A stretch of DNA of 31,623 nt. Source: a virus. The stretch covers positions 1 to 31,623 of IMG/VR virus record IMGVR_UViG_3300042392_000195; one strand, given 5' to 3'. The position numbers and the translations under genes were made by a program. Below the pieces are notes generated by a model. That model was not told the origin of the DNA, did no database searches, and saw only the letters and a list, made by a program, of their open reading frames with translations. Of this stretch, positions 1 through 31,623 are shown in pieces (positions within the stretch are counted from its first letter, which is position 1; the number at the start of each line of letters is the position of its first letter).

Positions 1-2067
1 TTCTTTGTTTATTACTCTTAAAAATTCCGCTTTTATTGTTTCATTTGATTCTGGTACGTAGTCTGTTAATTTAATTAGCCTATATAATCCACCATCTATG
101 TATTTAAATGATGCAAAACTTAAATTAAATATATCGGTATCGGTTAGCTTAACAAAGCATTCTAATAACCTGCTATTCTTATCTGTTATCTCAGCCATAT
201 AAGGACTGTAATAAATGTTAAATTGATTTTGATTTAATAGTCCACCCGCCAATGAATAAAACAATTCTCTAGTTGCTCCAAAGTTTAAATCATTACCAAC
301 TGTAACAGGATTATTAAAATGCCCTGCATAACCATAAACGGTTAATGTAGTTAAAGTAGTTGCACCCTCTTTTAAATCCCAACTTGTAACACCTGTTATT
401 TTTCTTGCTTGTAATATTCTAATATTGCTATCTATTCTTTCCTCTAAGTTGTTTGTGAATTTATAAATAGTGCTATAAACTTTATCCTCATCCGTTATGC
501 TTACCAATACGGTTGGAGAAAATATAATGTCTACGCTTTCCGTTTCTTTTGAAAATTCGTATTCACTATCAAATATCCTGCTTCCGTATCCTTCATTATA
601 TCTTTTTCTATATAACTCATTCCAATAATCGCTATCATCTTTGTATTTAAAAGAATAGTAACGACTATTTAATTCAGACATTGGCTTTATTTTTATAGGC
701 TTAGCCCTATCTATCTTTTGACTCCAATCTTCTACCGTACCGTCGTAATAACTTGTGTATGGCTTAATAATTAAATGCTTTTCTTCAAACCTGTTCTCAT
801 CTACATAAAGATTAAATAACTTTAATATAGAAGCAAAGAAATCCTTTTGTAAAATGTTCGGTGGAATACAATCATTTAAAGAAACAGTATCTCCTAAGTT
901 TACATTTAGTGTAATTGGAATATCTGAACTAATACTTACCGAACCTGCTTGATTAATTAAACTATCATAGCACATCCCTGTATCAGCTGCACTTGCTTGT
1001 ACCTCAAAATAATCTCCTGTAACAATCGGTTCATCAACTAAATTCACAATATAAAAGTCATTAACTGTTCCTGAAAATGGAGGAATAAATTTTGTCGATG
1101 ATGGTATTAAAACTCCATTTTTATATGTATCAATATAAATACCATTATTTACTGGTGTGTTAGTTGTAGATGCAGTAAATGTTATGTCAACTTTAAAGGT
1201 TACATTAGTAGGGTCAAGTCCTGTATAAGTAAAAACACTACCTGTAGTTCCACCATTGATAGTCCAGTTTGTTCCGCTAAAGTTTTCCCATTGAATAGGC
1301 ATTGGTGTAGCTTGGTCAATACATCCAGTAGTTGCTTGAGGTGTACAACTTACTTGTTGGGTTCCTGATTTAGTTAATTTCTTTTTGTTAAAAGGAATAA
1401 TTAATGTTTTAAATCTATCAACCTCAAAACCATTACTCCAAGTGATGTCATAAGTATAACCTGCTGCTGCAAATATTTTCTCTAGGTATTGCTTTACAAA
1501 TAAAGCCGGTCTAAATGTTCCATAATCCCAATCGTGCTTATTAGTAGAATATAAACCATAATCAATATGTGGGTAATAATAACCTGCTCCACCTTGGTAG
1601 TTATCCCAACTTGCTACAATGTTTTGGTAGCTATACGTATGATTGTAAGCACTAAAATCTAATTCCTCAAGTTTCTTTGCTCCTAACTTCATTGAGAATC
1701 CACCCAGTTCTCCTATAACACTACATTCATATTCTACATTCTTTCCGTCAACTATTATTTCAAGCAATTTAAATACTCCTTTAATAACAGTCATCCTGTC
1801 TACCTCAATAGAACATTTAGCAGTTTTACTTGCATTAAAGTTATATCCTACGTTTGCAGAAGAATCATTAGTAAAGTTTGCGTTATTAAACTCAAATATA
1901 TTACCCAACAAACTATTATTTGTAGCAGTTCCTGGCAATATAATAGTCTTGCTAAATGCAGTTGTTTTGCTATCAATGTTTTTTAAATCACTTACCGAAA
2001 AGGTTATTTGATTGCTCAACCCCTTATCAATATCTAACTCAAAGTTTTCTAAAAATATTCTTGTCAT
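1..2067 (-). CDS. Phage tail structural protein, 3' end at or beyond the window edge
   Basis: An open frame of 689 codons runs from an ATG at 2067 to base 1 with no stop. The ATG overlaps the stop of the preceding gene as TAATG, so the two are probably translationally coupled. The N-terminus (MTRIFLENFELDIDKGL) and the following Ser/Thr/Asn-rich beta-type sequence resemble a tail protein I recall from Bacteroidota phages. No enzymatic motif is visible. Residues about 170-200 are rich in Tyr, Trp and Asp; the middle has short beta-like segments. The last codon ends exactly at base 1. If the molecule is circular the frame continues at 31623 for 11 codons to a stop at 31588, giving a protein of 700 residues. 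Virion role is inferred from position after terminase and neck genes; exact function (baseplate, hub or adhesin-bearing part) is unknown. Confidence 0.8.
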   Translation of the reverse strand, partial: MTRIFLENFELDIDKGLSNQITFSVSDLKNIDSKTTAFSKTIILPGTATNNSLLGNIFEFNNANFTNDSSANVGYNFNASKTAKCSIEVDRMTVIKGVFKLLEIIVDGKNVEYECSVIGELGGFSMKLGAKKLEELDFSAYNHTYSYQNIVASWDNYQGGAGYYYPHIDYGLYSTNKHDWDYGTFRPALFVKQYLEKIFAAAGYTYDITWSNGFEVDRFKTLIIPFNKKKLTKSGTQQVSCTPQATTGCIDQATPMPIQWENFSGTNWTINGGTTGSVFTYTGLDPTNVTFKVDITFTASTTNTPVNNGIYIDTYKNGVLIPSSTKFIPPFSGTVNDFYIVNLVDEPIVTGDYFEVQASAADTGMCYDSLINQAGSVSISSDIPITLNVNLGDTVSLNDCIPPNILQKDFFASILKLFNLYVDENRFEEKHLIIKPYTSYYDGTVEDWSQKIDRAKPIKIKPMSELNSRYYSFKYKDDSDYWNELYRKRYNEGYGSRIFDSEYEFSKETESVDIIFSPTVLVSITDEDKVYSTIYKFTNNLEERIDSNIRILQARKITGVTSWDLKEGATTLTTLTVYGYAGHFNNPVTVGNDLNFGATRELFYSLAGGLLNQNQFNIYYSPYMAEITDKNSRLLECFVKLTDTDIFNLSFASFKYIDGGLYRLIKLTDYVPESNETIKAEFLRVINKE

Positions 2068-3215
2068 TATCTTAGTTGTGAGTATCTTGTTTGATTCATA
2101 TTAAATGTCAGTTCCAATGCCTTTAATTTATTAAATACATTTTTACTGAATTCATAGTTATTATCTGTTAATGTAACTGGGTAAAAATAACCGTCTATTT
2201 CCATCAATATTTGTGGACTTGTTATAATATCTGCCATCCAAGTATATTCATCATCCGTCAAAGCATCTGCAGTTAGTTTATAGGTATAGGTTGCCTTATT
2301 ACTATAATTAGTTGCGCCTTCATAATACCTATTAGATGCGCTTTTGTAGTCAACCGAATTACCGTTAAACCTATAATCTCTTTGCTCGTATGCTTTACGT
2401 TCTACATTTAAATTCAACTTGCTTACTAAATCAAATCTTTCACTATCCCACATTCCCCAACTATTCATAAAATGAATATTAATTGGTTCGTACTTAGGAT
2501 TGCAAACTACGTTAACCCTTATTTTATCAAAGCTATTAAACCAAACTTCATAGTATTTAACACTATCATCAATCGTTATTCCTAAGTTAGTTGATATTGC
2601 GCTACTGCCTATATTCATTTGTACAAAACCATTAGTAACTGCAGTGGTAGTTCCTGATGCAGTTGCTATAAGGTTATTTGATTCGTTATAAGTAGAGCAT
2701 TTTAAATTTAAACTTGTATTGGTATAAAATGGTATGTATAAATTCTCTCCTAGTTTTGTATTAGCATAGTTTGGTCTATTGGTTAACCATTTATTTAATT
2801 TAGCCGATATGCCTATTGTTCTACGTTTAAACAAAGGAGCAATATAATTAAATACCTGTGTAGTTGCAGAGGCTTGATTTAATGCTGCTACTCCGTTTAC
2901 TTCATCCCCTACTCTTATCTCATATTGTACACCCATTTCTCCGCTTACATTAGGTTGATAAACATAAGCAGTCCCCAATGGTTCAAACCAGTTAAACGTA
3001 ATTGAATTACGTACAGTTGCACCTGCATTAAAATAACCCTTTCCATTAGATGGTTCAGGGAATTGTCTTACTGATAATTTCTTACTACCACCTACATAAA
3101 CTTCAAATATATATTTCATATCTGTTGAAGCCGATGCAGTACTTGTTGCCACGTGCCATAAATCATCCTGTGCAGTTGAACCGCTTGGAGGATTAGAATT
3201 AATTGTTATACTCAT
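2067..3215 (-). CDS. Putative tail protein (382 aa)
   Basis: This gene starts at ATG 3215, overlapping the end of the neck-protein gene by 4 nt (ATGA), and its stop overlaps the next start as TAATG. The 382-residue product is rich in Asn, Ser, Thr and Tyr, has no signal peptide or membrane segment, and looks beta-rich. The C-terminal third, with an IDGYFYPV stretch and a following LELTFN segment, recalls proteins found just after the neck genes in Bacteroidota phages. I see no catalytic motif. Position between a gp10-like neck protein and the long tail protein at 1-2067 supports a virion tail role; the exact part is not identified. Confidence 0.65.
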   Translation of the reverse strand: MSITINSNPPSGSTAQDDLWHVATSTASASTDMKYIFEVYVGGSKKLSVRQFPEPSNGKGYFNAGATVRNSITFNWFEPLGTAYVYQPNVSGEMGVQYEIRVGDEVNGVAALNQASATTQVFNYIAPLFKRRTIGISAKLNKWLTNRPNYANTKLGENLYIPFYTNTSLNLKCSTYNESNNLIATASGTTTAVTNGFVQMNIGSSAISTNLGITIDDSVKYYEVWFNSFDKIRVNVVCNPKYEPINIHFMNSWGMWDSERFDLVSKLNLNVERKAYEQRDYRFNGNSVDYKSASNRYYEGATNYSNKATYTYKLTADALTDDEYTWMADIITSPQILMEIDGYFYPVTLTDNNYEFSKNVFNKLKALELTFNMNQTRYSQLR

Positions 3216-3847
3216 TTCTTTTTAGGATTTCCTATTTGAATTACTATTGTTCGTGCCATTACTTCGCCTAAATCTTCTATCATTTCTTTTTCTACCTGTT
3301 CAGTTGCCTCATCAAAAAAGTTAGTTGTCTTAATACCCCACTTTTTAATTAAATAAACTAAAGCATCAGTTTTTAAATCTAATAAACTTACTTTCTTTTT
3401 TTCTTGACCTACTGCATTCACAGTATTTTTTCTAGTTGCTACTTTTATTTTTGCTTTGCCACTTTGGATATATTGCTTTATACTCTTTCTACCTTCCTCA
3501 CTCATTCTATAAGTTTTATACTTATATGGACTGTTAGGCGCATTTTTAGAACTTTTAACTCCTTTTACACCTTTGTTTACAAAGTCATAATAGTTAGCCA
3601 TATAAATCCTCAAAGTATTTCCATCTTTAGAAACTTCAGGGTCAACACCCTTAAGCATCTTACCACTTGCAACTACTCCTTTATTATTTATGCTTTCTGC
3701 AATCGCTTTTACATAAATAGCTGAATATCTTTCAAAGAATGATAATGTAACATCATTTAAATCAATAACCTTATTATCGCCAAACTCTATATCTCCGCTT
3801 AACTTACCTTTAGCAATAGCATCAATTTGACTTTTTGTTATGCTCAT
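3212..3847 (-). CDS. HK97 gp10-like neck / tail-completion protein (211 aa)
   Basis: The product is 211 residues with basic, helical N- and C-terminal parts. The central section (about residues 55-110: VASGKMLKG, then a YDFVNKGVKG segment and a Tyr/Lys stretch) matches the general pattern of HK97 gp10-like proteins. These sit at the head-tail joint and begin with helices that contact the connector. The C-terminus is very basic (IGNPKKK). It starts at ATG 3847 and overlaps the next gene by 4 nt, inside an unbroken late run after the terminase. Family assignment is from pattern memory, not an alignment; a minor structural protein of another kind is possible. Confidence 0.55.
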   Translation of the reverse strand: MSITKSQIDAIAKGKLSGDIEFGDNKVIDLNDVTLSFFERYSAIYVKAIAESINNKGVVASGKMLKGVDPEVSKDGNTLRIYMANYYDFVNKGVKGVKSSKNAPNSPYKYKTYRMSEEGRKSIKQYIQSGKAKIKVATRKNTVNAVGQEKKKVSLLDLKTDALVYLIKKWGIKTTNFFDEATEQVEKEMIEDLGEVMARTIVIQIGNPKKK

Positions 3848-3904
3848 TATCCTTTTCTAATTTTAATTTCAAATAAAGCAAATCATTTAAAAAATGAATT
3901 ACTT

Positions 3905-4546
3905 TTAAATTCCAAACCGATTCAACAGGTATTCCTTCGAAGTCAGCGACCATTTTGGCATTATAAAGCCATCCAAAATGTTTTGCGAATTCGTCAACAT
4001 CTCCGTTGCTTGTTCCTTCGCTATCCCCTTCTTCATCATTTCGTTTATCAAATAAGGCTGGATAACTTGCATTGATACGTTGAATAAAGTGTAAAAAAAA
4101 ACCGCTGCGTGATATGCAACCTCAAAATCCATCTGTTCTAAATCACTTGCTAATTCTTCGTGTTCTACCCATTTACCCCACTTGAATTTAACTGGTGTAA
4201 CTATTGAAGCCATTATCTTATGTAAGTTCTGAATGATATCAGTACTAAAGGTTGATACCTCTACATAAGTGCTTGATTTACATTTTGTTACATCATAGTT
4301 GATTCTATAAAATCGCTTTCCTACCCTTACTATCTTTTTAGGTTTACCCTTTAGTAAATCCTTTTCAAATATTTTAAAATGGTTATGTACTGCACCACAT
4401 AAAATATTAAACTTCCTCATTGACATTTTCTCTACTTGTTCAGGTGTCTTTCCTGTAACAATTCCTACCATTTTAATTGACTTGTCTAAGTCCATATCTT
4501 CAGAAGTAGCCACATAGTACAACTCTTGAAATTGCTTAATTGTCAT
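3905..4546 (-). CDS. Phage structural or assembly protein, unassigned (213 aa)
   Basis: This 213-residue soluble protein begins with MTIKQFQELYYVATSEDMD and is predicted mostly helical, with a basic patch around residues 64-80. No known catalytic motif is visible. The opening, together with the VTGKTPEQVEKMSMRKF segment, resembles a conserved Bacteroidota phage protein found with tail and neck genes, perhaps a tail assembly chaperone-like protein. It lies 31 nt after the terminase large subunit and 57 nt before the neck-protein gene, so a role in assembly is likely. I do not recognise a specific function. Confidence 0.5.
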   Translation of the reverse strand: MTIKQFQELYYVATSEDMDLDKSIKMVGIVTGKTPEQVEKMSMRKFNILCGAVHNHFKIFEKDLLKGKPKKIVRVGKRFYRINYDVTKCKSSTYVEVSTFSTDIIQNLHKIMASIVTPVKFKWGKWVEHEELASDLEQMDFEVAYHAAVFFYTLFNVSMQVIQPYLINEMMKKGIAKEQATEMLTNSQNILDGFIMPKWSLTSKEYLLNRFGI

Positions 4547-4577
4547 AATCTATTATATAAGTTTTTGAAAAATGTAA

Positions 4578-5732
4578 TTAAATGAAGTGGTATTGACCGC
4601 TTCCTCTGTTCTCAATCCGGCATTTATTAGCTAAAGCCAAAGCATTAACGCAGTCATCGTGAAATCCTACAGGCGCAGAATACCTTACTCCTGTTGAAGT
4701 AAATAGATATTCAAATATTTCTAATTCGTCTTTAATTGGGCCTTCAGGGAATCCTATTTCTTTTTTATGGATTGAACTTGCAAGGCTTTCCATAAGCTGC
4801 TGCTTACTGGTTGAGGTATATTTAAAGCCGGTCATATCATTAAAGTACTTTTGTAGGTCTTCAACTATTGCATCGCCTACTCCTGTACTATCTATAAAAA
4901 TATGTTTGTGCTTTCGTATCTGTTTAATTGTTTCTTTAGTTTGTAACCAATCCTTTTGGAATCTTTCAAAGTGAGATACATTACCATTGCTATCTAAACC
5001 TATTATAACAGTCCAGTCAAAAGACTTTGCCAAATCTATACCAAAATACATTGCTTCGTTTGAACTTAAATAGCAAGTACATTTATTGATATGCTCTGCA
5101 CCGAAAGGGTTGGCTGCATTCTCCATAGGGTTAGCCATATACTCCTGCTCAAATACCGAACTGGGTAATTGCGCTTTTGCATCGTTAATCTCTGAAGTCT
5201 TAATGTACGGATTGTCGTATGTAGTAAATTTAAAACTTTCCCAATCTCTTTGCCCACCCTTCATATAAAGGGAATAAAAATAGTTTTTACCTCTTGGAGT
5301 AGATAAGAATAACGCTCTGCCTTGATAATCGGTTAAGGTAGGTCTAATTGAATTTAGCCACCCATCTTTTAAATTAGGGATAAAACTTGCTTCATCAATT
5401 ACTACTAAATGAAACTTCCTTCCTCTTAAGTTATCTAATTTTTCTCCAGTAAAAAATTTAACAGTTCCCAAGTTGGGAAAATGAATAGTTAACTCACTTT
5501 TGTTATTTTCGAACGGTACACATTTAATAAGTTGTTCAAAAAATGTTTTAGCTAAATCATATGTTGGTGTAATATATGCCACTCTCATTCCTTGAATTGC
5601 ATTACTTATAATTTCAATCTGACTTAATTCAGACTTACCAAACCGCCTTCCGCACATAACTACTCTAAACCTTGCAGTTGATTCTAGTATTTTAGTTTGG
5701 TTAATATGCGCTTCTGGTAGTTCTAAAATCAT
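4578..5732 (-). CDS. terL: Terminase large subunit
   Basis: This is the DNA-packaging motor. It has an N-terminal ATPase with Walker A GRRFGKS at residues 28-34, Walker B LVVIDEAS with D113 and E114, and the coupling motif STPRG at 145-149. The C-terminal RNase H-like nuclease shows acidic residues in GIDLAKSFDW (D233), IFIDSTG (D281) and GFHDD (D359/D360). At 384 residues it is compact but complete. The ATG at 5732 overlaps the stop of the preceding small-subunit-like gene by 4 nt. The protein would bind the portal and cut phage DNA at the start and end of each packaging cycle. Confidence 0.93.
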   Translation of the reverse strand: MILELPEAHINQTKILESTARFRVVMCGRRFGKSELSQIEIISNAIQGMRVAYITPTYDLAKTFFEQLIKCVPFENNKSELTIHFPNLGTVKFFTGEKLDNLRGRKFHLVVIDEASFIPNLKDGWLNSIRPTLTDYQGRALFLSTPRGKNYFYSLYMKGGQRDWESFKFTTYDNPYIKTSEINDAKAQLPSSVFEQEYMANPMENAANPFGAEHINKCTCYLSSNEAMYFGIDLAKSFDWTVIIGLDSNGNVSHFERFQKDWLQTKETIKQIRKHKHIFIDSTGVGDAIVEDLQKYFNDMTGFKYTSTSKQQLMESLASSIHKKEIGFPEGPIKDELEIFEYLFTSTGVRYSAPVGFHDDCVNALALANKCRIENRGSGQYHFI

Positions 5733-6112
5733 AATATTGTTTTACCCTTAACAAATACTACCTCTATTTTACTATCTTGGGTAACTGCAGTTGTTTCTTT
5801 CGGCTTACCATATACCCTACTCAGTAAAGTATCTACGGAATACAAAGAACCTTTAGCCATTGACTTGATTAAAGCATTAGCCAAAGTCTTTTCTAATATT
5901 GTGCTTTCTTTGTTATCCCATACCGCTTTAAGTTCATCAACAGTCATAGCCATTAATACCTGAATGCAATCCATAACCTGTGCATTCTTATATCCGTGTG
6001 GTGCAAGTTCTGTGATATACTTTCTAGGTCTGCCATTACGATTACCTTTCCAGGCTGCACCTTTCTCATATCGGTTTAAATATCCGCCGTGTGGTTGTTT
6101 CTCTAAAGACAT
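5729..6112 (-). CDS. terS: Probable terminase small subunit
   Basis: The product is 127 residues. Its N-terminal section has a WKGNRNGRPRKY motif (residues about 21-32), typical of small phage DNA-binding packaging proteins whose consensus is W..G.SGNP.GR. A helical middle follows, with a variable tail. It directly precedes and overlaps terL by 4 nt, the usual place for the small subunit, which recognises the packaging site and stimulates the ATPase. It overlaps the upstream methyltransferase gene by 10 nt. The call rests on motif plus position; small subunits diverge strongly. Confidence 0.65.
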   Translation of the reverse strand: MSLEKQPHGGYLNRYEKGAAWKGNRNGRPRKYITELAPHGYKNAQVMDCIQVLMAMTVDELKAVWDNKESTILEKTLANALIKSMAKGSLYSVDTLLSRVYGKPKETTAVTQDSKIEVVFVKGKTIL

Positions 6113-6633
6113 ATTTTAAATAATTTACTCCAAGATGTAGGGTTAAATAAATGCCTATCTAATTCATAACCCATTCTTTTAAACATAGTTACCCATTCAG
6201 TTTGCTGCTTTACGTTTATATGTCCCCATTGTTCATCGTAGTCCGTTTTCTCACTCGTTGAACTAAATAGTACGTAAGTAGGTTTAATGCTCTTAAATAG
6301 GCTTAAAATCTCTTTATCGGTCATATGCTCCGCTACTTCAATGAATGCCATTAAATCGGTTGTAATTGGCTTATCAATGATATTAAGGTGAGGCGCATTT
6401 TCTTTTATATAAACCTTATGCTCATCCCATATTTCATAAACAAAGGTTTCATATCCTTCGTTGTGAAAGGCATCGGAATAAACTCCAGTACCTGCACCAA
6501 AGTCCATTACTGTTTTAATTGGTAAGTCTGTAAATTGTTTAGCCGTTACTAATGCTAAGTTCTTAAAACTAGGATTAGCAAAACTAATTCCCCACTCCAA
6601 TTCTTTCTCTAGGAATTCTTTAGTTGTTATCAT
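6103..6633 (-). CDS. Class I SAM-dependent methyltransferase (176 aa)
   Basis: SAM-binding motif I is visible as VMDFGAGTGVY (residues 42-52), followed by an acidic strand end (VYEIWDE, about 65-71) and the post-motif IEVAEHM. This is the Methyltransf_23 type, acting on small molecules, sugars or proteins. The DNA amino-methyltransferase motif (N/D)PP(Y/F) and the cytosine-C5 motif PC are both absent, so it is not an obvious DNA methylase. It sits between a glycosyltransferase-linked block and the terminase, overlapping its upstream neighbour by 14 nt and its downstream neighbour by 10 nt. It might decorate a sugar or modified base made by the upstream enzymes, but that is inference. Confidence 0.75.
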   Translation of the reverse strand: MITTKEFLEKELEWGISFANPSFKNLALVTAKQFTDLPIKTVMDFGAGTGVYSDAFHNEGYETFVYEIWDEHKVYIKENAPHLNIIDKPITTDLMAFIEVAEHMTDKEILSLFKSIKPTYVLFSSTSEKTDYDEQWGHINVKQQTEWVTMFKRMGYELDRHLFNPTSWSKLFKICL

Positions 6634-6913
6634 ACCATCTATATATTAGGTTTAAAAAATCAATTACGCAAACATTACAATTATTATTATAATGATAATA
6701 AGCATCCTTTACTCTACGATATTCATTTAGTAGTTCTATTTGTACGTCGTGATGAAAGTTTACTATCTCTCCAGTCCTGTGATAGAAGTCGTAGTAATGC
6801 CTGTGCTTATCAAATATTTCATTTGTTTCTTTCTCAACTAATAATGCTTTTGTAGGCATCGTATCGTTGCTGATTAATTTCTTTGAAGTTGTACCTTTTG
6901 GACGCCCACGCAT
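6620..6913 (-). CDS. Small protein with AT-hook-like N-terminus (97 aa)
   Basis: The product begins MRGRPKGTTSKK, where RGRPKG resembles an AT-hook that binds the minor groove of AT-rich DNA. The rest is rich in His, Tyr and Asn, with a C-terminal NNNCNVCVIDFL segment that could bind metal. The gene starts 80 nt inside the preceding glycosyltransferase gene. If a later Met (residue 19, about 6859) is used, the overlap falls to 26 nt. The AT-hook-like start argues for the longer form. It overlaps the methyltransferase gene by 14 nt. Function unknown; proximity to the terminase leaves a packaging accessory role open. Confidence 0.6.
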   Translation of the reverse strand: MRGRPKGTTSKKLISNDTMPTKALLVEKETNEIFDKHRHYYDFYHRTGEIVNFHHDVQIELLNEYRRVKDAYYHYNNNCNVCVIDFLNLIYRWYDNN

Positions 6914-7829
6914 ATAGTTCGTTGCCTAAATTTTCCCTTAGGCTTGGGTTGTTGGTTAATAAATTAATATACCTGAACCAGTCCTTTTGATTGTTTACCC
7001 ATAGTACAGGTGCATCTACATCCATATTATAAGGTGCTACGTTTGAACAAATGACTGGCAATCTTTTTGCTGCTGCTTCTAATATTTTTAAATTGCTTTT
7101 GCAAGCGTGCCATTCTGAATCTTCTAAAGGTATTAATACAATATCTGCAAAGTTGTACATATCCATATACTGAGTAGGACTAGCTGAATGCAATTTGATT
7201 GATGGCAAATTACCAGTAAACATAGAGAACATTTTATCCCATATTGACTTAGTATAAGCATCGCTATCATTATAACCACCCATTACCATTTGAATATCTT
7301 TTCTACCTTGTAACCTTTTTAACGGCTCTTTTAATATCTTAATATCGTTATCGTGGCTTATGCTCCCACACCAAAACAATCTTACCTTATCTGACTTAAC
7401 TCTAGTATCGTTAAACTGATTTAATCCATAGGGTAAGGCATTCGGCATTACAATTACGTTATCATTAAACTGCTTTACTTTATTCAATAAATTAGAATTA
7501 GTAACCGTAACTAAATCTGCCTGCATTAAATTCCGCTCAATCCTTTCAGCTATATCTTGATAAGTATTATAATAAAGATGGTTAAGTGGTAATTGCCAAT
7601 GGTCATCTATATCCATAACTACTTGACATCCAAGTAATTCCTTAGTTTTGTTCCAATTTATATCGTATTGGCATATCCTATTATACAGTAAAATATCCCA
7701 ATCTTCGGTCTTATCTTCTGTGATGTAATTGGTTACATAGCCTTTAATATCATTCATAAAAGCAAGTGGTAACATTACTCTATGATATCCGCAGCCTGAT
7801 TCTTTATGTGTTACTCCTATGATGTTCAT
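6834..7829 (-). CDS. GT-B glycosyltransferase, group 1 / GT4-like (331 aa)
   Basis: The C-terminal half has the features of retaining GT-B enzymes. A GSISHDND turn lies at about residues 155-162, and the nucleotide-sugar site carries the E-x7-E-like element, with ACKSNLKILEAAAKR around E251. The N-terminal half has GYHRVMLPLAF and MDIDDHW. There is no membrane segment or signal peptide. It likely transfers a sugar from a nucleotide-sugar donor; the acceptor is not evident. With a second glycosyltransferase and a TET/JBP-like enzyme upstream, it may add a sugar to modified DNA, though a virion protein or host glycan is also possible. It starts at 7829, 15 nt after the small membrane-protein gene. 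Confidence 0.8.
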   Translation of the reverse strand: MNIIGVTHKESGCGYHRVMLPLAFMNDIKGYVTNYITEDKTEDWDILLYNRICQYDINWNKTKELLGCQVVMDIDDHWQLPLNHLYYNTYQDIAERIERNLMQADLVTVTNSNLLNKVKQFNDNVIVMPNALPYGLNQFNDTRVKSDKVRLFWCGSISHDNDIKILKEPLKRLQGRKDIQMVMGGYNDSDAYTKSIWDKMFSMFTGNLPSIKLHSASPTQYMDMYNFADIVLIPLEDSEWHACKSNLKILEAAAKRLPVICSNVAPYNMDVDAPVLWVNNQKDWFRYINLLTNNPSLRENLGNELYAWASKRYNFKEINQQRYDAYKSIIS

Positions 7830-7844
7830 TGGGTGCTTTTGTAT

Positions 7845-8096
7845 CTATTTTATCTTAATTGATATGAATCCTGCTCCGAATATTATTGCTATTAATTCTA
7901 CTGTATGTATTGGTAAAAATGTAAATAATAAAGCACTCCATACTGTTAAACATTGGATGCAGTCAAATGGTCTTAGTCTCTTTACTAAAGGGATTTTGAA
8001 TATGCGCTTTAGCATGATATGCCCATTAAATACATTAATAAAATAATAAGCAAAGGTAAATGCGGCTATTGTAGTTATCATTGTAGTAAAATACAT
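7845..8096 (-). CDS. Small membrane protein with CxxC-W motif (83 aa)
   Basis: The 83-residue product has two hydrophobic segments (about residues 5-22 and 50-80). Between them is a basic loop ending in RPFDCIQCLTVW, a Cys-x2-Cys...Trp motif I recall in small phage inner-membrane proteins of unknown function. It overlaps the sigma-like gene by 19 nt and lies 15 nt before the GT-B glycosyltransferase. The two cysteines could bind metal or form a disulphide. Function is unknown. Confidence 0.6.
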   Translation of the reverse strand: MYFTTMITTIAAFTFAYYFINVFNGHIMLKRIFKIPLVKRLRPFDCIQCLTVWSALLFTFLPIHTVELIAIIFGAGFISIKIK

Positions 8097-8590
8097 TTTA
8101 ATTCTTTTTTTACTTTGTTAGTAATATTGCAAACGTGGTTAACTGGTATTCCGTAATACTCTGCTACTTTTCTATTGCTTCCTAGTTCTACGTATTTATT
8201 AAATATTCTTATTTCGTGGTCGGTTTCAATGTCTATGTTATTCTTTGTGAGCGCTTTTGTTGCCTCTGCTGCTAAACTCTCAGGGATTATCGGTAAATCT
8301 AACTGACTATTAAAATACTCAACTGCCTTTAATAAATCACTTTTTTTGTACTTATAATAAAATTCACTTGTTTTAGAGGTAGCCATAAACCAACATATCT
8401 TTATAGCATATCGTAATAAGTTATTAGAAGCGAATAAAGCTGCTATCTTATCACAAGGCTGAAGTAGTAAGCTAACTGCTATTTCTTGTCTTAAATCATC
8501 TTGTATTGATTCAGGCTTTGTTTTGCTAATCGCTTTTATAAGGTCAGGATGGTTATATATCTCCAACACAATGTCGTTACACTTATTCAT
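8078..8590 (-). CDS. Sigma-factor-like / helix-turn-helix DNA-binding protein (170 aa)
   Basis: The N-terminal part contains DDLRQEI (residues 31-37), which resembles the D-L-x-Q-E core of sigma-70 region 2. The C-terminal part (about 130-168) has a helix-turn-helix of region-4 type, with VAEYYGIPVNHVCNITNKVKK. The product could redirect host RNA polymerase to phage promoters or act as a simple DNA-binding regulator. Its ATG at 8590 overlaps the stop of the TET/JBP-like gene (TAATG), so it belongs to the same translational chain. Family similarity is weak by eye; I favour sigma-like over a plain transcription regulator. Confidence 0.55.
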   Translation of the reverse strand: MNKCNDIVLEIYNHPDLIKAISKTKPESIQDDLRQEIAVSLLLQPCDKIAALFASNNLLRYAIKICWFMATSKTSEFYYKYKKSDLLKAVEYFNSQLDLPIIPESLAAEATKALTKNNIDIETDHEIRIFNKYVELGSNRKVAEYYGIPVNHVCNITNKVKKELKCILLQ

Positions 8591-9381
8591 TAATCTAATC
8601 CTTTAAAGGCTTTAAGTGGGTAAAAAATAAGTGAATTACGATATCCACCTTCAAACGTTGGTATAATTGGAGTAACTCCGTGAACATTTCTCCAAGCAGG
8701 ATAAACCAGTATTGAATTATCAACCTGACCAATAGTTGCATTATAATCAGGAATATGTAAATCACCGCCTTTTGAATTTAACCTTTTGCATATTATTACA
8801 TTAACACAGTTTTGAATATTACCTGTATCTCTGTGGAATGGTGCAGATATATTAAAGTTTGAAATTGAACTGGTGAATAAATTGCTGAACTTCCATTTAT
8901 CTTTTACATCTGCAAACATCTCTAATTGCATTTCATATTGCTTAGGTAATATTTGTTTTATTAATTGTTCGCTTTCTTTAGCTAAAAGCAACATTGCTTT
9001 AATAAATGTCTGTGCAGACTTTACTGAATGTACTGAACTTTGGCTACCATAATTCCTTCTCATATGTGGTTTAGGTGCAACACTGCCAATTATAGTGCTA
9101 AATTGTTTACAACTCCTATCTATTATACCTTTTCCATTTTTATCAAAACCTAGCATTTTTGGTCTTTGCATTTCAGTTTTAGGTACACTTTTAGATAATA
9201 ACTCAACATTTGCCAAGTCTGCCAATTTGCGCATCTTTTCCGGCATTTGTTTCATATAGAATCCAATTGGTTCGCCATCAGCATAAAAAATACAATCTTC
9301 ATTTACATTAGATTCAATATATTCACACTCCTGTCCAATCTTTCTATTATGTTCAACTTGTATTAAATCAATTCTTGTCAT
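8590..9381 (-). CDS. TET/JBP-like 2-oxoglutarate/Fe(II) dioxygenase (263 aa)
   Basis: The C-terminal third shows the double-stranded beta-helix signature. The metal ligands are H183 and D185 in PFHRDTGN and H234 in VHGVTP, and R248 (YRNSLIFY) is suited to bind 2-oxoglutarate. The HxD followed by xxN and the GGDLHIP strand (residues 205-211) match the TET/JBP pattern, which oxidises the methyl group of 5-methylcytosine or thymine in DNA. The N-terminal 170 residues are family-specific, with a PHMRRNYG segment. The gene follows a TET-associated-type glycosyltransferase with a 4-nt overlap and a ParB-like gene before it, the context expected for base hypermodification. A different 2OG oxygenase cannot be excluded without structure comparison. 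Confidence 0.75.
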   Translation of the reverse strand: MTRIDLIQVEHNRKIGQECEYIESNVNEDCIFYADGEPIGFYMKQMPEKMRKLADLANVELLSKSVPKTEMQRPKMLGFDKNGKGIIDRSCKQFSTIIGSVAPKPHMRRNYGSQSSVHSVKSAQTFIKAMLLLAKESEQLIKQILPKQYEMQLEMFADVKDKWKFSNLFTSSISNFNISAPFHRDTGNIQNCVNVIICKRLNSKGGDLHIPDYNATIGQVDNSILVYPAWRNVHGVTPIIPTFEGGYRNSLIFYPLKAFKGLD

Positions 9382-10109
9382 TTTACAATTTTTTTATAAT
9401 GATTTGCTAATGCTTTTATATCTGTTTTCATATCTATTCGCTCTCCTTTATTTTTTAAAGTTATAAAGGGATTCCATTCATAACACATTTTTTTAGCTGA
9501 CTCCTCATCTTTCTTTAATTTATACATATCTTGCAATCCACCAGCATTAGTTCCAACATCAGGACAGGAAAACCAATAATGATTAAATCTTAATATGCCA
9601 TTGCCATTCTTAATAGTTTGTAAAGCAAAATCCCTGTCTTCTTTTAAATTAAACTCAGGTCTATAATTCCAACTTATTTTAGAAATATTCATTAATACAC
9701 AAACCTCTGCAAATTTCTTATTAATGGAATAAGTTGTTTTTTCGTGCCAAGCGTGTTGAGTATAATTAATACCAATTAATTCAAAAGGTAAATCTTTGAC
9801 TTTTTTTAAAATATCAATCCAAATAGAAGCATCTTTTTTTATTGTCTTTCCATTATAAATTCCAAATGAATTAACATCGTCATCACAAATTAATACCCAT
9901 TCATATTTATTTTTTCTTGCATAATTAAGCATAAAGTTTCTAACATATCCAATACCTTTATTATTTTCTAATATAGATATTTTATTAGGTATGTTATATT
10001 TATCAATCTCTTGTGGTTCAATAAAATGTTTAACCTCAATACCAACCTCTTCAAATAATTTATAAGTTTTAGTATTAAATCTACCTTTAGTTGGTATAAA
10101 ACAAATCAT
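9378..10109 (-). CDS. GT-A glycosyltransferase resembling TET-associated glycosyltransferase (TAGT)
   Basis: The product is a compact GT-A enzyme of 243 residues. It opens with FIPTKGR (residues 4-10), has an NKGIGYVRN segment at 50-58, and a metal-binding DDD at 76-78 in LICDDDVNSFG. A downstream acidic EDRDF (157-161) may supply the catalytic base, and CPDVGTNAGG (182-191) closes the fold. This layout matches TAGT proteins, which glycosylate hydroxymethylated bases made by TET/JBP enzymes. The stop overlaps the start of the TET/JBP-like gene by 4 nt and its own start overlaps the ParB-like gene by 4 nt. Donor sugar unknown. Confidence 0.72.
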   Translation of the reverse strand: MICFIPTKGRFNTKTYKLFEEVGIEVKHFIEPQEIDKYNIPNKISILENNKGIGYVRNFMLNYARKNKYEWVLICDDDVNSFGIYNGKTIKKDASIWIDILKKVKDLPFELIGINYTQHAWHEKTTYSINKKFAEVCVLMNISKISWNYRPEFNLKEDRDFALQTIKNGNGILRFNHYWFSCPDVGTNAGGLQDMYKLKKDEESAKKMCYEWNPFITLKNKGERIDMKTDIKALANHYKKIVK

Positions 10110-10675
10110 ATCTTTTCCTTTTCAGCTTTTAAATATTCCATAATCATACCACCAACATATGCTTTTTGTTCTCTCCAAAATTTAACTAATTCAAAAGCCT
10201 GTTCATAATGTTCAGCTTCAAATTCTATTTGTATAGCTTTCTTAACTCCGTTTATCATATCATTAATTTCAGAAGATATATCTTCTCCATCTAAAATAGA
10301 ATAGTCAACTGGTGCAGCAAACATAGGTAAGTCCATTCCCCAATCTTTTAATTCTATTTCATCCCATTCATTAGCAACCATCTCCCATTCCCATTCTCCG
10401 AAGCCTACATTATCTTTAATAATAAATTCATTCTGCTTTTGTTCGCTCCAGTCAACTACTTCAACGTTAACCTCTTTATATCCGCATTCAATCATAGCTT
10501 TAAAACGCATATTACCTCCAAGTATAATCATATCTTTATTAACCACAATAGGTCGTACTGATTCCATTTCAGGAAAATCCTTAATTGACTTTACAAGTTT
10601 TTTAAACTTTTCATCTTTAATTAATCTTGGATTCTTTGGATTGCTTTTTACTTTATCTACCTTAACTTTTATCAT
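10106..10675 (-). CDS. ParB/sulfiredoxin-like domain protein (189 aa)
   Basis: The ParB N-terminal fold is visible in residues 1-85. It has SNPKNPR at 11-17, a central RPIVV strand, and the nucleotide-binding GGNMRFKAM at 53-61, corresponding to the G-x-x-R box of ParB CTPases. The remaining 100 residues are acidic and helical, without the ParB helix-turn-helix, so this is not a chromosome-segregation ParB. Proteins with this stand-alone domain occur in phage DNA-modification loci. The gene overlaps the glycosyltransferase downstream by 4 nt. It could bind DNA, or act as a nucleotide-dependent enzyme in the modification pathway; the role is inferred. Confidence 0.75.
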   Translation of the reverse strand: MIKVKVDKVKSNPKNPRLIKDEKFKKLVKSIKDFPEMESVRPIVVNKDMIILGGNMRFKAMIECGYKEVNVEVVDWSEQKQNEFIIKDNVGFGEWEWEMVANEWDEIELKDWGMDLPMFAAPVDYSILDGEDISSEINDMINGVKKAIQIEFEAEHYEQAFELVKFWREQKAYVGGMIMEYLKAEKEKI

Positions 10676-10841
10676 TGATTAATTTTTTAATATAAAATAC
10701 TGAATCTAATAATTCTTCGTATAAATGATTTAGCAATTCTTGTTTATTTAAATTAGCATCATCTAGTGTAGTTCCATAAGTTTTAATTCCTTTGTCAATG
10801 CGCTTTTGTAAGTCTGCATTTATATCGTCTAATAATTTCAT
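10662..10841 (-). CDS. Small helical MazG-like phage protein (59 aa)
   Basis: This short frame runs from ATG 10841 (overlapping the HNH gene stop as ATGA) to TAA at 10662, overlapping the ParB-like start by 14 nt. It encodes 59 residues. The segment LNHLYEELLDSVFYIKKL has the HxxEExxDxxxY spacing of the helical MazG-like / nucleotide pyrophosphohydrolase family, but at this length only a fragment of such an enzyme would be present. Tight overlaps on both sides and good codon content support a real gene. Whether it has enzyme activity is doubtful. Confidence 0.65.
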   Translation of the reverse strand: MKLLDDINADLQKRIDKGIKTYGTTLDDANLNKQELLNHLYEELLDSVFYIKKLINDKS

Positions 10842-11110
10842 ATTTTATTTTTCTTTAAAAAGTTCAAATGTATTTCAGTCATTTCTTCAACTGTCCATCT
10901 ATTTTTAAAATCGTAGTCATAATGACAAGTTCTGCATAAAGCGGCAATATTGGTTATTAAATCTTGCTCATCCTTTCTTTTACTCCCAAATTTAGATTGT
11001 GCTATTATATGCGCAATGTCAACCGCTTTACTACCGCATACCTCACACGGAATAAAATCTTCTATACCATATCCAAAATATTTAAAATACTCTTTGGTAT
11101 ATTTTTTCAT
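10838..11110 (-). CDS. HNH endonuclease (90 aa)
   Basis: Ninety residues carry a compact HNH nuclease. The zinc ligands are C22 and C25 (PCEVCGS) and C59 and C62 (ALCRTCH); the HNH residues are H34 (IAHI), N54 (TNIAALC) and H63. Such stand-alone HNH proteins nick or cut double-stranded DNA and are common in phages, as homing-type elements or packaging/replication accessories. Its start at 11110 overlaps the stop of the preceding gene (TAATG) and its stop overlaps the next start as ATGA, so it is well integrated in the operon rather than a recent insertion. Target site not predictable. Confidence 0.8.
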   Translation of the reverse strand: MKKYTKEYFKYFGYGIEDFIPCEVCGSKAVDIAHIIAQSKFGSKRKDEQDLITNIAALCRTCHYDYDFKNRWTVEEMTEIHLNFLKKNKI

Positions 11111-11379
11111 TAAAAAGGTAATGATTCACTTGTATTTATATTAACCGCTTTTGGTTCTACCTTTGCTTTTGGTTCAAAGTCATTCAAAGTTATCTTTACA
11201 TTTTTACCATATTGGTCAGGTTCAGCATAAATACTAATATTAACTTTAACATACCTCTTTCCATTATATTCGTATGAATGCTCTAGTGCATCTGTAATAC
11301 ATAGGCTTGAACTTAGGAAAGTTTCATTAATCTTTTTACCGCTTCCTAATCTGATGGGTTGTTTTTTTTCGTTGCTCAT
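11110..11379 (-). CDS. Small protein with SSB-like acidic C-terminal tip (89 aa)
   Basis: This 89-residue protein has a beta-rich middle (YNGKRYVKVNISIYAEPDQ) and ends in SESLPF, resembling the D-D-x-P-F tip that single-stranded-DNA-binding proteins use to recruit partners. It sits between the VRR-NUC nuclease and HNH genes, two nt from the former, in the DNA-handling region. A single-stranded-DNA-binding or nuclease-partner role is plausible, but no OB-fold can be confirmed by eye, and it is shorter than usual SSBs. I recall similar short proteins in Bacteroidota phages without known function. Confidence 0.5.
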   Translation of the reverse strand: MSNEKKQPIRLGSGKKINETFLSSSLCITDALEHSYEYNGKRYVKVNISIYAEPDQYGKNVKITLNDFEPKAKVEPKAVNINTSESLPF

Positions 11380-11381
11380 TG

Positions 11382-11759
11382 TTATTGGTTTAAATATTCG
11401 TTTATGATTTTAATTGTATGTCCAAATCCTTGTCCAAATTCTGCCTTATATCCCTTACCTCTTAATTTCATCATCATTATTTCCTGCTCCTCGTGATGGG
11501 CATTCTTTCGCATTGTACCATCTTTTTTGAATACTATGTTATTAACCGTTTTTAATTCAATAAATAGTCCGGCATAGTTTCCTTTAGGCTCAGCAATAAA
11601 TAAATCAGGATAAGCGTTTGAATACTGCAATGCTTTGTGTCGCTTTGCCATCCCTATACTCATTCTCATTCCTGAACTAAAGTCAGTTCTAAATATAACG
11701 TATGGGTAGATTTTACGTATGTAGTCGCAAACTAACCTGTGTAAGTCTTTCTCTAACAT
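11382..11759 (-). CDS. VRR-NUC domain nuclease (125 aa)
   Basis: The protein is a minimal VRR-NUC (PD-(D/E)xK) nuclease. E3 lies in the first helix; PDLF at 51-54 gives D52; LFIELKT at 65-71 gives E68 and K70; and EEQEIMMMKLRGKGY from about residue 90 supplies the conserved Gln and helix. VRR-NUC proteins cut branched or flap DNA, and stand-alone phage forms probably act in replication, recombination or packaging. It is 125 residues, the usual length for the phage form. It ends 2 nt before the SSB-like gene. Confidence 0.82.
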   Translation of the reverse strand: MLEKDLHRLVCDYIRKIYPYVIFRTDFSSGMRMSIGMAKRHKALQYSNAYPDLFIAEPKGNYAGLFIELKTVNNIVFKKDGTMRKNAHHEEQEIMMMKLRGKGYKAEFGQGFGHTIKIINEYLNQ

Positions 11760-11810
11760 AAAAATAAAATTAAAATAAAGTTATTCACATTAATAAAAAA
11801 GTTATCAATA

Positions 11811-12002
11811 CTAGCTTTCTATTTTATTCCATATCTTTTCTCCATCCTTACCCCAGTAATGGTCGCACTTATTATTTTTTAAAGGTAATTCCACAAAGTA
11901 ACTTTGATATAGTTCATCCGATTTTGCAGTAAACCTGTAGCAATTTTCTTTGTAAGGGCAATTTAGTTCTTCTATTTCGCCCAAACATTTTGTTATGTCC
12001 AC
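11811..12002 (-). CDS. Hypothetical cysteine-containing small protein (63 aa)
   Basis: A frame of 63 residues with a GTG start at 12002, the only in-frame start after the upstream stop. It overlaps the preceding gene by 10 nt. Four Cys (positions about 6, 15, 21 and 46) and a His-Tyr-Trp near the C-terminus (CDHYWG) suggest a small metal-binding fold, but no family is recognised. The 51 nt that follow before the VRR-NUC start hold nothing identifiable. The GTG start lowers confidence in the exact 5' end. Confidence 0.45.
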   Translation of the reverse strand: MDITKCLGEIEELNCPYKENCYRFTAKSDELYQSYFVELPLKNNKCDHYWGKDGEKIWNKIES

Positions 12003-12295
12003 TTTGATTTTTGTTTAAATGTTTTATCCTTCTTATAGTTTTCTAATAAGTCTGTAACTTCTTTACCTAACTCTCTATCTTGGGTATAGGTTCGGTTGTA
12101 GTATTCTTCTTTACTAATAAATACTTTTCCATTAGAATATAATACACCTGCATTAACTCCTTCCATATAATCATTTAAAATTTGTTCTTTTTCTCTTTCA
12201 AGCCTATCTTTCATTAATCTTAATATTAATGGCATCATAGGATAACTATTGATTGATTCTAATTCATCAATCAACTCTTGCATTGCAGTTTTCAT
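11993..12295 (-). CDS. Hypothetical helical protein (100 aa)
   Basis: One hundred residues, highly charged and predicted helical throughout, with no membrane segment. It starts with MKTAMQELIDELESI and has a basic C-terminus (KKDKTFKQKSKWT). Its ATG at 12295 overlaps the stop of the upstream gene by 4 nt and its end overlaps the next gene by 10 nt. The layout (MQELIDELES...MPL) recalls small Bacteroidota phage proteins of unknown function. I do not assign a role. Confidence 0.5.
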   Translation of the reverse strand: MKTAMQELIDELESINSYPMMPLILRLMKDRLEREKEQILNDYMEGVNAGVLYSNGKVFISKEEYYNRTYTQDRELGKEVTDLLENYKKDKTFKQKSKWT

Positions 12296-12513
12296 AGCTT
12301 TTCTATTTCTTTTTTTACTTCATACCAATAATCAACTGGATGTATACCAAATATATCTTTTTCACTTAATAGATGTGTATTTATTATCTCATCTACTGCT
12401 ATTAAAGCACAGTCTTTAGCTTGATAATAATGAGAATTTATTTCAAAATATTTATTAAATAATTCTTCTGCTTTTTCTTTTGGACTACTCATATTTATTT
12501 CTTTTGATGTCAT
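12292..12513 (-). CDS. Hypothetical small acidic protein (73 aa)
   Basis: Seventy-three residues; the section KEKAEELFNKYFEI, then DCALIAVDEII, is a helical pattern often seen in short uncharacterised Bacteroidota phage proteins. Start ATG 12513 is the first gene after the 483-bp non-coding gap. A second Met at residue 8 (about 12492) would also work. It overlaps the next gene by 4 nt. A TAAATTTG box lies 65 nt upstream (12585-12578) and could be part of a promoter, though no matching upstream box is seen. Function unknown. Confidence 0.5.
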   Translation of the reverse strand: MTSKEINMSSPKEKAEELFNKYFEINSHYYQAKDCALIAVDEIINTHLLSEKDIFGIHPVDYWYEVKKEIEKL

Positions 12514-12577
12514 AATGTTGTTGTTTATTGTAAGTATTTAAATAATTTATCCTTACTTTATATCATATAGCATATAC

Positions 12578-12585
12578 CAAATTTA
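12578..12585 (-). promoter_or_regulatory. Possible Bacteroidota -7 box
   Basis: On the minus strand these bases read TAAATTTG, a full match to the Bacteroidota -7 consensus TAnnTTTG, 65 nt upstream of the ATG at 12513. No TTTG or TTG lies at the expected 17-23 nt further upstream, so the promoter is incomplete or activator-dependent. Confidence 0.25.
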
Positions 12586-12635
12586 TTTGTTAAGCTATTT
12601 TTATTTTACCTATATCTTATTACGTATAATTTTAT

Positions 12636-12656
12636 GTCGCTTAAAGTGTCGCTTAA
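12636..12656. repeat. Two tandem GTCGCTTAA copies
   Basis: GTCGCTTAA occurs at 12636-12644 and again at 12648-12656, a 12-bp period close to one helical turn. A looser relative, GTCGTATAA, is at 12733-12741. Helically phased repeats of this kind often bind an initiator or regulator. Confidence 0.6.
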
Positions 12657-12725
12657 TGCACTTTTTGGTAGAATAAATTGTATTATGCACTTTTAAATGT
12701 TCAATAATGCAAGATATTGCACTTT
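12657..12725. repeat. Three spaced TGCACTTT copies (iteron-like)
   Basis: TGCACTTT occurs at 12657-12664, 12686-12693 and 12718-12725, with start-to-start spacings of 29 and 32 bp (about three helical turns). All three point the same way and lie inside the non-coding gap, the pattern of iterons or operator sites. Confidence 0.55.
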
Positions 12726-12739
12726 CTAATGTGTCGTAT

Positions 12740-12769
12740 AAGTCACACATATCGATAAATTTGTGACTT
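12740..12769. repeat. Perfect 8-bp inverted repeat
   Basis: AAGTCACA (12740-12747) and TGTGACTT (12762-12769) form perfect 8-bp arms around a 14-nt centre that itself contains the palindrome ATCGAT (12751-12756). No T-run follows on either strand, so it looks more like a protein-binding dyad than a terminator. Confidence 0.5.
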
Positions 12770-12996
12770 TAATGACTCGTTATTCATTCATATTTGTTTT
12801 TTATTAATCAATATTTAGAAAAATTCATGCAAAATGTTAATCAAATAGTTCATAATATGTAAGCTATTTTAACAAATAAAGTTTAATAATGTTACAATAT
12901 GCGCAGTATAACTTCTTAATTTGGCACTATTTTATTACCTACTTTGTCATAAAATATTGCTTATGTTGGAAATATTCCGAATTATCATCATTTATT

Positions 12997-13758
12997 TTAT
13001 CTATGGCAAAAAGCACCACAGGATGTTTCTTTTTTTAAAGATTTATAAAGTGTTTCTATTTCATTAAACATTAATTTCTCTTGTTTACATTCTTCAGCTA
13101 ACTGTCTTAGACTTTTACCATTGCCCATTATAGAATAATACTTTAATCTTTTATCCTGCATCCCTTCCTCAAACTCAATCATTTCATTAAACTCTTTATT
13201 ATTTAAATGATACATTGCTCTGTATTCTTTTTCTGATTTAAAAAAGCACATTCTACATCCACCCCTTAACATATAGACTGGAAACTCAGGATGTAGATTA
13301 TTTAGTTTTAAAATATCTTCGCAATCATTTCTATTTAAACTATTTTCAATTAAAGGATAACTATATTTAACATTTGACTTTAATTCTAAATTACCAGTTC
13401 TACCTTCTTCATCTGCATTAAAACCTATCATTAATTCACATTCGCCTTGATTATGTAAAAAGTTATCTATTGGCTCAATCTTAAAAAGTCTTGTACAATA
13501 TCTTGCTTGACCTGAAGGCATATACTTTTGTTTCTTAGCATAAGCCTCTAATCCTAAATGTTTTTCATTATTAACTTTTACTAAATTAAAATCTCCTTTG
13601 TGTAATGTTTTTAATTTATCTTCTACATAATTAATTCTTTTATACATTTCATTATGTTCTGCTCCTGTATCACACCATATCGCAGTTGCACCTTTACCAT
13701 ATAAAATACACATAGTAGTACTTTCTACACCTCCGCTAAAACTTATAAATCTTTTCAT
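12997..13758 (-). CDS. PAPS-reductase-family PP-loop enzyme (253 aa)
   Basis: An N-terminal PP-loop SFSGGVES (residues 6-13) followed by WCDTGAE (28-34) marks an ATP-pyrophosphatase of the PAPS/adenylyl-sulfate reductase superfamily. ARYCTRLFKIEP (85-96), LMIGFNADEEGR (109-120) and a later GGCRMC pair (C168, C171) complete the core. The C-terminus carries two more Cys (SCGAFCHR). Phage members are common; their substrates are mostly unknown, with DndC-type DNA sulfur modification one possibility. The stop lies at the edge of the non-coding gap and the start overlaps the DnaB stop by 4 nt. No dnd partner genes are present. Confidence 0.8.
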   Translation of the reverse strand: MKRFISFSGGVESTTMCILYGKGATAIWCDTGAEHNEMYKRINYVEDKLKTLHKGDFNLVKVNNEKHLGLEAYAKKQKYMPSGQARYCTRLFKIEPIDNFLHNQGECELMIGFNADEEGRTGNLELKSNVKYSYPLIENSLNRNDCEDILKLNNLHPEFPVYMLRGGCRMCFFKSEKEYRAMYHLNNKEFNEMIEFEEGMQDKRLKYYSIMGNGKSLRQLAEECKQEKLMFNEIETLYKSLKKETSCGAFCHR

Positions 13759-15074
13759 AATAATTCTTTAAATTCCATTCTTTCTCCTATAAATTGGAAT
13801 GGTATGTTTTTTAAACTTCCGTGTCTATTTTTAGCTAATTTAACTATACATTTACCTTCTGCATTATGTGTCATACCATCGACTTCTATTTCTCTTATTC
13901 CGTAGGTTTCAGGTCGCATTAAAAATATAACTGAATCAGCATCTTGTTCTATACCACCGCTTTCTCTAAGGTCTGATAACTGTGGCATCTTATCGTTCCT
14001 ACTTTCAACTGCTCTACTTAATTGAGATAATGCAAGTACTGGTATATTTAATTCCTTTGCTATTATTTTACATCCTCGACTAATTTCTGCAATCTCACTT
14101 TCCCTGTTACCTTTCCTATCTACTCCACTCATAAGTTGCAGATAATCAATACATAAGAACTCAATTTGGTATTTTCTTTTAAGGATTGCTGCCTTGCTTC
14201 TAAGGTCTCTAATATTTAAACTAGGTGTATCGTCTATGTACAATTTTGCTTTTTGCAATCTTTCTTCTGAAGCCATTAACATAAACTTGTGCGCTTCTGT
14301 AAGTTTATTAGTTCTTAGTAAATGATGGGCAATACCTGAATCCAAACTAATTAATCGGTTAACTAATTGTTCTCCACTCATTTCTAAACTAAAAATCCCT
14401 ACTGGCTTGTCTTGTTTTAATACGTTTAAAATAGCATTTAACATAAAAGCAGTTTTACCTTGTGCCGGTCTTGCTGCTAGAATTATTAAATCAGGATTAA
14501 CCCATCCGCTAATATACCTATTTAAACTTTGCCATCCTGTATCTATTCCTATTTGCCCATTCTCAATTACTGCATCTCTTTCTTTAGCTAAAGACATTAT
14601 GTAATGCGCCATCCCTTTCTCACTATTCTTATAAATACTTTCTTGAGCATTTAAAATCTTATTTGAAGCATTATTTAGATGGTTCTCAATATCGCCTACA
14701 TAAGAATCATTTACTAATTCCTGACCTATTACTATTCCTTTTCTTTGTAAATAACATTGCTGCAAAATTAATATCCAGTCATTCATTGAACTACTGCCTG
14801 TTACATTATTGGTTAACTTTACAATCTCATAAGCACCGCCAACCATATCCATCTCTTTTTTATTTGTCAAGTATTGTGATACAGTTACTATATCAATAGC
14901 AGACATTTTATCATATAGTGCCTGGATTGCTTTAAAAATTAATTGGTTTTTAGTCTGGTAAAAGAACTCACTTGTAATTTTTGCTATATATGTATGAACT
15001 GAATTTTGTTCAATCAATAGCACTCCAAGTATCCTATCTTCTACCTCTTTATTATTTGGTGGTGTTTTAGCCAT
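13755..15074 (-). CDS. dnaB: Replicative DNA helicase, DnaB family
   Basis: The 439-residue protein has the DnaB N-terminal helical domain (about 8-110, starting EDRILGVLL). Its RecA-like motor has Walker A ARPAQGKTA (201-209), a SLEMS motif, Walker B in FLCIDYLQLM, an ALSQLSR segment, and the SDLRESGGIEQDAD motif near the end. It encircles single-stranded DNA and drives the replication fork. Length is normal for phage DnaB. It starts at 15074 after a 128-nt gap with a small inverted repeat and overlaps the PP-loop gene by 4 nt. Confidence 0.95.
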   Translation of the reverse strand: MAKTPPNNKEVEDRILGVLLIEQNSVHTYIAKITSEFFYQTKNQLIFKAIQALYDKMSAIDIVTVSQYLTNKKEMDMVGGAYEIVKLTNNVTGSSSMNDWILILQQCYLQRKGIVIGQELVNDSYVGDIENHLNNASNKILNAQESIYKNSEKGMAHYIMSLAKERDAVIENGQIGIDTGWQSLNRYISGWVNPDLIILAARPAQGKTAFMLNAILNVLKQDKPVGIFSLEMSGEQLVNRLISLDSGIAHHLLRTNKLTEAHKFMLMASEERLQKAKLYIDDTPSLNIRDLRSKAAILKRKYQIEFLCIDYLQLMSGVDRKGNRESEIAEISRGCKIIAKELNIPVLALSQLSRAVESRNDKMPQLSDLRESGGIEQDADSVIFLMRPETYGIREIEVDGMTHNAEGKCIVKLAKNRHGSLKNIPFQFIGERMEFKELL

Positions 15075-15102
15075 TTTAAGCCTGTTTTTTAGTTATTTAA
15101 TG

Positions 15103-15114
15103 CTATCGTGATAG
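15103..15114. promoter_or_regulatory. Small inverted repeat upstream of dnaB
   Basis: CTATC-GT-GATAG is a perfect 5-bp inverted repeat with a 2-bp centre, 29 bp upstream of the dnaB start in a 128-nt non-coding gap. It could be an operator; such short repeats also arise by chance, and no promoter consensus is found beside it. Confidence 0.2.
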
Positions 15115-15202
15115 ATTCCCTCAAAAGTTATTTAAAATCGAAATTTACTATCTTAAAATGCGTTTAAATGATATTTATACTTATTCGAAGATAAAAATTG
15201 TA

Positions 15203-15637
15203 TTAAAGAACTATTTTTGTTAAAAAATCCCCTTTATTTATTTCTTTACTTTCTTTCTTTGCATAGGGGTACCCAATGGGTGCCCCATTAGGGTTCCCAT
15301 TTTTCCACCTCTTTAAAGCGTTAATTTTACCCTTTTCTTGCATAGAAGTTCTGATTTTTAAATGGTCATTTAATCGTCTAGAAAAAAAACCTTCTTCGGC
15401 TATTTCAAATAAATTAAATTGCTCAATTACTGCCTTAACTTTTACTTCGCTTGTTTGCATCTGCATAGCTAAAACTGGAGTTATATTTAAAGGTAAAATC
15501 CCACCTGCTTGTGCTAAATTTTCAACTAAGAACCAATAAATTCCATATCCTTCCATTCCTAATTGCTGCCTTAAAAATAAGATTTTAACATCGTTTGCTG
15601 AATTATAATCGTGGCTAAAGTAATAAGATTTATTCAT
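15203..15637 (-). CDS. DUF4373-like replication protein (144 aa)
   Basis: The N-terminus (YYFSHDYNSANDVKILFLRQ, then GMEGYGIYWFLVENL) is the Lin1244/Lin1753-like DUF4373 domain seen in phage and mobile-element replication-initiation proteins. After about residue 100 the sequence becomes basic and low-complexity (KGKINALKRWK) and ends early. Related proteins I recall are usually longer, so the C-terminal part may be absent or reduced. It overlaps the upstream winged-helix gene by 8 nt and lies just before dnaB. Probable role: binding the origin or loading the helicase, by analogy. Confidence 0.75.
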   Translation of the reverse strand: MNKSYYFSHDYNSANDVKILFLRQQLGMEGYGIYWFLVENLAQAGGILPLNITPVLAMQMQTSEVKVKAVIEQFNLFEIAEEGFFSRRLNDHLKIRTSMQEKGKINALKRWKNGNPNGAPIGYPYAKKESKEINKGDFLTKIVL

Positions 15638-15860
15638 TTATTTTTATTTTACGTTTGTTATCCTCAAATGTTATTTCTATTAGCCCTGTATCTTTTAATT
15701 CATTTATCCAATTATTTACTGTCATAGTTGATACCTCAAAGGCATCTGCATAATAGGCATTAGATTTGTTATACCTTTTTGTATGCTCAAGGTAAATATA
15801 AAAAATCTTTGCTGAATTATTTATTCTATACTCTAAAATATCTTTTTTAATGTTAATCAT
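15630..15860 (-). CDS. Winged-helix DNA-binding protein (76 aa)
   Basis: The 76-residue protein is a single winged helix-turn-helix: helices around residues 12-50 with YADAFEVSTMTVNNWINELKD as the recognition unit, then a beta wing (LIEITFEDNKRKIKI). It resembles the wHTH of replication-initiation proteins. It overlaps the DUF4373 gene by 8 nt, so the two may act as split parts of one initiator. A transcription regulator is the alternative. A GC-rich hairpin lies just upstream of its start. Confidence 0.65.
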   Translation of the reverse strand: MINIKKDILEYRINNSAKIFYIYLEHTKRYNKSNAYYADAFEVSTMTVNNWINELKDTGLIEITFEDNKRKIKINE

Positions 15861-15873
15861 AAGTTAAATTTAA

Positions 15874-15894
15874 GGGGTGGCGATTAACCACCCC
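15874..15894 (-). promoter_or_regulatory. GC-rich hairpin between two small genes
   Basis: GGGGTGG (15874-15880) and CCACCCC (15888-15894) form a perfect 7-bp stem with a 7-nt loop in the 41-nt gap between the 84-residue and 76-residue protein genes. On the minus strand it is followed by TTAAATTTAACTT rather than a clean T-run, so it is a weak terminator or an RNA processing/attenuation element. Confidence 0.5.
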
Positions 15895-15901
15895 AAGTTA
15901 A

Positions 15902-16156
15902 TTAATTAATTTCTGTGTAAATTTTTCTTGCTTCTCTTTTGTTTAATACGTAAAATTCTCCGTACTTAATAGTCCTTCCGAATTTATTAGTATGTTTAAT
16001 AAAGTCGCAAATGATATTTACTCCCATTTTTCGTAGGTTGGTTATCCTAGCAGTTGGGTTTAAAATACCATTCATTACAAGGTTTAAACTTGTTTGTCTT
16101 TTTTCAGTTAGAAGTAAATTTAATACCTCTGCATTCTGATTTGTTGGTGTTGTCAT
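15902..16156 (-). CDS. Helix-turn-helix protein (84 aa)
   Basis: Eighty-four residues with an N-terminal helix pair (EVLNLLLTEKRQTSLNLVM) and TARITNLRKMGVNI as recognition helix. This is the pattern of the HTH_39-type small DNA-binding proteins that recur in phage replication regions. The C-terminal YGEFYVL segment forms a short wing. It lies 4 nt after the DnaA-like gene and before a GC-rich hairpin. A DNA-binding regulator or replication accessory is likely. Confidence 0.6.
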   Translation of the reverse strand: MTTPTNQNAEVLNLLLTEKRQTSLNLVMNGILNPTARITNLRKMGVNIICDFIKHTNKFGRTIKYGEFYVLNKREARKIYTEIN

Positions 16157-16160
16157 TTTT

Positions 16161-16538
16161 TTATGGTTTAAAGTGGTTTACAAGGTGTATGATACTGGAG
16201 TGGTGCATTTTTAATTTCCTGCCAATATCGGTTAAAATAAATCCTTTTTCTCTAGCTGCTTTTGAATATTCAACCCTTCTTTTTACAGTTTCATATTTAC
16301 GATTGTTTTCTACTAATTGCTCATAAGTTATTTTATTTGACTTTAAATAATCATTTGTAAAATCGTCTATACTTTCAGTATTCTTTACAAATTCTTTTAC
16401 TTCCCTTTCAACTACCTGAATCTTAACAGTTTCTAAAGGGTAACGGTCAAATAATAGAGCAATTTTTTTCATATCATAATCGCTGCAGCTTGTATAAATT
16501 TGGATGTATTTTAAAATACTTTTTAAATTATCTGTCAT
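16161..16538 (-). CDS. DnaA domain IV-like DNA-binding protein (125 aa)
   Basis: The C-terminal section (about 91-123) reads like the DNA-binding domain IV of DnaA: YSKAAREKGFILTDIGRKL, then HHSSIIHLVNHF, matching the S/T-D-I-G-x-x-L and H-S-T-V-I-H elements. The N-terminal 85 residues are helical and unrecognised; no AAA+ ATPase is present. Phages use such isolated domains as origin binders or regulators. It overlaps the YqaJ gene by 11 nt. If it binds specific boxes, the repeats at 12636-12769 are natural candidates. Confidence 0.65.
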   Translation of the reverse strand: MTDNLKSILKYIQIYTSCSDYDMKKIALLFDRYPLETVKIQVVEREVKEFVKNTESIDDFTNDYLKSNKITYEQLVENNRKYETVKRRVEYSKAAREKGFILTDIGRKLKMHHSSIIHLVNHFKP

Positions 16539-17169
16539 TACTTAATTGGTTATATAAATTATTCATAAATTCTCCTGCCTGTTCTATCTTAGATAACAAT
16601 AATTGCATATCCTCAATATTGGCTTCAATCCTAAAGATAAACATTTTTAGATTATCTGCAATTTGTGGGCAATAACTAACAAAATCACAAAACTCACTTT
16701 CCGTTATCATCATATCGCTTTGGCATTGCCAATAGTATTGTTTATAGTTTTTCTTAAAATACTCTTGACTTTCGATTAATCCGTTATTAATATGATTAGT
16801 ATAATTATAAGGACATTTAACCTGTATGATTCCACCGCCTTCTATTAAGCCGTCAGGTGTGCCTCCGTACAATCCGTTAATCATTTCAATATAACCACCT
16901 GACTTTACTTTGTTTCCAGTCTTTCCTTCATAAAATTTAATGGCTTCATTCTCTAATTCTAGTCCATGATTAGTAGCATTAGAAGTAAATTCCCTTTGCA
17001 CTCCTGTAAGCCTTTCAGCTAGTTTAGAAGTTAAATACTCCTTAGTAGTTGCTGATAAGTTACCAGCTTCTGACTTTAATTTAGGTTCAGTCATTAGGTT
17101 GTAGATGGTTGAACTGGTTATTTTTCCCATTCTTTGCTCAAACCATTCGCTTGAATATTGCTCTATCAT
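16528..17169 (-). CDS. YqaJ-like (lambda-exonuclease family) recombination nuclease
   Basis: The 213-residue protein has the YqaJ fold signature: EWFEQRMGKITSS at residues 8-20, GLELENEAIKFYE at about 69-81, and TPDGLIEGGGIIQVKCP at 104-120 with D106 and K118. The usual acidic residue before x-Lys is replaced by Q116. It normally resects double-stranded ends 5' to 3' and works with an annealing protein; the adjacent upstream gene is an ERF-type annealer (TAATG overlap). The Gln (codon CAG) may reduce or alter activity, or another acidic side chain may compensate; relatives with Gln at this place are known in the PD-(D/E)xK superfamily. Confidence 0.85.
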   Translation of the reverse strand: MIEQYSSEWFEQRMGKITSSTIYNLMTEPKLKSEAGNLSATTKEYLTSKLAERLTGVQREFTSNATNHGLELENEAIKFYEGKTGNKVKSGGYIEMINGLYGGTPDGLIEGGGIIQVKCPYNYTNHINNGLIESQEYFKKNYKQYYWQCQSDMMITESEFCDFVSYCPQIADNLKMFIFRIEANIEDMQLLLSKIEQAGEFMNNLYNQLSNDR

Positions 17170-17696
17170 TATTTCATTGCTTTTATGGTTAATAAATCTT
17201 TGTCTCTCAAAACTAAATGTGCTTTTGCTTTTTCAAATACATCCCTTTCGCCTTCGTTATATCTGGCTATTAAAGATATCATTTGAGTATCTGTCATAAA
17301 AGGTTTCTCTGCTCTACCGTGGTCATTTGTAGCATCTGCATCCTTAGTGTCATCTATTAAAAACAAACCGTTTAACGCATACTTTCTAGCATAGCTACTG
17401 GATGCTCCAAAGGATTGTGCTATATCCATACCTTTACGATTTGGCTCTATTCCTGCACAAGCGGTAGTATAATAGTGTTCTAAACCATCGGTAAATACTA
17501 TTCTACTTTCGCAGTAAATAATTCCACCTGCTTCTTTAATTGTATCGCTAATAATTAGCTGACAATTATACTTTAGAAGTAAAGGTTTAACCGCTTCGAG
17601 AATATCCTCGCAGCTTCTGTACTTATACTTACCAAACGCATTCGTTTGATTCTTAGGTGCTTTTAGTTCGTTTTGAATTTTGATTAAATTGCTCAT
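17169..17696 (-). CDS. ERF-family single-strand annealing protein
   Basis: ERF proteins anneal complementary single strands during phage recombination. Here the hallmarks are FGKYKYRSCEDILEAVKPLL (residues 21-40) and AQSFGASSSYARKYAL (93-108), followed by an acidic DDTKDAD. At 175 residues the core is complete with a short tail. It precedes the YqaJ exonuclease with a TAATG overlap, forming an exonuclease-annealase pair as in lambda Red-type systems, and overlaps its upstream neighbour by 4 nt. Confidence 0.88.
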   Translation of the reverse strand: MSNLIKIQNELKAPKNQTNAFGKYKYRSCEDILEAVKPLLLKYNCQLIISDTIKEAGGIIYCESRIVFTDGLEHYYTTACAGIEPNRKGMDIAQSFGASSSYARKYALNGLFLIDDTKDADATNDHGRAEKPFMTDTQMISLIARYNEGERDVFEKAKAHLVLRDKDLLTIKAMK

Positions 17697-17968
17697 ATTA
17701 GGTTTATTAAATAGTTACAAGTTTGGGTTAATGCAGTTTTAAATTCTGCTTCTGTTATTTGCTTATAATCTTTATCAAGTGTTAGCTTAGCTATATGCTC
17801 AGGGAACCTGTTTACCAATATATCTCTGCCTCCCCAGTTAGATATACCTAAGTCTTCCCTAATAATAGCAAAGTAAGAATCTTGAATAACTCCATTAATT
17901 AATTTAAAATATAATGGTAGTTCGAGTGCAATTTCGTTTTCTACTTCGGTTTTAAATTTGATTGTCAT
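17693..17968 (-). CDS. Hypothetical protein upstream of ERF (91 aa)
   Basis: A 91-residue protein of mixed composition, with a hydrophobic patch LALELPLYFKLI-like near the N-terminus and GISNWGGRDILVNRF in the middle. It has no recognised motif. It starts at ATG 17968, 2 nt after the stop of a 28-residue membrane peptide gene, and overlaps ERF by 4 nt. Co-transcription with recombination genes suggests a DNA-metabolism or early-takeover role, but nothing in the sequence shows which. Confidence 0.5.
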   Translation of the reverse strand: MTIKFKTEVENEIALELPLYFKLINGVIQDSYFAIIREDLGISNWGGRDILVNRFPEHIAKLTLDKDYKQITEAEFKTALTQTCNYLINLI

Positions 17969-17970
17969 AA

Positions 17971-18057
17971 TTAAAAGTTTAAAAAGTTGTCGGCTAATAA
18001 TGCGCCAATAATAAGAATTGAGATTAGGATTGCGTCTTTAATTTCTTGGTGTGTCAT
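17971..18057 (-). CDS. Tiny single-pass membrane peptide (28 aa)
   Basis: The frame from ATG 18057 to TAA 17971 encodes 28 residues, of which AILISILIIGALLA is one hydrophobic stretch. It overlaps the previous small frame by 20 nt and ends 2 nt before the next gene, the same tight packing seen elsewhere. A membrane peptide is likely if it is translated. Confidence 0.45.
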   Translation of the reverse strand: MTHQEIKDAILISILIIGALLADNFLNF

Positions 18058-18139
18058 AGTTTTGTTTTATTAGGTTAAAAATGTAGTTAATCCAAGTATT
18101 GAAATCACTTGGGGGATTTGGTGGTTGGACTGTTTTCAT
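18038..18139 (-). CDS. Small proline-rich peptide (33 aa)
   Basis: A 33-residue frame from ATG 18139 to TAA 18038 starts MKTVQPPNPPSDFNTW. Its end overlaps the 28-residue membrane-peptide gene by 20 nt. The gene is short and unassigned, but lies in an otherwise empty stretch of the early operon with good spacing from its neighbour at 18158. Confidence 0.4.
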   Translation of the reverse strand: MKTVQPPNPPSDFNTWINYIFNLIKQNYDTPRN

Positions 18140-18157
18140 TTGTTTGGTTTTTAGTTA

Positions 18158-18364
18158 TTAAATAAATTTAACTTTTTTTGATTTTAAAAATACTTTTACT
18201 TTATTTATTTGCTCAACAAAATCTATAATTCTTTGTGTTTTTCTTTCTTCCTTAGAATAAGTATAATAAGTTGTAATAAAATCTTTGTATGTACTTAACC
18301 ATTGCTCAACTGTATAAGCTGGTAAACCATTTAAGATTAAAAATTTTTCGTTTGAAGTTGTCAT
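18158..18364 (-). CDS. First early-region small protein (68 aa)
   Basis: This 68-residue protein (starting MTTSNEKFLILNGLPAYTVE) is the first gene after the promoter at 18424-18393, with its ATG at 18364. It is Lys-rich and helical, with a basic C-terminus (KVKVFLKSKKVKFI). No motif is recognised. First genes of early phage operons are often host-takeover proteins; nothing here proves that. Confidence 0.5.
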   Translation of the reverse strand: MTTSNEKFLILNGLPAYTVEQWLSTYKDFITTYYTYSKEERKTQRIIDFVEQINKVKVFLKSKKVKFI

Positions 18365-18392
18365 TTTGTTTGTTTTTTCGTTATTGATAAAT

Positions 18393-18424
18393 CAAAGATA
18401 AAACGAATATTCCAAACTACCAAA
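18393..18424 (-). promoter_or_regulatory. Bacteroidota-type promoter for the early operon
   Basis: On the minus strand, TTTG at 18424-18421, a 20-nt spacer, then TATCTTTG at 18400-18393 match the Bacteroidota -33 and -7 boxes (TTTG and TAnnTTTG). The expected start of transcription is about 18386, giving a short leader before the ATG at 18364. It lies 84 nt beyond a strong terminator, so it opens a new transcription unit. This is the best promoter in the window. Confidence 0.75.
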
Positions 18425-18507
18425 TAAATTTTAAACTTTTTTTTAAATTAATTTATATTCTATATATAAATATTTTAATAACTATTGATTCTATTGGGTT
18501 TCAGCCA

Positions 18508-18542
18508 TAAAAAAACCCCTCAATGTAGAAACACTAAGGGGT
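18508..18542 (-). terminator. Rho-independent terminator of the late operon
   Basis: On the minus strand a CCCCTTAGTG / CATTGAGGGG stem (10 bp with two G-U pairs, 6-nt loop) is followed at once by seven T. It lies 20 nt after the stop of the metallopeptidase gene and before the early promoter, so it probably ends the late transcript. The stretch 18365-18562 holds only this and the promoter. Confidence 0.88.
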
Positions 18543-18562
18543 AACCAAAACTAAAAAACAAA

Positions 18563-18871
18563 CTATCTTTTACTTCTTTCGTATTCAATTAGCTTATCTG
18601 CAAACATATCTACGAACAGTTCATTATACTTTAATTTCTCTAAGTTCATTGCATTTAAAATATGGTGTATTAATTCGTGGTAGAATATTTGCTCCTTACT
18701 TCTTTTATTAACTTTCTTACCGCCATACTCATCACATAGCGTAATTATGTTTAGAGTAAAATCAGCCTCTCCCATACACTTATTATCTTGGCAATAATCA
18801 TTATCAATTATTACTTCAATGGTCTTACCATTTAATTTAAACTTTTCAGGTATTAATATTGAGCCGTTCAT
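18563..18871 (-). CDS. Small zinc metallopeptidase-like protein (102 aa)
   Basis: The HExxH motif is visible as YHELIHH (about residues 64-70), with a downstream acidic segment (ELFVDMFAD) suitable for a third ligand. This pattern fits ImmA/IrrE-type or other small phage metallopeptidases. At 102 residues it is a minimal domain with no signal peptide or helix-turn-helix. The gene overlaps the metallophosphoesterase by 4 nt and is the last gene before the terminator. Substrate unknown; cleavage of a host regulator or phage maturation are possibilities. Confidence 0.7.
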   Translation of the reverse strand: MNGSILIPEKFKLNGKTIEVIIDNDYCQDNKCMGEADFTLNIITLCDEYGGKKVNKRSKEQIFYHELIHHILNAMNLEKLKYNELFVDMFADKLIEYERSKR

Positions 18872-19701
18872 CCTTTATAAATTATTCCGTTATAATAACA
18901 TTCTCCATTTAAAATTAAAGTAGGTTGTGCAAAGAATCCTGTCTTTGTAAATACTACCTCTATGAATCCCTGCTGCCAATCTGCAGTCTTACCAGTAGGG
19001 AAGAATTCTACCTCTTTCGTTAACCTAGTGCAACCTGATTCAAGCCATACATACGGATTCTTTCTATTTGTTAAATACTTAGAATTTAATCGGTGTGTAT
19101 GACCAGTGCTTCCACTACCCATATATTCAAATATGTTTTTTTCCGCTGCAGTTTTATTTAAACTTAATCCATGCGTGATGTCGAAAATATTAAATAAATT
19201 GTACACGTCGCTTTCGTCATATATAAATCCGTCGCTTTCCTTTAAGTCTAGCATTTCATTATACTTAGTACTATTATAATTCTTATAAAGTACTGCTAAT
19301 CTTGCTAACTGCTTATCTCCTAAATTATATGGATTAGTTATTCTTTCATCGTGGTTTCCTAATCTTACCCTAATCTTAGCATCTGTACTTAATCGTAAAG
19401 GCTTGAGTATCTGCTCTTTAGTATATTCTATTTCGCCAACTTCGGTATATCCTTTTAGTATGCCCTCTTGGTATAACTTCTGACTATGCTTTGATATATA
19501 AGGCATATCCGTTACATCTCCATTAATTATTACCTCATCAAATTTATTATGTTGCAGAACTTGATTAATACACCTTAAGGCTGAAAGGTCTGCCAACCAT
19601 CCGTGGCAGTCGCTAAAAATTAATACCTTATAAAGTTGTTTGTCAAATAACTGTTTTTGTTGCCACCATTCCGTTTGTGTTTTATTGAATCTTGGGCGCA
19701 T
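18868..19701 (-). CDS. Calcineurin-like metallophosphoesterase (277 aa)
   Basis: The full set of two-metal phosphoesterase motifs is present in order: SDCH (D31, H33), NGD (D62), GNHDE (N116-H117-D118), THG (H177) and GHTH (H201, H203). These enzymes hydrolyse phosphomono- or diesters including nucleotides and nucleic acid ends. The first 20 residues (MRPRFNKTQTEWWQQK) are an extra basic/aromatic extension. It sits 5 nt after the endolysin and overlaps the metallopeptidase, at the end of the late run. Possible roles are nucleotide second-messenger hydrolysis (anti-defence) or DNA repair; neither is shown. Confidence 0.85.
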   Translation of the reverse strand: MRPRFNKTQTEWWQQKQLFDKQLYKVLIFSDCHGWLADLSALRCINQVLQHNKFDEVIINGDVTDMPYISKHSQKLYQEGILKGYTEVGEIEYTKEQILKPLRLSTDAKIRVRLGNHDERITNPYNLGDKQLARLAVLYKNYNSTKYNEMLDLKESDGFIYDESDVYNLFNIFDITHGLSLNKTAAEKNIFEYMGSGSTGHTHRLNSKYLTNRKNPYVWLESGCTRLTKEVEFFPTGKTADWQQGFIEVVFTKTGFFAQPTLILNGECYYNGIIYKG

Positions 19702-19706
19702 AAGTT

Positions 19707-20156
19707 TTATTTAGTGAAGTATAGTTTTGATTCGGTTGCTCTTCTAATTGTTAAACCTTTTAATTGTTTACCACCTGCTTTATCCCATCTCATAAATTCA
19801 GCTTCAATGGTCTTATCATTAGGGTTTGCTTTTACCTTTTTAAATAAGGTGCTTCTGGTCAATGCTGCACTGCCGCAATTATATTGAAATAATAATAAAG
19901 CATCAAATTGGTTCTGTGTAACTATTGTTTTACCTAGTTCTTTATTTAGGTATTTCGCTTTCTTATCAACCTCGTTTTTTAATAATGCTTCCGCTTCTGC
20001 AAGGCTTATCTTACTGCCCATTATTATAGAATTGCCTTTTAAATCCATTACACTACCATACCCAATAGTAACAACATTTGCCGGACATCTATAAGCCTCT
20101 AATTTACAACCCTCAAATAATTTTAATAACCTGTAAAATTCATTTGATGGTGTCAT
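19707..20156 (-). CDS. GH24 (T4-type) endolysin
   Basis: This soluble 149-residue lysozyme cuts the peptidoglycan glycan chain. E15 (LFEGCKLEAY) is the catalytic acid and T30 in VTIGYG is the third triad residue, at E+15 as in T4 lysozyme. The position of T4 Asp20 (E+9) is C24. Cys here is tolerated: T4 lysozyme D20C is known to keep activity. The C-terminal RRATE motif is conserved. It overlaps the spanin-like gene by 4 nt and follows holin-like genes, so it needs a holin for release; no signal peptide is present. Confidence 0.93.
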   Translation of the reverse strand: MTPSNEFYRLLKLFEGCKLEAYRCPANVVTIGYGSVMDLKGNSIIMGSKISLAEAEALLKNEVDKKAKYLNKELGKTIVTQNQFDALLLFQYNCGSAALTRSTLFKKVKANPNDKTIEAEFMRWDKAGGKQLKGLTIRRATESKLYFTK

Positions 20157-20656
20157 ATATCTAGTATTTTTATTAATTTAATTAAGTAAGGTACGGATAA
20201 TCCAATTAAAAAAGCAATTAACCAATAAATAACTTTATTCTTTCTGCCTACCTTACTGGTTAAATCCTCGTTAGACTTCTGAATTAAAGTAGTAACTTTT
20301 GTTAATGAATCAAACCTAGCATTTAAGATAGTTAATTTAGCAGTTGATTCTATTGACTTTGTTATATATACTGTTTTGTACGGTAATTTAACGTACACTT
20401 TTTTCGTCCCATATATTGTATCTATTCGGGACAAAGTTGTATCAAAGTGAGGGTAAATTACCTCGATTGTTGTATCAAAGTGAGTGATGATTGTATCAAC
20501 TTTAATAACATTGCAAGGGAATGAATCTAAGGCGATTTTAGCCACTATTTCAGGATAGCTACCCAATGCCTTATTAACTTGTTTTACCGCCTTATTTTGG
20601 GTGTAGCAGCCTCCTAATAAGAAAGCTGCTACTAATAGACTATAACCCTTTAACAT
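20153..20656 (-). CDS. Unimolecular spanin-like lipoprotein (167 aa)
   Basis: The N-terminus is a lipoprotein signal with lipobox LGGC (Cys17), which would send the mature protein to the outer membrane. The C-terminal end has a membrane segment (about 142-160, VIYWLIAFLIGLSV) for the inner membrane. Between lies a Thr/Asp-rich stretch with repeated FDTT-type units, then a helical linker. This outer-lipid plus inner-TM layout is that of a u-spanin (as in phage T1 gp11), which fuses or disrupts the outer membrane in the last lysis step. It lies between the holin candidate and the endolysin. Assignment is by topology, not sequence. Confidence 0.65.
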   Translation of the reverse strand: MLKGYSLLVAAFLLGGCYTQNKAVKQVNKALGSYPEIVAKIALDSFPCNVIKVDTIITHFDTTIEVIYPHFDTTLSRIDTIYGTKKVYVKLPYKTVYITKSIESTAKLTILNARFDSLTKVTTLIQKSNEDLTSKVGRKNKVIYWLIAFLIGLSVPYLIKLIKILDI

Positions 20657-20831
20657 CGTGGTCTTTTGAGTATAGACCTAATAAAACCACTCCAATAGCA
20701 GCTACTAACTGTAAACCGCTTTTGCCTGTGAAAGCACCTGCGTTATATGCCTCTAATAAAGCATCAACTATGAAAGGTACACCTGCCAATAATCCGGCAA
20801 TACTTGTCTTAAAGTTTTTCATTTTTATCAT
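20640..20831 (-). CDS. Holin candidate, small membrane protein (63 aa)
   Basis: The product has two hydrophobic segments, one near residues 10-27 (SIAGLLAGVPFIVDALL) and one at about 40-56 (LQLVAAIGVVLLGLYS), and a charged C-terminus (KDHDVKGL). This is a class-II-holin-like topology. The fourth Met (20822) gives MKNFKTS, the more natural start. It overlaps the spanin gene by 17 nt and lies next to another small membrane protein, so one of the two is the likely holin and the other an antiholin or helper. Confidence 0.6.
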   Translation of the reverse strand: MIKMKNFKTSIAGLLAGVPFIVDALLEAYNAGAFTGKSGLQLVAAIGVVLLGLYSKDHDVKGL

Positions 20832-20967
20832 TTTTTAAAAGTTTAAAAAGTGTGTAAGCTATTGATAATATTAATAATGTAATGCGTAGGTAAGTTTCAA
20901 TGTTAGTCATTGATACCGAAAGCGCAAAGCCATTAAATAAATATATCTTATAATCTTGTGGATTCAT
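20809..20967 (-). CDS. Second small membrane protein of lysis region (52 aa)
   Basis: This 52-residue frame runs from ATG 20967 (TAATG overlap with the exported protein gene) to TAA 20809, overlapping the next gene by 23 nt. The TM segment ITLLILSIAYTLFKLL follows FALSVSMTNIETYL, and the tail is basic. I recall similar small single- or two-pass proteins beside holins in Bacteroidota phages. Holin or holin-partner is the best guess. Confidence 0.65.
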   Translation of the reverse strand: MNPQDYKIYLFNGFALSVSMTNIETYLRITLLILSIAYTLFKLLKNDKNEKL

Positions 20968-21341
20968 TAGTCTTGTTTTACAAAGCGTGGATATTGACTA
21001 AGAATATACTCATCTATTGGAGCATTGCTAATTCCCCAAACTGCAACTATTGAAGCCGGAATATAGCAATTAAAATCAGCTAACTGGTTGTTGTTTTTAC
21101 CTCTTAATGTTACATAGGTATTACATCCCTCTCCGTTACTTGATAGGTTGTTAGCAGTCCAACTTAATGACCAAGCAGATTCTCCTTGATAATTAACGAT
21201 AACTGGCTTAATTAAGATACCACCTTTTTGGTAATAAATGGTATCATTTCCGATTATTGCAGTATCACTACTATTTCTAAACATTTGCGCTTTTGTTGAC
21301 AAACTAGCCAACACTAAAACTGATAGGATTATTTTTTTCAT
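20967..21341 (-). CDS. Exported small protein (124 aa)
   Basis: A classical signal peptide (MKKIILSVLVLASLSTKAQ) has a basic start, a hydrophobic core and a cleavage site before Q19, the Bacteroidota style. The mature part, about 105 residues, is beta-rich (DTIYYQKGGILIKPV) with two Cys. No family is recognised. It directly follows another exported protein gene (2 nt apart) and precedes the holin-like genes. It would be in the periplasm or outer surface of the infected cell unless packed into virions. Function unknown. Confidence 0.65.
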   Translation of the reverse strand: MKKIILSVLVLASLSTKAQMFRNSSDTAIIGNDTIYYQKGGILIKPVIVNYQGESAWSLSWTANNLSSNGEGCNTYVTLRGKNNNQLADFNCYIPASIVAVWGISNAPIDEYILSQYPRFVKQD

Positions 21342-21343
21342 AT

Positions 21344-21565
21344 TTACTTTTTTATTTCTTTAGGCTTTGTTGCGATTAATTCATATTTACTTAATGCTTC
21401 TAGTACATAGGTACTTGCTGCTTTGCTATCTAATTGCTTTTGGATTATTGCAATTACGTTTTTAAACATCGTAGTGTCCATCTTAATAATTAAGGTGTCG
21501 GATACTTGACTAAATGCTGCTGACATACTTAATGCCATTACTAGGGTTGTGATTGTTTTTTTCAT
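21344..21565 (-). CDS. Exported small protein (73 aa)
   Basis: The first 19 residues (MKKTITTLVMALSMSAAFS) form a Sec signal ending before Q20. The mature 54 residues are mostly helical with an acidic-basic pattern (DTLIIKMDTTMFKNVIAII). Family unrecognised. It lies 7 nt after the fibre-like gene and 2 nt before the next exported protein, so three consecutive genes carry export signals. Possible periplasmic partner of its neighbours. Confidence 0.6.
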   Translation of the reverse strand: MKKTITTLVMALSMSAAFSQVSDTLIIKMDTTMFKNVIAIIQKQLDSKAASTYVLEALSKYELIATKPKEIKK

Positions 21566-21572
21566 ATTTGAT

Positions 21573-24500
21573 TTATTTGTTTTCTAATGTTTCTATTCTT
21601 TTAATTAATGCTTCATTTTTAGCTGATAGTTCTTGAATAGCCTTTGTTAAAATAGCTATCATACTATTGTACTCAACCCCTGCTAATTTTTTAGTTCCAT
21701 CATTTTCAACATTATAAAAAACTAAATCTTTATTTACCTTCTCAACTTCATCAGCTATGAATCCATACGATGTATTTTCAACTAATTCATCAGTATATTC
21801 ATTAGTTAAATTATCTTTTTTACGATAATTAAATGATACAGGGTTTAGTTGATTAATAAAAGAAACGTTACTTATAGATTGAATATTACCTTTTGATTCT
21901 CTAGTAGATACTAAATAACCTAAACCACCACCACTTTCAATTACCATTGACCTTCCTGTAGTTGGATTATTATATGGAGAATATGAACCTGTGCCTGAAT
22001 TAAAAAATCCATCATTTCTGATATACATTAAATTATCTAAATCTAAACTTCTAACTGCAAAAGCATTTGCTGCACTTGTATTTCCTGCTCCTATAGCCGT
22101 TAATCTTGCAGTATTATAAGTTCCTCCTATTAATACATTGCCCCCACTTGTAATACGCATTCTTTCTGTATTGCTTGTAGCAAATGTTATATTACTTGCA
22201 GTTTCTGCTGTAATTGCAATAAGACCTGTTGTATTATTTAAAAATAAATCATTACCGCTTTGAAATAAATATGATTTACTTGCTCCTCCTACACTTAATG
22301 CTAATAAACTTGAACTTGTACCATTAACATCTAATGTAGTTCTATTTGTAGTAGTAAAATTTGGACTTGTAGTTCCTATTCCTACATTGCCACCTGTTGT
22401 AATAGTCATTCTTGCAGCTTGGTTAGTTCCAAACTGTAAAGCAGTATTTGAAATAGATTGTAAAAGTGTAGCATTAGATAATCCCCCTGTCATTAAATCT
22501 CCTCCTGCATTACTTTCTATTCCATAAGAACCAACTCCTGTAGTATTAGAAACTCTATAAGCATTTACTGCTCCTGTAGTTGCAGCGTTACTGTTAAAGT
22601 TTGCACCTGAACTACCAAAGCTACTTGTTACACTACTAGAGAATGTAGCTGCTCCTGTTAGTGTAGCAACTCTAAAATAAGGGGTTGAACCTAAATTTGA
22701 TAATACAAAATCTCCTGTAACTGCATTATCTCTTCCAAAATCCCAATAGTTCCCACCACCTGCATCTGAACTTCTAATATTACCTTTACCACCTCCACTT
22801 GATGAACCCCCACCATATACAATAAAATTCGGAGTAACACTTGCACCTGTATTAAAAATTGCATTTGTTCCTGTTAATAACCCACTAAACGTTGCACTTG
22901 TCCCACCCAAAGCACCTGTAAGTGTACCACCTGTTAATGGTAGATATCCACTCAATGTAGCAGTAGAAACTTTATTATTAAAAGTAGTCCAATCAGTAGC
23001 TGACAAATAACCATTTGCTGAACCAGTTGCTACAGGAATAGAAATAGTATTTGTAGTCCTTACTAAAGGAGATGAAAATGTTAATACAGATTCTTTACCA
23101 TTAAAAGTACTCCAATCAGTTGAACTTAAATACCCATTTACTGAACTTGATGCAGCAGGTATAGAAATAGCAGGTGTAGTTCCACCTGAAGAAACTATTG
23201 GAGAAGTTCCTGTAACACTTGTTACATAAGTACCTGCAGCTTGATACTGTGGAATATTTAAAGTATTAGAACTAAAGGTTGCTGCTCCACTTGTGCCTGT
23301 AGTAGTTAATGTTATTGCTGCTTGTTTAGAATTAATTGCGCTTTGATATCCGCTAAGCATAGAAGCGGTATCTGAAATATTTAATTTTAAATTTATTCTA
23401 TTACTTAAAGAACTTGTATCAGCCTTTCTTAAGTAAGGACTTAACATAGAAGCAGTATCACTTATATTTAGTTTTAAATTAATTCGGTTACTTAAAGAAG
23501 TTGTATCACTACTTATTGCTTGACTAGATAAAACTCCATTTGCATCTGCCACTACCATACGAGTTCCTGTACCTGAAAGATTTGATATTACTACATTACC
23601 ACCTGCTTTTAATTTCATTACTGGATTAACGTTTGACTCGTTAAAAACCAAATCATTATTGTCAGAAGAGAAATCCCATAATTTATTAGATGAAGATGTA
23701 TTTTGAAATATTAAACCACCATTTGTATTAGTAGTATTCATTAAAATATTACCATTATAACTTCCAACCTGTAAAGCACCAAAATTACCTATTGTAGTAC
23801 TTACACTTACAACGTTTCCGTCATCTTTAATATTACTATTTCCTATGGTAGTTGATGATGTAAATTTAGGAACTGTGTTTGTAGTTCCGATTAGTGCATC
23901 CGCTTTTGCATTGATACGATTTGATAAACTAGCCGTATCAGTATAATTCATTTTATTGCTTACCCTTGCATCTGTATAATATAGATTAGTTCCCTCTGCA
24001 ATGTTTGAAGTAGTGCCTTCTACCTTAGTCCATAAATTAGTAGAAGTTTTGTATTGCAATAAACTGTTATTACTTGGACTTTGTGCAGATACATTATGCA
24101 GTTCATCCATCTCATAACCATTCTGAATCTTTACAGATATAACCCCTTGTGTAGGATGGCTTCTAGTAACAACACCAACATAAACTAAATGCGATGGAGC
24201 ATACTGTTTAGTGCTTGTGAATAAACCTGCAGTTGGACTTAAATATAATTGAGTACCTTCTAAAAAAGCACTTGTAGGCATATCTATTAAATCTCCAATT
24301 ACAATTACATAACCATTTGAATTATCACTTATGTCTGCTTTTACTAAACCAAAAGTTTGTGCAGAAAGACTATCCGATGAAGCTGCTGCTTTTGTAACTG
24401 TTGGTAAATTTCCGTGACCACCATTAATAAAAACAACTGTTCCTTTTGTTAAGGTTGCACCTGTTTCATTATATACTTCTTTAACTAATGTTTCAACCTC

Positions 24501-25814
24501 TGTTACTATACCCTGCATAGTTTGTAAAGCACCAGTACCATCTATATACTGACTTGTATTTCCTGCACCTGTAACTGTTAATGTTCCTGTGCTTGTAACA
24601 GGGCTATTAGTAACACTAAATGCAGATGGCATAGATAAACCTACACTTGTAACCGCACTCTTTAAATACGGACTTAGCATTGCTGCAGTATCTGAATATT
24701 TAACTCGTAAATCAATTCTATTAGACAATGAACTTGTATCCGCTTCCCTAAGATAAGGACTAAGCATTGAAGCAGTATCGCTGATATTAAGTTTTAAATT
24801 TATCCTATTAGATATTGAAGTAGAATCAAAAGTAGGTATAGTCCAAGTACGATTTGCACTTAAATTATAAGTTACCCCATTAATAGTAAGTGTAGTTGCC
24901 TTATCTGCTTTTAAATTAATCCTATTGGATAGGTTAACAGTATCTTCTACTAAAGCTAAAGTTCCAGTTCTTACTGGTAAATTATAATTAAAGGTTGTTA
25001 AATAACCATCGCCTTCTACTGGATAAAGAAAGGTTGCTTGTCTAGACTTTGTTAAATTATTAGGTAAAAGTCTGCTTGTTCTAAAATTAAATGCCTCATT
25101 AGAAGTATATAAAGAAGTATAACCAACTTTATCGCCAATCCCTGCTCCGTTATCTTGAATTTCTACTCCTGCATTTGCAGTTAAAAAAGTACCCGTTAAA
25201 TCATAAACTCCTAAATCAACATCTTTATTTGCCCCAACATATGGCACATAAGCATCACTTAAAGTATCTGAATACTTAGGGATATTTAAAGTATCTCGTA
25301 TTAATGTTGCTGCTCCACTTTTAAAATTAGTAGTTAATTTAATTATATTTTGTTTCTCATCAATTCTCCTAGATAAACTAGCCGTATCTAATTTGCGTAA
25401 ATAAGGCAAAAGCATTGCTGCCGTATCGGAATATTTTACCCTTAAATTAATTCTATTGGATAAAGAAACAGTATCAATAAATTTCATATAAGGCAAAAGC
25501 ATTGCAGCAGTATCACTTATATTTAATTTACCGTTAATTCTATTTGAAATATTAGTACTATCTAAGTTAGCTTTAATCCATTGAAAGCCACTAAAAACAT
25601 ACAAGCCACTATCAGTTACATTATATCTAATTTGTCCGGCATCTCTACCACCTGTTATATTTCTTAACTGATTGATATTCAACGGAATAGTTAACACACT
25701 ATCAAATAACATACGCTTAACAGGACCATATCCTGCCTGTGGCATAGCTTGATAAACCTGTGCTTTTAATCCAAAAGATAATAAAACTAATAATGTTACA
25801 ATGGCACGTCGCAT
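21573..25814 (-). CDS. Fibre-like protein with Sec signal peptide and C-terminal S74 chaperone (1413 aa)
   Basis: The longest gene in the window. Residues 1-18 (MRRAIVTLLVLLSFGLKA) are a signal peptide cleaved before Q19. Next come repeats of the type DTxSLSNRINLKxNISDT in three blocks (about 81-150, 329-388, 767-832). An all-beta module lies at about 430-565, and long Gly/Ser/Thr-rich beta segments follow. The last 110 residues (about 1304-1413) are an S74 intramolecular chaperone: S1303 with Lys five residues on in STRESKGNI (Ser-Lys dyad), SYGFIADEVEK, and a C-terminal coiled coil. S74 domains trimerise fibres and then cleave themselves off. The gene overlaps the tail-completion gene by 19 nt. 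The signal peptide is odd for a virion fibre; an exported surface protein is an alternative. Confidence 0.82.
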   Translation of the reverse strand: MRRAIVTLLVLLSFGLKAQVYQAMPQAGYGPVKRMLFDSVLTIPLNINQLRNITGGRDAGQIRYNVTDSGLYVFSGFQWIKANLDSTNISNRINGKLNISDTAAMLLPYMKFIDTVSLSNRINLRVKYSDTAAMLLPYLRKLDTASLSRRIDEKQNIIKLTTNFKSGAATLIRDTLNIPKYSDTLSDAYVPYVGANKDVDLGVYDLTGTFLTANAGVEIQDNGAGIGDKVGYTSLYTSNEAFNFRTSRLLPNNLTKSRQATFLYPVEGDGYLTTFNYNLPVRTGTLALVEDTVNLSNRINLKADKATTLTINGVTYNLSANRTWTIPTFDSTSISNRINLKLNISDTASMLSPYLREADTSSLSNRIDLRVKYSDTAAMLSPYLKSAVTSVGLSMPSAFSVTNSPVTSTGTLTVTGAGNTSQYIDGTGALQTMQGIVTEVETLVKEVYNETGATLTKGTVVFINGGHGNLPTVTKAAASSDSLSAQTFGLVKADISDNSNGYVIVIGDLIDMPTSAFLEGTQLYLSPTAGLFTSTKQYAPSHLVYVGVVTRSHPTQGVISVKIQNGYEMDELHNVSAQSPSNNSLLQYKTSTNLWTKVEGTTSNIAEGTNLYYTDARVSNKMNYTDTASLSNRINAKADALIGTTNTVPKFTSSTTIGNSNIKDDGNVVSVSTTIGNFGALQVGSYNGNILMNTTNTNGGLIFQNTSSSNKLWDFSSDNNDLVFNESNVNPVMKLKAGGNVVISNLSGTGTRMVVADANGVLSSQAISSDTTSLSNRINLKLNISDTASMLSPYLRKADTSSLSNRINLKLNISDTASMLSGYQSAINSKQAAITLTTTGTSGAATFSSNTLNIPQYQAAGTYVTSVTGTSPIVSSGGTTPAISIPAASSSVNGYLSSTDWSTFNGKESVLTFSSPLVRTTNTISIPVATGSANGYLSATDWTTFNNKVSTATLSGYLPLTGGTLTGALGGTSATFSGLLTGTNAIFNTGASVTPNFIVYGGGSSSGGGKGNIRSSDAGGGNYWDFGRDNAVTGDFVLSNLGSTPYFRVATLTGAATFSSSVTSSFGSSGANFNSNAATTGAVNAYRVSNTTGVGSYGIESNAGGDLMTGGLSNATLLQSISNTALQFGTNQAARMTITTGGNVGIGTTSPNFTTTNRTTLDVNGTSSSLLALSVGGASKSYLFQSGNDLFLNNTTGLIAITAETASNITFATSNTERMRITSGGNVLIGGTYNTARLTAIGAGNTSAANAFAVRSLDLDNLMYIRNDGFFNSGTGSYSPYNNPTTGRSMVIESGGGLGYLVSTRESKGNIQSISNVSFINQLNPVSFNYRKKDNLTNEYTDELVENTSYGFIADEVEKVNKDLVFYNVENDGTKKLAGVEYNSMIAILTKAIQELSAKNEALIKRIETLENK
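23319..23516 (-). repeat. Internal repeat block 3 of fibre-like gene
   Basis: Encodes residues about 767-832, two copies of the DTxSLSNRINLKLNISDTASMLS unit. The same unit recurs in blocks 24651-24830 and 25365-25574, with clear DNA-level similarity (for example the common AAGCAGTATC core). Such repeats can change number by recombination. Confidence 0.7.
24651..24830 (-). repeat. Internal repeat block 2 of fibre-like gene
   Basis: Encodes residues about 329-388, with two units of the same repeat, one in the KYSDTAAML form and one in the NISDTASML form. Confidence 0.7.
25365..25574 (-). repeat. Internal repeat block 1 of fibre-like gene
   Basis: Encodes residues about 81-150, with NISDTAAMLLPYM and KYSDTAAMLLPYL units. 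It lies just after the signal-peptide-bearing N-terminal region. Confidence 0.7.
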
Positions 25815-26227
25815 CCAGTAAATTGATTTTGTGTTGAAATATTAATTGTTAACTCCACCCCTGCCAAATAGTCTTCGTACTTATCCGATATCGCGTTAAA
25901 AGTTACGTTATCATCTATTGAATAATTATTTCTACCTGTACGCATTAAGCTAAGGATATCAGAAGCTATTTGCACTTGGTCGCTTATTACATCCTCCTCA
26001 AACTCAGCCTCTTGACCACTCTTATCTAAAAAGAAAAATTGAACATTGTATATCTGTTCTCTGCCTATATTTAAACTACCTGAATTAATTGAAAAACAAG
26101 CAATCGGATAAACTGGTTGTTCATCTCTTAGTAGCCACTCTTTCGGGGTTGCGTACTTTGCTGTTTTTATCATTTCGTGATTTTGCAGCAGACTTGTTAT
26201 TGTTGTTATTAACTGGTTGTAGGTCAT
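25796..26227 (-). CDS. Tail completion / terminator-like protein (143 aa)
   Basis: The 143-residue soluble protein starts MTYNQLITTITSLLQNHEM, then a beta-rich body with KEWLLRDEQPVYP. Size, compactness and place right after the adaptor fit the tail terminator / head-tail joining proteins that cap the neck. No specific motif is seen. It ends 19 nt into the fibre-like gene. It lies 44 nt after the adaptor gene; that gap shows nothing. Confidence 0.5.
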   Translation of the reverse strand: MTYNQLITTITSLLQNHEMIKTAKYATPKEWLLRDEQPVYPIACFSINSGSLNIGREQIYNVQFFFLDKSGQEAEFEEDVISDQVQIASDILSLMRTGRNNYSIDDNVTFNAISDKYEDYLAGVELTINISTQNQFTGCDVPL

Positions 26228-26271
26228 AAAATAAAACTCTTTGAATTAATGCTTTTTTATAAGCCATAAAT

Positions 26272-27057
26272 TTATCTTATTGTGAATGAAAATAATTCTC
26301 CTGCTTGTGTTACATCTCCAGTAGGTAAAGTAACTACATTACCAACTATCTGTAAATACATAGGATTTGCAGTAGGTAAGTTTGTAATACCTTTAACTAA
26401 TCCTGACCTCATCGCAATTAATACTACTTTATTAACCAATCCACCAACTGCAAAACTACTATCTCCTGCAGCAGGTGTATGATAAATAGTTGTTGCTCCA
26501 CCGCTTGTTGCATTATTAGAGAATACCCTTACTCCATCATTTACATTGCCTAAATAAATAGGACTTGTATATGCTTTTAATTCAGGGAATATAACATCTA
26601 ATCCGCTGCCTGGATTAAAGTATTCAGAAAATAATAAATAATTCTCTCTTAAATAATTAATTAATCTTTGCTTGTAAAATTCAGCAGTCTTTTTATATTC
26701 ATTACCTATCAACTCTAAATCTGCTCTACTTGGAGCATTGCTTTCTTCACTTGTCTTTTGTAATATCCCCTTACTGAAAAATTGATAACCTAATCCAAAG
26801 GGTAATAAACTCATCGTGTACCATACCAAACAATCCGTAATAAAATTATCTAATAAAGATTTCTCTAAATTAGAAAGGTTTGCAGCCTCTATTCCTGATT
26901 GTAAACGTAGGTATAAAGTACTTCCCAAAGCAGGTTGCAAATAAAGGTCTTGCGCTACTTTAATATGTGGCTTTAATTGTTTACCATCAATAGCATCACT
27001 TATTCCCGTTCTGCTTTTAATTAGATTCTCAGATATGAAAAGTATATTTGCGCTCAT
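26272..27057 (-). CDS. Head-tail adaptor-like protein (261 aa)
   Basis: Residues 1-150 are helical (LFISENLIKSRTGISDA..., then VAQDLYLQPALGSTLY) and resemble the connector/adaptor proteins that dock under the portal in Bacteroidota phages; the segment NLEKSLLDNFITDCLVWYTM is typical. The C-terminal 90 residues are beta-rich. The ATG at 27057 abuts the portal stop (27058) with no gap. A head-completion role is inferred from position plus resemblance. Confidence 0.6.
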   Translation of the reverse strand: MSANILFISENLIKSRTGISDAIDGKQLKPHIKVAQDLYLQPALGSTLYLRLQSGIEAANLSNLEKSLLDNFITDCLVWYTMSLLPFGLGYQFFSKGILQKTSEESNAPSRADLELIGNEYKKTAEFYKQRLINYLRENYLLFSEYFNPGSGLDVIFPELKAYTSPIYLGNVNDGVRVFSNNATSGGATTIYHTPAAGDSSFAVGGLVNKVVLIAMRSGLVKGITNLPTANPMYLQIVGNVVTLPTGDVTQAGELFSFTIR

Positions 27058-29046
27058 TTATTTTTTCTTTTGAATTATTAATGCCTTCCATTCGTGTCTG
27101 CATTGTGTTTCTATTATGCCATCATTATTCCAAAATCCACCAACTCTATCAAATACCGAATAACCTAATGCAGCACTCATTTGTTCTATTCTTGCCCTTG
27201 ACCATAATTTAGTCTTCGCAAGTTCCATCATTTTAACGCAAAATAAACGAGATGGATGAGCAGGTGTATTTCTTTCTGAACTTGGTACAATGCTTCTCCA
27301 AGCATAAGTGTAAGCAATAGATAATAAGTTTTTAGGCTTAGGAGCATCCGCCTCTACATTTGTTCTCACTCTTTCAATAACTACATCTTTACCAACCTTA
27401 ACCTCTTTAACATCTAATATCTTATTGTCAACTAAACTTTGCAAGGCTGCCTCTACAACCTTCATATCTTGCTTTAAAACCTCTGCAAGTCCTTCGCTAT
27501 TGATTCTCTTATCCTTCTTGATATAGCCCAAAATATCGGCTTCTAATTGGCTTAGCTGCTTAACCTCTGCAAAGTGATTAAATTCTCTTGCTGATTTTTC
27601 GCTTAAGACCTCATAATCTGCCAAATCATCACTAAACTTTTCAAACATTTCTACCAACTCCATTTCTTTGTCATCACTAGAAAATGTAGCAGGGTCTGAA
27701 TCCAAACCTAAAAAAGTATTTACATCTGCATCCGTAAATGCAAATCCATTCTTTAACATTAATGCAGCTTGTTCTTTAGAAAGTTTACCATTAGTAAACT
27801 GCCTTACAATCCTCATTACGTTTTGATATTGTCTACCTGTAAGATTCTTAATAGAATCATTTGAAGCAGCAATAGGTTGGTCAGTTGGATTAGCTGTTGG
27901 ATTTTCAGTAGAAACAGGAGCAGCCATTTCAGATGCTAAACCTAATTTTTCTCTAATTTCTTCCCTAGTCATATTAGCAGCCATTACTGCCTCACTAAAT
28001 TCAAAACTTAATGGTTCTACTGGTATCAATTCATAATCTCCTTTAATACCTACATAATCAAATAATTGATTAAATACTTCCTCAATCGCTTGTTGTCTTT
28101 CGTTAACATAAGTATTAGCAAATATCTTATACGCATCCCTTATCTCTGTTGAACCGCCAAGCTGACCTTCAGTCTTAATACCAAACAATGAAGGCGAAGT
28201 AACCTGATGACAGGCAAATATTTCTTGCTGAATTAAATTATTTACGTTTGTAAAATCTTCTTTAGTTAACATTGTAGACGATAAAGGCAAAATCTCTGCA
28301 CTATTATCTTTTGACTTGTTAAACATAATAACAACCCTATCGCCTTCGCTACCTGTGAATTTCTTTTTGATTCCTCTTTCAACTGCCTCTTTTGCTTCCT
28401 CTGCAGGTTCGCCACCATTTAAATTAATTAAAGTGGTAGCAACAAAACCGTCTTTAGCATTACCTAAAATATGTCTACTTACCTGAACATCACTCTCAAT
28501 GTAATTTAAACCTTGAAAGTAATTAGGTAAAGGGTAGATATCAGACTTTGGATTGTATTGTTTAACAAATAAAACCTGACTTGCTACTGGGTCGTTAATA
28601 TTAAAAGCAGGATAATGTCTAGGCTTCTCTTTATTATCTGACCAATCGTTTTTAACTTGAAATTCGTTTTGCTCTTTATTAGTCCTAACTTTATGATACT
28701 CAAGATGATACACATCTTTAATCTGACCTAGTAAATTATATATAACTTGTAGATAATAACCTCCGAAAAGTTCATCATCTAAAATACATTTTTTAGTAAT
28801 TTGATTCCACGTTTCTCCCTTAGTGTTTGCCTTCTGTTCAATACCATCCCATCCTTGACCGAAAATATAATTCGTTTTGCTTTTAATGATTGCACCGTGT
28901 TTTGGACTTTCATTAAATAAACCAATTAAATATTCAGGATAGTTATTATTGCCACCAAATTCAACATAACCCTTTGCCCTCTTTTCTTCAAATCGTGGTT
29001 GCTCCGCTTGTGCGAATTTTATTGTGATAATATTCTTATAGTCCAT
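27058..29046 (-). CDS. Portal protein with C-terminal winged-helix and CRHxW extension (662 aa)
   Basis: Residues about 20-370 (counting from the 29091 frame) carry portal features: NYPEYLIGLF, the SDVQVSRHI and KDGFVATTL helices, and HQVTSPSLFGIKTEGQL near the end of the clip/crown. After about 516 there is a winged-helix-like domain (LEADILGYIKKDKRINSEGL), then an 88-residue tail ending in GFWNNDGIIETQCRHEWK, a MuF-like CRHxW motif. The frame extends upstream to a TTG at 29091, but that overlaps the preceding gene by 56 nt; the ATG at 29046 overlaps by 11 nt and is preferred. The portal is the dodecameric DNA channel. The fused domains are unusual. Confidence 0.85.
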   Translation of the reverse strand: MDYKNIITIKFAQAEQPRFEEKRAKGYVEFGGNNNYPEYLIGLFNESPKHGAIIKSKTNYIFGQGWDGIEQKANTKGETWNQITKKCILDDELFGGYYLQVIYNLLGQIKDVYHLEYHKVRTNKEQNEFQVKNDWSDNKEKPRHYPAFNINDPVASQVLFVKQYNPKSDIYPLPNYFQGLNYIESDVQVSRHILGNAKDGFVATTLINLNGGEPAEEAKEAVERGIKKKFTGSEGDRVVIMFNKSKDNSAEILPLSSTMLTKEDFTNVNNLIQQEIFACHQVTSPSLFGIKTEGQLGGSTEIRDAYKIFANTYVNERQQAIEEVFNQLFDYVGIKGDYELIPVEPLSFEFSEAVMAANMTREEIREKLGLASEMAAPVSTENPTANPTDQPIAASNDSIKNLTGRQYQNVMRIVRQFTNGKLSKEQAALMLKNGFAFTDADVNTFLGLDSDPATFSSDDKEMELVEMFEKFSDDLADYEVLSEKSAREFNHFAEVKQLSQLEADILGYIKKDKRINSEGLAEVLKQDMKVVEAALQSLVDNKILDVKEVKVGKDVVIERVRTNVEADAPKPKNLLSIAYTYAWRSIVPSSERNTPAHPSRLFCVKMMELAKTKLWSRARIEQMSAALGYSVFDRVGGFWNNDGIIETQCRHEWKALIIQKKK

Positions 29047-29404
29047 AAGTGACGAAATTATTATTTTGTTCTTCGTATTTAGTAGGTTCAAAAGGTGTAG
29101 CAGGATTCAAAAACATATACCCCTCTTCAAGAATTAATCCACTAACTGTTAAATCTCCTGAACTTACTTTTTGGTGTATTGTATAACCCCAAAATCCTTC
29201 TTCTTTTAAATCGAAATAATTATTAACTGTAAATGCAAAACTATCGTATCTACCGGTAATACTTTGATTTGTAGCCATCAATTTAACAACATCGCCCGTT
29301 ACTCTGTGGATAAACACAAATAAAAAGTAAGGATTGCTAATGGTAGCCTTCTCAGTAGCCGTAAAATAAATAGTCTGTGTAAGTCCTTTTGTTAAATTAA
29401 TCAT
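29036..29404 (-). CDS. Virion-associated small protein (122 aa)
   Basis: The 122-residue product is beta-rich with aromatic residues (FLFVFIHRVTGDVV, then EGFWGYTIHQK). Homologous-looking proteins lie next to portal genes in Bacteroidota phages; no function is known to me. Its ATG at 29404 lies just 3 nt beyond the terminator T-run, so its leader is the terminator itself and expression depends on read-through. It overlaps the portal start by 11 nt. Confidence 0.55.
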   Translation of the reverse strand: MINLTKGLTQTIYFTATEKATISNPYFLFVFIHRVTGDVVKLMATNQSITGRYDSFAFTVNNYFDLKEEGFWGYTIHQKVSSGDLTVSGLILEEGYMFLNPATPFEPTKYEEQNNNFVTYGL

Positions 29405-29406
29405 AG

Positions 29407-29435
29407 AAAAAAACCCCGACTTTCATCGGTCGGGG
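29407..29435 (-). terminator. Rho-independent terminator between small structural protein and portal genes
   Basis: On the minus strand CCCCGAC (29435-29429) pairs perfectly with GTCGGGG (29420-29414) over an 8-nt loop, then seven T (29413-29407). It lies 23 nt past the stop of the 172-residue gene and directly before ATG 29404. No promoter is seen between it and the portal genes, so it probably reduces rather than stops transcription, giving excess capsid mRNA over portal mRNA. Confidence 0.88.
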
Positions 29436-29458
29436 CATAAATTAAAAATTAAAAAACT

Positions 29459-29977
29459 CTATCCTGCTGTAGTCAAAGCTATTCCAACTGCGTTGGTTAC
29501 TTCAAAGAAATCTTCTCTTTCTGAACCTTCAAATTTCAATACATAACCATTTGCATCTGCTGCTGCTGCACCACTTGTTCCTGTACTTGCTGCTAAGTAT
29601 AGACCTGCGCCTTTACCGTACATTCTGTAAGTACCATCTTTATCAAGGGTAACTGCTACAACTTTATTTTTAGCTAAGGTAGTGATGATGTTTCTTGTGG
29701 TTGCATCTCTTTTATTAATAGGGAAATCTAAAGTTTGCTCAAAAAACAAAGTACCGTTTTCAATAGAACCTGTTGGATTGCTTGCAGCAACCGCACTAGA
29801 TTTAGTAGGTATTTCAAATTTGTAAAATTTCTTTCCAGCTAATTTTGTAATTCCTGTAACGATACCACTAGCATCGTTTATTGTTACGTTTCCATATTCT
29901 GCGAAAAAAACTGCATCTATACCACCAATGGTTTCTCTACAGTCTATTGTATATCCGCTAACTATTGCACAAGGCAT
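29459..29977 (-). CDS. Major structural protein, tail-tube-like (172 aa)
   Basis: The 172-residue protein starts MPCAIVSGYTIDCRET with two Cys, then a beta-rich body with IENGTLFFEQTLDFP, and ends in small residues. It follows the major capsid gene by 53 nt, separated only by a hairpin, and is followed by a terminator. High transcript level and size fit a tail-tube or decoration protein; the pattern recalls a Bacteroidota phage structural family. Which of the two it is cannot be decided by eye. Confidence 0.6.
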   Translation of the reverse strand: MPCAIVSGYTIDCRETIGGIDAVFFAEYGNVTINDASGIVTGITKLAGKKFYKFEIPTKSSAVAASNPTGSIENGTLFFEQTLDFPINKRDATTRNIITTLAKNKVVAVTLDKDGTYRMYGKGAGLYLAASTGTSGAAAADANGYVLKFEGSEREDFFEVTNAVGIALTTAG

Positions 29978-29992
29978 ATTTATAAGTATTAA

Positions 29993-30021
29993 ATAGGGGA
30001 ATAGGTTAACTACTCCCCTAT
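29993..30021 (-). promoter_or_regulatory. Strong hairpin after the major capsid gene
   Basis: ATAGGGGAATAG (29993-30004) and CTACTCCCCTAT (30010-30021) form a 12-bp stem with one G-U pair and a 5-nt loop. It lies 10 nt past the capsid stop and 16 nt before the next gene. No T-run follows, so it looks like an mRNA-stabilising or processing hairpin, not a terminator. Confidence 0.7.
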
Positions 30022-30030
30022 GTTAGTAAA

Positions 30031-30996
30031 TTAGATTCCTGCTACGAACTTCACACATTCATTAGTGAAAGCCACATTGACACCAATCTTAAATTCTACG
30101 CGATAACGTACATCATTGTTGTCTTCTGAATACCACATTTTGTATGAACCTTCTTCGTCAACCAAATCAACTGCTAAAGCCATATTTGAAAGACTGATTG
30201 CATAAGCATCACCAGTTCCGTTCAAACCATTTACACTTACTACTTCAACGTTAGTTGCAGGTAGGATAAATGAAGATGCTTGAGAATCTTGTGGATTGTA
30301 AGAGAACATATTTTTTTCTCTGTAAGCAAGGATTAATAAACGATACCAATCATTACCAACGAAGATTTTAACATCTCCTTTGCTTAATACAGCAACAGGA
30401 ATAGCTTTGTAGATAGCTTCAGTACAAGCGATAACGTTTGAAGCGTTAACAGTTGCAATAGCTGAACCACTGATTCCTGTGTAACCTGATACGTTTGCAT
30501 CTACTGGAGAACCTGCAGCGATTAATTTTTGTAAACCGTCAAATTTGTTTGTGTTTGCAGTTGCACCTGTTGCATCTCCTTGCCAAATTGCAGTCTCTAA
30601 TTGAGAAGCAATTCTTGCGTTTTTCTTATCTAAGAATGCTTTTTGGAAATCAGCATTACCAAAATCTTCATAAGTTGAACCTGCTTTCAACGCTTCTTGT
30701 GTGAAGTACGCTTCCATATCTTTTGGACAGATTTTCTCTTCTACTTTAATCTTACCTACTGTGATAGTACGTTGAGAGAAAGTAGTTGTACCACTTGCAT
30801 CGAAAGAACAAGATTGTGCAGCAAATACTGCATCTGTTTCCATCAAAGGAATAGCTACTGAACTTTTTACGTTCGGAATAACGATACCGCTTGAAAGGAT
30901 TAATTGTTGTGTCTTTGCGTCAAATACTGCACTTGTCAAAAGTGGTTTAACAAGTTGTTTAGTGTATGCGGATAATCCGCTAAAAGCTAATGCCAT
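30031..30996 (-). CDS. Major capsid protein (HK97-type)
   Basis: The 321-residue product has the composition of a major capsid protein: Ala/Gly/Ser-rich, few Cys, an N-terminal helical section (LSAYTKQLVKPLL), a SVAIPLME strand, then a long spine-helix-like AFLDKKNARIASQLETAI region near residue 130. The C-terminal half has KIFVGNDWYRLLILAYREK. Position directly after the scaffold-like gene (14-nt gap) and before the stable hairpin supports it. HK97-type fold is inferred from size and layout; no protease gene is visible. Confidence 0.82.
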   Translation of the reverse strand: MALAFSGLSAYTKQLVKPLLTSAVFDAKTQQLILSSGIVIPNVKSSVAIPLMETDAVFAAQSCSFDASGTTTFSQRTITVGKIKVEEKICPKDMEAYFTQEALKAGSTYEDFGNADFQKAFLDKKNARIASQLETAIWQGDATGATANTNKFDGLQKLIAAGSPVDANVSGYTGISGSAIATVNASNVIACTEAIYKAIPVAVLSKGDVKIFVGNDWYRLLILAYREKNMFSYNPQDSQASSFILPATNVEVVSVNGLNGTGDAYAISLSNMALAVDLVDEEGSYKMWYSEDNNDVRYRVEFKIGVNVAFTNECVKFVAGI

Positions 30997-31010
30997 TTTT
31001 TTATAATTGT

Positions 31011-31568
31011 TTAGTTAAATAAAATATTTAGTGTTTTCTTTTCTTCTACTTCTTTAAAAGCATTTGAAGTTCTTACTGAATTGTCAGGTGCTTGTACCGG
31101 CGCTTCTACTAATAAAGTAGATAGTTTCAATAATTCATCAATTACTTTGTTTGCCTTTTTCATTTTTGCTTCATACTCTGAAAATCTTTCTTCGTAAGCT
31201 GCAAATTTAGTTTCGTAACTAGCAAATTTCTCATTTGTTAATGATTCAAAAGCTGCAAATTTAGTTCCCATATCTTCTTCGATAGGTTCTTCAACTGGTT
31301 CAGCTTCAGGGCTAACAACTTCAATAGCAGTGATAACACCATTATCTCCGATAGTCATTTTTGTACCGTCTACCAATTCAGCTTCTCCTGGCAATGCAGC
31401 ATTTCCGTCAATCATAACAATACCGCCAACCTCTAGTTTATCAATCATAACTTTACCGCCATCTTTTAATTCGTATTCGGTAACTTCCATCATTGGTTCA
31501 ACTTCTGGTGCAGCAGCTAATTCGTTAAAATATTGCTTTACTTTTTGTAAAATTTCTTTTGCTTCCAT
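31011..31568 (-). CDS. Scaffold-like capsid assembly protein (185 aa)
   Basis: The N-terminal half is acidic with a repeated beta pattern (LKDGGKVMIDKLEVGGIVMID, then LVDGTKMTIGDNGVITAIE). An acidic Glu/Pro linker follows, and a coiled coil with clear heptads lies at residues about 105-145 (KFAAFES / SYETKFA / AYEERFS). This acidic plus coiled-coil layout, right before the capsid gene, is that of phage scaffolding proteins, which guide shell assembly. No protease motif. It starts at ATG 31568, 19 nt after a stop that may end the tail gene crossing the window junction. Confidence 0.68.
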   Translation of the reverse strand: MEAKEILQKVKQYFNELAAAPEVEPMMEVTEYELKDGGKVMIDKLEVGGIVMIDGNAALPGEAELVDGTKMTIGDNGVITAIEVVSPEAEPVEEPIEEDMGTKFAAFESLTNEKFASYETKFAAYEERFSEYEAKMKKANKVIDELLKLSTLLVEAPVQAPDNSVRTSNAFKEVEEKKTLNILFN

Positions 31569-31587
31569 ATTACTATTATATTGATTT

Positions 31588-31623
31588 TTAAAAACTGTTT
31601 AAAATTTCTCTTAATTCTGCTAA
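31588..31623 (-). CDS. C-terminal codons of a gene entering from the window end
   Basis: Read on the minus strand from base 31623, twelve codons give LAELREILNSF and a TAA stop at 31590-31588. The next gene starts 19 nt further on, at 31568. The reading frame is exactly the one expected if the tail gene at 1-2067 crosses a circular junction, so this is most simply the end of that protein. If the window is instead a fragment of a longer linear genome, it is the end of some other upstream head gene. The stretch is short, so the coding call rests on context and on the frame match. Confidence 0.5.
   Translation of the reverse strand, partial: LAELREILNSF

Follow-up and report, generated by a model that had tools for sequence, protein, structure and literature searches.

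A two-part ParB and an exchangeable middle gene accompany a TET/JBP oxygenase in tailed phages

Known systems and the locus under study

JBP oxidises thymine in DNA. In phages, TET systems with a co-encoded C5-methyltransferase were reportedly described by Burke et al. in 2021, and Lee et al. are said to have described thymidine hypermodification through 5hmdUTP in SP10, M6 and ViI. Actinophage loci with ParB, TET, aGPT-Pplase and kinase genes, present in Rhodococcus phage Tonitrus (PMC11955845), LilMcDreamy, LittleMunchkin and Ottawa, include the already reported association of ParB with TET. The authors of the Tonitrus work saw in its locus a possible system for hypermodifying thymidine, and enzymes of the amino acid:DNA transferase, aGPT-Pplase2 and kinase types are linked to hydroxymethyluracil chemistry (PMC11955845). 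TAGT has also been reported in phage loci (PMC11955845, PMC13390438, PMC13216743); in T-even phages it acts on glucosyl-hmC (PMC13390438, PMC13216743), and that of T6 adds a second sugar (PMC13216743). ParB-superfamily proteins are paired with in-DNA base-modifying enzymes, as in the locus described here, in ParB with CmoX (PMC12783734) and DpdB with DpdA (PMC12839542). The function of ParB beside CmoX, and its role beside phage base-modification enzymes, was stated as unknown in recent work (PMC12783734).

The stretch analysed here (the window) is the linear IMG/VR virus record IMGVR_UViG_3300042392_000195, of 31,623 bp. Its left end interrupts a tail gene, so it is probably a fragment, and its terminase, lysozyme and DnaB-type helicase genes identify it as a tailed phage. 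With the Burke-type systems it has in common a TET and the decoration of DNA with sugars or other groups, but it lacks the C5-methyltransferase that defines them. Its final base class is likely that of SP10, M6 and ViI (5hmU-derived), and some of their decorating enzymes occur in its relatives; unlike those phages, it has no thymidylate-synthase homologue, and the hydroxyl would be made on DNA by TET. The actinophage loci resemble it in having ParB first and TET next, near the terminase and without a C5-methyltransferase; their TETs are only about 25% identical to that of the window, and decoration follows an amino-acid/kinase route, whereas the window has TAGT between ParB and TET. The CmoX and DpdA pairs differ in their chemistry and in that the C-domain of the window-type ParB follows its TET partner.

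Among cultured phages, Prochlorococcus phages MED4-184, MED4-117 and P-HS2 encode a TET 50% identical to that of the window, and the order ParB, slot, TET, small gene and TerL is common to the window, MED4-184 and MED4-117. Their slot holds an FkbM methyltransferase (predicted product, a methyl ether) in place of TAGT, and their annotations read 'DNA methylase' and 'queuine tRNA-ribosyltransferase'. In Nonlabens phage P12024L, TET also adjoins TAGT without a C5-methyltransferase; however, this TET is only 19% identical, the order is TET, TAGT and N6/N4 methylase, and no adjoining ParB was found. In the literature consulted, which did not extend to Iyer 2013 or Burke 2021, we found no description of a slot exchanged in this way, of a bipartite ParB or of the natural swap reported below.

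A three-gene cassette of ParB, TAGT and TET/JBP

Three genes follow each other on the minus strand: first ParB (10106-10675, 189 aa), then TAGT (9378-10109, 243 aa) and last TET/JBP (8590-9381, 263 aa). As the first-pass annotation had noted from the letters, both the ParB/TAGT and the TAGT/TET junctions are 4-nt ATGA overlaps, and the families that it had named are borne out by Pfam, with all three proteins above the curated cut-offs: ParB_N (PF02195, E 1e-6, 29.1 bits, cut-off 26.3), TAGT (PF20691, E 6.2e-15, 56.1 bits, cut-off 27.5) and Tet_JBP (PF12851, E 1.6e-9, 37.7 bits, cut-off 34.9). One base is common to TET and the next gene (TAATG), which encodes a 170-aa protein (8078-8590, minus strand; cluster 6) present in 69 related loci and without a Pfam family match. 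The terminase large subunit, a conserved neighbour of the cassette, lies further downstream (4578-5732, minus strand; PHROG 2, E 3.6e-46). The same gene order recurs in dozens of distinct contigs, so the grouping is not due to chance.

The HxD...H...R motif of the dioxygenase, seen earlier in the single sequence, corresponds to H183, D185, H234 and R248, which are invariant in an alignment of 31 TET relatives. The AlphaFold2 model (pLDDT 90.8) retrieved human TET2 (E 1.5e-11), CcTet, NgTet1 and CMD1 with Foldseek ahead of any other structure, and in VIA-align TET2 (Z 19.0) and NgTet1 (Z 18.7) stood above FTO/AlkB (at or below 14.3); the placement in a non-DNA 2OG family that the first-pass annotation had named as contrary to its reading was thus not observed. 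According to this model, the oxygenase belongs with the DNA TET/JBP enzymes and is predicted to oxidise a DNA base. Searches of PDB sequences with the single TET and TAGT proteins returned nothing useful, and a PDB search with a TAGT profile gave no match. The label 'queuine tRNA-ribosyltransferase', given to this TET family by PHROG and RefSeq, is ruled out by Pfam, active site and fold; it is carried by TET/JBP proteins at L002:17129-17914 (MED4-184) and L203:855-1787 and by PHROG 6059.

The middle protein is a GT-A type glycosyltransferase whose previously noted DDD motif (D77, D78 and D158) is invariant in 22 aligned sequences, as are G190 and G191. It would add a sugar to 5-hydroxymethyl-pyrimidine DNA; to assume that it accepts a bare hydroxymethyl is to extrapolate, since the TAGT of T6 adds a second sugar (PMC13216743). 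The logic of oxidation followed by sugar addition proposed earlier is supported by the Pfam profiles, the fold and conserved synteny. That proposal had left the choice between 5mC and T open and had listed ParB without explaining it, two points taken up below.

The slot between ParB and TET is exchangeable

At least 598 TET relatives were found in viral contigs, the best 80 of which were taken on; together with loci reached via ParB and TAGT and with named phages, they gave 127 distinct TET loci for comparison. ParB lies directly upstream of TET on the same strand in 120 of the 127, the exceptions being mostly contig ends or ORF-calling failures, and in 108 of 122 loci TerL follows TET at a distance of no more than five genes. 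The decorating enzyme between ParB and TET is freely swapped: the slot holds TAGT in 69 loci, an FkbM methyltransferase (PF05050) in 31, including the cultured Prochlorococcus phages, a GT-B-like protein in five, a P-loop protein, alone or accompanied by another gene, in five, TAGT plus a sulfotransferase in one and another gene in one. It is empty in seven loci, which we count against the cassette model. In two of the three P-loop loci examined by Pfam, an amino acid:DNA transferase (PF18724) is the further gene or one of them, and in L036 and L052 class-II-amidotransferase-like and GNAT-like genes lie beside this transferase.

Examples of the FkbM slot are L002:16431-17132 (MED4-184), L043:922-1620 and about 50 others. 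This enzyme predicts a methyl ether of a 5-hydroxymethyl-pyrimidine, which to our knowledge is known as a DNA base in no organism. The sulfotransferase between TAGT and TET (L035:1684-2247; PF03567, E 4e-16) points to a possible sulfated sugar on DNA. Distant actinophages retain the ParB-TET pair, which in most cases sits at the genome's terminase end, and supplement it with ADDT, aGPT-Pplase2, a P-loop kinase, or TAGT with a GlcNAc de-N-acetylase. In Arthrobacter phage Prairie, a PIG-L GlcNAc de-N-acetylase follows TET and TAGT (L205:5406-5996), which suggests that GlcNAc may be transferred and then deacetylated on DNA.

ParB consists of two parts with different histories

The GGNMR box reported earlier is present at ParB residues 53-57, where it reads GGNMRxKA, compared with the GERRxRA-type CTP box of ParB CTPases. 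The box lies in an N-domain of ParB/Srx-type fold (residues 1-120; 10316-10675, minus strand), supported by PF02195 and by fold matches. In the ParB model (pLDDT 83), it is followed by a linker of low confidence around residues 120-150 and, at the C-terminus, by a hairpin of helices; residues 121-189 (10106-10315, minus strand) form the C-domain. The N-domain model matches CTP/CDP-bound ParB, Noc and KorB in Foldseek, with weaker matches to sulfiredoxin and free serine kinase (SerK). ParB_N is the only Pfam family above its cut-off in the 189-aa protein, and beyond the N-domain the model shows two short helices, without a separate recognised HTH.

Judged from sequence comparison, ParB is bipartite, with an N-domain that is freely exchanged and a C-domain co-inherited with TET. 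The N-domain is swapped in eight relatives (L010, L014, L017, L023, L039, L154, L158 and L161), whose C-domains are 69-79% identical to that of the window while their N-domains are only about 20% identical. Across 117 loci, the pairwise identity of the C-domain is correlated with that of TET (r 0.65, Mantel p 0.001), whereas that of the N-domain is not (r -0.07). The C-domain correlation holds when the two loci compared differ in their middle gene (r 0.72), and without one divergent clade it is weaker and still distinct (r 0.35, Mantel p 0.001). Physical linkage is rejected as its cause because TAGT, which lies between ParB and TET, does not track TET (r -0.03). A profile of the TET-type C-domain matches 117 of 117 TET-type and 0 of 54 TAGT-only ParBs, and the TAGT-only profile matches 54 of 54 TAGT-only and 0 of 117 TET-type ParBs. 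The C-domain is thus a predicted TET dock, although co-inheritance by itself is not proof of contact.

A natural swap is found in L144 (IMGVR_UViG_3300034356_000472), whose two flanks share 91-95% identity with the window. Window positions 8593-10315, from about ParB codon 120 in the interdomain linker to the end of TET, are replaced there by 947 bp encoding a different ParB C-domain and a different TAGT, while the N-domain is kept at about 94% identity; no TET was found within its 19.8 kb. The TAGT of L144 led to a sister family of 80 loci, 73 of them with a ParB match, whose N-domains have a median identity of 56%, and up to about 94%, to that of the window. TET was absent from the fetched sister loci and from 24 larger sister records, in a search that does detect the window TET. 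This TET-less sister system (L144:5001-6307; L234-L313) consists of a ParB with the other C-domain and a strong TAGT (PF20691, E 7e-37), and its loci adjoin TerS/TerL, often with an NDP-sugar epimerase. The best reading of the swap and of the C-domain split is that ParB would be a loader with a C-domain fitted to its partner enzyme.

ParB likewise stands ahead of DpdA/queC-E in Hedgerow and of PAPS reductase in Athena and Salgado, evidence that its role is a general one; in further phages it precedes a GNAT/ATPase-like gene. These arrangements suggest that ParB may act as an adaptor bringing modifying enzymes to DNA. Two labels were examined and set aside: the 'DNA methylase' of MED4-184 is a ParB in which Pfam finds only ParB_N, just below the cut-off, and gp28 of P12024L, considered as a ParB, is an N6/N4 methylase.

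Thymine is the most likely substrate

No C5-cytosine methyltransferase (PF00145) was detected in the window, itself a fragment, and searches of nine isolate genomes whose TETs are related or similar (MED4-184, MED4-117, P12024L, Cinna, Tonitrus, LilMcDreamy, LittleMunchkin, Prairie and Ottawa) likewise found none. One was present in 11 of 65 related records and not found in the other 54, a rate that does not clearly exceed the one in the TET-less sister set (2 of 25). P12024L-type TETs, intended as the C5-methyltransferase-positive control, had one in 0 of 14 cases, so that the comparison is made without a positive control. The missing methyltransferase points to thymine rather than 5mC as the TET substrate; thymine is thus most likely, a choice drawn from an absence, although the sequences of most relatives are incomplete and 5mC could come from a methyltransferase of the host. 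A thymidylate-synthase-type hydroxymethylase (PF00303) was found in 0 of 17 records, with the window again a fragment, so the hydroxyl is most likely made by TET; none was found in the 24 larger TET-less sister records either.

Proposed mechanism and alternatives

Our preferred reading, to which we give slightly better than an even chance, is that the cassette oxidises a base of phage DNA, most likely T, which TAGT then glycosylates, with ParB loading the enzymes. Modification would occur in place on the phage's own DNA, after replication and probably before packaging. The N-domain, predicted to be a nucleotide-controlled clamp or reader, would bind phage DNA, and the C-domain would dock TET, loading the modifying enzymes onto the DNA without ParB itself performing base chemistry. 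TET/JBP would hydroxylate a base methyl, most likely the natural methyl of thymine, to give 5-hydroxymethyluracil; TAGT would add a sugar to the new hydroxyl, and the modified DNA would then be packaged. Protection of phage DNA from host nucleases is a plausible outcome.

The main rival is a cytosine version, in which 5mC is made by a methyltransferase that belongs to the host or has escaped recognition, TET converts it to 5hmC and TAGT glycosylates the product, as in the phage TET systems described with a C5-methyltransferase. It appears unlikely, although it accords with the nearest solved structures being 5mC TETs, with the action of T-even TAGT on glucosyl-hmC (PMC13390438, PMC13216743) and with the 11 methyltransferase-positive records. 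The methyltransferase is missing from the nine isolates and from the window, lies kilobases off the cassette in the three records whose coordinates were compared, and is similarly frequent in TET-less sister phages; reliance on host 5mC would also tie protection to host sequence sites. That sugar or oxidation is placed instead on a receptor glycan, a protein or another non-DNA target is barely credible: a second, general glycosyltransferase and a methyltransferase do lie nearby, but the TET fold and the TAGT family are DNA-linked, the slot alternatives include the DNA-specific ADDT, and there is the link with ParB.

ParB has two further rival readings. Database records annotate it as a ParB-like nuclease or partition protein, and it could be such a protein, or a regulator, merely placed in the operon; this is improbable given that it is linked to TET almost without exception even across very distant phages, the lack of a recognised parS-binding HTH in Pfam and in the model, and a C-domain tied to enzyme type (117/117 against 0/54). 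Still more improbable is a catalytic ParB, a SerK/sulfiredoxin-like kinase that would phosphorylate the new hydroxymethyl and so make it reactive for the middle enzyme. The N-domain model does match free serine kinase and sulfiredoxin; yet the glycosyl- and methyltransferases found with ParB have no need of an activated hydroxyl, ParB also occurs with DpdA and PAPS reductase, a P-loop protein is already present beside it where a kinase would be needed, and very different ParB domains take the place of the N-domain while TET is unchanged.

More broadly, and as a tentative proposal that we rate somewhat below an even chance, the ParBs of base-modification loci would be two-part loaders, each combining an exchangeable, nucleotide-switched DNA module with an enzyme-family-specific dock (a TET dock, a TAGT-only dock and perhaps DpdA, PAPS-reductase and CmoX docks). 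Phages would change their DNA chemistry by swapping dock and enzyme, and the slot would be a source of undescribed bases, for example a 5-hydroxymethyluracil methyl ether in FkbM phages, including the cultured Prochlorococcus phages. The bipartite ParB, the match of its C-domain with TET and the L144 swap make its role directly testable. If the proposal is true, one modular loader would underlie many phage DNA chemistries, new bases would be predicted in phages already cultured, and a possible route to placing oxidised or glycosylated bases in DNA would follow.

Neighbouring genes in the window

Between TET and the terminase lie, on the minus strand, a GT-B type glycosyltransferase (6834-7829; PF13692, E 3.2e-6, above cut-off; cluster 15, in 33 loci) and a SAM methyltransferase (6103-6633; PF13489, above cut-off; cluster 29, in 17 loci). 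Both are retained in the TET-less L144 and are perhaps, for that reason, TET-independent. The glycosyltransferase possibly performs a later decoration step and the methyltransferase sugar or hydroxyl methylation, or they may be unrelated; a relative of the methyltransferase adjoins ParB in L046. Beside the DnaB-type helicase is a PAPS-reductase-family protein (12997-13758), and a gene of this type adjoins ParB genes and the terminase in mycobacteriophage Athena and Arthrobacter phage Salgado. A small HNH protein (10838-11110; PF01844, E 1.1e-6) is encoded upstream of ParB, and its relatives are also found between TET and terminase genes in several loci. A 1,413-aa tail-fibre-like protein (21573-25814) has a C-terminus that, by eye only, resembles an S74-type intramolecular chaperone.

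Follow-up and report, generated by a model that had tools for sequence, protein, structure and literature searches.

Tailed-phage virions are, in the textbook view, assembled in the cytoplasm. S74 tail fibres, represented by the long tail fibre distal subunit 6f45, have a long repetitive body ending in the S74 domain, as does the fibre described here, and to our knowledge the known ones fold in the cytoplasm without a signal peptide. The P22 tailspike and the T4 fibres can be added late, to particles already complete and even in vitro, which resembles the late docking proposed below, but they stay cytoplasmic until lysis. Signal peptides are likewise absent from the flavophage fibres that we inspected (phi18:1 gp52, phi38:1 gp085 and phiST gp030), and these proteins bear out the expectation, put forward in a sequence-only reading of this locus, that phage fibres as a rule have no signals. 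Phi18:1 gp52 is reported from free virions (PMC13288928). Since virion fibres of isolated flavophages lack a signal peptide, export is unnecessary in Bacteroidota phages. Cellulophaga virion proteins were also considered as a precedent for signal-bearing fibres and rejected, as they have no signal peptide. Phage DGR proteins are reported to be without detectable signal peptides in an excerpt of PMC6199706.

Phage proteins with a signal peptide cut before Gln, like those studied here, are known from Porphyromonas gingivalis prophages. The available section of that report presents five Q-rule genes in P. gingivalis phages, their function unknown, and suggests that the outer membrane of the host is modified by such phage proteins (PMC10367356); unlike the family described below, no fibre, motif or cassette is described in that section. 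Lyase-domain proteins of the Cellulophaga phages Ingeline and Nekkels carry signalling peptides and are, as here, large flavophage proteins that are possibly fibre- or spike-like (PMC8776804), but the relevant extract mentions them in one sentence with no conservation or assembly argument, and they are likened to the present family by description only. On the host side, Bacteroidetes possess a Q-rule and glutaminyl cyclase pathway that converts an exposed N-terminal Gln to pyroglutamate (PMC10653852, in excerpt); in the locus described here this host pathway would apparently be used by a phage fibre, the predicted cut of which exposes Gln. A search of openly accessible journal papers returned no paper presenting signal-bearing fibres as a conserved class or assembly route.

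The window analysed here, that is, the whole stretch of DNA under study, is an IMG/VR phage record of 31.6 kb. Its minus strand carries, in this order, genes for the portal, a DUF6712 protein, a 143-residue protein, the fibre (P0001), P0002, P0003, a 52-residue open reading frame (ORF), a holin-like protein, a spanin-like lipoprotein and an endolysin (Table 1), the 143-residue neck/tail-completion-like gene sharing 19 bases with the start of the fibre gene. The ORFs lie where the sequence-only reading had placed them, and the S74 domain that it named was found by Pfam. Placement after head-tail connector genes is shared with gp52 of the Cellulophaga phage phi18:1, which, however, is not an S74 protein and has no signal peptide, whereas the window fibre has both; phi38:1 gp085 shares the S74 domain but not the signal peptide.

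Table 1. Coordinates of the features discussed, given as positions in the window.
Feature	Position	Strand	Basis
Portal	27058-29091	minus	
DUF6712 protein, probable head-tail connector	26272-27057	minus	role from position
Adaptor domain, C-terminal ~72 aa of DUF6712 protein	26275-26490	minus	sequence comparison
Neck/tail-completion-like gene, 143 aa, between adaptor-bearing gene and fibre	25796-26227	minus	function from position only
P0001, S74 fibre, 1413 aa	21573-25814	minus	ORF list, Pfam
Predicted fibre signal peptide, residues 1-18	25761-25814	minus	signal-peptide score; kept in relatives
Predicted mature fibre N-terminus QVYQAMPQAGY, residues 19-29, nearly invariant; candidate docking peptide	25728-25760	minus	
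Fibre mid-domain, residues 371-617	23964-24704	minus	common to phage fibres without signal peptide
S74 intramolecular chaperone domain, residues 1305-1365	21720-21902	minus	Pfam PF13884, E 2.7e-7
P0002, predicted exported protein, 73 aa; signal peptide residues 1-19, then short predicted soluble part	21344-21565	minus	
P0003, predicted exported protein, 124 aa; signal peptide residues 1-18; C73 and C92	20967-21341	minus	
Holin-like membrane protein, 63 aa	20640-20831	minus	function inferred
Spanin-like lipoprotein, 167 aa	20153-20656	minus	function inferred
Endolysin (Phage_lysozyme), 149 aa	19707-20156	minus	family match

Signal peptides were called with a rule-based score of our own rather than with SignalP, applied in the window to ORFs of at least 50 residues. 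Only the fibre, P0002, P0003 and the adjoining holin-like and spanin-like ORFs scored positive; the background, taken from related loci (motif loci among the matches listed), was 36 positives in 858 control ORFs (4.2%). Up to and after the predicted cut, the N-termini read MRRAIVTLLVLLSFGLKA and QVYQ in the fibre, MKKTITTLVMALSMSAAFS and QVSD in P0002, and MKKIILSVLVLASLSTKA and QMFR in P0003. By this score each combines a basic N-terminus, a hydrophobic core, a small residue before the cut and Gln at +1, the Sec/signal peptidase I pattern that fits the Bacteroidota Q-rule. The Sec signals cut before Gln that had been noticed in the 1413-, 73- and 124-residue proteins are thus confirmed as predictions, the check proposed for all three having come out positive with the rule-based score, and they are more than chance since they are kept in relatives.

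The cleanest test of the fibre signal used loci picked only by a DNA pattern for the post-cut motif QVYQx[ML]PQxGY, which matched at least 119 stretches in IMG/VR. Among the matches listed, a signal peptide ended exactly at the motif in 117 of the 118 loci examined, in the form of 73 distinct signal-peptide strings; the sole exception (L467) is a contig that ends 29 bases upstream of the motif. Residue by residue, conservation was evaluated in 23 representatives, obtained by reducing 68 loci selected by the adaptor domain (from the best 80 of 102). Here, Q+1, Y+3, Q+4, P+7, Q+8, G+10 and Y+11 are invariant (entropy 0), Gln being found at +1 in 23 of 23, while the last 16 columns of the signal peptide have entropies of about 1.2-3.1 bits. 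A broader scan with an N-terminal alignment recovered 42 loci, some with quite different signal peptides. As the signals diverge and the new N-terminus is nearly invariant, use and cleavage of the fibre signal peptide are strongly implied, and, judged from these alignments, its presence is invariable across a large family of uncultured phages. The peptidase may account for Gln at +1 but probably not for the remaining fixed residues, so that the freed N-terminus itself seems functional.

Downstream of this N-terminus, the protein is built like an S74-type tailed-phage fibre. The body consists of repeats of the type SDTAxMLxPYLRKxDTxSLSNRINxK, the S74 domain at the C-terminal end also matches 6f45 (E 0.0017), and none of the 1413 residues is a cysteine. 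It departs from the cytoplasmic, signal-less assembly of this fibre type in the signal peptide kept in 117/118 motif loci among the matches listed. Most proteins of the phage collection that match the mid-domain bear a tail fibre annotation, and in the related fibre of the phage record G008 the corresponding region matches Phage_cement_2 (Pfam PF09956). We surveyed 97 complete-start ORFs from loci found by a P0001 scan (best 80 of 519 relatives) and from the P0003 loci; the survey omits ORFs cut at the 5' end and represents some contigs twice. A signal peptide is present in 24/24 ORFs with the P0001 N-terminus and in 0/73 that match only later parts (residue 246 onward). A beta-helix protein of one locus (L150) appeared to carry a signal peptide by eye and was negative by score, its homologue in L151 scoring positive. 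An AlphaFold model of the fibre N-domain (pLDDT 58.6) was too poor for fold comparison.

A structural-region gene accompanies the fibre. In G006, a 115-kb phage record, the adaptor is a separate 132-residue gene directly before a signal-bearing fibre of the window type and is 53% identical to the C-terminus of the DUF6712 protein over 72 residues (E 1e-22); on this comparison it is the one clear separate case. The adaptor lies at most 2.2 kb upstream of the fibre in 97/97 testable motif loci, i.e., those with at least 1300 bases upstream (among the matches listed). Conversely, a search with the adaptor domain yielded 102 loci, of which the best 80 were followed up; 12 had no downstream ORF of 200 residues in the available sequence, and in 68/68 testable loci the first downstream ORF of this class is a signal-bearing fibre with the motif. 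The 66 DUF6712 parts compared form a single cluster (58-100% identical), and the co-occurrence therefore reflects mostly common descent.

Bacteroidota prophages offer a comparison in which fibre base and distal part are either fused or split. The fibres of some contractile prophages are long, lack a signal peptide and start with a base domain of ~70 residues; in G184, G101, G136 and G710 this domain is a separate gene (129-148 residues) followed by a signal-bearing fibre. Two such fibres stand behind the base in G710, the second with its signal peptide at an internal Met. The C-terminus of the fused, signal-less fibre of G216 is homologous to that of the G710 signal-bearing fibre (E 1e-4). A search with the G710 baseplate gene in 395 Bacteroidota genomes returned 11 genomes (13 rows), and the base domain was surveyed in 196 and 198 genomes belonging to two orders, duplicates and one open ORF being struck from the counts. 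G710, found via P0003, is a biased case. With short and long ORFs divided at 210 residues, a cut chosen post hoc, and with genomes that are not independent, a signal-bearing neighbour follows 5/7 short bases and 0/18 long ORFs (3 more without neighbour) among strong matches (E <=1e-20; Fisher p 0.0004), and 6/13 short against 2/51 long (10 without neighbour) among all matches (E <=1e-3; p 0.0005). Stand-alone base ORFs before a signal-bearing fibre measure 129-205 residues. The two strong short-base cases with a signal-less neighbour are G295 and the second base of G552, and an isolate, Flavobacterium phage fF4, is a counterexample in which a stand-alone base precedes a signal-less distal protein.

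The two small proteins were followed in relatives as well. P0003 bears a signal peptide in 31/31 P0003 loci on viral contigs, and a signal-bearing P0002 accompanies it in 28/31; among the remaining three, the gene is absent from L112, the contig ends in L107, and none occurs in the 285 upstream bases examined of L085. P0003 homologues follow a signal-bearing fibre, either immediately or after one intervening gene for an exported protein, in four tail contexts: the window clade, G008 (contractile by gene content, its fibre appearing to extend past the record end), the prophage G393, which adjoins tRNA-Arg and encodes an S74-like signal-bearing fibre of 1400 residues, an exported 298-residue protein and then the homologue (profile E 4e-22), and the contractile prophage G710, whose 82-residue homologue has no signal peptide. 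A signal-less version also stands beside a signal-bearing fibre in L143/L144 (E 3e-5). These signal-less homologues imply that the partners would start in different compartments. In L232, where the fibre is cut off, P2-like and P0003-like proteins both carry signal peptides. C73 and C92 are invariant in 15 aligned close relatives and missing from the signal-less L143 and G710 versions, a pattern that fits folding in an oxidising compartment; counting against this fit, the G008 homologue has one of the two cysteines and the signal-bearing G393 version neither.

Modelling of P0003 gave a fair model with a usable core: the mean pLDDT is 73, with block means of 74-91 over residues 41-124. A comparison with PDB structures, made with Tfa/gp38-type fibre chaperones and adhesins in view, yielded no match reaching E 0.001, and besides two close homologues its nearest BFVD neighbours are uncharacterised phage proteins of 79-97 residues, a length that leaves little room for a signal peptide. 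A viral scan with the G393 homologue found no relative. We do not claim that P0002 is homologous to the P2-like protein found in G008 and in hosts (11-17% identity, one alignment), and homology of P0003 to an LEIPDI-type gene behind other signal-bearing fibres was rejected (hhalign probability 0.6).

On these comparisons we consider it somewhat more probable than not that the fibre belongs to the virion: host Sec would export it, cleavage would leave Gln as its first residue, and it would dock on the particle during lysis or later. Signal peptides, their conservation, the exact junction, the co-travelling adaptor and the split base and distal prophage fibres are evident in the compared sequences, and export and cleavage are, at this level, well supported. 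For actual export, periplasmic trimerisation, docking partner and timing at lysis, we infer the following route. The fibre would be made as a Sec precursor and moved to the periplasm by host Sec; signal peptidase I would cut it before Gln19, and the S74 domain would help it trimerise outside the cytoplasm. After the envelope has been breached by holin, endolysin and spanin, the N-terminus exposed by the cut (QVYQAMPQAGYGPVKR...) would dock on a particle-borne adaptor domain, for which the C-terminal part of the DUF6712 connector, whose gene lies just upstream, is the likeliest candidate. The fibre would have two exported accessories, P0002 and P0003 (chaperone, clamp or tip). Between the two routes that the sequence-only reading had offered, export to the surface or an unusual fibre assembly, comparative sequence bears out the export; we lean to the assembly route because the fibre domains occur without signals elsewhere, the adaptor travels with the fibre, base and distal genes are split, and neither a T9SS domain nor a lipoprotein anchor was found, with the P0003 contexts and the relative G001 (see below) as further support. 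The signal-less P0003 homologues, the fF4 distal protein, the G295 and G552 exceptions, the signal-less virion fibres of isolated flavophages, the weak N-domain matches in host genomes (see below) and the largely shared descent behind the adaptor co-occurrence speak against docking. A search of 50,697 phage records gave no relative of the N-domain, P0003 or the DUF6712 protein. More tentatively, and with somewhat less confidence than the route itself, the inner membrane may divide assembly in two: the capsid, the tail and the docking adaptor would be cytoplasmic, and the fibres would be secreted through Sec, processed by signal peptidase and possibly also by glutaminyl cyclase, and kept in the periplasm until lysis, when the cut N-terminus would join them to the particle as a plug. 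The module of base or adaptor, signal-bearing fibre and exported helpers would have spread to long-tailed, contractile and other phages of Bacteroidota.

Alternatively, the fibre, P0002 and P0003 could be exported proteins of the host envelope that never enter the virion and that mask receptors (superinfection block), reduce sticking of released phage to debris or serve as an adhesin. We regard this as rather unlikely, but it would explain the signal peptides on all three gene products and agrees with the outer-membrane modification proposed in the available section of PMC10367356. Host genomes point the same way: a profile scan gave weak N-domain matches (E 3e-4 to 0.01) in 16/395 Bacteroidota genomes, several of the seven such loci opened encode exported surface-type proteins, and P2-like exported proteins are present in host genomes, one adjoining an exported Fib_succ_major protein. 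Against it, the N-domain found no relative in a collection with one genome per species for 84,980 species (exact short patterns only). The fibre, P0002 and P0003 contain no lipobox on inspection of the signal peptides, with Gln instead of Cys at +1, unlike a surface lipoprotein such as T5 Llp, and no Pfam family of T9SS C-terminal secretion domains at E 0.001. Moreover, the body domains are common to signal-less phage fibres, and the fibre is accompanied by an adaptor that belongs to a structural-region gene. Envelope proteins would also leave G001 without a fibre gene: this 35.5-kb relative, labelled linear by IMG/VR, is probably complete as it has a portal gene at both ends, and it contains no fibre-like gene besides the signal-bearing fibre, although one of its two long tail proteins (382 and 676 residues) could be the receptor binder.

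It is improbable that the three proteins are exported lysis helpers that act by weakening the outer membrane or by attaching to cell-wall components. The order fibre, P0002, P0003, (52-residue ORF), holin-like and spanin-like gene is kept among P0003 relatives, with the endolysin next in the window, and P0002 and P0003 match no known family in Pfam or PHROGs, the PHROGs search of the fibre being negative as well. However, fibre genes commonly adjoin lysis genes in phages, a repetitive fibre of 1249-1561 residues is ill suited as a lysis helper, and the cassette has other neighbours in G008, G393 and G710, where it comes after tail or baseplate genes. Very improbable is an unused signal, with translation starting at the in-frame Met24 or with the hydrophobic N-terminus, for which other uses are conceivable, retained in the virion to act on membranes or in trimerisation: a Met24 start, one of the cases named beforehand as fatal to the idea, is disfavoured as this position (motif position 6) is Leu in 2/23 representatives and a signal lies upstream in 117/118 listed loci, while the 73 distinct signals keep charge, hydrophobic core and cut site ahead of a fixed post-cut sequence with an invariant Gln.

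Compared across loci, the signal-bearing fibre is a more general phenomenon than the sequence of a single window could reveal. Conserved fibres with a Sec signal, in which conservation starts at the cut site, make a different assembly route for tailed phages directly testable. If the export and docking of the fibre are true, the periplasm can serve a phage as the place where parts of its fibre fold and mature, fibre attachment can be studied with a simple candidate docking peptide, and the assumption that a signal peptide means a host protein would be the wrong filter for annotating Bacteroidota phage genes.

The P2-like protein encoded behind the signal-peptide-bearing (SP) fibre of G008, a contractile phage by gene content, has 54-55% identity to small predicted-exported proteins on two Bacteroidota MAG contigs. 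On one of these (L199), the relative directly follows a 1167-aa predicted-exported Fib_succ_major protein. A further SP protein of G008 is encoded with a probable capsid gene on one side and, on the other, a sheath-like gene.

By eye, the C-terminal domain of an SP-less fibre-like protein of G006, a 115-kb phage record, is similar to that of G007's SP fibre, a hint that tips are exchanged between fibres with and without an SP. SP fibre cassettes in a prophage (G101, contig C35) and in three IMG/VR loci also hold beta-helix (pectate-lyase-like) proteins, which are possibly exported depolymerases.

The region upstream of the terminase genes in the window contains accessory genes. The tape measure gene falls outside the window; in the 35.5-kb relative G001 this gene is found just past the position matching the window start.

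Features discussed, with coordinates
Feature	Location	Details
P2-like relatives, host contigs	L198:135-389; L199:7015-7269	small, predicted exported
Fibre-like protein, G006	L149:1133-2089	318 aa, SP-less
SP fibre, G007	L150:6001-8220	
Beta-helix proteins	L263; L150/L151/L152	~700-960 aa; SP-bearing or SP-like
SP protein, G008	G008:C1:29764-30192 (L190)	142 aa; MKNFILSFIAIFAFAVVNAQSTSPRFG...
Tail protein ORF	window:1-2067	689 aa; runs to window start
Phage-coded accessory genes	window:6103-10109	methyltransferase-like, glycosyltransferase-like, others; by eye

Bacteroidota genomes also carry tandem arrays of the fibre base domain (WF.TG..PTQ.QFW..WDSF.HKD), and large 'LFRFVSLRNPQLTE' proteins adjoin this domain (L316, L317, L322-L324, L329-L331, L337 and L339 for arrays and neighbours). 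These arrays and their neighbours perhaps represent contractile injection systems.
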